The notes under the pieces: generated by a model
Database searches by the model: none
Seen by the model: only the letters and a program-made list of their open reading frames with translations
What the model was told of the DNA's origin: nothing
Position numbers and translations under genes: made by a program
Shown: positions 1 to 64,000 of the stretch, piece by piece
Layout: the number at the start of each line of letters is the position of its first letter
Numbering within the stretch: the first letter of the stretch is position 1
DNA from: Lycium barbarum
Taxonomy: Eukaryota > Streptophyta > Magnoliopsida > Solanales > Solanaceae
Direction of reading: 5' to 3'
NCBI RefSeq assembly: GCF_019175385.1
Contig: NC_083343.1
Location: forward strand, 51,048,457-51,112,456
Length of the DNA: 64,000 bases

Positions 1-578
1 GTATTTTGTTTTTCTCCTTATTTGACTTCTTGAAGCTTCTTTGGATAAATGATGAATATATAACCCTTTTTATCTTATTTAGCACATGGGAATTTAATTA
101 AAAACCATGGGTTGGGCCTTGGCCATGTTGTGGCCGGCCACCCCTCTCTATTGGGCTTGATTTTCTCTTCATTTTTTTTTTAGCCTAACCCGGTTGGTCC
201 CGAGTTGGGCCTAGCCCACTGACCTTTCGACCTTAAAACGTCCATATCTCCTTGTACCAACGTCACCTGGGAACCCATGACCTATGGTTGGAAAGCTAAC
301 TCAATTATCTACAACTTCTATTTCTTGGTATTTTTCCAAATTCCAAACTTATAATACCGTTTTTGTCCCTCGAAGTCAAATCACCCGAAAACGTTTTCTT
401 AAAAATATTCGTTTGGAGGGCTTCCACTTTAATTTGGCCCAAGGGCCCTTCACGAGTTGTGTTTAACTTTACATATGCGATTCATATAACTTGTCACATG
501 TTCCAAAAAAAAATCTTGACGTGTGGGCCCCACCTCAGCTTACAAATAATCCGACGTTCGAAAATACGGGATATAACA
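1..578 (-). mobile_element. Partial LTR, reverse orientation, inserted in element A 5' LTR
   Basis: The stretch ends in GGGATATAACA, which on the minus strand is the TGTTATATCCC start of the same LTR class as element B. The sequence directly after it (AGTGG, 579-583) continues element A, and the intact A LTR at 35117-35130 shows the empty site. The other end and the second target-site copy lie outside the window, so I cannot tell a solo LTR from the edge of a full element. No coding region is visible in it. Confidence 0.75.
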
Positions 579-2092
579 AGTGGGTGATACCTAAATTTTC
601 TATGTTCCCTGATGAGAATTTCCGTAATATGTGTCTAATCGTGTTATGTTGTCAATTGGGAATCTAGTTTGATAAAGGTATGGATGAAATGTACGAACGA
701 TTGTGATTGAGATTCTAGATTGAGTTGTGACGAATGCTTGTGAGTAAAAGGTGAAATTTCTTATTCTACGCTATTAGGCTGAGTTAGGGAAAGTAGTAAT
801 AATGTGTATCGACTTGACCAACCTGTTGTGTGTTTGGGGCTAGCCACCCCGTTATGTTGTGATTTGATTGTTCTGTTGTATCGGCTTGATGCCATGAGTT
901 GTTGATTAATGTTGAATTCTGTATTATCATCTTGATTATGATACTGTTGGTACTTGTGATTCAGTTATATTGTTGGCATACCCACTGTTGGTATTTGTGA
1001 TTCAAATATATTGTTGGCATACCCTTTGTTGGTACTTGTGATATTGAGCATGATTATTGATGTTTATACATGCATTGCATGTACTCTCATTTTTCATTAT
1101 ACACTGTTGAGATACTAATGATATTTGATGAAACACTTGGATGAGCTGGGCTCAGTTTTACTTGAGTGACATGAGATGGCCGATATCCGATGTTAGTTCC
1201 GAAATCATTGATTGCATGACCAATATCCGATGTTAGTTCCAGAATCGTTGATAGTGCATGGACTCCGCGGGTCCCCCATAGTGGTGCAGGTGAGAACCCC
1301 CCGTGGGTAAAGATCCAGTGTCCCGTCTGTCTAAAGATCTGGGACAGGTGGCACTTAGACTTCGCGAGTCACACTGGGTTGTGCTACCGAAACGTCGATA
1401 TTTTCGTCCGGAGTACATGTGTACACAGCAGTTGCATGGCATTGCATTGCATCCCTACATTATTGCATTATATTGCACTATGGTTTGTGATTGAGATGCT
1501 TGTTGTTGTATTTGTGATGTTGGATTCGTACTTGATGTATTCAGACTTGGCACATTTGGGATTAGATGCTCTACTTAGGCGATGACGTGTACGTGGATTC
1601 AATTACATTTGATTTATTCTTCTTGAATTATCCCGTAGAACCCTCCATCAGATCAGTTAATTGATTGGTTTCTAAGTGATGTAGGATAAACGGTGTTATA
1701 ATGATGAGTTGAGTCCTAAACTAAAACAAATGATCTAATAATTTATGAATTGGGGAATTGCCCTTGTGATATTTGACTTGTAGTTATTAAAGAGCAGTTG
1801 TAATTTAAGGGTATTGATGTTACGATGCGCGGTAGATAGACGTATGACTCGATTTAGTTATTATCATGGTTGTTTGTGAATTCTTTTTCTGATATGTGTT
1901 CCTAACCATTGTCGGCCTATGATACTTTCTCAGTAGGCGTGGATTGTTTTGATATTGCACTTGCTACACCCTTTTTGGGGTGTAGATTGTTTCAGGTGGT
2001 TGATTGTGATATGAAGCGGAAATGCGCGGTGCCTATCTGGAAGGCCTCCTCCCACTTCATTCCGGGATGGAGGTTGAGTCTTAGAATGTAGT
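579..2092 (+). repeat. Element A 5' LTR, part 1
   Basis: This stretch is closely similar to 35121-36658 in the intact 3' LTR of element A. It is bounded on the left by a reverse LTR and on the right by element B. It contains short repeats such as GTTGGTA/TTGGCAT around 940-1040 and a perfect 8-bp stem (CTACACCC/GGGTGTAG) at 1964-1985 followed by CAGGTG. The rest of the LTR resumes at 18349 after element B. Confidence 0.85.
1964..1998 (+). promoter_or_regulatory. LTR hairpin H1 with downstream CAGGTG, element A 5' LTR
   Basis: CTACACCC (1964-1971), loop TTTTTG and GGGTGTAG (1978-1985) form a perfect 8-bp stem. CAGGTG follows at 1993-1998. The same layout, a hairpin then CAGGT, recurs in the LTRs of B, C, E and F with unrelated stem sequences. 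The 3' LTR of A has the same stem shortened to 7 bp (36531-36552). The role is inferred: RNA 3' processing or leader splicing. Confidence 0.55.
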
Positions 2093-2525
2093 ATATCCCG
2101 TATTTTGTGCATTGGGACATTTTAAGCCAACCGCGATAAGTTAAGGACAAGACTATTTTTTTTCGATTTTGTTTTAATGCACAAGTTGCTTAGGAATATT
2201 ATTGGTATGGAATATTAAGGGCAAATTTGTAATTAGGAAATTAATGCTTCATGAACCATAAAAAGCCACAAGTGGTCGTGTGGCTTGGCGTGGGCTCCCA
2301 CCAATGCCTTGGCCAATTGCTTCAAGCCATGAGGTGGGGCATGTGTTCACTTTGTATGGGCCATGTAATTATATATATATAGATGGGTGATGACCAAGCA
2401 AGACTCATTATTCATCTTTTCCAACTCTAGAAACTTGAAGAAACTTGGAGAAAAAAAGGGGGAACCATTCGGCCAAGGCTAGCTGAAATTGGTCCCGTGA
2501 AAAATTGATCAAAAAAAATAATTTT

Positions 2526-5333
2526 TGTCACGACCCAACCCCGTGGGCCGTAACTAGTGCCCGAGCTGGACACCCGTACACACTCACTTACCAGAATCGG
2601 CATACAAATGGCTAATCCAGATTTGGCGTACACTGACTTATACAGATACAAAGGTCAGATGCCGTCTTAAGCGGTCACATATAACAAATGTATCACACAA
2701 AAGCCTGTAAGACTGTCGCAAAATACAACGCCCAAAAACATATGCATACGTATACACACATACAAGCCGTTAAGGCTGTCAGAGCAATGAAACCGCTTAA
2801 GACACAAATCACACAGACATAACTGAACAATATCGACCCATGACCCACATACATGTCTACAAGCCTCTAAGAGTAACAACAAAAGCATATGACGGGACAG
2901 GGCCCCGCCGTACCCTTGAATATGTACATACATATATACAACGGAAGAGTCTATACCAGAATGTAGGCTCCAGAACAAGGGGAGCACTCCAAAACAGCAG
3001 AATAGGTGTACTAAGCTGGCCGGTCACCAAAACGAGCGTCTGTACCTGCGGGCATAAAACGCAGCCCCCGAAGAAAGGGGTCAGCACGAAATATGTACTG
3101 AGTATGTAAAGCATGAAATACAGAAAACAGAACCATAATCGAACAAGAAGGATAGAAACTAAGCACGATATGCAGAATATCAATATGCTTACTTGAAACA
3201 CAAATCATGCATGTCAGAAACAGTGTCCGGTCCCTTGCGGGACCCGGGGAACGTGGTCGCCACCCCGTATTTTGCACCACACACATAATACACCAGAAGA
3301 TTGCTCCGTAATCTCCATAACATATCATAACATCAGAATACACATATATAGGGTACTCGGCCCTCTAGCAAGGGGCTCAGTGAACCATGAACACATCATA
3401 ACACATCATAACTCCGGAATATATATGGAACCCGGCCCTCAAGCAAGGGACTCGGTGAACCATGCGCACGATACATACCGGCCCGGGACTCGGCGAAAGA
3501 TGTAACAGCCATATGCACGAGCAGAATAGTGAGAAACTAAATGCAATTTAAATCAGTTTTTAAGACTCGATAGATAAGTACACTTACCGACACCTGAAGG
3601 ATCATAAACACGTTTCGGATCAATCCGAGTTAGTATAAGAAAGTTATGGACGTTATTCGCTTTAGGATCCTTTAGGAGCGTATCGGAGCGATCCGAGCTC
3701 GTCTATGAAAGTTACGGACATTTTTCGACGTAAAGCTGTTAGGAATAAAAATTCTTTACACATATTATCCAATCATACAAAAGCCACAAAGACCATAGTT
3801 TGACTATATTAGGAATACTAACATCAAGAAATGAATAAAAATCGTCGACATGCTCGGATCTTATGAATGGAGTTACCCCCGAGGCTCGTATCATAGCTTA
3901 CTTGCAACTAGGACATGCCAAAAGAAAGAAAGGTTAGGCTTTACATACCTCGTCCGCTTCCTAAGCCAATCCTAACTCAATCTCGGGCTCCCCAAGGTCT
4001 ACAATAATATTAGTATATACCAAACATTAGCTATAGATACTTAGAAGTCCAATCCTCAACCAACACTTTATTTACAGAAATTTCGGCAGCATTTCCCCTC
4101 TAAATTCAACAACCCCGAGAATTCAACTCGGCCCAAATCATCAACAACAATACCAACAACCATATTAACAACATCAACAATTAATTCAAAACACATTCCA
4201 ACATTAGCAACTCCCTTTTACATAATTCGACGGCATTCCATTTACATTTACTTCAACTACATACAATCAAGCTAACACCAATGCTCGCACACTCAAATAC
4301 TAATCCAAAGTCATTCAAACAATATTCAAGAACACTTCAAACAATCCGCATAATATTCAAAACAATCTAACCAATACTCCACTCCACCCGAAACCTTCCA
4401 AATTCAACAAGAACAATAACAACACATTTCCTTCTTTCAAATTTATGAACTACACCAACAATTCACACACTAACAACATTATTTTCCATAAATACAAGAA
4501 ACTACATTCAAATCACATTGGCTTCTAAAACATCCCACAACAATTTCAACTTCAACTTAAATAATTAAACTCTCATTTTCATCATAGAATCCATGACAAC
4601 AAAAACCAAAATACTAAGTAAAATTGAGTCCTTCTCTTCTACACCACACGATACCAACACGGCCACAACACTACATATACACGGCCAAGCACCAACACAC
4701 CAAATTCATGGTTTCCATCCATTTCCACATACTACAACATGTAAAAAACATTCATAACATATGAAAAAGAAGATTAAATATTACCTCTTCCACTTAACTC
4801 CTCAACTTGGCTAGGGTTGTAATTGGCACAAATAAGTGTTTTACTTGCTCCAACAACTACTTCACGTTAAAGAGGACCTTCCAATTGGTTTATTTGCTAG
4901 AAGAAAATATATTTTTTGATCAATTTTTCAAGGGGTCATTTTGGCTATACCATGGCCGAATGGCCTTCTTCTTTTTCTTTCTCCAAGCTTCTAAGTGTTG
5001 AAGATGATAAATATGATAATTTTGTCATCTTTTGTCTTATTTATTTTACATCCATGAGGGCCAAATCCCACACCACATTGCACGGCCCACTTGGCCTTTT
5101 TGTTTCAAGAATTTAAATTTTCCATAATTCACTTTCAACCCCAAATTCTTCTTAATATTTCCATGAGCCACCTTGTGAATTTTTCCTTTTTTCCCGTAGC
5201 CTTTCTTAATATTTCCACATCAATAATTTTCATAAACAACTTTTGTGTTAAACAAGATCAAAAATATAGCCTTGCCCTTAACTTATCACAATTATCTTGA
5301 AATATCTGAATGTACAAAATACAGGATATAACA
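2526..5333 (-). mobile_element. Solo LTR in reverse orientation inside element B 5' LTR
   Basis: It starts TGTCACGACCC and ends GGATATAACA, the inverse of a TGTTATATCC...GGGTCGTGACA LTR, and is 2,808 bp long. Flanks are ATTTT (2521-2525) and ATTTG (5334-5338), a 5-bp target duplication with one mismatch. The empty site is visible in the other LTR of B near 13150. There is no internal region, so it formed by LTR-LTR recombination. On the minus strand it keeps hairpin H1 (3065-3080) and hairpin H3 (2891-2909). Confidence 0.93.
2891..3080 (-). promoter_or_regulatory. Hairpin module (H1, H2, H3) of the reverse solo LTR
   Basis: On the minus strand H1 is CCCC(TTTCTTC)GGGG at 3080-3065. H2 is GCTCC/GGAGC around 2968-2990. 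H3 is GGCGGG(GCCCTGT)CCCGTC at 2909-2891, with one G-U pair. A CAGGTA follows H1. Order and spacing match the LTRs of B, C and E. A function in RNA processing is inference. Confidence 0.6.
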
Positions 5334-6708
5334 ATTTGCTTCTAGCATTTCAACCAATTGGAAGGCCCTTATTAACGTGGAGTAGTTGTTGGTGCAAGCA
5401 AAGCATTCATTGTGCAAGTTGTGAACCCTATCCAAGTTGAGAAGTTAAAGGATAAAGGTAAGATTTAATCTCCTTTTCTATGTGTTAGGGATGATTTGTG
5501 AGTGTTGTAATATGTAGAAATGGATGAAATTCATGAAATATGTGTGTGTTGGTTGTGGCCGAATAGGGGCTATGTTGGTAAGATGTGATGAATTGATTTT
5601 ATTTAGTATTTTTGGTTGTTGTTGTTGTGGATTCCATGATGCAAATGAAGGTTTGATGCCCTGAAATGAAGTTGTAATCGTTGTGGGATTGTTGTAGAAG
5701 ATAATGTGACGTTAGCATGGTTTCTTGTATTTGCATGAATGATGTTGTTAATATGTGATTGTTGGTGGAGTTCATGAACTTGGGAGTAAGGAATGTGTTG
5801 TTGTTGTTGTTTTTATTGAGTTTGGAAGATTGCGGATTGTGTTGTTGTGGTTGATTTGAATATAAATGAAATGTCGTCGAATTATGTAAAAAGGGTTACT
5901 AAAGTTAGAATGCAATTCGAACTAATTGTTGAAGTGGTCAATATGGTTGTTGGTATTGTTGTTGACGATTTGGCCGAGTTGAATTCTCGGGGATGGTTGA
6001 ATTTATAGGGGAAATGCTGCCCAAATTTTTGTAGGTGGATTGCTAGTTTAGAACCGGATTCCTAAATACCTATAGCTAGCGTTTGATACCTTTTGACGTT
6101 GTTGTAGATCTTGCAAAAGGCGAGACTTAAGTTTGGATTAGCTTAGGAAGCGGGCAAGGTATGTAAGGCTTACCCTTTCTTTCTTTTGGCATGTCCTAGA
6201 GCTAAATAAGGTATGACATGCACCTTGGGGTAACTCTATTCTTGAATTCCGAGCTTGTTTATGATTCTTATTCACTTCTTGACATGAGCATACTTAGTAT
6301 AGTCGAGCTTATTGTATGATTGAATAACGAGTAAAGCATAAAGAGTTCTTGTTCCTAAAAGAGTTTTATAAGGATTAATGTCCCTAACTTTCATAGGTGG
6401 TCTCGGATTGCTTGGAAACGTTCACAGAGGTTTCTGTAAAGAATAATGTCCATAACTTTCTTATGCAAACTCAGATTGACTCGAGACGTGCTTATGATCC
6501 TTCTAGTGTCGACTAGTGTACTTACCTATTGAGTCCTAAAATTGATTTATGTGCATATGGTTTCTCACTACTCTGCTCGTGCATGCCTCAATATATCTTT
6601 CACTGAGTCCCGGGCCAGGACACGTTCTCGTGCGTACTCCACTGCATTGTTCACCGAGTCCCTCAATAGAGGGCCGGGACACGTTATATGTATATTCACT
6701 ATGGACTA

Positions 6709-6752
6709 TGATGTGTTATGGCGTTATGATGTGTTATGGCGTTATGATGGGT
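6709..6752 (+). repeat. Short tandem repeat, 18-bp unit, about 2 copies
   Basis: The unit GATGTGTTATGGCGTTAT is repeated in the 5' LTR of B, but only about one copy remains in its 3' LTR near 17527-17546. The copy number differs between LTRs that were identical at insertion, so it changed afterwards. Confidence 0.7.
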
Positions 6753-7001
6753 TACGGAGTTATTCCCTATTCTGGAGTATGATGTGTTATGGCGCCAATG
6801 ACGGGGTGGCGACCATGTTTGTTCACCGAGTCCCATAATTGGCCGGATATGACATATGACATTAACATGCATGATTTGTGTTTTAAAAGTAAGCATTTTG
6901 GTATTCTGGATAGTGTACTTACTTTTTATATTTCTTGTTCCGATTATGGCTCTGTTTACTGTACTTCATGCTTTACATACTCAGTACTTATTCTGTACTG
7001 A

Positions 7002-7188
7002 CCCCCGCTCCTTGGGGGCTGCGTTTCATGCCCGCAGGTACCAACGCTCGTTACGGTGACCCGTCAGCCTAGGACCTCCATTCGGCTATTTTGAAGTGCT
7101 CCCTTGTTCCGGAGCCTATACTTTTTGGTACAGATCCTTCTGTTGTGAATATATATCTAATTAGGGTACGGTGGGGCCCTGTCCCGCC
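7002..7188 (+). promoter_or_regulatory. Hairpin module (H1, H2, H3) in element B 5' LTR
   Basis: H1 is CCCCC(GCTCCTT)GGGGG at 7002-7018, followed by CAGGTA at 7035-7040. H2 is GCTCC(CTTGTTCC)GGAGC around 7098-7116. H3 is GGTGGG(GCCCTGT)CCCGCC at 7170-7188. Stem sequences of H1 and H3 differ between families while pairing is kept. CAGGTA is also a candidate splice donor for the leader (7037/7038). The role is inferred from conservation only. Confidence 0.65.
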
Positions 7189-7516
7189 ATATGACACTGT
7201 TGCTACTCTTAGAGGCCTGTAGACATGTATGTGGGTCATAGGGGTCATCGTTCAGTTATGTTAGTTTGGATTACGTTTTGGCAATTTCCTGCATTACGAT
7301 AGCCTGACCGGCTTGTGTGTGATATCATATGTGACAGTTTATACATCGTTTTGTCTTGCACTATAAAAGCCCTTAATATGCTAAACGCAAGTATGATAAA
7401 TGTCTATCTGGTTGAGTCGCGACAATATAGGTTGAACGATAGATAGTATGATAAGGGGTGCTCGGTATTCAATACTGGGTACTTGTCATGGCCCTCTGGT
7501 TGGGTCGTGACAGAAG

Positions 7517-7528
7517 TGGTATCAGAGC
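7517..7528 (+). other. Primer binding site, element B (tRNA-iMet)
   Basis: TGGTATCAGAGC lies 4 bp after the 5' LTR end. This is the standard complement of the plant initiator-methionine tRNA 3' end used by many Ty3/gypsy elements to prime minus-strand DNA synthesis. Confidence 0.95.
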
Positions 7529-7571
7529 GGTTCATCCTCGGAATGTCTATAGGCCGTGTCTAGTAGAGTCT

Positions 7572-7607
7572 TGTTTATCGGTGTGTGGTGCACCACATCT
7601 ATAAACA
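7572..7607 (+). promoter_or_regulatory. Dimerisation-type stem-loop in element B leader
   Basis: The outer stem is TGTTTAT (7572-7578) with ATAAACA (7601-7607). The inner stem is GTGTG/CACAT (7581-7585, 7594-7598, one G-U). The 8-nt loop TGGTGCAC (7586-7593) ends in the self-complementary hexamer GTGCAC. The loop lies 58 nt after the primer site and before gag, the usual place of a retroviral dimer initiation site. Four other leaders in this window have the same form. Function is inferred. Confidence 0.65.
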
Positions 7608-7716
7608 GGAAGCTACGGGACATTTAGGATGTTACCTTTCTTTCTTACTCTAGATCGTGCGATAGAGTTGTATTATCAAGATGGTTCCTCTCTAATAAAT
7701 TTTTATGTTTACAGCG

Positions 7717-8376
7717 ATGCCTCCGAAGAAAGTGACCGCTGCCCAGAAGGGCAAATTAGCAGCAGGGGATACGAGCCAACCTAGGAGAGTTACTAGGGCC
7801 CGCGTCCAAATCATGCCCCAGGTTGTGCTCCAGTCCACGAGTTCTTCAACAACGCCAGTTCCAGAGGAACCTAGGGCAGCGACAACTTCAGGTCAGGGGG
7901 CGGCTCCATCGCCGGTCCCTGAGGTTCCAGCACCTGGGCCTCCAGCTCCTCAGTCAGGGGCGGAGGATAGAGCTATGAGAGACACAGTACAGTTTCATAC
8001 TAGATTAGTAGCGGGGAAGGCTCGCAGGCCTGGGCCAGGAGGTGATTATGTGGATAGACATGACAACTTAAGGGTTCGTGACTTCTTGACTTATAATACT
8101 CTAGAGTTCTACGGATCAAAGCCCGAAGAGGATCCCCAGGAGTTTATTCGACAGATGCAGCGTACGCTGAGGCTAATCAAAGGCTCTGAGACTGAGTCTG
8201 TCGAGATGGCCTCATACCGGTTGCGTGATGTGGCTGTTAATTGGTATGAGTCTTGGGATTTTTCTAGGGGCGAGGGTGCTCCCCCTGCGGTGTGGGCTGA
8301 ATTTGTAGAGGCCTTTCTCGGCCACTTTCTTCCTTTGAGGTGCGGCGAGCTAGGGTTGACAGATCCCTACAGTTGA
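7717..8376 (+). pseudogene. gag: Element B gag, N-terminal part
   Basis: The reading frame starts MPPKKVTAAQ at 7717. I prefer this ATG over 7705 because the MPPK start is shared with elements C and E and sits just after the predicted splice acceptor. A Pro/Ala-rich stretch of about 100 residues is followed by the retrotransposon gag core, with EFYGSKPEEDPQEFIRQM and an RLRDVAVNWYESW-type motif typical of plant gypsy gag. The frame is lost near 8340, where comparison with C shows a 1-nt deletion after the FLPL motif, and it then stops at 8374. Gag would form the virus-like particle in the cytoplasm. The piece cannot make a complete capsid. Confidence 0.9.
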
Positions 8377-8810
8377 GATAGAGGGGCAGAAGCGTTCGGG
8401 AGTACAGCCTAGAGTTCGACTCTTTGGCTAGATATGCACCCACTATTGTAGCTGATATGACTGATAGGATGCATCGATATGTGATGGGGTTGGATCGTTA
8501 TCTGGTTGATGACTGCATGGCAGTGGCTTCCCAGCCAGGGATGGACATTTCTCGGGTGCAGGAATACGCACAGGGGATGGAGGATCGACACAGAGGGCGC
8601 CAGCCCGACAGAGATTATGCCAGAGGCCAGCCCAAGAGGGCTAGATCGGCTAGTTATTCTGGGGAGTCTCGGGGCAGGCATCCTTAGCAGCAGTATAGTA
8701 GATATCCTTCTTAGCCAGCCCGGAGTACACCTCCACAGTTCACGGGTAGGCGATTCGATAGTACAGGGCACTCAGGAGCCGGCCAGCGTTCCAGGGCTTT
8801 GGGTTCATAG
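8377..8810 (+). pseudogene. gag: Element B gag, middle part, several stops
   Basis: The gag frame continues here one phase away from the N-terminal part. The recognisable motifs are REYSLEFDSLARYAPTIV and a downstream Arg-rich linker, as in elements C and E. In-frame TAG codons occur near 8387, 8688 and 8712 and just before 8811. Several sit where the homologues have Gln, which fits CAG to TAG transitions. This is the C-terminal capsid region plus the linker to the zinc knuckle. Confidence 0.85.
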
Positions 8811-9800
8811 GTGAGCGGAGGTTCCAGTCAGTCAAGGCCACCCATGCCTCGGTGTTCTCACTATGGGAGGCCTCACCCAGGGGAGTGTTATCGTGCTACG
8901 GGTGCCTATTTTTCTTGTGGCCGTCAGGGCCATGTTATGAGGGAGTGCCCATTTAAGGGTAGCCCAGGTGGTTCAGCCCAGCCCACTAGGTCAGTCGCTG
9001 GTTCATCTTCCTCTTCTGTAGCCATGCGCCCTACGGGGCAGGGTATGCCGACACCAGCAGGCCGCGGTAGAGGTCATGGCGGAGCTCCCAGTCCTAGCGG
9101 TCCTTCGAACCGCATATATGCCTTGGCTAGCCAACAGGACCAGGAGGCGTCACCAAACGTGGTTACAGGTATGCTATTGATCTTCTCCCAAAATGTATAT
9201 GCATTTATAGATCCAGGCTCTACTTTATCATATATTTCCCCCCTGGTTGCTAGTAAAATTGGGATAAAACCTGAACCGATAGAACCGTTCGTGGTGGCCA
9301 CACCTGTAGGAGATTCCGTTATAGCAAGGCGAGTATATAGAGACTGTTCGGTAGATATATGTGGCCGTTGTACCAAAGCGGATATGATAGAGCTAGATAT
9401 GACTGAATTTGATGTTATTATGGGTATGGACTGGTTAGCTTCTTGTTATGCCAACGTCGACTGTCAGAAGAAGGTAGTTCGGTTCCAATTTCCAGGAGAA
9501 CCAATCATAGAGTGGACGGGGAGCACAGCATCGCCGAGGGGTAAGTTTATTCCGTACCTCAAGGCCAGAAAGATGATTAAGAAGGGGTATATTTATCATT
9601 TGGTTCGTTTGCATGACACGAAAGCAGAGGCACCCACTCTTCAGTCGATCTCGGTAGTCAATGAATTTTTGGATGTATTTCCAGACGAGCTTCCAGGTCT
9701 TCCACCTGAGCGGGAGATAGAGTTCACGATATATGTGCTGCCAGATGCTCAGCCTATGTCTATTCCTCCCTACAGAATGGCACCTGCAGAACTGAAATAA
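8811..9800 (+). pseudogene. gag-pol: Element B zinc knuckle, protease and start of RT
   Basis: The open stretch has 329 codons. The nucleocapsid knuckle at 8907-8948 reads YFSC-GRQG-H-VMRE-C: the first Cys of CX2CX4HX4C is Tyr, a TGT to TAT change that should spoil zinc binding. The aspartic protease follows with D-P-G at 9210-9218 (classic D-S/T-G) and the conserved [15 protein letters not shown] region. The end enters the RT N-terminus ([11 protein letters not shown]) and stops at 9798-9800, where homologues have Glu. Gag and pol are fused in one frame, as is usual for Del/Tekay elements. Confidence 0.9.
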
Positions 9801-10109
9801 TTGAAGGAGCAGTTGAGGGATTTGTTAAAGAAAGGCTTCATCAGGCCCAACACGTCACCTTGGGGAGCTCCGGTATTATTCGTGAGAAAGAAAAATGGGT
9901 CGCTACGGATGTGTATTGATTATAGGCAGCTGAACAAGGTGACTATAAAGAATAAATATCCCCTCCCTAGAATTGATGACTTATTTGACCAGTTGCAGGG
10001 TGCTAAGTGTTTCTCGAAGATAGACCTGCGGTCAGGATACCATCAGGTGCGGATAAGAGAGGCAGATATCCCAAAGACTGCATTCAGGACCCGATACGAG
10101 CACTACTAG
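9801..10109 (+). pseudogene. pol: Element B reverse transcriptase, fingers and palm start
   Basis: This continues the frame of the previous piece. It has the RT motifs [36 protein letters not shown] and [12 protein letters not shown], with the first catalytic Asp of the palm present. It ends in a TAG at 10107-10109, replacing the Glu that C and E carry in their [11 protein letters not shown] motif. Confidence 0.92.
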
Positions 10110-10115
10110 TTTAGG

Positions 10116-11873
10116 GTGATGTCCTTTGGGCTGACCAATGCCCCAGCAGTGTTTTTGGACCTGATGAACCGGGTATTCAAGCCGTTCCTAGACATATTCG
10201 TGATTGTTTTTATTAATGATATCCTGGTCTATTCACGATCAGAAGAGGAGCACGTAGATCATCTGAGGGCGGTACTTGGGGTACTCCGGCACCAGAAATT
10301 GTATGCTAAATTCTCTAAATGTGAATTCTGGTTGACTTCAGTGGCATTTTTGGGGCATATCATTGGAGTTGGTGGTCTTCGGGTGGATACACAGAAAATT
10401 GAGGCCGTGAAGACCTGGCCTAGACCTACAACACCTACGGAGGTACGTAGTTTCCTGGGATTAGCAGGGTATTATAGGAGATTTTTGGAGAATTTTGCTT
10501 CGATTGCAGCACCGTTAACGAAGTTGACTCAGAAAGCAGCAAAGTTCCAGTGGACTGATGCTTGTGAACGAAGCTTCCAGTTGCTGAAAGAAAAGTTGAC
10601 TACAGCTCCAGTTCTGACTCTCCCTGAGGGACCAGACGGTTATGCCATTTATTGCGATTCTTCTGGTGTTGGGATAGGTTGTGTATTGATGCAGCATGGT
10701 AGAGTTATAGCCTATGCCTCCCGGCAGCTCAGACAGCACGAAAGGAATTATCCTACTCATGACCTGGAATTAGCAGCGGTAATTCATGCTTTGAAGATAT
10801 GGCGATACTACCTATATGGGGTTCATGTTGATATTTATACGGACCACAAAAGCCTTCAGTACATCTTTAAGCAAAAGGAGCTGAATTTGCGACAGAGGAG
10901 ATGGCTCGAGTTGCTGAAAGACTATGATGTTGACATTCTATATCATCCTAGGAAAGCCAACGTTGTAGCCGATGCACTCAACCGTAAGTCTATGGGCAGC
11001 TTGACGGATGTACAGCCAGAAAGGAAAGAAATGGTTTGTGAAATTTATCAGCTAGCCAGTCTTGGAGTCCGTTTGGCTGGCTCTGGAGATATTGGGGTTT
11101 CTGTCCAAGAAGTTGCTGAGTCCTCTATTATGGAAGAAGTAAAGCGACGTCAATATGAGGACCCTGTTCTAGCACAGTATAGAGACACAGCCCTGGAAAA
11201 GGAGAAGACTCCATTCGAGATTACACCTGATGGGGTGCTACTACCTAAAGGCAGAATATGTGTACCTGAAGTTGCAGGGCTGCGACGACAAGTTATGGTA
11301 GAAGCACATTATGCCAGTTATTCCGTCTATCTGGGATCAACAAAGATGTATCATGACCTCAGATGCTTATATTGGTGGGATGGTATGCAAAGGGACATAG
11401 CAGAGTTTGTCGCTCAGTGCTCAAATTGCCAACAGGTTAAGATCAAACATCAGGAGCCTGGTGGGTTGTTACAGGAGATGGAGATTCCGACTTGGAAGTG
11501 GGAAGTAATCAATATGGATTTCATTACAGGTTTACTGCGCACTCTACGGAAGTATGATTCTATATGGGTTATTGTTGATAGACTGACGAAATCTGCCCAT
11601 TTATTTCCAGTCAGGACCACCTATTCGGTTGAGGATTATGCCCGGTTATATATTAAGGAGATAGTAAGACTTCACGGAGTCCCCACATCTATTATATCCG
11701 ACAGAGGTGCTCAGTTTACAACTAACTTCTGGAGATTATTTCAAGAAGGATTGGGGACCCAGGTAGGTCTTAGTACCGCATTCCACCCGCAGTCTGACGG
11801 ACAGGCCGAGCGTACTATTCAGACGTTAGAAGATATGCTATGGGCCTGTGTTATTGACTTCAAGGGTAGCTAG
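10116..11873 (+). pseudogene. pol: Element B RT palm, RNase H and integrase
   Basis: The open frame has 585 codons in phase with the pieces on both sides. The RT motif [10 protein letters not shown] is present, but the YxDD-type box reads FINDILVYS: the first Asp is Asn at 10215-10217, which should abolish polymerisation. RNase H follows ([16 protein letters not shown], the [10 protein letters not shown] region). The integrase zinc domain (H...H...CX2C near 11300-11435) and core follow with Asp 11517, Asp 11700 and Glu 11808; the last two are 36 codons apart, the D35E spacing. The frame ends at TAG 11871-11873, where homologues have Trp in GSWDDH. Confidence 0.93.
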
Positions 11874-11933
11874 GATGATCATTTACCACTTATTGAGTTT
11901 GCTTATAATAATAGCTATCATTCTAGCATCCAA

Positions 11934-12578
11934 ATGGCACCGTATGAGGTTCTGTATGGTAGGAAGTGCAGGTCCCTGATTGGTTGGTTCGACGTTGGCG
12001 AAACCAAGTTAATTGGCCCGGACATGGTTCAACAAGCAGTTGATAAAGTGAAGCTCATTCGGGAATGGTTACTAGCAGCTCAGAGTCGACAGAAATCATA
12101 TGCGGATAATCGACGTCGACACTTAGAGTTCCAGGTTGGCGATTGGGTATTTCTGAAAGTGTCACCCATGAAAGGTATAATGAGATTCGGCAGGAAGGGA
12201 AAGCTCAGTCCAAGGTATATTGGACCTTATCAGATCATCCGTAAGGTAGGAAAGGTTGCCTATGAATTGGACCTACCATCGGATTTAGGAGTAGTGCATC
12301 CAGTCTTCCACGTGTCAATGCTTCGCAAATGTATAGGCGATCCTTCCAGAATATTTCCCCTAGAGGATATCCAAGTGACAGAGGAGTTATCCTACGAAGA
12401 GCAGCCTATAGCCATACTGGATCGTCAGGTGAGAAGATTACGTACGAAAGACGTAGCTTCCGTTAAGGTATTGTGGAGAAACAATAACCGGGAGGAGATG
12501 ACATGGGAAGCCGAAGAAGAGATGAAGAAGAAGTATCCTCACTTGTTTCCTATACCTATAGGTAATCTAAACTCCTAA
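11934..12578 (+). pseudogene. pol: Element B integrase C-terminus and chromodomain
   Basis: It is in phase with the preceding piece. It begins in the MAPYEVLYGRKCR motif and runs through the GPYQIIRKVGKVAYELDLP integrase C-terminal fold and VHPVFHVSMLRKC. It ends in a chromodomain at about codons 155-205 (PIAILDRQVRRLRTKD, VKVLWRNNN, EEMTWEAEEEM). Chromodomains of chromoviruses guide insertion to modified chromatin. The final stop is at 12576-12578. Confidence 0.93.
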
Positions 12579-12690
12579 ATTGGTTACGTTGATGGATGAA
12601 TGAACTGTATGTGGTAGCTATAAAAGATATTCCCCCGAAGTGTTTATAAGACCCTATAAGACTAGTTCAACATTCCAGGACGAATGTTCA
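12579..12690 (+). other. Element B pol 3' untranslated stretch
   Basis: A short non-coding stretch between the chromodomain stop and the polypurine tract. It includes the CAGGACGAATGTTC motif just before the tract, also seen in other forms in C, E and A/D. Confidence 0.7.
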
Positions 12691-12716
12691 AAAGGGGGGG
12701 GGGGGGGGGGGGAGGA
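12691..12716 (+). other. Polypurine tract with a run of 19 G, element B
   Basis: AAA, then G at 12694-12712, then AGGA, lies immediately before the 3' LTR. The tract primes plus-strand DNA synthesis. Related tracts in C and E hold only 4-5 G in a row, so the run has expanded here or is a sequencing artefact. Confidence 0.9.
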
Positions 12717-14121
12717 TGTTATATCCCGTATTTTGTGCATTGGGACATTTTAAGCCAACCGCGATAAGTTAAGGACAAGACTATTTTTTTTCGATTTTGT
12801 TTTAATGCAAAATTTGCTTAGGAATATTATTGGTATAGAATATTAAGGGCAAATTTGGAATTAGGAAATTAATTCTTCATGAACCACAAAAAGCCACAAG
12901 TGGCCGTGTGGCTTGGTGTGGGCTCCCACAAATGCCTTGGCCAATTACTTCAAGCCATGAGGTGGGGCATGTGTTCACTTTGTATGGGCCATGTAATTAT
13001 ATATATATAGTTGGGTGATGAGCAAGCAAGACTCGTTATTCATCTTTTCCAACTCTAGAAACTTGAAGAAACTTGGAGAAAAAAAAGGGGGAACCATTCG
13101 GCCAAGGCTAGCTGAAATTGGTCCCATGAAAAATTGATCAAAAAAAATAATTTTCTTCTAGCATTTCAACCAATTGGAAGGCCCTTATTAACGTGGAGTA
13201 GTTGTTGGAGCAAGCAAAGCATTCATTGTGCAAGTTGTGAACCCTATCCAAGTTGAGAAGTTAAAGGATAAAGGTAAGATTTAATCTCCTTTTCTATGTG
13301 TTAGGGATGATATGTGAGTGTTGTAGTATGTAGAGATGGATGAAATTCATGAAATATGTGTGTGTTGATTGTGGCCGAATAGGGGCTATGTTGGTAAGAT
13401 GTGATGAATTGATTTTATTTAGTATTTTTGGTTGTTGTTGTTGTGGATTCCATGATGAAAATGAAGGTTTGATGGCTTGAAATGAAGTTGTAATCGTTGT
13501 AGGATTGTTGTAGAAGATAATGTGACGTTAGCATGGTTTCTTGTATTTGCATGAATGATGTTGTTAATATGTGATTGTTGGTGGAGTTCATGAACTTGGG
13601 AGTAAGGAATGTGTTGTTGTTGTTTTTATTTAGTTTGGAAGATTGCGGATTGTGTTGTTGTGGTTGATTTGAATATAAATGAAATGTCGTCGAATTATGT
13701 AGAAAGGGTTACTAACGTTAGAATGCAATTCGAACTAATTGTTGAAGTGGTCAATATGGTTGTTGGTATTGTTGTTGACGATTTGGCCGAGTTGAATTCT
13801 CGGGGATGGTTGAATTTATAGGGGAAATGCTGCCCAAATTTCTGTAGGTGGATTGCTAGTTTAGAACCGGATTCCTAAATACCTATAGCTAACGTTTGAT
13901 ACCTTTTGACGTTGTTGTAGATCTTGCGAAAGCCGAGACTTAAGTTCGGATTAGCTTAGGAAGCGGGCAAGGTATGTAAGGCTTACCCTTTCTTTCTTTT
14001 GGCATGTCCTAGAGCTAAATAAGGTATGACATGCACCGTGGGGTAACTCTATTCTTGAATTCCGATCTTGTTTATGATTCTTATTCACTTCTTGACATGA
14101 GCATACTTAGTATAGTCGAGC

Positions 14122-14126
14122 TTATT
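14122..14126 (+). other. Target-site duplication TTATT (left)
   Basis: TTATT is repeated at 17128-17132 around the solo LTR. The uninterrupted 5' LTR of B reads through the same site near 6312. Confidence 0.95.
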
Positions 14127-16210
14127 TGTTATATCCTGTATTTTGCGCATTCGGATATTTTAATGTAATTGCGACAAGTTAAGAGCAAGGCTATATTTTG
14201 ATCTTGTTTGGTACATAAGTTGTTTATAAAATTTTTGATGTGGAAATATTAAGAATGGTTAGGGGTAGAAAGGGAAATTCGCAAGATGACTCATAGAAAT
14301 ATGGAGGAAGGCTAAGGGCAAATTTGGAATTTGGAAAATAAATTTTCATGAATTGCAAAAAAAAAAAGAGTGGGCTTGAATTAATAGGCCATATGGCCGT
14401 CCAACATGAAGTGGGCCAAGGCCCACATGGGAGCCCAATATTAATTCATAAAAGATGAATAAGAGGACACATTTTTTATTCTTCTCACTTAGAATTTTCA
14501 AGAAACTTGAAGAAGACTCACAAGGGCCATTCGGCCAAGCCAAGAGGAAATTGAAGCCTTCAATTTTGATCCAAAAAAATATTTTCTTCTAGTATTCCTA
14601 CTAATTTGAAGGTCCTCTTTAACGTGGTATAATTGTTGGAGCAAGAAGTCCTCTCCTTGTTGCAAGTTCATAATCATATCCAAGTGAGAAGTTAAGGGAA
14701 AAAGGTAAGAATTAATCTTCTTTTATATGTATGGATGGTTGTGTATGTTGTAGTATGTAGAAATGGATGAAATTTATGAAAATATGGATGTTGTGTTGTG
14801 GCCGTGTGGTTATTGTATGGCATGGAAGAGAATCAATCAATTTTTCTTAAGTATTTTGGTTGTTGTTGTAATGGCATCTATGATGGAAATGAAAGTTTGA
14901 TGATTCTAGTTGAAGTTGTAAGTGTTGGAAAGTTGTTTAAAAGCTAATGTGATGTCAAAAACCATTTCTTGTATATATGGAAAACTAATGTTGTTAGTGT
15001 GTGAATTGTTGGTGTAGTTCGTGAATTTGAAAGGAGGAAATGTGTTATTATTGTTCTTGTTGAATTTGGAAGGTTTCTGATGGAATGGCATATTGGTTGG
15101 ATTATTGTGAATATTGTGCGGATTGTTTGAAGCGTTCTTAAATATTGTATGAATGGTTTGGATTAGTACTTGAATATGTAGGCAATTATGAATTGAACAT
15201 AAATGGAACGCCGTCGAAGTTTGTAGAAAGAAGTTGTTAACGTTGGAATGCGTTTTGAATTGATTGTTGATATTTTTAGAATGACTGTTGATATTGTTGT
15301 TGATAATTTGGCCGAGTTAAATTCTCGGATTTGTTGTTGTTGATTTGGCCGAGTTGGATTCTCGGGGTTAGTTATATTTATAGGGGAAATGCTGCCAAAA
15401 TTTCTGTAAATAAAGTGTTTGTCGAAGATTGAACTTCTAAGTATCTACAGCTAATGTTTGGTATACACTAATATCATTGTAGATCTTGCGGGGCCAAAGA
15501 CGTGAATTCGGATTAGTTAGGGAGCGGGCAAAGGTATGTAAAGCCTAACCTTTCTTTCTTTTGGCATGTCCTAGTTGCAAGTAAGCTATGATATGAGCCT
15601 CGGGGTAATTCCATTCATAAGATCTGAGCATGCCTAAGATTTTTATTCACTTCTTGATGTTAGTATTCCTAATGTAATCTAACTATGGTCTTTGTGTCTT
15701 TGGTATGATTGGATAATGGATAAGTGTTAAGAATGTTATTCCAAAAAGCTTTATGTTGAACGATGGCTCTAACTTTCATAGACGAGCTCAGATCGCTCTG
15801 ATACGTTCTTACGGAGTCCTAAAGCGAATAAGGTCTGAAATTTTCGTAGGTGGTTACCGATTGCTTTGAATCCTGTGGTAAAACTTCAAACGCCCATAAC
15901 TTTTTATACTAAATCGTATTGACCCGAAACTTGTTTCTGAGCCTTCAGGCGTCGGTAAGTATATTTATCCATCGAGTCTTAAAAGCTGATTTACGTGCAT
16001 TTAGTCTCTCACTACTCTGCTCGTGCATATGGTTGTTAACTTTCTTATGCTAACTCGGATTAACTTGAAACGTGTTTATGGTTTACTAATGATTTCGAGA
16101 AAAATAGTTTTGTACTAAAGGAAGTCTAAAGTTGATTTTCAAAACCACTCCGAAGGGGGTGCGAGATTTTACTATTTCATTTCAGTTACGATTTATGTTT
16201 ACGCTCCATA

Positions 16211-16450
16211 CCATCATTATTATTATGCCGGAAGCGGCTGCCCGAAGGGGCCATAATTATTATTAAGCCGGAAGCGGCTTCCCGAAGGGGCCATCATTAT
16301 TATTATGCCGGAAGCAGCTGCCCGAAGGGGCCATCGTCATTATTAAGCCAGAAGCGGCTGCCCGAAGAGGCCATCATTATTATTAAGCCGGAAGCGGCTG
16401 CCCGAAGGGGCTGTCATCATTACTACGCCGGAAGCGGCCGTCCGAAGGGA
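16211..16450 (+). repeat. Tandem repeat, 6 copies of a 40-bp unit
   Basis: Unit starts are at 16211, 16251, 16291, 16331, 16371 and 16411, exactly 40 bp apart. Each unit has an AT-rich half (CATCATTATTATTA) and a GC-rich half with GCCGGAAGCGGC, a 4-bp stem around a GAAG loop. A degenerate partial unit follows to about 16480. The array is near the 3' third of a solo LTR. Confidence 0.97.
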
Positions 16451-16686
16451 CTATTTGGTTAGCATGTCGGAAGCGACACGTGTGCTTGATTGCATCATTT
16501 TCTTAAAGAATGTGTGTTCGCTTGCATTATTTACTTAAGGATTGTTTTGAGACCTCGTGTATACATTTATGCTTCTTCCAGCGAAGGCTGCAGGTATTGA
16601 GTTTGGTTGTGATTTCTTCCCTCCTAAATTAAGCTATGGTTATGATTTGTTACCGCTTTACATATTCCATACATATTCCGTACTGA

Positions 16687-16725
16687 CCCCCTTTCTTTGG
16701 GGGCTGCGTTTCATGCCACGCAGGT
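16687..16725 (+). promoter_or_regulatory. LTR hairpin H1 with CAGGTA, solo LTR
   Basis: CCCCC (16687-16691), a TTTCTTT loop and GGGGG (16699-16703), followed by a TGCGTTTCATG block and CAGGTA. It shares the loop and downstream block with other families. Confidence 0.6.
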
Positions 16726-17791
16726 ACACCCAGATGAGTAGAAGACTTTGCTAAAGGTATTCCAGCGGAATTGGCAAGCTCCATCTCAGTTCGGAGTGTT
16801 GCCGGGTCAAAGTACTTATGTCGTGGTATTTTGTATTTGTTAGAGACTTTGCAGACAGTGCCCTGTGGATAGGGCGTCGAGAAGTGCGAATCATTTGTAG
16901 ATGCTAAAGGAGTATGTAATTTCAGATTATTTCAGTTAGTAAAAAGTACGTAATTGATTGATAGTTTCCATAATCTGTATAAAGACAATGATCTTTATTT
17001 GGAAAAGTTCCATGTTTTAAAAGTTTTTTTGAAATGACAGGTTTTGGTAAAGCGAACGTTTAAGGGTTCGCTCGACTCTGATGAAGGTCGGGTGCCCATC
17101 ATGCCCTATCAAGATTGGGGCGTGACATTATTGTATGATTGAATAACGAGTAAAGCATAAAGAGTTCCTGTTCCTAAAAGAGTTCTATAAGGATTAATGT
17201 CCCTAACTTTCATAGGCGGTCTCGGATTGCTTTGAAACGTTCGCAGAGGTTTCTGTAAAGAATAATGTCCATAACTTTCTTGTGCAAACTCAGATTGACT
17301 CGAGACGTGCTTATGATCCTTCCAGTGTCGACTAGTGTACTTACCTATTGAGTCCTAAAATTGATTTATGTGCATATGATTTCTCACTACTCTGCTCGTG
17401 CATGCCTCAATATATCTTTCACTGAGTCCCGGGCCAGGACACGTTCTCGTGCGTACTCCACTGCATTGTTCACCGAGTCCCTCAATATAGGGTCGGGACA
17501 CGTTATATGTATATTCACTCTGGAGTATGATGTGTTATGGCGTTATGATGGGTTACAGAGTTATTCCCTATTCTGGAGTATGATGTGTTATGGCGCCAAC
17601 GACCATGTTTGTTCACCGAGTCCCATAATGGGCAGGATATGACATATGACATTGACATGAATGATTTGTGTTTTCAAAGTAAGCATTTTGGTATTCTGGA
17701 TAGTGTACTTACTTTTTATATTTCTTGTTCCGATTATGTCTCTGTTTACTGTACTTCATGCTTTACATACTCAGTGCATACTCTGTACTGA

Positions 17792-17950
17792 CCCCCGCTC
17801 CTTGGGGGCTGCGTTTCATGCCCGCAGGTACCGACGCTCATTACGGTGACCCGTCAGCCTAGGACCTCCATTCGGCTATTTTGAAGTGCTCCCTTGTTCC
17901 GGAGCCTATACTTTTGGTACAGATCCTTCTGTTGTGAATATGTATATATA

Positions 17951-17992
<42 letters not shown>

Positions 17993-18023
17993 TAATTAAG
18001 GTACGGTGGGGCCCTGTCCCGCC
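17792..18023 (+). promoter_or_regulatory. Hairpin module (H1, H2, H3) in element B 3' LTR
   Basis: H1 is at 17792-17808 (CCCCC/GGGGG), H2 around 17889-17907 (GCTCC/GGAGC) and H3 at 18005-18023 (GGTGGG/CCCGCC). An AT microsatellite separates H2 and H3. In the 3' LTR this module would lie near the RNA 3' end. Confidence 0.62.
17940..17990 (+). repeat. AT dinucleotide microsatellite
   Basis: About 50 bp of TA repeats, nearly uninterrupted. The corresponding site in the 5' LTR of B (7150-7156) has only a few units, so the tract grew after insertion. Confidence 0.95.
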
Positions 18024-18348
18024 ATATGACACTGTTGCTACTCTTAGAGTCCTGTAGACATGTATGTGGGTCATGGGTGGTCATTGTTCAGTTATGTCAG
18101 TGTGGATTACGTTTTGGCAATTTCCTGCATTACGATAGCCTGACCGGCTTGTGTGTGATATCATATGTGACAGTTTATACAACATTTTGTCTTGCACTAT
18201 AAAAGCCCTTAATATGCTAAACGCAAGTATGATAAATGTCTATCTGGTTGAATCGCGACAGTATAGGTTGAACGATAGATAGTATGATAAGGGGTGCTCG
18301 GTAGTCAATACTGGGTACTTGTCATGGCCCTCTAGTTGGGTCGTGACA

Positions 18349-18611
18349 GTGGTAATCTAAAATCATTAGTCGCTCTTATACTAGTCTAGACAAGGTCATG
18401 GGAAGTTGGATCGAGTCTGTAATCATTTATTTGTTGTAATCTCATAAATACATGAGTTTATTAATCATGTTGTGAAGTTCTGCTGTTATTTCTAAATATC
18501 TATTGGTTGAAATGATTCGTCTTTATTTAATTGATATGTTATTCGATAGAAGGTTCGCTGACCGAGGTGGGAAAGGTAGGTGCCCGTGCAATCGTAAAAT
18601 AGGTCATGACA
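18349..18611 (+). repeat. Element A 5' LTR, part 2
   Basis: It continues the LTR interrupted by B and matches 36657-36913. It ends in GGTCATGACA at 18611, one change from the GGGTCGTGACA end of the 3' LTR. Confidence 0.9.
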
Positions 18612-18614
18612 AGT

Positions 18615-18626
18615 TGGTATCGGAGC
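18615..18626 (+). other. Primer binding site, element A
   Basis: TGGTATCGGAGC lies 3 bp after the LTR end, with one mismatch to the tRNA-iMet complement TGGTATCAGAGC. Confidence 0.88.
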
Positions 18627-18673
18627 CTAGGTTACCGGTCTCATGAGTACAAGAGCAATGTCTAGTAAAGTCT

Positions 18674-18710
18674 CGTGGAATGGTACGTAGACGTCCGTAC
18701 CCATCCACGG
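18674..18710 (+). promoter_or_regulatory. Dimerisation-type stem-loop in element A leader
   Basis: The outer stem is CGTGG/CCACG (18674-18678, 18706-18710). The inner stem is ATGGTACG (18680-18687) with CGTACCCAT (18696-18704, one bulge). The 8-nt loop TAGACGTC (18688-18695) ends in the palindrome GACGTC. It lies 62 nt after the primer site, as in B, C, E and F, but with a different stem and loop sequence. A non-autonomous element would need such a signal for co-packaging; this is inference. Confidence 0.6.
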
Positions 18711-18943
18711 GAGGCTATAGGGCATCTAGGAACCTTTTCCTTCTTTCTTTCAAACCATGCTACTTCGGTCAAATTGGTATCTCAGTGGGCCCAATTGGTA
18801 TCTAGACGATTCCAATTGGTATCTACGCGCGAAAAGCAAGTCATATTCGGAATCAAGTCTAATATGTGTTGAGTATGGTCGAGTTAAGATTTTAGTGGCG
18901 AAATGATCCAAGTATGGTATGATATCACTGCTAGTTATTGCGC

Positions 18944-19097
18944 CCCAGCGGTCAGCCAACCGTTGTAGCGTTACCGCTGCAGCGAGTATGCCAAAGCTGA
19001 AGCGGTTCCTTTTATTCTTCCTTGACCGCTTCTGTGGCCCCTCTATCGCCGAAGCGAGACCGCTGTAGCGGTTTGAGAGACCGCTGAAGCGGAACCC
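18944..19097. repeat. Cluster of CCGCT-N-AGCGG palindromic words
   Basis: Words such as ACCGCTGCAGCG, ACCGCTGTAGCGGT and ACCGCTGAAGCGG recur 6-8 times in 150 bp, downstream of the antisense ORF stop. Related clusters occur elsewhere in A and in its relative D. Confidence 0.8.
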
Positions 19098-19281
19098 CTG
19101 GGTTTAGAGACCAGATTTTCTCCTCTGTTTCCAACCTGTTTCCCCTGTTTTCACCAGTTCACAGAACAAATAAAAGCAATAGCATTCCAGAAACATCAAT
19201 TGTATAAAAACAAGCCCGATAAGGGCAAGAACTACTCAAGTCACTACTATGAAACCAACTGCTATTACCAAAACAAATAAG

Positions 19282-19705
19282 CTAATAGACCTTCTCGCAA
19301 GATTTATTCTTGGCCTGCTCCTTCTCAAAATCAGTGCGAAGCTGGACATGGTCTATAGCCAAGGAAGTGTAGACAGTCTGCAAAGGGGTGAGTGACTCAC
19401 CCATATTTTTTTGGCCATCGAGGTAGTCCTTTTTCTGCTTCCTAGTAAAGTAACCCCCACCAGCACTGGATGAACCTACCTTCACAGAAGGCCTCGACAT
19501 ACCCTGCGACATCGCCATCATCTCGTCAAAACGAGTATCAACATGCTCAAAAGGGCCCTAAACAGGGGCAGCCCCAGTCCCAGTCTCATCTCATCCTCCA
19601 CCGGCACTAGCACTTGTCCCCTCTGCAGTCTTCATCTTCTTGTGCTGGACAGCTGTGCCCTGGCGATACACCCGCAATGGGTGGAAGTCAGCATCAGAAT
19701 CTACC
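19282..19705 (-). pseudogene. Element A antisense ORF, C-terminal part
   Basis: Read on the minus strand, it continues the ORF that starts at 32725 and is broken by element C. The last 79 codons (19521-19282) are open and include YFTRKQKKDYLDGQKNM and a Glu/Lys-rich tail. They match the end of the same ORF in element D (about 62320-62510), where the order is YFTTKQMKSYMETQ and then an RDDLDKDQKKSRARD stretch. In-frame stops occur near 19605 and 19555. The tail may form a coiled coil. The enzymatic role is unknown. Confidence 0.75.
19701..19705 (+). other. Target-site duplication CTACC (left) of element C
   Basis: CTACC is repeated at 32027-32031 on the other side of element C. Confidence 0.96.
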
Positions 19706-20046
19706 TGTTACACCTTGGAAAATTCCCGTTAACATACAGTGAATAGGCTAGCGAAGAGCACGACATATACGATATTTCGATAAGTAAGAAATAACATTTG
19801 ATGATCCTAATCGAGATTCAAAGACATTTGACGTAAGCGAAGAAGGTTGACAAGGAAAGTAAGGGATATGTTGCATGTCGGTTAAGAATTATGGGCTATG
19901 AGTAAATGATGGCTTAAAGATATTTCAGAGACGAGTGATAATGTTCCTTAGATTGGTATTGAGGTGTTAAACAAGTGTAAAGAAGGTTCCATAAGGATTG
20001 GAGATCAAACGAGTCGACGAGAACGAAATAGGAACAACTGGGCATT

Positions 20047-20193
20047 ATACGACCCAACATACTGGCCGTATAAATTATACTGGCCGTATTTTAGGCTGTA
20101 TATTTAGCCAAGAGGGGTATCATTCACTGGACAAAACATACGGCCATACATACGGCCCATATAAAATGTACGGACCGTATGTTGGTCCGTAAA
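20047..20193. promoter_or_regulatory. Cluster of ATACGGCC/GGCCGTAT words, element C 5' LTR
   Basis: About nine half or full copies of the palindrome family ATACGG(C/A)CCGTAT lie within 150 bp, in both orientations, ending about 30 bp before the TATA box. The 3' LTR keeps the same cluster (30016-30164). It resembles a dense binding array for a dimeric factor; this is inference. Confidence 0.75.
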
Positions 20194-20221
20194 TCTCGGT
20201 CGGGACAGATTTCAAGATTTA

Positions 20222-20230
20222 ATATAAGGA
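20222..20230 (+). promoter_or_regulatory. TATA box, element C 5' LTR
   Basis: AATATAAGG followed by ACCCCTCTCTC, a typical plant TATA and pyrimidine-rich start region. The 3' LTR copy is at about 30190-30198. Confidence 0.65.
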
Positions 20231-21869
20231 CCCCTCTCTCATTTAATTTCATTTAATTTTTCACTCTCCACTTTTCAAGAAGCCTCTAGAATTATCTCCA
20301 TTATTCATCCATAAGAAACCAAAGGAAAACCATGATCAACTATACCAAATCCACAAAATCAAGTGTAGAAAACCTATCAAAGTTCATCTAAGCCAAGAAA
20401 ACTCAAGGGAAGTGAGTTAGGGTTTCGGTGCAAGAAGAGAAGTTCCACTCAAGGGTTGTTCATACATCATCTAAGGTGAGTTTTATGATCATTCCATATT
20501 TTCTAAGGTATTGAAAGTTAAAAACACTTGGATTGTAGAAAGATAAAGAAAATGGGTCATAAATGTGGGAATAGTGACATTTTTCAGTAAAGATTTGGAT
20601 TGAGTCATGATTATCGGTATGTTGTGGTTGTAAGTATGTTGTGAATGAAATTTATACTATGGAATAAGTATTATATATGAGAAAACGCGATAGTGAACTA
20701 TAACCACAATTATGGAGAAATTGAAGAGGAATTGTGAAATGCGGATAATGTAGATGAATGATGATTATTGTCTATCGTATTGAGAATGTTGTTATGAATG
20801 TTTGGGAGTTGATATAGAATATGGGAAAATTTGTATAAACAAAGGAAATGTTGCGCAATTTTCTTTAGCCTTAGTAAGCACGTTTAAGTAATCGATTATC
20901 TAATGTTCATGTGACTTCTCTTAAAGGTAGAAACGTGGGCATTGAAGGAGATCAAGAAAGTGATAGATTAGTTAAATAGAAAAGGTATGTGAAGCTAGTC
21001 CTTTCTTTCTATGGCATGAATCCTATAGCATGACTTTTCCTTCCTCTTCATGAATTTCCTACATTCCAAAAAACTAAGAGTCTATGTTCATGAATAGCTA
21101 TATGAGATAAGCGATATGTTACGAACCCAATAATGATGATGATGATCTTGAGTCTAAGGATTCTAGAGTTCATGATATGATGTTCCTATCAAGTTAGTGA
21201 TGTCATTATTATATACACTCACCTTATCTACTATTTCCTTCAAGGTGAGGCAAAATGTTTATAAATGTTCCATAATGGAATCGGGGGTTCACGACCTTAT
21301 GTCACCCCAATAAAGTATAGCTATTTTGAGTTTCTGTGCATGCATTATGATGAGTACATGTTGATGATATTACACCGCACCTACATAGCCGGGCAGACAC
21401 CGCTAAGGCGGGCAGCACATACACCATGTCCAGATGGCATGGGCAGACACCACTAGTTGGCGGCATGAGATGATACCCCAGATGGGGGAGGCCTAGATGC
21501 TGGCTAATGATTATCACACCGTACCTATATGGATGGGCAGTTTATACATTTATGCATATATGATATGATGACGATTATGAAGTAAGTCAGCATGCATTAT
21601 TTCATTTTTAAGTGACAGCCAGATACAGTTGCTTCTTATTGATGCTTCCTTTATCTCATTGTTGTATTATTATTTCTTATGCCTCTCTGTTACACCTCGT
21701 AACTTTGGGTTTGCTGAGCGGTGAAGGGACTAACGTAAGTTAAGGTGGACATGATGTCCTTACAAGTAAGAAGGGATACTTAATAATTCTAATTAAGATT
21801 CCAAAGAAGTTAAAGGCAAAGGAGAAAAGCTCGTTAAATGAAACTTTCAAGCAGTTCTGCGAAAGGGGG

Positions 21870-22088
21870 TTCGACGATCGTTCTTTGTACCGTCGGACGA
21901 GTCGACGCTTCGTCAATCGTGCCGTAAAATTGAGCTGGAGCGAAGACCATTCGACAAACAGGTCGACGCTCCGCCGATCAGTTCGACGGACCGTTCTTCT
22001 CACTGTCGAATGAAAAGAAATGACAGATTGCTCACTGAAAATTTAACGACTCCATCGATCCGATCGACGCTCTGTCGATCGTACCGTA
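21870..22088. promoter_or_regulatory. Cluster of TCGACG-type palindromic words
   Basis: Words such as GTCGACG, TCGACGCT, TCGACGGACCG and CGATCGACG recur many times, ending about 30 bp before a TATA box (TATAAAAA, 22120-22127). The position equals that of the ATACGGCC cluster in element C, while the sequence is unrelated. Confidence 0.75.
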
Positions 22089-22119
22089 TATCTTGGTCGG
22101 GACTGATTTCATGATTTAA

Positions 22120-22127
22120 TATAAAAA
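22120..22127 (+). promoter_or_regulatory. TATA box of solo LTR
   Basis: TATAAAAA followed by CCCTCC, at the same place in the LTR as TATAAGGACCCC in element C. Confidence 0.65.
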
Positions 22128-23572
22128 CCCTCCATCATTTTTATTTCATTTCGTTTTCATTCTCCACACACCAAAGAAACGTCTAGAACCTTCTCCATCA
22201 TTCATCCACAGGAAATCAAAGGAAAACCATGGTCAACTACACCAAATCCATGAAATCAAGTGTATGAAACCCATTAAAAGTTCATCTAAGCCAAGAAAAC
22301 TCAAGAGAAGTGAGTTAGGGTTTTGGTGCAAGAAGAGAAGCTCCACTTGAGTATTGTTCATCCATCATCTAAGGTGATTTTTATGACCCTTTTATATGGT
22401 TTGAGTGGTTAAAATTTGAAACACTTGCATTGTGGAAAGACATAGAAATTGGGTCATGAATGTGTGAATAGTGTCATTGTTGAGTAGTGATTGGGATGAA
22501 TAATGAGTGTTGGTATGCTGTGATTGTGAATATGTTATAAGTGACATTTTGACCATGGAGTAAGTATTATATACGAGAAAACGCGATAATGAGTTATAAT
22601 CATAATTGTGGAGAAATCAAAGAGAAATGGTGAATTGTGATAAGATAAATGATGATTGTTGTTGCTATATTGTGAATGTTGTTATTAACGTTGGGAGTTG
22701 ATATAGAATGTGGGAAAAGTAGGATAAACAAAGGAAGTGCTGCCTAATTTTCCCTAGAAATAGTGAAATGTTCTTATAACCGAGTAACTAATGTTAATGT
22801 GATTCCTCTTCAAGGTAGAAACATGAGCACCAAAGGAAACCAAGCAAACGATAGATTAGTTAAACGCAAAAGGTATGTGAGGCTAGTCCTTTCCTTCTAT
22901 GGCATGAATCCTATAGCATGACTTTCTTTCTTCTCCATGAATCTCTTAAGTTCCGGAAAGATATGAGCCTATATTCCCAAATAGCTACACAAGGTAATGA
23001 GTTAAAGTATAGAAGTTCTAGATGTTCATGATATGATGTTCCTAAAGTGTCAATGATGTCATTTATTGCTTACACTCACCTCATATACTATTCCCTACAA
23101 GGTGAGGCAGGATGTTACTGAGTGCTCCATAAGGAAATCGGGGGATCACGACCGTACGTCACCCCGATAAAGCATAGTTTTACTGGAGTCTTTATGCATG
23201 CACTATGATGAGAATATTATGATGATGATATAACACCGCGCCTATTTGGCCGGGCAGTCACCGCTAAGGCAGGCAGCGCATAAACCATGGCCAGACGGCA
23301 TGGGCAGACACCACTAGTGGCCGGCATGAGATGATACCCCGAACGCGGGAGGCCTGGACGCAAGCTAATGATTATTACACCGATCCGATATGGACGGGCA
23401 GCTTATATATTTATGCATATGTGATATGATGATGATTATGAGTAAGCCAGCATATATCACTTCCTTTCTATTTGACAGTCAGATACAGATGTTCCTTATT
23501 GATGTTTCATTTATTTCATTGATGTGATATTATTGTTTATGCCTCTCATACTCAGTACAATGTTCGTACTGA

Positions 23573-23746
23573 CGTCCATTTTCTTTGGACGCTATGTTCA
23601 TGCTCACAGGTAGACAGGGAGGTGATCAAGATCCAGACTCGTAGGAGTTGTTAGCTATTTTGAGAGCCCTCTATTGTTCCGGAGGTACTTATGGTTATCC
23701 TTTTATGTACATGTCTGTTTTGGGCACGATGGGGTCCTGTCCCATT
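23573..23746 (+). promoter_or_regulatory. Hairpin module (H1, H2, H3) in the solo LTR
   Basis: H1 is CGTCC/GGACG (23573-23577, 23587-23591), followed by CAGGTA. H2 is CTCT-ATTGTTCC-GGAG around 23669-23685, with weaker pairing. H3 is GATGGG(GTCCTGT)CCCATT (23728-23746, one G-U). Confidence 0.65.
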
Positions 23747-24005
23747 CATATGTCTAGTACTCTAGTAGAGGCTCGTAGATACGCAGTGTGGGTGGTATGG
23801 TCTCACGAGGTTGCTACCATGTATATATATGTATATGTTATTTCAGATGACCAAAAGACATTTTGAGTATAATTTTGATAAAAGAAACGTTTAATGAGTA
23901 TGATAAGTAGTAGAATGAGGGGTGCTCGGTGGTTAGCCCCGGGTAACCGTCGCGGCCCCTGGTCGGGTCGTGACACTCTCATACTCAGTACAATGTTCGT
24001 ACTGA

Positions 24006-24180
24006 CGTCCGTTTTCTTTGGACGTTGTGTTCATGCCCACAGGTAGACAGGGAGGTGAGCTTGATCCAGACTCATAGGAGCCAGTAGCTGATTTGAGAGC
24101 ACTCCATTGTTTTGGAGGTGCTTTGATTATTCTTTTGTGTACATATGTATGTTTTGGGCATGACGGGGTCCTGTCCCGTC
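24006..24180 (+). promoter_or_regulatory. Hairpin module (H1, H2, H3) in element C 5' LTR
   Basis: H1 is CGTCC/GGACG at 24006-24024, then CAGGTA at 24040-24045, a candidate leader splice donor. H2 is around 24102-24118. H3 is GACGGG(GTCCTGT)CCCGTC at 24162-24180, a perfect 6-bp stem. The 3' LTR keeps H1 (31681-31699, one mismatch) but has lost H3. Confidence 0.68.
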
Positions 24181-24248
24181 CATATGTCTCGTACTCTAGT
24201 AGAGGTTCATAGATACGCAGTTGTGGGTTATATGGTCTCACGAGGTTA

Positions 24249-24251
24249 CTA

Positions 24252-24286
<35 letters not shown>
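24249..24286 (+). repeat. AT dinucleotide microsatellite
   Basis: About 38 bp of TA repeats in the 5' LTR of C. The 3' LTR has a shorter tract at 31821-31838. Confidence 0.93.
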
Positions 24287-24289
<3 letters not shown>

Positions 24290-24474
24290 TTGATATCCGA
24301 AAGGCTTATGTCTATAAAAGTATCTATGTTCTCAATTGAAAAATGATTTCCTTATGATTTGAGTATGAATTTGATAAAAAAACGTTTAATGAGTATGATG
24401 AGTAGTATAACGAGTGGTGCTCGGTGGTTAGCCCCGGGTACCCGTCATGGCCCCTAGTTGGGTCGTGACAAAAG

Positions 24475-24486
24475 TAGTATCAGAGT
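24475..24486 (+). other. Primer binding site, element C (two mismatches)
   Basis: TAGTATCAGAGT lies 4 bp after the LTR. It differs from TGGTATCAGAGC by a G to A and a C to T transition, so it probably decayed after insertion. Confidence 0.9.
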
Positions 24487-24531
24487 AGTTCAGTCCTAGG
24501 AAGTGTCTACGAGCCGTGTCTAGTAGAGTCT

Positions 24532-24566
24532 TGTTTGTGGTGTGTTGCGCGCCACACTAATAAACA
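24532..24566 (+). promoter_or_regulatory. Dimerisation-type stem-loop in element C leader
   Basis: The outer stem is TGTTTGT/ATAAACA (one G-U). The inner stem is GTGTG/CACAC (24540-24544, 24553-24557). The 8-nt loop TTGCGCGC (24545-24552) ends in the palindrome GCGCGC. The loop starts 59 nt after the primer site. GCGCGC is also the loop hexamer of the well-known HIV-1 dimer site. Confidence 0.7.
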
Positions 24567-24677
24567 GGAGGCTATGGGGCATTTAGGAAAAATGACCATC
24601 TTTCATCTTAAGAAATCGTGCGATAGAGCTGTGTTATAAGATTTTCTCCTCCCTAATAGTGTGCTATGATTTCAGAA

Positions 24678-25250
24678 ATGCCGCCAAAGGGAAAAGCTAC
24701 AGCTGCCCAGAAGGGCAAGACTATGATGAAAAGGCGAGTGGAAAGAGAGCCTCCGATGAATGTAGAAGAGGACGAATCACATAATGAGGCCCCATCTAAT
24801 ACTTCCTCCACCCCACCCAATGTAGAAGAACAAGGAGGAGCTTCAGCTCCAGTTCCTCCACCGGTTGCTTTGGGTCAACAAGTGGCTGAGGTCATTCATA
24901 TATTGACACAGTTGGTTGCCGCCCAAGCACAGCGGCAGAATGTGAGTTCGAGTGATCGGGCAGCTAGTACCAGAGCTCGTGATTTTATGAGTTTGAATCC
25001 TCCGGAGTTTTTTGGGTCAAAGCCGGATGAAGACCCGCAAGGTTTTATTGATGAGATGCTGAGAACATTGAGGATTATTCATGCCTCCCAAACTGAATCT
25101 GTGGAGTTGGCATCTTATAGACTCCGAGATGTGGCGGTATTGTGGTACAATAATTGGCTAGCATCAAGAAAAGAAAATGTGCCTCCTCCTGTGTGGCAGG
25201 AATTTGTAGATGCTTTCATCTGCCATTATTTGCCACTCGAGGTCCGCTGA
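24678..25250 (+). pseudogene. gag: Element C gag, N-terminal part
   Basis: It starts MPPKGKATAAQKGK at 24678; an earlier in-frame ATG at 24666 overlaps the predicted acceptor. A low-complexity Glu/Pro/Ala region of about 75 residues is followed by the gag core: FMSLNPPEFFGSKPDEDPQ, the SVELASYRLRDVAVLWYNNW motif and QEFVDAFICHYLPLEVR. It stops at TGA 25248-25250, where a CGA Arg codon is expected, and then continues in the same frame. Confidence 0.92.
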
Positions 25251-26862
25251 GCTAGAGCTGACAGGTTCTTAAATATTAAGCAAGGGAATATGAGTGCCCG
25301 GGAATATAGCCTTCAATTTAATTCCATGGCTAGATATGCCCCGACTATGGTGGCCGACATGGGAGATAGACTGCATCGCTTTGTGAGCGGCTTGGGGCCA
25401 CATTTGTTCAAGGATTGTTTGACGGCTTCATTGCAAGATGGGATGGATATTTCCAGAATACAAGCCCATGCCCAGAACTTAGAGGGCCGACAGCAACCAC
25501 AAAGGGGAGATCGTGATATTGATAGAAGGAAAAGCAAGAGGGCCAGATCTATGGCGGCAGGCAGTGATTATAGAGGGGGATCAAGGCAGACACATTCTAG
25601 ACACTCCGGCCAGTTGATGACTAGTGCACCTCCTCGATTTACGGGTAGGAGATTTGATCGCTCCTTTCGTTTAGGACAGGGTCAGAGTTCGAGGGCCTCA
25701 GATTCTCTGTTCAGGGAAGATTATAGTCAGATGAGACCCCCAGTACCACGGTCCAGCCAGTGCGGTAGACTACATTTTGGACAGTGTCGCCAAAGTTCAG
25801 ATGCTTGCTATGCCTGTGGCCAGGTTGAGCATATGATGCGAGATTGCCCATCGGTGAGTGGTAGAGTTGGGGTTCAGCCCACAGGATCAGTTGTTGGTTC
25901 ATCTTCAGTACGCCCGGTAGGGCAGACTCCCCAAATTCCAGCAGGTCGAGGTAGAGGCAGAGGGGGAGCATCTACTTCAGGTGCCACTCAGCCCCGTGAG
26001 TATGCTTTAGCCGGACGACAGGATCATAAGTCCTCCCCGGATGTGGTTACAGGTACATTATCCATATTTTCCCATGATGTGTATGCATTGATAGATTCGG
26101 GTTCTACCTTGTCTTATATTACTCCATATGTTGCTGGTTGTATTGGGGTGAAACCTAGGCCACTTAAACCCTTTGAGGGATCTACTCCGGTTGGTGATCC
26201 CGTGATAGCTAGACAAGTGTATAAAAATTGTGTAATTGTGATATGTGACCGCCAGACGAAAGCTGATTTAATTAAGCTTGAAATGTTAGATTTTGACGTG
26301 ATTATGGGAATGGATTGGTTGGCCTCATGCTATGCTAGTGTTGATTGCCGAATGAAAGTGGTTCGATTTCAATTTCCGGGAGAGCCCGTGCTTGAATGGA
26401 AGGGTAATACAACCTCTCCAAAAGGTAGGTTTATTTCCTACCTTAAAGCAAGAAAGATGATAGCTAAAGGCTATATTTATCATCTAGTCCAAGTTCATGA
26501 CACCGAAGCAAAGTCACCAACTTTCCAATCCGTTCCGGTAGTGAATGAATTTCCGGATGTATTTCCATATGAACTTCTAGGTCTTCCTCCAGAAAGAGAG
26601 ATTGACTTCGCCATTAATGTTATGCCGGACACCAAGCCTATTTCTATTCCTCCTTATCGAATGGCTCCGGCAGAATTGAAAGAGCTAAAGGCACAATTGA
26701 AAGATTTTCTTGAAAAGGGGTTTATTAGACCCAGTTCATCACCGTGGGGAGCACCAGCCTTGTTCATGAGAAATAAAGATGGTTCCCTACGAATGTGCAT
26801 CGATTATAGGCAGTTGAATAAGGTGACAATAAAGAACAAATATCCTCTCCTGAGGATTGATG
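25251..26862 (+). pseudogene. gag-pol: Element C gag C-terminus, zinc knuckle, protease and RT start
   Basis: It continues in phase after the TGA. The gag C-terminal core has [18 protein letters not shown]. The zinc knuckle CX2CX4HX4C is intact at 25806-25847 ([14 protein letters not shown]). The protease has D-S-G at 26094-26102 and [15 protein letters not shown] begins with [15 protein letters not shown] and [17 protein letters not shown]. The frame is lost at about 26862 by a missing T in the IDDLFDQL motif; the misread frame stops at 26906. Confidence 0.93.
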
Positions 26863-26863
26863 A

Positions 26864-28132
26864 TTGTTTGATCAGCTGCAGGGTGCCAAGTGGTTCTCTA
26901 AAATAGACTTGAGGTCGGGTTATCATCAAGTGAGGGTTAGAAAAGAAGATATTACCAAAACAACTATCAGAACGAGATACGACCACTATGAGTTCCGAGT
27001 GATGTCGTTTGGGTTGACTAAAGCTCCGGTAGTGTTCATGAATTTGATGAATAATGTATTCAAGCCACTCTTGGATTTATTCGTGATAGTACTCATTGAT
27101 GATATTCTGGTATACTCTCGCACAGAATCAGAACATGCCGATCATTTACGTATTGTTCTTGGAATTCTTCGAACTCGAGAATTATATGCAAAATTTTCAA
27201 AGTGCGAGTTTTGGCTGAATTCTGTGACATTTCTGGGCCATGTTATTTCAGATGATGGCATTCGAGTCGACACTCAGAAAATTGAAGCTGTGAAGACTTG
27301 GCCAAGGTCTATGACGCCTACAGAGGTCCGTAGTTTTCTGGGATTGGCAGGCCACTATAGAAGGTTCGTAGAGGGATTTTCCTCTATTTCAGCCCCATTG
27401 ACGAAGCTAACCCATAAGTCAGTTAAATTTCAGTGGAATGATGCTTGTGAACGCAGCTTCCAAGAGTTGAAGGACAGATTAACCTCAGCTCCGGTCTTAA
27501 CACTTCCAGAAGGGTCAGATGGTTATGTGGTGTACTCTGCGGCTTCTAGCGTTAGGTTAGGGTGTGTGTTAATGCAGCACAGCAAAGTCATTTCTTATGC
27601 TTCTAGACAGCTGCGGAAACATGAAAAGAATTACCCAACTCATGATCTTGAATTAGCTGCAGTTATTCATGCATTAAAGATGTGGAGATATTACTTGTAT
27701 GGTGTGCATGTTGATATCTATAAAGATTACAAGAGTCTTCAGTACCTTTTCAAACAGAAGGAGTTAAGTCTGTGGCAGAGGAGGTGGTTAGAGTTATTGA
27801 AAGATTACGATGTGAATATTTTATACCACCCCGGAAAAGAAAATGTGGTGGCTAATGCGCTTAGCCGCCGATCAATATGCAGTTTATGTGAAGTTCCTCC
27901 GGAAAAGAAAGAGGTGATTCATGAGCTCCATCAACTAGCTAATCTTGGAGTGCGTGTAATTGATTCAGGTAGTGAAGGGATTAGTATTAATGATCCCACA
28001 GTTTCGTCCCTGAATATGGAAGTAAAAGAGTGTCAGTACGAAGAGCCTCAATTGTGCCATTACGGAGACATATCTCATGAAAAAGAGAAGTCCCCATTTG
28101 AAACTTCCATGGCTGGAATTCTTCGATACTGA
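26864..28132 (+). pseudogene. pol: Element C RT palm, connection and RNase H
   Basis: 422 open codons. RT keeps [12 protein letters not shown] and LIDDILVYS, with both catalytic Asp at 27098-27103. FLGHVIS and [13 protein letters not shown] follow. In RNase H the usual Y-C-D-A-S motif reads YSAASS, so the first catalytic Asp has become Ala. It ends at TGA 28130-28132, again at an expected CGA Arg codon. Confidence 0.93.
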
Positions 28133-28330
28133 GGCAGTCTATGTGTGCCAAATATCGCAGAATTGCGCCGTCAAATTCTAGAAGAAGCCCATCATTCTCG
28201 GTACTCTATTCACCCAGGTGCAACAAAGATGTATCATGATCTCAAATTAATATATTGGTGGGATGGCATGAAGAGAGACAGCAGAATTTGTAGCTCAATG
28301 TCCAAATTGCCAACAAGTGAAAATCGAACA
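28133..28330 (+). pseudogene. pol: Element C integrase zinc domain
   Basis: It is in phase after the TGA. It carries the His pair of the HHCC zinc domain (HHSRYSIHPGATKMYHDL) and YWWDGMKRD. A 2-nt loss near 28277 shifts the frame before the CX2C pair, so the zinc site is split across frames. Confidence 0.88.
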
Positions 28331-28523
28331 TCAAAAGCCAGGAGGATTGTTGCAAGCAATGGAAATACCTACTTGGAAATGGGAAGTGATCAACATGGAT
28401 TTTGTTGTGGGGTTACCTCGTTCTCGAGGCAAGTATGATTCTATATGGGTGATTGTGGACAGATTAACAAAAGCAGCTCATTTTCTTCCAGTCAGAATCA
28501 TATATTCAGCAGAAGATTACGCG
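28317..28523 (+). pseudogene. pol: Element C integrase core, first part
   Basis: It begins after the frameshift with KIEHQKPGGLLQ and holds the first catalytic Asp in NMDFVVGLPRS (28398-28400) and the [16 protein letters not shown] strand. A missing base near 28523 in the DYARLYLKE motif shifts the frame again. Confidence 0.88.
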
Positions 28524-28948
28524 AGTTGTATCTCAAAGAGATTGTGCGACTTCATGGTATACCGATATCCATTATCACAGATAGAGGAGCACAGTTTACA
28601 GCCAAGTTCTGGAAATCCTTGCAAGAAGGCCTAGGTACCCAAGTGAAGCTTAGCATGGCATTTCATCCGCAGACTGATGGACAAGCCGAACGTACTATTC
28701 AGACCTTGGAGGATATGCTAAGAGAATGCGTTCTAGATTTTAGTGGTAGTTGGGATGATCACTTACCTCTAATCGAGTTTGCCTACAACAATAGCTACCA
28801 TTCTAGTATTCAAATGGCTCCGTATGAAGCTTTATATGGAAGGAAGTGTAGATCCCTAATTGGTTGGGTTGAAATAGGAGAGGTACAGCTGATAGGCCCT
28901 GAATTGATTCAGCAAGCGGTAGAAAAAGTCAAGGTGATCCGAGATTGA
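28524..28948 (+). pseudogene. pol: Element C integrase core, second part
   Basis: It has [13 protein letters not shown], the second Asp in IITDRGAQF (28580-28582) and Glu in QAERTIQ (28688-28690), 36 codons apart (D35E). It then runs through SSIQMAPYEALYGRKCR. It ends at TGA 28946-28948, at an expected Arg. Confidence 0.9.
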
Positions 28949-29470
28949 TTGTTGACAGCCCAAAGTCGCTAAAAATCTTATGCGGACAACCGCCGGCGAG
29001 ACTTGTAATTTCAGGTTGATGATTGGGTATTTTTGAAGGTGTCGCCAATGAAAGGGGTGATGAGATTTGGCAAGAAAGGTAAATTAAGTCCTCAATACAT
29101 TGGACCCTATAAAATTATCCGCAAGGTGGGTCATGTAGCCTATAAATTGGACTTGCCTTCAGAGCTTGAATCAGTCCATCCAGTCTTCCATGTTTCGATG
29201 CTCCGCAAGTGTGTTTGAGATCCTACGAGGATTGTTCCAATAGATGATGTTCAAGTGACAGAAAAGCTAGCATATGAAGAAGAGCCCATTGCCATATTAG
29301 ACAGGCAAGTACGGAGACTTCGAAACAAGGAAGTATCTTTAGTCAAAGTCTTGTGGCGAAACAACAAACGGGAAGAAATGACTTGGGAAGCAGAAGAGAG
29401 TATGAAGTTCAAGTACCCGCACTTATTCCGAACCCCAAGAGATATTCAAGATGAAACGCCAACAATATAA
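28949..29470 (+). pseudogene. pol: Element C integrase C-terminus and chromodomain
   Basis: The same frame continues with stops at about 28970, 29006 and 29216. Recognisable parts are KSYADNRRR, MKGVMRFGKKGKLSPQY, VHPVFHVSMLRKC and a complete-looking chromodomain at 29255-29410 (PIAILDRQVRRLRNKEV, VLWRNNKREEMTWEAEE). The reading frame ends at 29468-29470. Confidence 0.92.
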
Positions 29471-29657
29471 GGTATGTACGCTTTCTTTTCATGCTTTTGG
29501 TCGTGTGTGGCCAATTTATAGTTCTATTATGTTGTGGCCCTATGAGGCAATGTTATTACAGGTTGTTGTGACAGGATGGTAGTGCCATATTACAGGAGAA
29601 ACTCTGGCGAAATTTTCGTAGAATTCCCGAGTGTTTAAAATTCGAGGACAAATGTTC
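29471..29657 (+). other. Element C 3' untranslated stretch
   Basis: Non-coding sequence between the pol end and the polypurine tract; it contains TTCGAGGACAAATGTTCC, the motif that precedes the tract in these families. Confidence 0.75.
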
Positions 29658-29673
29658 CAAAAGGGGCGAAGAA
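29658..29673 (+). other. Polypurine tract, element C
   Basis: CAAAAGGGGCGAAGAA lies directly before the 3' LTR TGTTAAACC. It is purine-rich except for one internal C. Confidence 0.9.
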
Positions 29674-32026
29674 TGTTAAACCTTGGAAAATTTCCCGTTA
29701 ATGTATAGTGAATAGGCCAGCGAAGAGGACGACGTATACGATGTTTCGATAAGTAAGAAATAGCATTTGATGATCCTAATCGAGATTCAAAGACATTTGA
29801 CGTAAGGGAAGAACGTTGACAAGGAAAGTAAGGGATATGTTGCGTGTCGGGTAAGAATTATGGACGATGAGTTAACGATTGCTTAAAGATGTTTCAGAAA
29901 CGAGTGATAACATCCCTTAGATTGGTATTGAGGTGTTAAGCAAGTGTCAAGAAGGTTCCATAAGGATTGGAGATCAAACGAGTCGATGAGAACGAAATCG
30001 GAACAGTTAGGCATTATACGGCCCAACATACTGGTCGTATAAATTATACTGGCTGTATGTTAGGCCGTATATTTAGCCAAGAGGGGCATCATTAACTGGA
30101 CCAAACATACGGCCATACATACAGCCCGTATAAAATATACGGACCGTATGTTGGTCCGTATATCTCGGTCGGGACATATTTCAAGATTTAATATAAGGAC
30201 CCCTCTCTCATTTTATTTCATTTCATTTTTCACTCTCCACTCTTTAAGAAGCCCCTAGAATTCTCTCCATTATTCATCCACAAGAAACCAAGAGAAATCT
30301 ATGATCAAATACATCAAACCCAAAAAATCAAGTGTGGAAAACATATGAAAGTTCATCTAAGTTAAGAAATCCCAAAGGAAGTGAGCTAGGGTTTTTGTGC
30401 AAGAAGAGGATTCCCACTCAAGGCTTATTCATCCATTATCTAAGGTGATTTTTATGATCATTCTTGGTGGTTTAAGGTGTTGAAAGTTAAAAACACATGG
30501 ATTGTAGAATGATATAGAAAGTGGGTCATAAATAAGGGAATATTGACATTGTTGGGCGAAGGTTTGGATTGAATTATGAATATTGGTATGTTGTGGTTGT
30601 ATGTATGTTTTGAATGACATTTAGAAAATGGAATAAGTATTATATATGAGAAAACGCGATAGTGAACTATAACCACAATTATGGAGAAATTGAAGAGGAA
30701 TTGTGAAATGCGGATAATGTAGATGAATGATGATTGTTGTCTATTGTATTGTGAATGTTGTTATGAATGTTTGGGAGTTGATATAAAATATGTGAAAAAA
30801 TTTCTAAACAAAGGAAATGCTGCCCAATTTTCTTTAGCCTTAGTAAGCACGTTTAAGTAATCGATTAGCTAATGTTCATGCGACTTCTCTTGAAGGTAAA
30901 AACGTGGGCATTGAAGGAGATCAAGAAAGCGATAGATTGGTTAAACAGAAAAGGTATGTGAGGCTAGTCCTTTCTTTCTATGGCATGAATCCTATAGCAT
31001 GACTTTTCATTCCTCTTCATGAATTTCCTACATTCCTAAAACTAAGAGTCTATGTTCATGAATAGCTATATGAGATAAGCGATATGTTACAAACACAATA
31101 ATGATGATGATGAGATTGAGTCTAAGGATTCTAGAGTTCATGATATGATATTCCTATAAATTTAGTGATGTCATTATTATATACACTCACCTTATCTACT
31201 ATTTCTTTCAAGGTGAGGCAGAATGTTTATAAATGTTCCATAATCGAATCGAGGGTTCACGACCTTATGTCACCCCGATAAAGTATAACTATCTTGAGTT
31301 TCTATGCATGCATTATGATGAGTACATGTTGATGATATTACACCGCGCCTACATTGCCGGGCAGACACCGCTAAGGCGGGCAACGTATACACCATGTCCA
31401 GATGGCATGGGCAGACACCACTAGTGGGCGGCATGAGATGATACCCCAGACGGGAGAGGCCTGGACACAGGCTAATGATTATCATACCGTACCTATATGG
31501 ACAGGCAGTTTATACATTTATGCATATATGATATGATGACGATTATGAAGTAACTCAGCATGCATTATTTCTTTTATAAGTGACAGTCAGATACAGTTGC
31601 TTCTTATTGATGCTTCCTTTATCTCATTGACGTATTATTATTTCTTATGCCTCTCATACTCAGTACAATGTTCGTACTGACGTCCGTTTTCTTTCGACGC
31701 TGTGTTCATGCCCACAGGTAGATAGGGAGGTGAGCTTGATCTAGACTCGTAGGAGCTAGTAGCTGATTTGAGAGCACTCCATTGTTCCGGAGGTTCTTTG
31801 ATTATTCTTTTGTGCACATATGATATATATATATATATTATCATTTTGATAGCCGAAAGGCTTATGTCTATAAAAGTATCTATGTTCTCAAATGAAAAAT
31901 GATTTCCTTATGATTTGAGTATGAATTTGATAAAAGAACGTTGAATGAGTATGATGAGTAGTAGAACGAGTGGTGCTCGGTGGTTAGCCCCAGGTACCCG
32001 TCACGGCCCCTAGCCGGGTCGTGACA
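29674..32026 (+). repeat. Element C 3' LTR
   Basis: 2,353 bp, closely similar to the 5' LTR. It keeps the palindrome cluster (30016-30164), the TATA box (about 30190) and hairpin H1 (31681-31699, one mismatch). About 105 bp including H3 are missing near 31818. Confidence 0.95.
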
Positions 32027-32031
32027 CTACC
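32027..32031 (+). other. Target-site duplication CTACC (right) of element C
   Basis: It matches 19701-19705. Confidence 0.96.
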
Positions 32032-32725
32032 ATATGATCATCAGGCCTCCTATGGACCCTAGCCCTCTTGCATAGCTAGGTGATCAGTAACGGAAGCATC
32101 AAACTCGACGCCCCAACCCTCATAAACTCTTTCCATTATACAATCACTTGCGAACCCACATTTACAGGAACATTATCCAGGATACAAGAGGCGACATTCC
32201 TTGAAGGGCGGACCCGGGGGGAGATGATATTCAGCCACCTCCTGGCCTCAGCAGTAAATTTCTCACTAGATATCCCCACTTTGGACCTACCCCAGGTGAT
32301 AGAAGCCATATTCTCCTCATCCACAAGCATAGACACCAGCCAATCCCCATTATCAGTAGTATTCTTGGCCTCCAAGAACTCCACCGAAGGGTTATACACT
32401 TTGTACACCGGTTGATTGTCTTAGCCCCCACTTTCACGGAGACCCCGCGAATCACAATCCTGGGATCAGGAGAATCCCAATCAACAGTGGGCAAATGGGC
32501 ATAAAATTTCCTAACCCATTTCTCATTGCAACGCCCGAAATCATTAATCAAACGCATCCACTTGATCTTTTCCAACCTCTCTAGAAACTCGAGAGTCCAT
32601 CTCTCAACATTGGTCATATCAAAACCTCTCTCCAGCAATAGGGCATTGTGGGTTGACGAAGAATGGATAAACGGGCATTGCTTTTCTTGTTGCGCTACTT
32701 GTTCGGCTGCTTGATTCTCGGCCAT
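32032..32725 (-). pseudogene. Element A antisense ORF, N-terminal part
   Basis: On the minus strand the ATG is at 32725-32723 (MAENQAAEQVAQQEKQ). Key motifs are NEKWVRKFYAHLPTVDWD, RIVIRGVSVKVGAKTIN and, after a frameshift near 32410, a Trp-rich segment with EARRWLNIISPRVRPSRN and CILDNVPVNVGSQVI. It stops at 32138-32136. The same protein is on the plus strand at 61311-62510 in element D. It resembles the plant transposon-associated family I know as putative plant transposon protein (PF20167, from memory). It runs opposite to the LTRs. Antisense ORFs are known from Tat-lineage gypsy elements. Its molecular role is unknown. Confidence 0.8.
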
Positions 32726-32867
32726 TGTGCCTGTGAGGGATATTTTACGTTATGACGACTCATGAACCAGTTTGAGAAAATCTATGCATGCATTCTAAGT
32801 TTTGAACCTCAGCAATTCGGTGAAATGATAAAAATTCCTGGAGCAGATTATGTGCACTCACCACTAT

Positions 32868-33000
32868 AGCGGTCACTCAGACCGCTGCAGCGGTATTGCC
32901 ACCACTTCAGAACCGCGACCATTTACTTACAACTTCTCCAGCGCACCCCTGAGCGCTGAAGCGGGATCGCTCGAGCGGGTTCATGACAGCTGAAGCGGTC
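32868..33000. repeat. Cluster of CCGCT-N-AGCGG words, element A
   Basis: It includes GACCGCTGCAGCGGT, CACTATAGCGGTC, GAGCGCTGAAGCGG and ATCGCTCGAGCGGG. It lies inside the predicted intron upstream of the antisense ATG; element D has an equivalent cluster at 60990-61182. Confidence 0.8.
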
Positions 33001-33296
33001 TTATCTTCCCCAACAAACCCAATTTTCCGTAACCCCCCGAAGCTTCAAAAACTCATTTTTATGAACATATCGGGTAAATATCAGGCATGCAAAGTATTTA
33101 CAACTCCTAGTACATGATTTCTAGCAACAAAAATCCCAAGAATTCAAGCTAGCCAACACACAATTTCAAACCAAAATTTCTTTACAATGTTGAAGTTTTT
33201 TGGTCAAAATCTATTCATTATCTATGCAACACTCGATGTTTAGATGTTTTTAACGCTACACTAGTTGTAAAATTCAGCATAACAAAACCCCATGAA

Positions 33297-33310
33297 CCCC
33301 CCCCCCCCCC
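33297..33310 (+). repeat. Run of 14 C
   Basis: A homopolymer in the non-coding part of element A; its length may be uncertain in any assembly. Confidence 0.9.
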
Positions 33311-33420
33311 AATCAAATCCAAAATCCAAATTTGGGGTTAGCAAACCCATTAATCAACGAATAAAGTCTTAGAATCGTGCTTCATTATTCTATTTCTAGT
33401 ATAGAGGGGTGATTTCTTAC

Positions 33421-33985
33421 CTTTTTAGTGACAGATTCGGGTATGGATGGTGGTGATAGCGGACGAACTTGGTAGCCTTCGTTTTCTTCCGCTTGACAGA
33501 GATTTGTGATGGTAAATGGTTGGGATTAAAGTGTAGGGGGAATGTGCGAGTATTTGAGAGGATTTTATGGGGTTAGGGGGGAGGGAAGGGGGAGGGAGGG
33601 GGGAGTTGAGAGGTTGTATTTGGTTAGGAGTAGGAGAAGAGTCGTGGGTGAGGGGAAGTATTTTTGTGGGAATAGGAAAAGGTGGGGAAGAGAAAGGGTT
33701 TTATTTTTCTTACTCCCAGTCAGCCGCTCCAGCGGTAGCTAGGCCACTTCAGCGGTACCATTTAAGCACTGCCTAGGACACTGAAGTGGTCAATCAGTGG
33801 TTACTTCCACTAGTTCGTTTCATCTAATTTTGATCAGCGTTGAGTCTCACCCATGTGTTCTCCCCTGTGGGCCTATATGTATAATTTATCCATTTTGTCT
33901 GAGCCATTACCCTTGTGAGTATTCTTCATGCGCCTTGGAACGCCCTTGCCATTTGAGGACGAACAGTTGTTTAATTGGTATCTGA
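33421..33985 (-). promoter_or_regulatory. Element A antisense promoter region and 3' internal end
   Basis: On the minus strand a palindrome cluster (33722-33796) precedes an A/T box (AAAAATAAAACCC, about 33690-33702) and then a pyrimidine-rich stretch. On the plus strand that stretch is the G-rich run at 33574-33605, which meets the four-tract G-quadruplex pattern. Element D has the same order with a clearer TATA box. The A polypurine tract before 33986 is weak: GGACGAACAGTTG and then TTTAATTGGTATCTGA. Confidence 0.5.
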
Positions 33986-34157
33986 TGTAACGACCCGTTC
34001 CGTCGTTACTGTAAAAACTTTCGAAACATCCGTAAACATGTCATCCTAGACCTTTTCTTTCGCTAATGTATTTCTGACGGACATCTAGCCTAGTGGTACC
34101 CATTGTGTAGAAGAGAATCAAACATCGAAATTCGAGTCGAGGACCCAGTTAGACTAC

Positions 34158-34305
34158 CCCAACGCTAGGCTGAGTGCCATAGCGGTTGCACTCCAGCAGC
34201 CATGGCGCTGCTGAAGCGTTGGTATGGTGTTGGCATCAGGCTACTGCAGCGGCTATTCGAGCACTGTCGCTGAAGTGGTGACGCCCAATTAAATCCCCTA
34301 TTTAA
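34158..34305 (+). promoter_or_regulatory. Palindrome cluster and TATA-like box, element A 3' LTR
   Basis: Words such as GCGCTGCTGAAGCG, CTGCAGCGGC and GTCGCTGAAGTGG lie at 34190-34283, followed 16 bp later by CCTATTTAAG. The words are the CCGCT-AGCGG family, so the same word type serves the LTR and the antisense promoter of this family. Confidence 0.6.
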
Positions 34306-36530
34306 GAAATCATTTCGGGAATTATCCCATTTTTCATAACCCTAAATTCCAGCCGCCCAGTTCGGAGGGAAAGCCTAAAAATTAGATTTGTTAGCCTTAT
34401 AATCCTTCTAAAACCTTCAAATTCTCGTTCCACCTAGTAAATTACTTCTAAAGGTCTTCATCTAGAGAAACATCAAATGGGTATTACAAGCATCTAGGGT
34501 TGGAGAAATGTTTGGTTAGCATTATCTTTCATATGATTCCTGGTAGGAAATCTTCCATGTTCTTCCTCTAAATGGGTTAATAACCTAGATTCATACCTTC
34601 TTTCCTCTAGAGTCCTACCTTCTTTCTTCTTAAAATGAGTTCTTTCATGAATTTTGGAAATGGGTCTTTCCCAATGTAATTCTAAAAATTGGTAAATCAC
34701 CTAGTGTGTTGTAGATGGGTTCAAGAAGTGGTTAAGATCCCAAACCTTCTTTACTAATCTGAGATCTTTTGTGAGGGTTCAAATGGAAATTGTTAATCTT
34801 GGGTCTCATGGTTGTCTCCAAACTATTTCGTGCGGATTGCGACGTGGTGATCAATTGAAATAATCAACGGATGTCAGTGGCACCCGCTCGGCCATGAAGT
34901 AGGTTATGGCTTCCCTTCAGTAGACTCTAGTTAGTTTCATCTATTCGTGTATTACAAGGAACGGAGAATGCATGTGTAGGGATTGGAGATTTGGGATGGA
35001 AGCCTAGGATGGTATTGTTGTGTGATTTGTATGTTCGGGCTTGTGGCCTATAGGTTCCTTAGGATGTTTGGTGTGGTTTTCTTGAATATCGGTGGATTTT
35101 AGGTAACTTGGGAGTAGTGGGTGATACCTAAATTTTCTATGTTCCCTGATGAAAATTTCCGTAATATGTGTCTAATCGTGTTATGTTGTCAATTGGGAAT
35201 CTAGTTTGATAAAGGAATGGATGAAATGTACAAACGACTGTGACTGAGATTCTAGATTGAGTTGTGACGAATGATTGTGAGTCGAAGGTGAAATTACTTG
35301 TTCTAAGCTATTAGGCTACGTTAGAGGAAGTGGTAGTAATGTGTATCGACTTGACCAACCTGTTGTCTGTTTGGGGCTAGAGACCACGTTATGTTGTGAT
35401 TTGATTGTTCTGTTGTGTTGGCTTGATGCCATGAGTTGTTGATTAATGTTGGATTCTGTTTTATCATCTTGATTACGATACTGTTGGCGTACCCGGTACT
35501 TGTGATCCGATTATATTGTTGGCATACCCACTGTTGGTATTTGTGATTCGAATATATTGTTGGCATACCTTTTGTTGGTACTTGTGATATTGAGAATGAT
35601 TATTGATGTTGATACATGCATTGCACGCACTCTCATTTTCATGATACACTATTAAGATACTGATGATATTTGATGAAGCACTTTGATGAGCTGGTCTCGA
35701 TTTTACTTGGGTGACGTGAGATGCCTATATTCGATGTTCGTTCCGGAATCATTGATTGCTTGGCTTATACCTGATGTTAGTTTCGGAATCGTTGATAGTG
35801 TGTGGACTCTTCGGGTCCCCCAGAGCGGTGCCGGTGAGAAACCCCCGTGGGAAAAGTTTCAGGGTCCCGTCTGTCTGTTAGGTTAAGATCTGGGACGGGT
35901 GGCACTTAGACTTCGCGAGTCACACTAGGTTGTGCTACCGAGACGTCGGTATTTCTGTCCGGAGTACATGTGTACATAGCATTTGCATGGCATTGCGTTG
36001 CATCCATACATCATTGCATTGCATTGCACCACGGTTTGCGATTGAGATGCTTGTTGTTGTACTTGTGATATTGGATTCGGACTTGATGTATTCAGACTTG
36101 GCACATTTGGGATTAGATGCTCTACTTAGGCGATAACGTGTACTTGGATTCAATTACGTTTGATTTATACTTGTTGATTTGTTCTTGTTGAATTATCCCG
36201 TAGAACCCCCCCCGGAAGATCAATTACTTGATTGGTTTCTAAGTGATGTAGGATAAAAGATGTTATATTGATGAGTTGACTCCTAGACTAAAACGAACGA
36301 TCTAATGATTTATGAATTGGGGAATTGCATTTGTGATATTTGACTTGTAGTTATTAGAGAGCAGTTGTGATTTAAGGGTATTGATGTTATGACGCGCGGT
36401 AGATAGACGTATGACTTGATTTAGTTATTATAATAATTTTTTGTGCATTCTTTTTCTGATATGTGTTCTCAACCATTATCGGCCTATGATACTTTCTCAG
36501 TACTCGTGGATTGCACTGATATTGCACTTG

Positions 36531-36562
36531 CTACACCCTTTTTGAGGTGTAGATTGTTTCAG
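36531..36562 (+). promoter_or_regulatory. LTR hairpin H1, element A 3' LTR
   Basis: CTACACC (36531-36537), a loop, then GGTGTAG (36546-36552), followed by CAGGTG. One pair is lost relative to the 5' LTR copy. Confidence 0.5.
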
Positions 36563-36913
36563 GTGGTTGATTGTGATATGAAGCGGAAATGCGCGGTGCC
36601 TATCTGGAAGGCCTCCTCCCATTTCATTCCAGGACGGAGGTTGAGTCTTAGAATGTAGTGGTTATCTAAAATCATTAGTCCCTCTTATGCTAGTCTAGAC
36701 CAGGTCATGGGAAGTTGGATCGAGTCTGTAATCATGTTTTTGTTGTAATCTCATAAATACTTGAGTTTATTAATCATATTAGCGCTATTGTTTCTAAATA
36801 TCTATTGGTTAAAATGATTCGCCTTTGTTTAATTGATGTGTTATTCGATAGAGGATTTGCCTACCGAGGTGGGAAAGGGAGGTGCCCGCGCAGCCCTAAA
36901 ATGGGTCGTGACA

Positions 36914-37307
36914 AAAATGTACCTAACTAATACACAAATAACTGAGATAAGCTTGGGTTCTTCGTAGTTGGTTCTTCTAGAGACTTAGGTGTTGACTACA
37001 CTCACTTGATATCTCGCATTGGAATTCTGATTGTGGATTTGCTCCAAAGCTTGTTCGTGCTGTGCTTATATAGAAATAGTTGCCACACTTGAATTGTTGA
37101 ATCCAACCAAGTTTTGTTTTCATTAATCGTACTCGAAAATCAACCCTTGTTTATCTTGGATCTTCCTTTTTCCTTGTATGCGTGTCGGCTATTCTGTCCC
37201 CTATTTCAATGCTAATTTCATGTGTTCAAATCATAGTAAGGATTCCATATAATTGAACTCTGAATCCTCATGTAATAGAAATTAGTCACTTTCCAAACCT
37301 CCTAGTC
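36914..37307. other. Unassigned sequence right of element A
   Basis: I see no repeat shared with the rest of the window, no long ORF and no TE hallmark. It could be single-copy host DNA or an old TE. AAAAT at its start is the probable right target duplication of element A. Confidence 0.4.
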
Positions 37308-38101
37308 TGTTATGAAATTGCTTCTGGGCTTGTGGATTAGCTATTTAAGTCCAATAAATATGAATTTAATTAATGTTTTGATTTTATTGGGTTAGTCCAT
37401 TAGTTTGGGCTATAAATGATGAGCCCACATTGCTAAACCCACGATGTCATCTTATCCTAGAGGCCCACATTGGTGTCATGTGTCAATAAGGTTGCACACC
37501 AAGTCAAACGAAAGAGCAAATAAGATCATGTCACGTGTCCAAATGATGCAGCATACCTAGTCAAATGGTCAATGAAGATGCGCCATGTGTACAAGTGACA
37601 TATTCCGACCCGTCAAATACGGTCATGTCACTTCATTTTTATTGGTCAGAAAGGATTTGTCCTTATCACAACCCCTCCATCCTACAACTATAAATAGAGA
37701 TCCTCATAATTCAGAAAAGGGACGAGAATTCCAACAAGAAGCCAAAGAGAGCTCGTGGATTAAACGCCACAGATTTTCTACTAGTTAAAAGTACTCAAGC
37801 ACTCAAGTATTTCTGTACAAGTTTTAAAGATCAAGATGAAGATTTGAGATCAAGCCTCAAGCCTTTGAATCCAAGTACAAGTTCAAGATCAAGACCACCA
37901 GATTCAAGATTAAGCAGCCCTTGAATTCAAGTAGTCAATATCAAATTCATCAAGCTCAAAAGCCCTTGAGTTTATTATCGAAAAGAATAATCAGAGGATT
38001 CATAGAGTTTGTAACACTCATATTGAAATCAAATACTACAATTGTTGCGATATATTTTCCTGTCTTGATTATTATCTCGACGCAAATTTTATTGTCTACA
38101 A
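37308..38101 (+). promoter_or_regulatory. Promoter-like, LTR-like sequence with TATA box
   Basis: It runs from TGTTATGAAATTG to GTCTACA. A TATA box (CTATAAATAGAGA) is at about 37688-37700, followed by a CAAG/TCAAG-rich 5' UTR-like stretch (37790-37960) and TTTGTAACACTC. The style is that of a solo LTR of another gypsy family, but I found no matching target duplication, so the ends are approximate. Confidence 0.45.
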
Positions 38102-39465
38102 TTTGAAATAGGAAAAAGATAGAGAAATAAAAAATTAGAGAAACAACTATTTTTAATGATTTCACAGGAAAGAGATCAAAAAAAATAAAAGACCCCAAAA
38201 GATGCAACATCCTTTTGTTAATAATGAATAGCTCGTTGAGGTTGAAAGCTCTCCCTTCTGGAAAAAAAAAAAAAAGAAAAAATCATGTGAGAATGAAGTA
38301 TCTATTAAATATGAATGGAACTATTAACATAGAGATGTTTTTGGTTAACTTTGTGAACTTAAAGGATTTTTTTGGTTAAGTGAAATATTATAAGAATGAT
38401 GTGGAAGTTGGGGTGAAACAAGAGGGATGATTTTGATTAAAAACTCGCAACAATGAAGGGTCAAATGCGTTTTTTGGTTTCAAACTGCTTTATTATTTTC
38501 TTTTAAAATATACTTAAAAAGGAAACATAAAAAATATTCTAAAGGGGTTTAAAATGGAACTAAGGTTTCGTTAATTTGTTGAGGCAGCAAATTTAAATTT
38601 CATTAATAGGTGGTATACCCTTTCTCTTTTTCTCCTCATTTCCGTAATATAATAAAAATATTTTTTTTAAAAGGTGTGTGGAATTACTGAAACTGTTTGT
38701 GCTAGTTAAAAGAAAAAAATGTTCGGCTTTTTGTGAGAACCCCACCACAAAATCTCATGATCCCGGCGAAATTAACATGTAAAATCTGTTTCAGATTAGT
38801 ATGTGTGTATGTTTTGATTAAGTTTTAAGTTCAATTTCATGTATCGCCTTGATCGGAAGGTACATCAATCATATTTAGTATTTTGTGTATACATTGTCTA
38901 GTTGTTCAGGTGCATTGCAATCGTCGTGGCCTTGGTGATTAAAACAAAGAATAATGATTTTATTAAAATATTGAATGAAAACATTTTTGCATGATGGTTT
39001 ATGACTCTTGCCCTGCCACGAGGTGTTTGTCTCTGACACTTATTGAGTATCCATTATACTCATGCTTCATTTATATGAAGTTGTTTGACATATATAAGTG
39101 TAGAGTTTGGGGGATATGTGAGGTGAGACCTCTACTTACTTCCATCCATTTGATAAGCCTCGTCGTATGTTAAAGTTAAATACACTTCTTCTTTTTGTTG
39201 AGTCGCTGCATGTTCCGAGCCTTCTTATTTCATTCACATGGTCATAGAGGATCTATTGATATATTGATTAGGTTTTATTTTTTCAAGGACATTTTCATGT
39301 ATAATTATATGAACTGAAAGATGTATGTTTAGCAGTAAAAATGGTAACAATTAAATTTATAAGTGGGTTATAGGATATGTGGTTTAATTAATAGGTTAAG
39401 TATAACAATAGTAAGCAAATGATAAACGTATATTGATGGATAATAATAAATAAAGCTTAAGAAAC
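38102..39465. other. AT-rich sequence without recognisable features
   Basis: No ORF longer than about 60 codons, no internal repeat and no similarity to the LTRs here. Possibly host intergenic DNA. Confidence 0.5.
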
Positions 39466-40463
39466 CAGATTTATAAACTCTGAGAACTGGTCCGGTTTTG
39501 GAGATTGCTTCTTTAACTCGAGCCAATTACTTGATAAAATTCCACTGCCTCCTTTTCAGATTACAAGTTTGAAGAATAATGAAAGCTAATGCGAAAAAAA
39601 TAGGGGGTACACCCCTATTTATAGCTACCAAAATAGATGGGCCATAGTACAATGTAAAAAAGGCCTTTTGATGAAAACCCTAAAATGCATAAGGCAGCAT
39701 ACGGATTCTGACATCCGTACCGTTGTTAGTGTAGATGGCGGAACGGTCAAGTGACGCGTGGCCTGGCCCATAACGGATACTCCGTTCTATGTCGAGTGTC
39801 TTCACCTCAGGCTCGGGTTTTCTGTGCTTATCAACATACCCTCGGTTTTCAACACTTAGTTGGAGAAAACTCATAACTCTTCGGCCCTCATTCCCTTCGA
39901 TCTTACCAGAGCCTAAAGACCTCATTTCTCTTTGATCTCGTATTGCTTCGGTTTTTACTGTATACAGATAGTCCCCAAAATTCTCGGTCCAAATTTTCAT
40001 CGAAGTGACGGGAAGTGGAACGATTACCTCACTGACTTCCTCAGTAAGCCTCTCTTTGAAAGCAAGCGGGAAATGAAACACCCCTTCATGTTACGTCTGT
40101 CTGACTTCGAACACGTGTCTCCTCCTGATTGGACGACTTCGGTAACCGCCTTAAATCTTTTATCTATAAAAGGCGTTACAGTGATTTCATTTTTCACTCT
40201 TCACCTCTCTTTCATTCTTGCTTCTCTTTGAATCCTTTTTTGAAATTTTGAGTCTTCTAAATTCTCTGAGAAAATTCATCTGAGACGCAAAATCTTCTCC
40301 ATTTTCTGGAAAATCTTCGTTAATCCTTCTTAACTTCATATGTTCATCTCCAAATCCTCATATCTCCATATTTTTAGCCTTCAAATCTTCATATCTCCAT
40401 AATCCGGCCTTCCAAATTCAAGAAAGGGCAACAAATATCGATTCTGCTTCCCAAAATGTTCCT
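39466..40463. promoter_or_regulatory. Region with divergent TATA boxes
   Basis: A minus-strand TATA (CTATAAATAG, 39615-39624) points left. A plus-strand TATA (CTATAAAAGG, 40164-40173) points right, toward the ORF at 40464. By analogy with element D the left one may be the promoter of a reverse LTR and the right one that of an antisense ORF. LTR ends were not found. Confidence 0.4.
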
Positions 40464-41072
40464 TTGGTTTCTTCTCCGAATGTTGAACCTGTCGCCAACC
40501 CCCGTGACAAAATACAAACCAGCTCCTTCGCACCCACGGCCAAAGACATAATTCCCTCGAAATACAATTTCAACCACAAGTTTGCCATTGAAACAGCTAT
40601 AAAGAATTCAGACCGGGGTTTCGATGTGAGACGTTACCCATCATCGATCGGAGTGGCTCACCTTCCCAAAGTCCGAGCTGAATGCGGTTGGGATAACTGC
40701 CCCATCGAGATTATTGCTCCTGGTGAAGACGAGGCAGTCATCGACTTTAATGAGGGCTTTTCATATATATAACATACGCCTTCACTTTGAAGCTTAACCC
40801 TCCAATAGATTCGGTTATCCTCGAGATGTGACGGACATATGAACTGTACCTTGCTCAAATAGGTCTGAACGTTTGGATGATCGTGGCTTGTCTCCGTCTT
40901 TTGGCCGATAATGCCAAAGTCAACTTCACCTTGCATCATCTGATCCGGTTATGTTGCTCGAGCATCTTCCGTGGCGGAGTTATAAAGCTCTCCAAACGGG
41001 GGAGAAACCCCATTCTTTTCTGTGTCGATGAAAAAAGAGATCGAGGCTACGATCATTTTGTTCGAGTTAGGA
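40464..41072 (+). pseudogene. Broken ORF of the plant gypsy-associated (transposase-28-like) type
   Basis: An ATG at 40464 opens 102 codons with KYNFNHKFAIETAIKNSDRG, VRRYPSSIG and RAECGWDNCPIEI, then shifts frame near 40770. The next frame has a TGA at about 40828 and then open sequence with ACLRLLADNAKVNFTLHHLI, IFRGGVIKLSKRG and DEKRDRGYDHFVRVR. This order is that of N-terminal regions of proteins often labelled putative gypsy type transposon in Solanaceae; that assignment is from memory. The ORF is cut at 41073 by an LTR. Only the first 200 or so residues remain. Function unknown. Confidence 0.65.
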
Positions 41073-43016
41073 TGTTGACACCAAATTTTCACTTCAGAAG
41101 ATGCTTATTTTAATTTTAAAATTTCTGGAGCAAGGATGCACCCTTAAAAATTAAAATTTTAAAAGTCCGAGAAAATTGTAAAACTGACGTTTAATTATTA
41201 TTTCATGAAATTGACAATTACGGGAAATTACAAGTTATTTACTTTCCCAAACATGTTTTGAAATAAAGATAAATATCGTGCTCCATTTAAATTGGGAAAA
41301 TTACTAATTAAAACGACGTATGAATTACGGCTCATTTTGACCGCATTTTTCACATCTTTAAATACTGGTCGGAACTATGCCAATATTGGGCTTGTTTTAA
41401 AGCTTGTATTTTAAAACTACGTATTATAAATCTTGTTTTCGTCAAAAGTTATTTTACGAGGATGTTTTAGACGAATACGTTTTTAAAGAATACATATTTT
41501 TTTTAAACAGTACATTGTTTAGGAAAGGTATTTTCATTAAAAGGAAGGTTAATTTAAACCTTTTAAAAACTTAAGGGTTGGGTGTTTCTTTTTAAAAAAA
41601 ATGTGGAAGTGTAATAAAAAATAAACTTCCACCCCCCCCCCCCCCCTCTACTCTTTCATTTTCACCCCGACCTCTCCTCTCCCATTCTCAGACGATTTGT
41701 TTGTTTCTAGGGTTCCGCTGTCGATGGCCAATTCAGGCCAATTCATGGTTGTTCTTCACCAGATTTTATGAGGGGTTTTGTTCCTTATCATGAGTTCTCG
41801 TGATTCCTAGGTTCAATTTCATTAGATTTGTGTTTTTCTATACCTAATTAAATCCTATAAAGGATGTTACCCTAGGTTCTTTTGTGTTATGGTTGCCATG
41901 AGATCTTCGCCATCTTGTGCCCCATAACACCCAATAAAAGAATCTAAGGGGGAATTTCCTAGGTGGATTCACAGTTGGGTACGATTTTGGGGATTCTATC
42001 TTATTTTGTACGATGGTACCGTTAGAATGTGCTGATTTTTGTTTTATTTGTGACGAGGTGTACTATCCTAGTATTTTCTATTTTTATTGGATTTTTATGT
42101 GGATTTTAGGGTACAATTTGTTAGATTTTTGTTGTATTCTGTGATTTATGTGAAATTTTGTTGGATAAGGTACGAATTAGTACAAAATTGGCTAAAAATC
42201 TGTTGGTCCTTTGCTGAAATTTGAATTGTTTGAATTGGGGTTTCTGGAATTGGGGGGAAATTCGGTTATGGACTTAACTTCTTTCCATTTTTATCCCTAA
42301 ACCCTATAATTGGTGCAATAAATAGAAGGCTTGATGGCCATTCTAAAGGAGGATTTTTTTAAGAGCTTTCTTATGGAAATTATTCTAAGAGTTTGAAAAT
42401 TTCAGTAAGTATTTAAATCTCTCATTATCAATACACTACCTATATACCATCAATATATTCAAACATATTACCAATATACTATATAAAATACTACAAATTC
42501 AATATAATACATTAACTTATATTACTCTCCAAATACCTATACTATACTAAAAAAATTCAAGAACAAAGGTTGTTTTTAAAGGATCTTGGGTGTTGGTGTT
42601 GAAGTTGTGATCCAATTCCTCCCATTTGATCTTTTGGTTTCCCCATAAAAAGGTATTATCCTATTCTAGTGCATTTTTATTCCTGTTTCAACTTATTTGA
42701 TGTATTATCTTGCCTATTTTTTATTTTAAAGCTATTTGAAGAACCTAGTATTTATACATGTTTTAAGGTTATTCATGTTGATGTAAACCTTGTTTGGCTA
42801 CTGTTTCATTAAAGCCTTAAGGCTACTATGATATAATGATAGTATAATGAAGTTTAAAATAGAACCTTAAGCATTTCTTATTAGGGCTAAGACTAAAAAT
42901 AAAGATTTAAGAGAAGTATGTTGTTTTTTTTTATTAGTTTACTGTTTCATTGAAGTTCTAAGGCTGTTGTGTTATAACACTGTATGAGGAAGGATAAGAG
43001 GGCCCTTAAGTGTTAA
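41073..43016 (+). mobile_element. Partial LTR, TGTTGACACC family
   Basis: It starts TGTTGACACCAAATTTTCAC in the middle of the broken ORF (flank TAGGA). It is AT-rich, has a run of 15 C (41632-41646), a leader-like stretch and a TATA-like CAATAAATAG near 42317. It is interrupted by element D at 43017 and no 3' end is visible. Its start motif fits a gypsy LTR but it has no second copy here. Confidence 0.5.
41632..41646 (+). repeat. Run of 15 C
   Basis: A homopolymer within the partial LTR; its length is uncertain in assemblies. Confidence 0.9.
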
Positions 43017-44438
43017 TGTCACGACCCAATCCATGGGTCGTGCGGGCACCTATCATATTACTAACTTCGTAGGCGAACCCTTACCAACCAACCCAAATAT
43101 TCAGCCAGTTTATAACAACAAATCTTAAAAATCACTAAAATTAAAGTAAAAACTCAAACAGACTGTTTGAAATACAATAAAACTGAACAGAATTTCCCGG
43201 GACCTAGTCTAGACAGGTACAAGAGCTCCAACTGTATGAGAAGACAAAATAATTGACATAGTCTCTGCCTGGAGTGAGATGAGCGAGACTGTAGGAGAAT
43301 GCCTGACAAATCCACACACCGAAACTTCAACTAAAACCTGCAACATATCAACACCTAAAAAGGATGTACCAAGCGTAGTATCAGTACACCACACACACTG
43401 GTAAGCATCATAGGTCGACTAAGATTAGTTCACGCAACACCATTTAAAGTCAATAAGATAAGCAGATAAGTCAATGAACCTCAGGATTCTCAATAAAGGT
43501 TATTACCCCCTTACGACTTAGCTTTTCGCTCTTAACCGTTCACTTCTTTTAATTCCAAGAATTACAGGTGTTCTACCTAATCGCAACCGTTCCCTTCCTT
43601 TCACCCAACCTATTAAATCTCATCTCCGCATTCATCATATCCTCTAATTTCTACCCTTTTTGTCCGTAAAGTTCACCCACTCAAATTACTTACTACAATA
43701 TGAGGCACCTAGGGAATGGTTCACTATCTGAAAATCCGCTACTACACTTATCTTATATTAACCACCTCTCCACACACAATCTCAACGAAATCATAAATAT
43801 GAATAAGCAATATCAATGGCGTTACTACATACATGCACAACATAGATATATGAGATGTAGTGCCATGCAGAATGCGATGCAAGGCCCGACCACGTTGTAC
43901 ATACATGCTAACTGATGTCATTGGTCAGTAGTCATGACCTGCAGGGGACCCATAGTGTCCATGTACCACTCGTTCCGAATTCACTTCTCGGACCCGGGCC
44001 ATAAATCCTCCGCTCTGGAAAGAACCTCGGACACGGATCCATATAATATAGAATACTCGTCTCCAATTCAAACAGCCAAAAGACTAGATAACACAATTGC
44101 CCATACTCAACCTTTCCTGCTAAATGTATTTCCTCATAACCCATGCAATGCAATGCGATGATGCAATAAATCAAACAACTCATGAATCATTCCCTTAATG
44201 GGCGTTGTGCTAATCCGACTTACTCGGTCCTCTCAATACAAATCTCTTAATTACAAGATAGATAGCCATGTGAATATTTCAATACAATTGTAAATAAATA
44301 CGGAAATCACCCACTCCTAGGGATGCATGATTTAAACATGAAGTAACCCTCAGTGATAATAGCACTCACATTAATAACTATTCACTGTTACCTTAACTAC
44401 TCTTTACACATGATTTTAGTTCCATTATAGAATATTTC
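43017..44438 (-). repeat. Element D 3' LTR, part 1 (reverse)
   Basis: It starts TGTCACGACCC, the inverse of GGGTCGTGACA. It shares blocks with A's LTR in inverse order (for example GGGCACC and CTAGTCTAGAC near the start) but is well diverged. It is interrupted by E at 44439 and resumes at 59482. Confidence 0.75.
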
Positions 44439-44876
44439 TGTCACGACCCGACTAAAGGCCATGACGGGTGCCCGGGGCTAACCACCGTGCACCACTCATA
44501 GTACTAGTAATCATACTCATTCCGTGATCATTCGTTAATAGCCCGATCATGATCATAGGGAAACCATTTTCATTTGAAACACAATTATTGTTATATACAT
44601 ACCCCTCTGGCTTTGAAAATAATACATATATACACATGGTAAAAATCGTGAGACCATACTATCCACACATACGTATCTACGAGCCTCTACTAGAGTACTA
44701 GACATATAAATAAAAAGAGCATAATAAAGAAATCCTGAAACATATGGTGCAAACATAACCTGCTTAGCCTTTAAGAGTAAATGCATTTTAAACATTTCAC
44801 ATACATCAACCTATCACGTATATAATCCTCATTTACCCGCGTCCGGGTACCGTCATACGCCGCCCACTAGTGGTGT

Positions 44877-45070
44877 CATGTCCGGCCCTCTAGGCATGGT
44901 AAAATCACAAGCAGCCCGCATTACCGGTCACATGTCCGGCCATCTAGGCGCGGTAGAATCATATGCAGCCCGCATTCGCGGTGACATGTCCGGCCATCTA
45001 GGTGTAGTAGAATCATATGCAGCCCGCATTCGCGGTGACATGTCCGGCCATCTAGGCGCGGTAGAATCCT
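44877..45070 (-). repeat. Tandem repeat, 54-bp unit, about 3.5 copies
   Basis: CATGTCCGG anchors occur at 44877, 44931, 44985 and 45039, exactly 54 bp apart. The 5' LTR carries the same array with anchors at 57878, 57932 and 57986. Confidence 0.96.
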
Positions 45071-46159
45071 GTCATCGCATACATCTCATAAGCTCGTCAT
45101 AAAACATACATTAGAGTCACCAGATAATCTATAGCCATATCGGGGTGACGTAAGGTCGAGAACCCCCGATTCTATTATGGGTAAACCATAATCATCTTAG
45201 CTCACCTTGAAGGAACTATTATCATAAGGTGGGTCTATCAATCATAATTAATACCATGGGCTTTAGAATCTCTATATAGTGTTGACTTATATTTCCCGGA
45301 ATGTAAGAAAGTCATGGAAGGAAAAAGGGAATTCGTTTCACAAGAATCATGCCTTAGAAGGAAGGGACTAGCATTTCATACCGTAATGATTCGTTAACTC
45401 TATCACTTGGATACTTCTTTCTAATGCTCATGTTTCTACCTTCAAAGAAATTCATACCAAAATTAGACAATCGAAGACATACTTATGCTTAACTAAAGCT
45501 AACGAAAATCGGTTAGCATCTTCCTTTATTTCGATAACTTCCTCCACATAATAATAATAATAAAGATAACAATAATTCCCAATATCACAACAACAACCAC
45601 CAGATCTTAATCCACAATTTCATCAAGCTAGATATTATCAATCCCAACGTTCCCTATCACTCTTTTATAACCCTAGCTATGGCACCATCCGTGTCCATCC
45701 TCACACAATGCCTCTACAACATCTTTACCATCATTCATAGTAAGATTGAACTCATTACATATCAAGAACTATGATTCAAGTCAAGTCATGATTTAAAAAT
45801 ATCTTTATTTTCATACTTTCACCTCATGTTCCCTTTTCTCCATAATTCAAGTCTTTTAACCCTTCAATAGTTTAAATAACATGGAAGAATCATAAAACTT
45901 ACCTTAATCACTTGGAAGTAAGCCTTGGGTTACTCCACTCCATTAGAATGAAATCCTCCACTTGCATGCCAATGAAATTCTTACCCTTCACAAACCCAAA
46001 TAGGCTTCCTAGTATTTGAATCTCTTAATTCTTGGCTTTGATCTTGGTATTTTGGTATAGATTGTTATGGAAATGGAGAGAGGGGTTTTTTTGGAGGGTT
46101 GTAGAGAGATATAGAATCTTCTTTTTGTGGAAAATAATGAAATAAAACGTGGGTTCTTG

Positions 46160-46167
46160 TATTTATA
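46160..46167 (-). promoter_or_regulatory. TATA box, element E 3' LTR
   Basis: On the minus strand TCTATAAATACAAGAACCC, about 25-30 bp after the GTCGACG cluster. The 5' LTR copy near 59111-59118 reads TATAAAC. Confidence 0.65.
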
Positions 46168-46191
46168 GACAGGGTTAGAAACTTCCAGATC

Positions 46192-46345
46192 GGCAGGTCA
46201 ACAAGCAGGGTCGACGGCTCGTCAACGTGCGTCGTTGATCCTCCGCCTGAGATGTCTGAGATATCTAATCGCAGAACCTCGTCGATGGCGCCAGGCGACG
46301 ACTCGTCGACGTGTCGACGGTCCGTCCCTTGGGCCGTTGACGCTA
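46192..46345. promoter_or_regulatory. Cluster of GTCGACG-type words, element E 3' LTR
   Basis: GGTCGACGG, CTCGTCGAC, GTGTCGACGG and GCCGTTGACG recur, lying upstream of the TATA box in the direction of transcription. The 5' LTR has the same cluster at 59140-59272. Confidence 0.75.
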
Positions 46346-46550
46346 ACTGGTGTCAGCAGTTTCCTGAACTGCTCCGATTCAATTCTTTTCACTTCCAATT
46401 CCCTCGAAATGTCCAGAACACATACTTATACACCTGTACAAATACAAAGCAAAATATCTCATAACAAGGACTTTGGTGCGGGCTACCGTACGGCCGCTAT
46501 ACACCACCAATAAGCCGAAATTTCCTTGAAATAAAATGGGAGGTGTGACA

Positions 46551-46565
46551 TTCTTCCCCCTTTTT
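46551..46565 (-). other. Polypurine tract, element E
   Basis: Inverse strand AAAAAGGGGGAAGAA directly before the 3' LTR, preceded by a CGAGGACGAATG motif. Confidence 0.92.
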
Positions 46566-46754
46566 AAAACATTCGTCCTCGAATATTAAGTTCTCGGGAA
46601 TTTTACAAAATTTTCGCCAGACTTTTCTCTGCAATATGGCACTACCAACCTGTCACAACAACCCATAACAATGCCTCACAGGGACACAATATCACAGTAA
46701 TAAATTTTGGCCACACACCACCCAAAAACATAAAAAGAAAACATGCATACCACA

Positions 46755-46888
46755 TAATCTTGACGTTTCATCTTGGATTTCTTCTGGGGCCTGAAATAAA
46801 TGTGGGTGCTTGGCCTTCATATTTTATTCCGCCTCCCAAGTCATCTCGTCCCGGTTGTTATTTCTCCATAAGACCTTAACTGAGGTTA
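46755..46888 (-). pseudogene. pol: Element E chromodomain, C-terminal piece
   Basis: It resumes the chromodomain broken by F with VKVLWRNNNRDEMTWEAE, followed by a TAA where homologues have Glu, then MKAKHPHLFQAP. The duplication GGTTA at 46884-46888 marks the F insertion. Confidence 0.88.
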
Positions 46889-48998
46889 TGTCACGACCCG
46901 ACTAGGGGCCGTGACGAGTACCCGGTACTTGTACCGAGCACCCCTTATCTTGTCTCATATCCTTATTACTAAGTGGGCCGTATGACCTATACCATTTTTT
47001 TTTTTCTGTTACTTAACATTAATAATTGTAGCATAGTTATGAACATAGGCGAACAACCTTTACTAACACATTATACATCGACTAGGACTGCTAAAAGTAC
47101 AAAACATTTAACTGTACACATCTGTCTACGAGCCTCTAGACATAATACACATATACACAAGAAGGGCCGAGCACTGTCACGCCCGAATATATATATATAC
47201 ACAAAATAGTACCAATAAACAGTGGCTCCGGAATGACTGGAGCACTCTCTGTGAACCGCTGGTGAAGCTTCTAAGAACCGGACCCGTCTACCTGCTTACC
47301 TGCGCGGCATGAAACGCAGCGTCCACAAGAAGGGACGTCAGTACGAATAGTGTACCGAGTATGTAAGGCATGAAAATAGTAAAGAGAGGAATATAAATTG
47401 CAACCAATACATAATGAAATCATAGGACATATAGAGCGATAATAGAGTAACCTGTACATGTATGTGCCACCCAGGGCAGATGCCATACATGCTAAGTTGT
47501 CTTTAAAAAAAACATTTCGTGTTCATATATGAAAATAAAACATAATATATATTGCCGAGGCGTCGGCAGCCGATCCTTTTAACCATGAATGTGTGTAAAT
47601 ATCCCGCGTCCGGGCATCCCGCGTCCGGGATGATATCAAGTCAAATACGGCTACATGTACCGTGTGTAACCCCGCGTCTATAGCGCTCTGCCCTGCTCCC
47701 TTCTTCCCCGTGTACATATACATATATACATATATACCATAGCATGCAAGCGAGCCCAAAAAGAAGCTATAACGTTATCGGAGTGACGTAAGGTCGGTAG
47801 CCTCCGATTACATTATGAAATCGTCATGGTCGTCAGGTCTCACCTTGAGGGAACAACAATTATAAGGCGAGACTATCCATAAAGGAAAACATCATGAGAG
47901 AACATAGAACAGGATCATAAGGTATCGTTTCATGTACTTTGGAATCTTTAATCATGGAAGCATCATTGTCGTATTCATCATATGAACATTTTCTTCCCGG
48001 ACATCATCCATGTCATTGTAGAACATACTCATCGTAATTGACAAAAAAACGTACTTTGCCACAGACTTTGTTTTGGGAAAATGCGGGCGTTTGGAAAACC
48101 TTTTGAGCTATTGGGGAGAAGATCATACCTTAGGGTCAATAGATTAGTTAAACAACTATTGTTTAGTAGTCGGAATAGTAATCTAAAAGTTTCCCTTGAT
48201 TATAGTACGAAAATAAGCTAAATGGAACAATAGGAGGGAATTTGGGAATAGTGGGCCCACCTCGAGTCAAATGAGGCGGCGTACTAAATTTTTATATGTT
48301 ATATGTCATGGCGTTACTTTTCGGGGTTTTACGGTAATCGAGTCCTCTTTATGCAAGTTCTAGAGGGCTAGGAAGGTTTTTTCAACATTTTGCACAATTT
48401 CTAGTTCAATTCTACTTAAGGAAAAAGGAGAAACTTTAGGTGCGGAATTCTGGGGAATAGAGTTGTCCCCGAGGCTCGTGTCCAACTTAATACGTCTAAG
48501 ACATGCCATAGAAGGAAGGGTGAAGCCTTACATACCTCTTTCCGCTCCTTTGGCTATCCCGAATTCAACTCGCAAATCCGCCAAAATCTACAAATTGGTC
48601 AAGTTTACCAAACATGATTAGTGCCTTTAGAATTGAATTCTTAAAATGATACTTGGCTACTGAAATTTCGGCACCACTTCCCCTGTAAAATACTCCATCC
48701 CACCAAGTTCAACTTGGCCAATTTCAATCAACAACAATCCGGGAATTCAACCCGGCCAAACTAACAACACAATATCAACACAATACTAAAAATTTCGTAT
48801 TCATTCCAAGTTACATTATAACAACTCAATCAATATACTACTTCCTTCAAAACCTTCCAACTCCAATAAGAACATTAAAAACATTATAATTCATATACCA
48901 ACAACACCATACTAACAACATTATCTTCCATACATGCAAGAACATAGTATTCAATTTTAAATACTATAACCGCAAGTCTCCAACGTCTTCAACTTCAA
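46889..48998 (-). repeat. Element F 3' LTR (truncated at its 5' end)
   Basis: It matches 49292-51400 closely. Homology stops at about 48998, where gag sequence begins. It holds H1 at 47320-47337 and a CAG/GTAAGC donor-like site after it. Confidence 0.94.
47320..47337 (-). promoter_or_regulatory. LTR hairpin H1, element F 3' LTR
   Basis: Minus strand CGTCC(CTTCTTGT)GGACG, then CAGGTAAGC. Confidence 0.6.
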
Positions 48999-49071
48999 TA
49001 TTTACCGGTGACTCCCATTCAGTCCGCCTTTCCGCTACCGTCTTGCCCTTCTCGGCGGCTGTCGCTTTCAT
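48999..49071 (-). pseudogene. gag: Element F gag, first 24 codons
   Basis: On the minus strand the ATG is at 49071-49069, reading MKATAAEKGKTVAERR and on to the deletion junction at 48999. It corresponds to the MPPKGKATAAQKGK start of C and E. The remaining gag and all of pol are missing. Confidence 0.85.
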
Positions 49072-49202
49072 CTTCGCAGGTATCGCTGAAAATATAACAC
49101 CGGATTAGGAAGAAGGAAAAACCCTTACTATAGCTCTATCGCACGATCTAGAATACAAAGAAGGTCATATTTCCTAAATGCCCCGCAACCTCCTGCCTAT
49201 AA

Positions 49203-49220
49203 GTGTGGCGCGCTACACAC
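49203..49220 (-). promoter_or_regulatory. Dimerisation-type stem-loop in element F leader
   Basis: Minus strand: stem GTGTG/CACAC and 8-nt loop TAGCGCGC with palindrome GCGCGC (49215-49208). An outer stem CCTGTTTAT/ATAGGCAGG with two G-U pairs encloses it. It lies 61 nt after the primer site. Confidence 0.7.
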
Positions 49221-49275
49221 CCATAAACAGGACTCTACTGGACACGGCTCGTAGACAAACCCGTAGGACCGAACT

Positions 49276-49287
49276 GCTCTGATACCA
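49276..49287 (-). other. Primer binding site, element F
   Basis: Minus strand TGGTATCAGAGC, a perfect tRNA-iMet complement, 4 bp from the LTR end. Confidence 0.95.
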
Positions 49288-49291
49288 CTTC

Positions 49292-52200
49292 TGTCACGAC
49301 CCGACTAGGGGCCGTGACGAGTACCCGGTACTTGTACCGAGCACCCCTTATCTTGTCTCATATCCTTATTACTAAGTGGGTCGTATGACCTATACCATTT
49401 TTTTTTCTGTTACTTAACATTAACAATTGTAGCATAGTTATGAACATAGGCGAACAACCTTTACTAACACATTATACATCGACTAGGACTGCTAAAAGTA
49501 CAAAACATTTAACTGTACACATCTGTCTACGAGCCTCTATACATAATACACATATACACAAGAAGGGCCGAGCACTGTCACGCCCGAATATATATATATA
49601 CACAAAATAGTACCAATAAACAGTGGCTCCGGAATGACTAGAGCACTCTCTGTGAACCGCTGGTGAAGCTTCTAAGAACCGGACCCGTCTACCTGCTTAC
49701 CTGCGCGGCATGAAACGCAGCGTCCGCGAGAAGGGACGTCAGTACGAATAGTGTACCGAGTATGTAAGGCATGAAAATAGTAAAGAGAGGAATATAAATT
49801 GCAACCAATACATAATGAAATCATAGGACATATAGAGCGATAATAGAGTAACCTGTACATGTATGTGCCACCCAGGGCAGATGCCATGCATGCTAAGCTG
49901 TCTTTAAAAAAAACATTTCGTGTTCATATATGAAAATAAAACATAATATATATTGCCGAGGCGTCGGCAGCCGATCCATTTAACCATGAATGTGTGTAAA
50001 TATCCCGCGTCCGGGCATCCCGCGTCCGGGATGATATCAAGTCAAATCCGGCTACATGTACCGTGTGTAACCCCGCGTCTATAGCGCTCTGCCCTGCTCC
50101 CTTCTTCCCCGTGTACATATAAATATATACATATATACCATAGCATGCAAGCGAGCCCAAAAAGAAGCTATAACGTTATCGGAGTGACGTAAGGTCGGTA
50201 GCCTCCGATTATATTATGAAATCGTCATGGTCGTCAGGTCTCACCTTGAGGGAACAACAATTATAAGGCGAGACTATCCATAAAGGATAACATCATGAGA
50301 GAACATAGAACAAGATCATAAGGTATCGTTTCATGTACTTTGGAATCTTTAATCATGGAATCATCATTGTCGTATTCATCATATGAACATTTTCTTCCCT
50401 GACATCATCCATGTCATTGTAGAACATACTCATCGTAATTGACAAAAAAACTTTCTTTGCCACAGACTTTGTTTTGGGAAAATGCGGACGTTTGGAAAAC
50501 CTTTTGAGCTATTGGGGAGAAGATCATACCTTAGGGTCAATATATTAGTTAAACAACTATTGTTTAGTAGTCGGAATAGTAATCTAAAAGTTTCCCTTGA
50601 TTATAGTACGGAAATAAGCTAAATGGAACAATAGGAGGGAATTTGGGAATAGTGGGCCCACCTCGAGTCAAATGAGGCGGCGTACTAAATTTTTATATGT
50701 TATATGTCATGGCGTTACTTATCGGGGTTTTAGGGTAATCGAGTCCTCTTTATGCAAGTTCTAGAGGGCTAGGAAGGTTTTTTCAACATTTTGCACAATT
50801 TCTAGTTCAATTCTACTGAAGGAAAAAGGAGAAACTTTAGGTGCGGAATTCCGGGGAATAGAGTTGTCCCCGAGGCTCGTGTCCAACTTAATACGTCTAA
50901 GACATGCCATAGAAGGAGGGGTGAAGCCTTACATACCTCTTTCCGCTCCTTTGGCTATCCCGAATTCAACTCGCAAATCCGCCAAAATCTACAAATTGGT
51001 CAAGTTTACCAAACATGATTAGTGCCTTTAGAATTGAATTCTTAAAATGATACTTGGCTACCGAAATTTCGGCACCACTTCCCCTGTAAAATACTCCATC
51101 CCACCAAGTTCAACTTGGCCAATTTCAATCAACAACAATCCGGGAATTCAACCCGGCCAAACTAACAACACAATATCAACACAATACTAAAAATTTCCGT
51201 ATTCATTCCAAGTTACATTATAACAACTCAATCAATATACTACTTCCTTCAAAACCTTCCAACTTCAATAAGAACATTAACAACATTATAATTCATATAC
51301 CAACAACACCATACTAACAACATTATCTTCCATACATGCAAGAACATAGTATTCAATTTTAAATACTCCAACCGCAAGTCTCCAACTTCTTCAACTTCAC
51401 AAGATTATTATGCATTCATTAACAACATAGTATCCGAAACACAACGACAACCAAAACTCTAAATAAAATTGGCTCATCTTCTTTCACCACTTAACACATA
51501 TATACGGCTATACATATAATATACACTATACGGCCACCATCCTACATACACCACTACAACCTTTCCAAAATCATCCAACTTTCATTATCCACATAACATT
51601 CACAACAATATCAACCAAATACTAAACAAAATAATTACAACATAATTTCTACACACACACATATATCACACGGCCACACACACCCACTTCCATATTCTTA
51701 CCAATTTCACTTATTTTTGTACACTACAACATGCAAAATCTTCCATAACATATAAGAAAGATTTAAACCTTACCTTTTCTTCAATTCTTCACTTGGCTAT
51801 ATATGTTGGTAGCTTGAAAGAATATAAGTTTTTCTTGCTCTAACAACAACTCCACTTTGTTAAGGACCCTTTAATTAGTAGAATACAATTTTTGGAGGAA
51901 TTTTTCAAGGTTTCTTATGGAGTTTTTTTTTTACTATGGCTGAAATGGCCCTAGGAGTTTTCTCCTTCTTTCTTTGTTCTTCAAGTTCTTGAAAATTCTA
52001 GAGAGGTTTATGAAGATAAGATGACTTTGTCATCTTTTTATTTAACTTATTTAAAAGCCATGTGGGCTTAAGCCCACTAAGAAGTGGACGACCACTTGGC
52101 CCAAATGGTCAAGCCCACACATTTGTTTTTGTTCTTGCCACTTATGAAAAAAAATTATTTTCCAAATTCCAAATTTACCCTTTGTCTTCCTCCATAATTC

Positions 52201-52372
52201 CGCGAGGCATATTGTGAATTTCCCTTTATGTCCTCGACCTTTCTTAATAATTCCACTTCTAAATTCTTTATAAGCCATTCATATGCTTTACAAAATAAAA
52301 ATATGGCCTTGCTTGTTGTCCTCCCGCGATTGTCTTGAATTATCCGATTGCACAAAAACGCGGGATATAACA
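49292..52372 (-). repeat. Element F 5' LTR
   Basis: Inverse of TGTTATATCCCG...GGGTCGTGACA, complete. H1 is at 49721-49738 (minus strand CGTCC(CTTCTCGC)GGACG). The H3 equivalent is not recognisable. A duplicated CCCGCGTCCGGG occurs around 50002-50030. Confidence 0.95.
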
Positions 52373-52377
52373 GGTTA

Positions 52378-53020
52378 CTTCTTTATTTCTAAGTCTCTGT
52401 ACCTGCCTATCTAGTATGGCAACGGGTACTTCTTCATAAGCCAACTTTTCTGTCACTTGAACATCATCTACTGGGACGATCCTAGTAGGACCTCTAACAC
52501 ACTTAGGAAGCATTGAGACATGGAAAACCGGATGGACTGATTCCAGTTCTGAGGGTAAGTCTAATTCATAACCTACTTGACCCACCTTGCGGACAACCTT
52601 ATAAGGTCCAATGTATCGAGGACTCATCTTTCCTTTCTTACCAAATCACATCACTCCTTTCATTGGTGACACCTTTAAGACTACCCAGTCATCAACTTGA
52701 AATTCTAAGTCCCGTCGACGGTTGTCCGCGTAAGATTTCTGACGACTCTGGGCTGTCAACAATCGATCTCGGATAACCTTGACCTTTTCCACTGCCCGTT
52801 GGATCAACTCGGGGCCTATTAATTGTGTTTCCCCGACTTCAAGACACCCAATTGGGAATCTACACTTTCTTCCATATAGAGCTTCGTACGGAGCCATTTG
52901 GATACTGGAAAGATACCTGTTGTTGTATGCAAACTCGATAAGGGGTAAGTGGTCGTCCCAACTACCACCGAAATCTAGAACACATGCTCTTAGCATATCT
53001 TCCAAGGTCTGAATAGTACG
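52378..53020 (-). pseudogene. pol: Element E integrase C-terminus and chromodomain start
   Basis: Minus strand: EDMLRACVLDFGGSWDDHL, QMAPYEALYGRKCR and KSYADNRRRDLEF, up to a TGA at 52648-52646 in the MKGVMRFG motif. The same frame then continues through GPYKVVRKVGQVGYELDLP, VHPVFHVSMLPKC and the chromodomain start PVAILDRQVQRLRNKEVT, where element F is inserted. Confidence 0.9.
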
Positions 53021-53330
53021 TTAGGCTTGCCCATCATTTTGTGGGTGAAATGCTGTGCTAAGCTTCACCTGAGTACCCAAACCTTCTTGGAAAGACTTCC
53101 AAAACTTATCTGTAAATTGCGCTCCTCTATCAGTAATAATGGACATCGGAATACCATGGAGTAGCAATATTTCTTTAAGATACAGTCTTGCATAATCTTC
53201 TGCTGAGTAGGTAGTTCTAACCGGAAGGAAATGGGTTGATTTCGTGAGTCTGTCCACGATTACCCATATAGAGTCATACTTGCTTCGGGAACGAGGTAAC
53301 CCTACAATGAAATACACGTTTATTTCTTTC
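53021..53330 (-). pseudogene. pol: Element E integrase core, two catalytic residues lost
   Basis: Minus strand: the first catalytic Asp of the NMDF motif is Tyr (codon 53314-53312). The second, in IITDRGAQF, is kept. The Glu codon of QAERT is the stop TAA at 53023-53021. A further stop replaces Trp in the TWKWE motif just upstream. Strand transfer would be impossible. Confidence 0.92.
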
Positions 53331-53580
53331 TATTTCCAAGTTGCAATTTCCATTGCTTGCAATAACCCTCCTGGTTTTTTATGCTCGATTTTTACTTGTT
53401 GACAGTTCGGACATTGAGTTACAACTTCTACTATGTCTTTCTTCATTCCATCCCACCAATACACCAATTTGAGATCATGATACATCTTGTTGCATGAATA
53501 GAATACCGAGAATCATGGGCTTCTTCTAGAATTCCCTGACGTAATTCTGCATCTTTCGAAACACATAACCTGCCTCGGTA
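53331..53580 (-). pseudogene. pol: Element E integrase zinc domain, damaged
   Basis: Minus strand: it begins after a stop at about 53581 (TGA at an expected Arg codon) and has EEAHDSRYSIH. A small deletion of 7-8 bases near 53490 removes the Pro-Gly-Ala region and shifts the frame, followed by the YWWDGMKKD and CPNCQQVK motifs. The HHCC site is therefore split. Confidence 0.82.
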
Positions 53581-54096
53581 TCAAAGAACTCCATCTATAG
53601 AAGTTTCAAATGGAGACTTCTCCTTTTCATGAAATGTGTCTCTATAGTGGCTCAAATGAGGATCTTCATATTGACGCTCTTTTACCTCCATGTCCAAGGA
53701 TGAAACAGTGGGATTATTGACATCAATTTCTGTACTGCCTGAATCAACTAGACGGATTCCAAGATTAGCTAGTTGGTGGAGCTCACGGATTATTTCTTTC
53801 TTCTCCGGAGGAACTTTACATAGGTTGCCCATTGATCGGCGGCTAAGTGCATCAGCTACTACGTTTGCCTTCCCGGGGTGGTATAAAATACTCACATCAT
53901 AATCTTTCAATAATTCTAACCACCGCCTTTGCCGCAGATTTAAATCCTTTTGCTTGAAAATGTATTGGAGACTCTTTTGATCTATATAGATATCGACATG
54001 CACACCATACAAGTAATGCCTCCACATTTTTAATGCATGAATAACTGCAGCCAATTCGAGATCATGAGTTGGATAGTTCTTTTCATGTTTCCGCAA
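53581..54096 (-). pseudogene. pol: Element E RNase H and linker
   Basis: Minus strand: open from the [20 protein letters not shown] motif through [19 protein letters not shown] to the [15 protein letters not shown] end of RNase H, then the variable linker to integrase. The catalytic start (YCDASGVGVGCVLM) lies just upstream at about 54135-54180 in the same frame and is followed by a TAG at an expected Gln. Confidence 0.9.
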
Positions 54097-54942
54097 CTGT
54101 CTTGAAGCATAAGCAATAACTTTACCGTGCTACATTAATACACATCCTACCCCAACACCAGAAGCATCGCAATATACAACATACCTGTCTAGCCCTTCTG
54201 GAAGTGTCAAGACTGGAGCTGAAGTTAGCCTATCTTTCAATTCTTGAAAACTGCGTTCACAGGCATCACTCCATTGAAATTTAGCTGACTTCTAGGTTAG
54301 CTTTGTCAATGGGGCTGAAATAGGGGAAAACCCCTCCACAAACCTTCTGTAGTAATCTGCCAATCCCAGAAAACTACGGACTTCTTTAGGAGTTGTGGGC
54401 CTTGGCCAAGTCTTCACAACCTCAATTTTCTGAGTATCCACTCGGATGCCATCATCTAAAATGACATGACCCAAAAATGTCACAAAATTCAGCCAAAACT
54501 CGCACTTTGAAAATTTCACATACAATTTTCGAGTTCTAAGAATTCCAAGGACAATACGTAAATGGTCTGAATGTTCTGATTCTGTGCGAGAGTACACTAG
54601 AATATCATCAATCAACACTATTACGCATAGAACCAAGAGAGGTCTAAATACATTATTCATAAAATTCATAAACACTGTCAGAGCATTAGTTAACCCAAAT
54701 GACATCACCCGGAATTCATAATGGTCGTATCTCGTTCTGAAGGCTGTCTTGGGAATATCTTCTTCTTTACCTCTCACTTGATGATAACCTGACCTTAGGT
54801 ATATTTTGGAAAACCATTTGGCACCCTTTAATTGATCAAACAAATCATCAATCCTTGGGAGAGGATATTTGTTCTTGATCGTCACTTTATTTAACTGCCT
54901 GTAGTTAATACACATCCATAAAGAACTATCTTTCTTTTGCAC
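54097..54942 (-). pseudogene. pol: Element E reverse transcriptase
   Basis: Minus strand: [48 protein letters not shown] and LIDDILVYS. The first palm Asp (KIDLRSGYH) is Tyr at 54801-54799, while the YxDD-type Asp pair is intact. TAG codons at about 54292 and 54130 interrupt the frame at expected Gln codons. The start lies after a frameshift near 55140. Confidence 0.92.
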
Positions 54943-55140
54943 AAATAGGATTGGTGCTCCCCAAGGTGGTGAACTTGGTCAAATAAACCCCTTCTCAAGC
55001 AAATCCTTCAATTGTGCCTTTAGCTCTTTCAATTCTGCTGGAGCCATTCGGTAAGGAGGAATAGATATGGGCTTGGTGTCCGGCAATACATCAATGGAGA
55101 AATCAATCTCTCTTTCCGGAGGAAGGCCTGGAAGTTCATC
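54943..55140 (-). pseudogene. pol: Element E protease-RT junction
   Basis: Minus strand: a frameshift near 55140, in the [13 protein letters not shown] motif, separates protease from RT. The RT N-terminal motifs ([11 protein letters not shown], [12 protein letters not shown]) are still visible, with a stop near 54980. Confidence 0.8.
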
Positions 55141-55930
55141 TGGAATACATCTGGAAATTTATTCACCACCGGGACGGATTGGAGAGTTGGCGACTTTGCT
55201 TCGGTGTCATGAGCTCGTACTAAATGATAAATATATCCTTTAGCTATCATCTTTCTTTCCTTAAGGTAGGAAATAAACCTACCCCTTGGGGATGCTGTAT
55301 TACCCTTCCATTCAAGCATGAGTTCTCCCAGAAATTGAAATCGAACCACTTTCATGCGACAATCAACATTAGCATAACATGAGGCCAACCAATCCATGCC
55401 CTTAATTACATTGAAATCTAGCATTTCCAGCTCCACTAAATCAACTTTAGTCTGACGATAACATATCACAATCACACAATTTTTGTAGACTTGTCTAGCT
55501 ATCACGGGACTACCAATTGGAGTAGATACTTCAAAAGGTTTAATTGGGTCGGGTGTCACCCCAATACGACTGGCAATATACGGAGTGATATAGGACAACG
55601 TAGAACCCGGATCAATCAACGCATAAACATCATGAGAGAAAATAGTCAATATACTTGTAACCACATCTGGAGAAGACTCGAGATCTTGGCGTCCAGCTAA
55701 AGCATAGATATGGGGCTGGACACCACCTGAACTAGACGTTCCCCCTCTGCCTCTATGTCGACCTGCCGGAATCTGGGGAGTCTGCCCTATCGGGCACACA
55801 GAAGAAGAACCCGCCGCTGATCCTGTGGGCTGGACTCCGCTCCTACCGTACCTCGTAGGAAAATCACGCATGACGTGCCCCGTCTCTCCACAAACATAAC
55901 AAGCATCTGTACCTTGGCCACATGGCCCCG
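55141..55930 (-). pseudogene. gag-pol: Element E zinc knuckle and protease
   Basis: Minus strand: the knuckle CYVC-GETG-H-VMRD-F lacks the last Cys (Phe). The protease has [14 protein letters not shown], as in element B, and the [16 protein letters not shown] motif. The frame breaks near 55140. Confidence 0.9.
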
Positions 55931-56431
55931 AATATAACTTTCTGCACTGACTACATCGTGGAACTGGTGGTCTCCTTTGGCTAAAATCACCCCAAACTGA
56001 GAACCTAAAGCTTTCGAGCTCTAACCCTGCCCTGAATGAATAGAGCGGTCAAACCTCCTTCTTGCAAATTGTGGAGGTGCACTAGTCGCCGACTGGACAG
56101 AATATCTGGAATATGACTGCCTCGATCCCCCTCTATAGTCACTACTGGTACCCATAGATCTGGCCCTTTTACTCTACCCCCTATCGATATCACGCTCACC
56201 CCTCTGTGGACGTTGTTGCTTTTTTAAGTTCTGGGCCTGGGCCTGAATGTGGGAAATATCCATCCCATCTTGCAAGGAAGCCGTCAAGCCGTCCTTGAAC
56301 AAATGTGGCCCTAAGCCACTCACAAATCTATGCACTCTATCTCCCATGTTGGCCACCATAGTCGGAGCATATCTAGCTAATGAATTAAACTGAAGGCTAT
56401 ACTCCCGGGCACTCATATTTCCTTGCTTCAA
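55931..56431 (-). pseudogene. gag: Element E gag, C-terminal half
   Basis: Minus strand: [42 protein letters not shown] and DISHIQAQAQNLKK, then a stop at 56176-56174. The downstream linker to the zinc knuckle is recognisable but broken by frameshifts around 56010. Confidence 0.88.
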
Positions 56432-57000
56432 ATTTAAAAATATGTCCGCTCTAGCTCAACGGACTTCGGGTGACAAATAATGGTGAATGAAGGCATCTAC
56501 AAATTCTTGCCAAATCGGAAGTGGTGCATTCTCTTTTCTTGATGATATCAAATTATTATACCATAAGACCACCACATCCCGGAGTCTATAAGATCCTCAA
56601 CATTTCATCGATAAAACCTTGCGGGTCTTTATTCGGCTTTGACCCAAAAAACTCCGGACGATTCAAACTCATGAAATCATGGGCTCTAGTACTAACTACC
56701 CTATCACTTGAACCCGAACTCTACCGCTGTGCTTGGCCGGCAACTAACTGTGTCAAGAGATGGATAGCCTCGGTCATTTGTTGACCCGAAGTAGCCGGGG
56801 GAGGAACTGGAGGCATAGGAGCTTGAACCGAAGCCCCTTCTTGTTCTCCTATGCTAGGCGGAGTAGGAGAGGTGCTAAGCGGAGTAGGAGAGGTACTCGG
56901 CGGAGTAGGAGAGGTACTAGATTGGCGGCTCCCTTTCTACTCACCTTTTCATCGTAGTCTTGCCCTTCTGGACGGCTGTAGCTTTTCCTTTTGGCGGCAT
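56432..57000 (-). pseudogene. gag: Element E gag, N-terminal half
   Basis: Minus strand: the ATG is at 57000-56998 (MPPKGKATAVQKGKTTMK), followed by a TGA after codon 18. The gag core FMSLNRPEFFGSKPNKDPQ is near 56640. A deletion of about 40 bp just before the YRLRDV-type motif near 56590 removes the SVELAS part. A short repeat of CGGAGTAGGAGAGGTACT occurs at 56870-56930. Confidence 0.87.
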
Positions 57001-57123
57001 TTCTGAAATCATAACACTATTAGGGAGGAGAAAATCTTATAACATGGCTCTATCGCACGATCTCATAAGAAGAAAAATGGTCATTTTTTCTAAATGCCCT
57101 GTAGCCTCTTGTTTGTTAGTATG

Positions 57124-57131
57124 GCACGCAA
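57124..57131 (-). promoter_or_regulatory. Dimerisation-type loop in element E leader, palindrome decayed
   Basis: Minus strand: stem GTGTG/CATAC (57136-57132, 57123-57119, one G-U), with loop TTGCGTGC 59 nt after the primer site. GCGTGC differs by one transition from GCGCGC. E also has lost catalytic residues, so loss of constraint is expected. Confidence 0.6.
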
Positions 57132-57189
57132 CACACTACAAATAAGACTCTACTAGACATGGCTCGTAGACACTTCCTAGGACTGAACT

Positions 57190-57201
57190 GCTCTGATACC
57201 A
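57190..57201 (-). other. Primer binding site, element E
   Basis: Minus strand TGGTATCAGAGC, perfect. Confidence 0.95.
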
Positions 57202-57476
57202 CTTTTGTCACGACCCGACTAAGGGCCATGACGGGTGCCCGGGGCTAACCACCGTACACCACTCATATTACTAGTAATCATACTCATTCTGTGATCATTC
57301 GTTAATAGCCTGCTCATGATCATAGGGAAACCATTTTCATTTGAAACATAATTACTATTATATACATAAGCCCTCTGGCTATGAAAATAATACATATATA
57401 CACATGGGAAAAATTGTAAGACTATACTAACCACACATGCGTATCTACGAGCCTCTACTAGAGTACTAGACATATA

Positions 57477-57643
57477 GATGGGACAGGACCCCATCGTGCC
57501 CAAAATAGATATATAAGCAAAATCATAAGCAATGGCACCTCCGGAACAATGGAGTGCTCTCAAGTCTGCTGATAGCTCCTATGAGTCTGGATCACCTCCC
57601 TGTCTACATGTGGGCATGAACACAGCGTCCAAAGAAAAGGACG
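57477..57643 (-). promoter_or_regulatory. Hairpin module (H1, H2, H3) in element E 5' LTR
   Basis: Minus strand: H1 CGTCC(TTTTCTTT)GGACG (57643-57626), with CATGTA in place of CAGGTA after it. H2 CTCC-ATTGTTCC-GGAG is near 57552-57537. H3 GATGGG(GTCCTGT)CCCATC (57495-57477) is a perfect stem. Confidence 0.68.
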
Positions 57644-57844
57644 TCAGTACGAGTATTGTACTGAGTATGTAAGGCGTAAATAAAATGAGCATAATAAAGA
57701 AATCCTGAAACATAAGGTGAAAACATAACCTGCTTAGTCTTTAAGAGTAAATGCACTTTAAACATTTCACATACATCAACCTATCACGTATATATTCCTC
57801 ATTTACCCGCGTCCGGGTACTATCATACGCCGCCCACTAGGCAC

Positions 57845-58010
57845 GGAAAAATCACAAGCAGCCCGTATTAGCGGTGTCATGTCCGGCCATCTAGGCGCGG
57901 TTGAATCACAAGCAGCCCGTATTAGCGGTGACATGTCCGGCCATCTTGGCGCGGTAGAATCATATGCAGCCCGCATTCGCGGTGACATGTCCGGCCATCT
58001 AGGCGCGTTA
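57845..58010 (-). repeat. Tandem repeat, 54-bp unit, about 3 copies
   Basis: Anchors CATGTCCGG at 57878, 57932 and 57986. Same array as in the 3' LTR. Confidence 0.95.
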
Positions 58011-59481
58011 GAATCCTATCATTGTATACATCTTATAAGCTCGTCATAAACATACATTAGAGTCCCAAGATAATCTATAACCATATCGGGGTGACGTAAG
58101 GTCGAGAAACCCCGATTCTATTATGGGGAAATCATAATCATCTTACCTGATCTTGAAGGAACTAGTATCATAAGGTGGGTATATCAATCATAATTAATGT
58201 CATACCATGGGCTTTAGAATCTCTATATAATGTTGACTCATATTTCTCAGAATGTAAGAAAGTCATGGAAGGAAAAAGGGAATTCGTTTCATGAGAATCA
58301 TGCCTTAGAAGGAAGGGACTAGCCTTTCATACCGTAATGATTAGTTAACTCTATCACTTGGATGCTTCTTTCCAATCCTCACGTTTCTACCTTCAAAGAA
58401 ATTCATACCAAAATTAGACAATCGAAGACATACTTATGCTTAACTAAAGCTAACGAAAATCGGCTAACATCTTCCTTTATTTTGATAACTTCCTCCACAT
58501 AATAATAATAATGAAGATAATAATAATTCCCAATATCACAACAACAACCACCATATCTTAATCCACAATTTCATCAAGCTAGACATTATCAATCCTAACA
58601 TTCCCTATCCCTCTTTATAACCCTAGCTATGGCACCATCCGTGTCCATCCTCATACAATGCCTGTACAACATCTTTACCACCATTCATAGCAAGTTTTGA
58701 CTGATTACATATCAAGAACTATGATTCAAGTCAAGTCATGATTTAAAAATATCTTTATCTTCATACTTGTACCTCATGTTCCCTTTTCTCCATAATTCAA
58801 GTCTTTTAACCCTTCAATTGTTTAAATAACATGGAAGAATCATAAAACTTACCTTAATCACTTGGAAGTAAGCCTTGAGTTATTTCACTCCATTAGAATG
58901 AAATCCTCCACTTGCATGCCAAAGAAATTTTTACCCTTCACAAACCCTAATAGGCTTCCTAATATTTGAATCTCTTAATTCTTGGCTTTGATGTTGGCTT
59001 TTTGGTATAGATTGTTATGAAAATAGAGGGAGGGTTTTTTTCGGAGGGTTCTAGAGAGATATAGAATCTGCTTTTTGTGGAAAATAATGAAATAAAACGT
59101 GGGTTCTTATGTTTATAGACAGGGCTAGAAACTTCCAGATCGGCGGGTCGACGAGCAGGGTCGACAGCTCGTCGACGTGCGCTGTCAATCCTCCGCCTGA
59201 GATGTCTGGGATGTCTTATCGCAGAACCTCGTCGACGTGTCGACGGTCCGTCCCTTGGGCCGTCGACGCTGACTGATGTTAGCAGTTTACTGAACTACTC
59301 CGATTCAATTCGTTTCACTTCCAATTCCCTCGAAATGTCCAGAATACATACTTATACACCTATACACATACCAAGAAAAATAACTCATAACCAATACTTT
59401 GGTGCGGGCTGCCGTACCGACGGTATACACCACCAATAAGCTGAAATTTCCTTGAAATAAAATGGGAGGTGTAACCATTTC

Positions 59482-60050
59482 AATCCAAACTCCATGTCCA
59501 AAGACCTAATCATGCAGTCTCCCATCAAATCTAAAAGTATATACGATTCGCTAATCAAATTCTAACTCAAGTAAACCATAACCTACCTTGTTGACGAACA
59601 GCTAATTGATTCCCCCTGAGTTGCTCGCCTTCTTAGCCCTTATCCGAATCTGTGAGGGATGTTAGTCGCGGGGAAAGATGTGGAGAAAGTTGGGTAAAAC
59701 CTCTTCTCTTAGTGTCAAGGGGTTTTCTTTCATGTGGAAACCTAGGAGTAGCCTTTCTTTTGTTAAGAAAAGAGGGTAAAATAAACTAAGTGACAAAAAA
59801 TGCGGTCACTGCCCCGTGTCTTCCGTTGCGGTTATCGTTTGATAGCTATAGTGGTACTGCTATGGTGATCCTTTGACCGCTATGGCGGTCCGCTTCCTTC
59901 CCTAGCCCACAATTTTCTAATTCTATCCGGAATTAATATTTCCCACTCTTAACCCTTAAAACACTCCATAGGGCTTATTATTTATTATCCTAGACCTAGA
60001 TTGGGCATGTGTCCGCGGAGTATTAAATAACGACCGGACAGGTCGTTATA
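59482..60050 (-). repeat. Element D 3' LTR, part 2 (reverse)
   Basis: It continues the LTR broken by E and ends GGTCGTTATA. A CCGCT-AGCGG word cluster lies at 59798-59892, as in the LTR of A. Confidence 0.75.
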
Positions 60051-60554
60051 CCAAATACCAATTAAACCACCGTTCGTCCCCAGACGTAGTGGGGTGAGGT
60101 AAGGGTCACCTTCCTGGGCCCTACACCATCGAAGATAGGATTTTGAGCTATCGACATAGGAAAAAAGGAAGAAAAAAAATCAACAATAGAACAAAAATTT
60201 TTCACGGCCACCGGTACAGCTGCCAGGGGAAAGCTATAGCGGTACCGCTGCAGCGGTTGAATAGCCGCTCGCAGCGGTCATCGACCAGAATAAAATATAA
60301 ATGGGGTGAATTGACTTCACCCCTCCCACTTCCCACTTATCCCCCATAACTGATAAACTCCGCCTCTCCTACAAAAATTATCCCCCCTCTATACACCACT
60401 CAGTCCGCTCATATCCCTCTCCATTTCCTTATAACCACCCTACCCCCTTCTATTTAACAAAACACTACATAAAAATCTGATAGAATAGAGGGTTTTCTCT
60501 ACACCCCAAATTCACTTTTGCTTGCCAAGCTTGCAGATCTCTCGTTATTTCAAG
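60051..60554 (+). promoter_or_regulatory. Antisense promoter and 5' exon of element D
   Basis: A palindrome cluster (60203-60285, with GGTACCGCTGCAGCGG) is followed 15-20 bp later by TATAAAT (60296-60302) and a pyrimidine-rich, ATG-poor stretch up to a donor-like CAAG/GTATGT at 60554/60555. It lies just inside the LTR and points away from it. Confidence 0.5.
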
Positions 60555-61291
60555 GTATGTGCTCTCCTTCACTGTCCTATAACTTGTCTATGGCTTCTTA
60601 TTTCGAAAATTTCATGCTTAACTTGCTATATTAGGGAGAAATTTTGTTTCCTAGAAAGAAAAGGGGTTTTGGTTCTTGGGGTGGGCAGTTCCTTAGATCA
60701 TGGAGGGTTATTTCACGTTCATATTGTTTTAGCAACACTTTATACTGAAGATCTGCTCAAAATGGGGGTAGTTTTGACGTTGGGGTGGGATGTTTTGTAG
60801 TGGTACAATTTTTTGATTTTCTTGCTCAAACTTTTGGTAACCATGGTAGTTGAAATAGGGTAGAATAAGTTGTAAAAGTCATGCATGGTATCACACTACT
60901 TGATCCTTAACAAAAGTAGGGAAACCATGGTGGAAATTTTGGGTTTGCTAGAGGTTGGGTTAAGGAATTTTTTGGACTGGAGAGGGTGAGCCCGTTGCGG
61001 TGGTCCTTCCACCGCTGTAGCGATGGATTGATAGCTGGGAGCGGCCCGTCTTTGGGAGGAAGTCGCTATAGCGGTCACCTGCTCACTATAGAAAGCCCGC
61101 TATAGCGACGAAGCACCGTTATGGCCATGCCTTGTCCGCTGTAGTGGCCCTCTTACAGCTATGGCGGCTTTGCCGCAGCGGAGCTACTTCAAAGAAATGA
61201 AAATTGGGATTTTTCTACTATTTTATGCACGGTCTATCACCACTAACTCTTATTACCACATTATTCTAACTCTGTTTTCCCCTTTTTCAAG
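60555..61291 (+). other. Predicted 5' UTR intron of element D antisense ORF
   Basis: Donor AAG/GTATGT at 60555. Branch motif TTCTAAC at about 61264-61270. Acceptor TTTTTCAAG ends at 61291, 19 nt before the ATG. It matches the predicted intron in A in position and length (about 690 and 737 nt). A CCGCT-AGCGG cluster lies inside (60990-61182). Confidence 0.42.
60990..61182. repeat. Cluster of CCGCT-N-AGCGG words, element D
   Basis: It includes ACCGCTGTAGCG, CGCTATAGCGGTC, CCCGCTATAGCG, GTCCGCTGTAGTGG and GCCGCAGCGG, about eight words in 190 bp. Confidence 0.8.
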
Positions 61292-61310
61292 CTAACTCTC
61301 TCAATTTACT

Positions 61311-62510
61311 ATGGCGGATCAACAATAACAACAAGGGCCACAAGGATAATAACCCCCAGCTCCCCCCGCATATGTCAAGTTCCCCACCCATGATTGTAAG
61401 AGGTGTTACATGGTACAGCAGACGAAGGGCCTGCTTCACGAGCAGGCTTTCATTATAGACCGGGTTGAGGAGCTAGCCCTAGATTTCTATCAAACTCTAC
61501 ACCACATTCGTTGAGGTCCGTTAGTTAAGGAGCCCGGGAATATAAACTATAACTGGGTCAAGGAGTTCTATGCTATGCTCCCTACTGTGGATTGGACTGT
61601 CCCGGAGCCGCAGATTACTATCTGATGGGTTAACATAAAAGTTGGTGCTGAGGCCATCAATGTTGTTCATGGGCTGCCCAACCCTTTACAGGCTGAGCTT
61701 CGAGAGAAGGACCATATGGAAATGGGCCGTAGTTGGTGAGAATGCTGGTGAAAGGGTCAAAGAGGAGGAAGGCTACCTGGGTTGTCACCTGTTTGTCCAT
61801 TAAGAGCAGACACTTTACTCTTGAGGCTCGGAGGTGGTTAAACCTCGTTGCCCGAAGGGTTCGCCCTTCGAACAATATTACTAATGTCACTTACCCACGG
61901 GCCCTTGTGGTGGATTGCATCCTGGATGGTATGCCCGTGAATGTGGGTATACAGGTGATCGAGGAGTGGCGGGATTTTATGGCCAAGGCTGGCCCGAGAT
62001 TGATGTTTCCCTTCCTGATTACCTATCATTACCGTAATGCTGGGGTGTCTATCGAGCCTGGGACCGCTATGTGGAGTGTGATATCGCTTTTGACCCACTA
62101 AAGGTCAAGGGAGACAGGGCGGGGGAAAAAAAAGAGGACTAGCTCGGATGACAGCGATGGCAGTGGTGGCCCACATGGCGAGAGTAGTCAGTCACAGACC
62201 CGAGTATCCTAGAACGCATGGAGGCTGATATGACTATGGTGAAGGCAGCCATGATGGGTTTGTGTGGACTTTCACGGATTCCAGGTCATCTAGCAGTGCT
62301 GCGAGTATTGGATATTTTACTACTAAGCAGATGAAGAGTTACATGGAGACCCAGACCAAGAGGGGAGAGGTTGTGGATGGCTTGTAGGGTGCCTATGGAT
62401 CCTTGGCTCAGGCCCATGTGGATCTCCGGGATGACTTGGACAAAGATCAGAAGAAGAGCCGGGCTAGGGACAGGCTATTTGTGAAGATGTGGAAAGGTGT
62501 TAAGAGATAA
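61311..62510 (+). pseudogene. Element D antisense ORF (same family as in A)
   Basis: The ATG at 61311 (MADQQ) is followed at once by a stop, and more stops and shifts follow. Homologous motifs in order are NYNWVKEFYAMLPTVDW, ITI-stop-WVNIKVGAEAINVVHGLP, a long open part at 61733-62101 (FTLEARRWLNLVARRVRPSNN, DCILDGMPVNVGIQVIEEW), FTTKQMKSYMETQTKRGE and the charged tail DLDKDQKKSRARDRLFVKM. Order and spacing equal those of the A protein. It is clearly dead, but the shared architecture shows a real gene ancestor. Function unknown. Confidence 0.8.
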
Positions 62511-62852
62511 AGATAAGAGATATGTTATGAATACGACAATGATGATGATAATTATAAGTCTAGAGAGTCCAAAGCGTATGATATGATGTTCTTATGAATC
62601 TAATGATTCCTTGATGTTATTCATTGTTTCTAGACTCACCTTACAATGCTAGATACGTATGTGTGGGTAGTATATGTCCCATGATGTCTACATTGTACAT
62701 TTGTATATCATTTTGCAGTCGTGAGGGCTTTGTATATTTATGTGTTGCCATGGAGATTATGTGTGTCCAGAATGAGTATGATGACTAGCGTAATAAGTGG
62801 TGCTCGGTAGTTAGCTCCGGGTACCCGTCTTGGCCCCTAGTCGGGTCGTGAC
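62506..62852 (+). mobile_element. 3' fragment of an LTR related to element C
   Basis: It starts in a block like 21115-21140 (GATATGTTA...ATGATGATGAT) and ends GGGTCGTGACA. It is only about 347 bp, so most of the LTR is missing, and hairpins H1 to H3 are not recognisable. Its left edge coincides with the end of the D antisense ORF, which suggests a deletion or recombination joint. Confidence 0.75.
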
Positions 62853-63029
62853 AATTTTCATGTTCTCCAGTTCTGGCGAAGAGTCAACATGGCTGACATG
62901 GTCTTGAAAAGTGACATTTGATTGCATGGGGTGAATTACAGGAACTCCCGTTGCCCGAGAGGTTTGATAAGCATTTGTGTTTGTAGCGTGAGCAGGTGTT
63001 TGAAAAGCTAGGGTTTGGTGGGAGAAATT
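62853..63029 (-). pseudogene. Scrap of retroelement coding sequence, probably gag
   Basis: Minus strand: an open stretch with NFSHQTLAFQTPAHATNTNA, VIHPMQSNVTFQDHV and SSPELENM. The Pro/Thr/Asn-rich composition is like the linker parts of Ogre/Tat-type gag, but I cannot name it with certainty. It is cut on both sides by LTRs. Confidence 0.4.
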
Positions 63030-63335
63030 TGTCACGACCCAACTGGAGGGTCATGACGGGTACCCGGTGCTAACCCACTCAGGCACCTCTTATCATACAT
63101 TCACATTACATCTAGGTGAGCTACATAGCTAAATCATACTTTCTATCTATCATTCATACTATTTCCATTGGGCAACGATACGTTTATATTACTATTAACA
63201 ACTACGCCCACAACAATGTACATAAGACGACGAGGCTAACAAAATCATATCCAAAATATAAGCCGACAAGGCCAAATACATCTAACCACATACACATGCC
63301 TACGAGCCTCTAAGGAGAGTATGTGATATCATATA

Positions 63336-63512
63336 GGCGGGACAGGACCCCGCCATGCCCATAAGTATGTACACAAAAGAATAGATACCAAAAGCTGTAG
63401 CTCCGAATGAAATGGAGCTCCGCTACGTAGTCCCTGAGTAATAAAGCTATGGATCAATCCTATCTTCCTGGCCACCTGCGGGCATGACGCAGCGTCCACA
63501 AACAAAAGGACG
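63336..63512 (-). promoter_or_regulatory. Hairpin module (H1, H2, H3) in the partial LTR
   Basis: H1, H2 and H3 occur in the usual order on the minus strand. H2 is here a perfect 6-bp stem and H3 a perfect GC-rich 6-bp stem. Confidence 0.65.
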
Positions 63513-63683
63513 TCAGTACGAAGAATGTACTGAGTATGTAAAGCATGATCAACATCATTCTAGAAGCATAATAATCAACATAAGCAATAGCATAATGATG
63601 GGAGGTAGAAGAACCATCGTCATAAACACTTACTTGCTTTTCATAGGGACCTTCCATTTCAAATGCGTAATTGTGTACATACA

Positions 63684-63806
63684 TCCATATCCGTATCCGT
63701 ATTCATATCCGCACTACTTTACATTCCATATCCATATTCATATACATATTCGTATTCATTTACATATTCATATACATATTCATGTACATATTCATATTCA
63801 TCGCAT
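63684..63806 (+). repeat. Degenerate (CATATN)n hexamer repeat
   Basis: CATATC, CATATT, CGTATT and TACATA hexamers alternate over about 120 bp. The His/Ile/Tyr ORF across it is only a by-product of the repeat. Confidence 0.9.
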
Positions 63807-64000
63807 ACTCGACCATGAAGGATCGGTGATGCAAGAAAATAAAGACGAGATAGAAAGAAGACACAATTGATAAACAATTGGACAATAACTAGACGAACTA
63901 GTCCTAGTTACCTTCCAAAAGGATCAAAGGCACCTATCTTATACAACAATCCTCAAGAGAATAAAAATCTCTTGCAAATTGAATGATCAAAACAAGGTTG

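Follow-up and report, generated by a model that had tools for sequence, protein, structure and literature searches.

A putative kissing-loop dimerization site in the leaders of chromodomain Ty3/gypsy elements of Lycium barbarum

In chromodomain Ty3/gypsy elements of Lycium barbarum, the leader between the primer binding site (PBS) and gag carries a long hairpin tipped by a hexamer that is palindromic in most leaders, which we interpret on computational grounds as a putative kissing-loop dimerization site of the genomic RNA, with a probability of about 0.72. The computed support consists of a predicted structure, covariation, palindromes at the level of families, and retention of the hairpin in carriers without recognizable gag. 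We infer that the hairpin acts as RNA: the leader would fold into a ladder that displays a self-complementary hexamer in an 8-nt apical loop, and two genomic RNAs of one family would pair loop to loop via this hexamer. Such pairing would start a dimer that is packaged and then reverse-transcribed. Selection would hold the hexamer palindromic and GC-rich while leaving its identity free, and families would drift between palindromes by paired changes.

RESULTS

Leader hairpins of the five window elements

The window, i.e., the whole stretch of DNA analyzed, comprises 64,000 nt of the 1.67-Gb L. barbarum genome (contig NC_083343.1, positions 51,048,457 to 51,112,456, forward strand). It contains nested Ty3/gypsy elements, with element B inserted in the 5′ long terminal repeat (LTR) of element A according to the repeat table. 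A domain scan of B found RVP_2, RVT_1, RT_RNaseH, Integrase_H2C2, rve (26.8 bits, below the 32.6 cut-off), SH3_Tf2-1, and Chromo (25.2 bits, cut-off 25.1); with its domains in gypsy order and a C-terminal chromodomain, B is a chromodomain Ty3/gypsy element (chromovirus). Element C has RVP_2, RVT_1, and RNase H, together with a 77.9% match to the C-terminal SH3/chromo piece of B. The initial annotation of this DNA used the label Del/Tekay; the class used here is chromodomain Ty3/gypsy, for which domains were examined in B and C. At gathering scores, Rfam gave no match within the 64-kb window.

The loop letters and coordinates that had been given for elements A, B, C, E, and F were exact in all five, and four of the five hexamers are indeed palindromes, namely GTGCAC in B, GCGCGC in C and F, and GACGTC in A (Table 1). 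The hexamer of E, GCGTGC, is one C-to-T transition away from GCGCGC. The loop starts 69 (B), 73 (A), 70 (C), 72 (F), and 70 nt (E) from the first base of the PBS, which in its exact form we take to be the complement of the 3′ end of the initiator Met-tRNA.

Table 1. Positions in the window of the primer binding sites, ladder hairpins, apical loops, and neighboring leader features
Feature	Position	Strand	Remarks
PBS of B	7517..7528	+	Exact, TGGTATCAGAGC
Ladder hairpin, leader of B	7546..7624	+	Covariance-model match, 93.1 bits
Apical loop of B	7586..7593	+	TGGTGCAC, hexamer GTGCAC; center of a 14-nt palindrome
CTAA...TTTCAG leader end	7690..7719		
Gag-region open frame of B	7705..8376	+	3′ of the hairpin; second in-frame ATG at 7717
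PBS of A	18615..18626	+	1 mismatch
Ladder hairpin, leader of A	18648..18726	+	71 bits; most diverged, several compensated pairs
Apical loop of A	18688..18695	+	TAGACGTC, hexamer GACGTC
PBS of C	24475..24486	+	2 mismatches
Ladder hairpin, leader of C	24506..24583	+	93.8 bits
Apical loop of C	24545..24552	+	TTGCGCGC, hexamer GCGCGC
CTAA...TTTCAG leader end	24651..24681		
Ladder hairpin, leader of F	49177..49255	-	93.3 bits; upper stem of 17 bp unbroken
Apical loop of F	49208..49215	-	TAGCGCGC, hexamer GCGCGC
PBS of F	49276..49287	-	Exact
CTAA...TTTCAG leader end	56995..57025	-	
Ladder hairpin, leader of E	57093..57170	-	89.3 bits
Apical loop of E	57124..57131	-	TTGCGTGC, hexamer GCGTGC
PBS of E	57190..57201	-	Exact

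The apical hairpin proved to be the tip of a ladder of about 79 nt and 26 bp, which the initial annotation had not described. From the outside in, it consists of segments of 6, 4, about 10, and 6 bp, the last of which closes the 8-nt loop; a 1x1 mismatch separates the first segment from the second, a 2x2 purine-rich internal loop the second from the third, and, in some leaders, a small bulge or mismatch the third from the fourth. The loop has a 2+6+0 layout, with two nucleotides 5′ of the hexamer and none 3′ of it. Folding z-scores of 101-nt stretches were -4.3 (B), -3.0 (A), -3.1 (C), -3.5 (F), and -1.5 (E). Among 8,000 dinucleotide shuffles per leader, 55 to 84 (about 1%) gave a comparable palindromic hairpin loop, defined as a stem of 5 bp or more whose 6- to 9-nt loop contains a palindromic hexamer; the real minimum-energy folds of A, C, and F have such a hairpin and those of B and E do not. 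The minimum-energy fold of B places an extra G-C pair inside the 8-nt loop, and its ensemble closes the 8-nt loop with P of 0.72. A stable hairpin between PBS and gag, as expected of a retroelement dimerization initiation site, is predicted.

Some further features of these leaders were observed. About 30 nt after the ladder lies a second short conserved motif, GATCGTGCGATAGAG (window positions 7653 to 7667 in B), which occupies the same place in most leaders and, with few changes, is common to many gag-bearing and gag-less carriers, A being the most diverged there. In many gag-bearing copies the leader ends with CTAA...TTTCAG (or TTTACAG) directly before the gag ATG. This ending resembles a branch point followed by a 3′ splice site, and splicing could remove the hairpin from the translated RNA. 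In element F (window positions 46886 to 51399), LTRs of 98.3% identity enclose only 291 bp, in which lie the PBS, the hairpin, and a gag scrap. We considered F as a minimal mobile element and do not claim that it moved in its present form, since inspection by eye showed neither a purine tract 5′ of the 3′ LTR nor a target duplication of 5 bp.

Conservation and covariation of the ladder

Our findings on the leaders come from this one genome and from 24 leaders, 5 of the window and 19 from 240 kb sampled by position (18 copies in twenty 10-kb stretches and 1 in four further stretches). They were identified by their likeness to the window leaders, a procedure that passes over dissimilar ones. Each of the 20 PBSs with at most 1 mismatch in the window and the first 20 stretches is part of a leader of this type, and most sites with 2 mismatches lie outside such leaders; one carrier, L019b, has lost its PBS.

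When 23 leaders were used to build a covariance model, it matched all 24 at 71 to 100 bits, which for those 23 holds by construction, L029 alone being independent of the model. The remaining 23 matches listed, at 16 to 40 bits, were the opposite strands of the same places. The 8-nt loop is closed with P above 0.5 in 20 of the 24 leaders and is not closed in the ensembles of L011, L021, L022a, and L025. Related leaders therefore keep the hairpin, a check that the initial annotation had proposed together with a covariation test by R-scape, in place of which we counted covariation against shuffles. In the 23 leaders, both the stem and the loop covaried. Over the 26 pairs of the ladder, 94.3% of 593 cells were paired, and double changes occurred at 8 pairs and in 13 cells, compared with shuffled means of 2.6 and 3.1. 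On each of five measures, no shuffle out of 500 reached the value of the real leaders, and pairing fell to 38 to 57% when the register was slid. RNAalifold recovered the ladder unaided, with 22 pairs, 8 of them with double changes. Compared with the other leaders, A has compensated stem changes as well as a different palindrome.

The loop, read as self-pairs 1:6, 2:5, and 3:4, was 92.8% paired versus 74.6% in shuffles. The paired (compensatory) variation inside the palindrome amounts to 13 double-change cells versus 4.4 in shuffles, with a covariation of 0.559 versus 0.211; none of 500 shuffles was as high on any of these three measures. Pair 2:5 was C-G in 11 leaders, U-A in 8, A-U in 1, and another combination in 3; pair 3:4 was G-C in 15, C-G in 4, G-U in 3, and another in 1. 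The measures that resist relatedness, i.e., double-change pairs (2 versus 1.5 shuffled, 260 of 500 shuffles as high) and further pair types (5 versus 4.6, 291 of 500), were not beyond shuffles, and they have little power since there are only three pairs. When the loop register was slid, 78% still paired at -2 and 70% at +3.

Palindromic states of the apical hexamer

A GC-rich, self-complementary apical hexamer was found in register in 17 of the 24 leaders, in a shifted position in another (TGCGCA in L014), and as the commonest state in all five of the families examined below. The 17 fall into five kinds: GCGCGC in seven (C, F, L009, L028, L019a, L029, and L021), GTGCAC in seven (B, L024b, L026, L027a, L020, L022a, and L019b), and GACGTC (A), GCCGGC (L027b), and GTCGAC (L011) in one each. 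The seven leaders without an in-register palindrome have GCGTGC (E, L024a, and L017), GCCGAC (L010), GCGCAC (L014), GCGCGT (L022b), or a degenerate hexamer (L025). All five palindromes have the form G-N-N-N-N-C, with G-C at 1:6, G-C or C-G at 3:4, and A-U only at 2:5. The 5′ loop dinucleotide of the 24 leaders is TT, TA, AA, TG, or TC, and the 8-nt loop has no unpaired base on the 3′ side.

In the 2+6+0 loop, the axis of the palindrome lies 1 nt off the axis of the stem, and the palindrome stops at the borders of the hexamer in 15 of the 17 palindromic leaders, being longer in B (14 nt) and L011 (16 nt). The palindrome therefore does not simply prolong the inverted repeat. We considered whether L011, which can be folded as an axis-centered 16-nt palindrome, weakens this case and rejected it, as the rest of the L011 family has an ordinary stem and the 16-nt palindrome is thus a private mutation.

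Palindromic states require no fewer than 6 changes on a leader tree that was built with the tip excluded and in which only 2 of 21 inner branches have good support. We simulated neutral drift on this tree from four ancestors, with CpG rates left at normal or raised 5- or 10-fold (12,000 runs, with only CpG decay boosted). Drift gave a mean of 0.9 to 3.2 palindromic tips of 24, compared with the 17 observed. Of all runs, 9 reached 17 or more palindromic tips and 4 reached five kinds or more; no run did both.

To see whether the rarer palindromes had arisen by accident, we fetched, for each of five leaders, 20 of the 40 genome matches listed. GTGCAC was present in 19 of the 20 copies of the B type, which occurs at 40 or more places at 98% identity or higher (B included), GTCGAC in 18 of 20 of the L011 type, and GCCGGC in 19 of 20 of the L027b type. 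The A type had GACGTC in 12 of 20, the rest being single changes (GACATC in 4, GATGTC in 2, AACGTC in 1, and GACGTT in 1). The L024a type, whose query has the imperfect GCGTGC, had GCGCGC in 9 of 20, GCGTGC in 4, GTGTGC in 2, and five others in 1 each (one of them gapped). GCGTGC, which we had considered the main counterexample (L024a, L017, and E), was therefore dropped as such. In total, 77 of the 100 fetched copies had a perfect palindrome. The proposed count of palindromic hexamers in related leaders thus gave a palindrome as the commonest hexamer in all five families. As the query includes the loop and copies were found by likeness, the fractions within families are not independent tests; what carries weight is that each of five families has a palindrome of its own as its commonest state, in one case in disagreement with the query copy. 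Within the L024a type, conservation is lower in the hexamer (mean column identity 0.86) than elsewhere in the leader (0.97), which fits either CpG decay or weak constraint. We also observed six L011-type leaders on one strand within G000:C7:36004453-36037470, which includes L011; the last four are about 3.9 kb apart, and the cluster is a local tandem array of leader-bearing units.

Carriers with and without gag

In 14 of the 24 carriers, a gag match starts 157 to 197 nt after the ladder start. A translated search, which could miss diverged genes, found no gag there in the other 10 (A, F, L026, L010, L028, L017, L019b, L027b, L014, and L011); the length searched was only 1.8 kb in L028 and 1.1 kb in L017, and F retains a short gag-like start. 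Gag-less interiors are shared between different chromosomes, with 81% identity over 1.9 kb between L028 and L014 and 74% over 1.3 kb between L010 and L027b. Retention of the hairpin in carriers without recognizable gag is compatible with a signal for trans-mobilization.

Predicted loop-loop pairing

We computed duplexes between loops, one loop per state, as free-duplex rather than kissing-complex energies. Each loop paired with itself at -7.5 to -12.1 kcal/mol and with the others at -0.4 to -3.8 kcal/mol, with one exception, GTGCAC with GCGCGC, at -7.1 kcal/mol, close to the -7.9 kcal/mol of GTGCAC with itself. The suggestion that loop identity sets partner choice agrees with these predictions for most pairs, in which self-pairing is favored, the GTGCAC/GCGCGC cross-pair being the exception.

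Searches outside this genome

Viral contigs, searched with two leader patterns and one reverse transcriptase query, yielded nothing usable. Genome contigs yielded four Ty3/gypsy-related loci in bacterial records, with an exact PBS and a leader in L035 only. This leader, the only one from outside this genome, had no covariance-model match; its PBS is followed immediately by a long hairpin with a nonpalindromic UGUU loop. A frame of L035 that was translated contained many stops and was set aside. L033, L034, and L035 are plant-type Ty3/gypsy sequences in small contigs filed as bacterial (Robertmurraya, a Microbacteriaceae metagenome-assembled genome, and Labilibacter), which are probably contamination. 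The fourth, L036 (positions 10001 to 10303), is a 60% match to residues 40 to 140 of the reverse transcriptase piece in a 1.16-Mb Mangrovicoccus contig, at a locus of 63% GC.

DISCUSSION

The dimerization hexamer of HIV-1 has three prevalent forms, among them GCGCGC and GUGCAC, in accordance with the initial annotation, and it needs central G-C pairs and few A-U pairs (PMC5874298) as well as flanking purines (PMC7357161). The plant hairpin resembles HIV-1 SL1 in lying between PBS and gag and in having a GC-rich apical palindromic hexamer with central G-C pairs and few A-U pairs, GCGCGC and GUGCAC being shared. It differs in that its 8-nt loop has two nucleotides 5′ and none 3′ of the hexamer, whereas HIV-1 has conserved flanking purines, in its longer ladder (26 bp), and in the coexistence of five palindromes in one host genome. 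Purines conserved on both sides of the hexamer, as in an HIV-1-type (lentiviral) site, were not found in the 24 leaders. The interpretation of these structures as putative dimerization loops is partly supported, by the structural, covariation, and palindrome tests within this genome, and the term "retroviral-type" is loose, holding for a palindromic loop between PBS and gag and not for the 2+6+0 layout or the flanking purines.

Among retrotransposons, the palindromic DS/PAL6 site of yeast Ty3 was proposed in 2024 to start genomic RNA dimerization; its palindrome, CUGCAG at nt 391 to 396, is the last of six, three of which are placed in GAG (PMC11381356). Ty3 belongs to the same superfamily and likewise has a palindromic hexamer in the apical part of a 5′-end hairpin, but the plant palindrome is found some 70 nt from the first base of the PBS, within the leader and outside the translated sequence, rather than at nt 391 to 396. 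A kissing-loop model of dimer initiation exists for the RNA of Ty1 (PMC5454406), also an LTR retrotransposon but a yeast member of the Ty1/copia superfamily. Barley BARE2, which is unable to make Gag, is said to keep conserved dimerization and packaging signals (PMC3735527); it is likewise a plant LTR retrotransposon with signals kept without Gag but belongs to Ty1/copia, the word "kissing" is absent from that paper, and its passages on these signals give neither a structure nor covariation. Fungal GalEa copia elements have a conserved hairpin directly after the 5′ LTR, which their authors contrasted with a dimerization site (PMC5445492). In line with the initial annotation, which knew of no description in Del/Tekay elements, we found no earlier account of a dimerization loop in plant Ty3/gypsy leaders among the papers listed from one open-access library, subscription papers being mostly outside this search.

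The conserved structure may serve a function other than dimer initiation. In a packaging or Gag-binding hairpin, the ladder would be what matters and the palindrome would serve another kind of self-association (extended duplexes or cytoplasmic RNA condensates) rather than the start of a dimer for reverse transcription. Conservation of the whole 26-bp ladder beyond its tip, and its retention by carriers without recognizable gag, would suit a packaging signal, and the dimer site of HIV-1 itself lies within the packaging-signal region (PMC516450). We nevertheless consider this alternative unlikely, as a loop that only binds Gag needs neither self-complementarity nor paired switching of the hexamer. 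A loop that has its partner elsewhere on its own RNA, in circularization or a pseudoknot, would likewise need no self-complementarity, and the paired changes inside the hexamer maintain palindromic states; this has only a very small probability, even though GC-rich loops, such as this one, often pair in cis. Palindromes also suit dimeric proteins, and GACGTC resembles what we take to be the core of plant bZIP sites. Yet five palindromes in which symmetry alone is kept do not suit one protein, and the position within an RNA loop whose stem shows compensating changes points to RNA, making the binding site of a symmetric host DNA- or RNA-binding protein scarcely credible.

Alternatively, the palindrome may have no RNA function and arise incidentally from a DNA inverted repeat or from methylated-cytosine decay. 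The ladder is an inverted repeat, which the model also matched on the other strand, two CpG transitions turn GCGCGC into GTGCAC, and the imperfect copies show signs of CpG decay (GACATC, GATGTC, GCGTGC, and GTGTGC). In plants, CHG methylation decay could link GCCGGC to GTCGAC, and it lies outside our CpG-only simulation. On the other hand, GACGTC, GTCGAC, and GCCGGC cannot be reached from GCGCGC by CpG decay because transversions are needed, and the simulations with 5- and 10-fold CpG rates gave a mean of about 1 to 3 palindromic tips of 24, not 17. The offset of the palindrome from the repeat axis and the constancy of GTGCAC among the B-type copies also speak against it, so that this explanation is already strained and, in our judgment, very improbable.

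Family-specific pairing would be a bolder, unproven extension of the dimerization reading, which we put forward tentatively and hold to be doubtful. The hexamer might serve as a recognition code, in which the palindrome of each sympatric family (GTGCAC, GACGTC, GTCGAC, GCCGGC, or GCGCGC) would bias copackaging and template switching toward its own kind. Gag-less families might then be mobile via a compatible leader, and a paired change of the palindrome might found a lineage isolated from recombination with its parents.

LTR retrotransposons often make up the bulk of a plant genome, and the pairing and choice of their genomic RNAs appear, from our searches of one open-access library, to be little studied. 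A compact, covarying hairpin with family-specific self-complementary loops offers a concrete and cheap test of RNA dimerization in plant Ty3/gypsy elements, and makes it possible to test whether related families that share a nucleus keep apart from or take advantage of one another when their RNAs pair. If true, our reading would bring the chromodomain elements of plants under the kissing-loop idea, alongside retroviruses, Ty1, and yeast Ty3, by either deep conservation or repeated invention.
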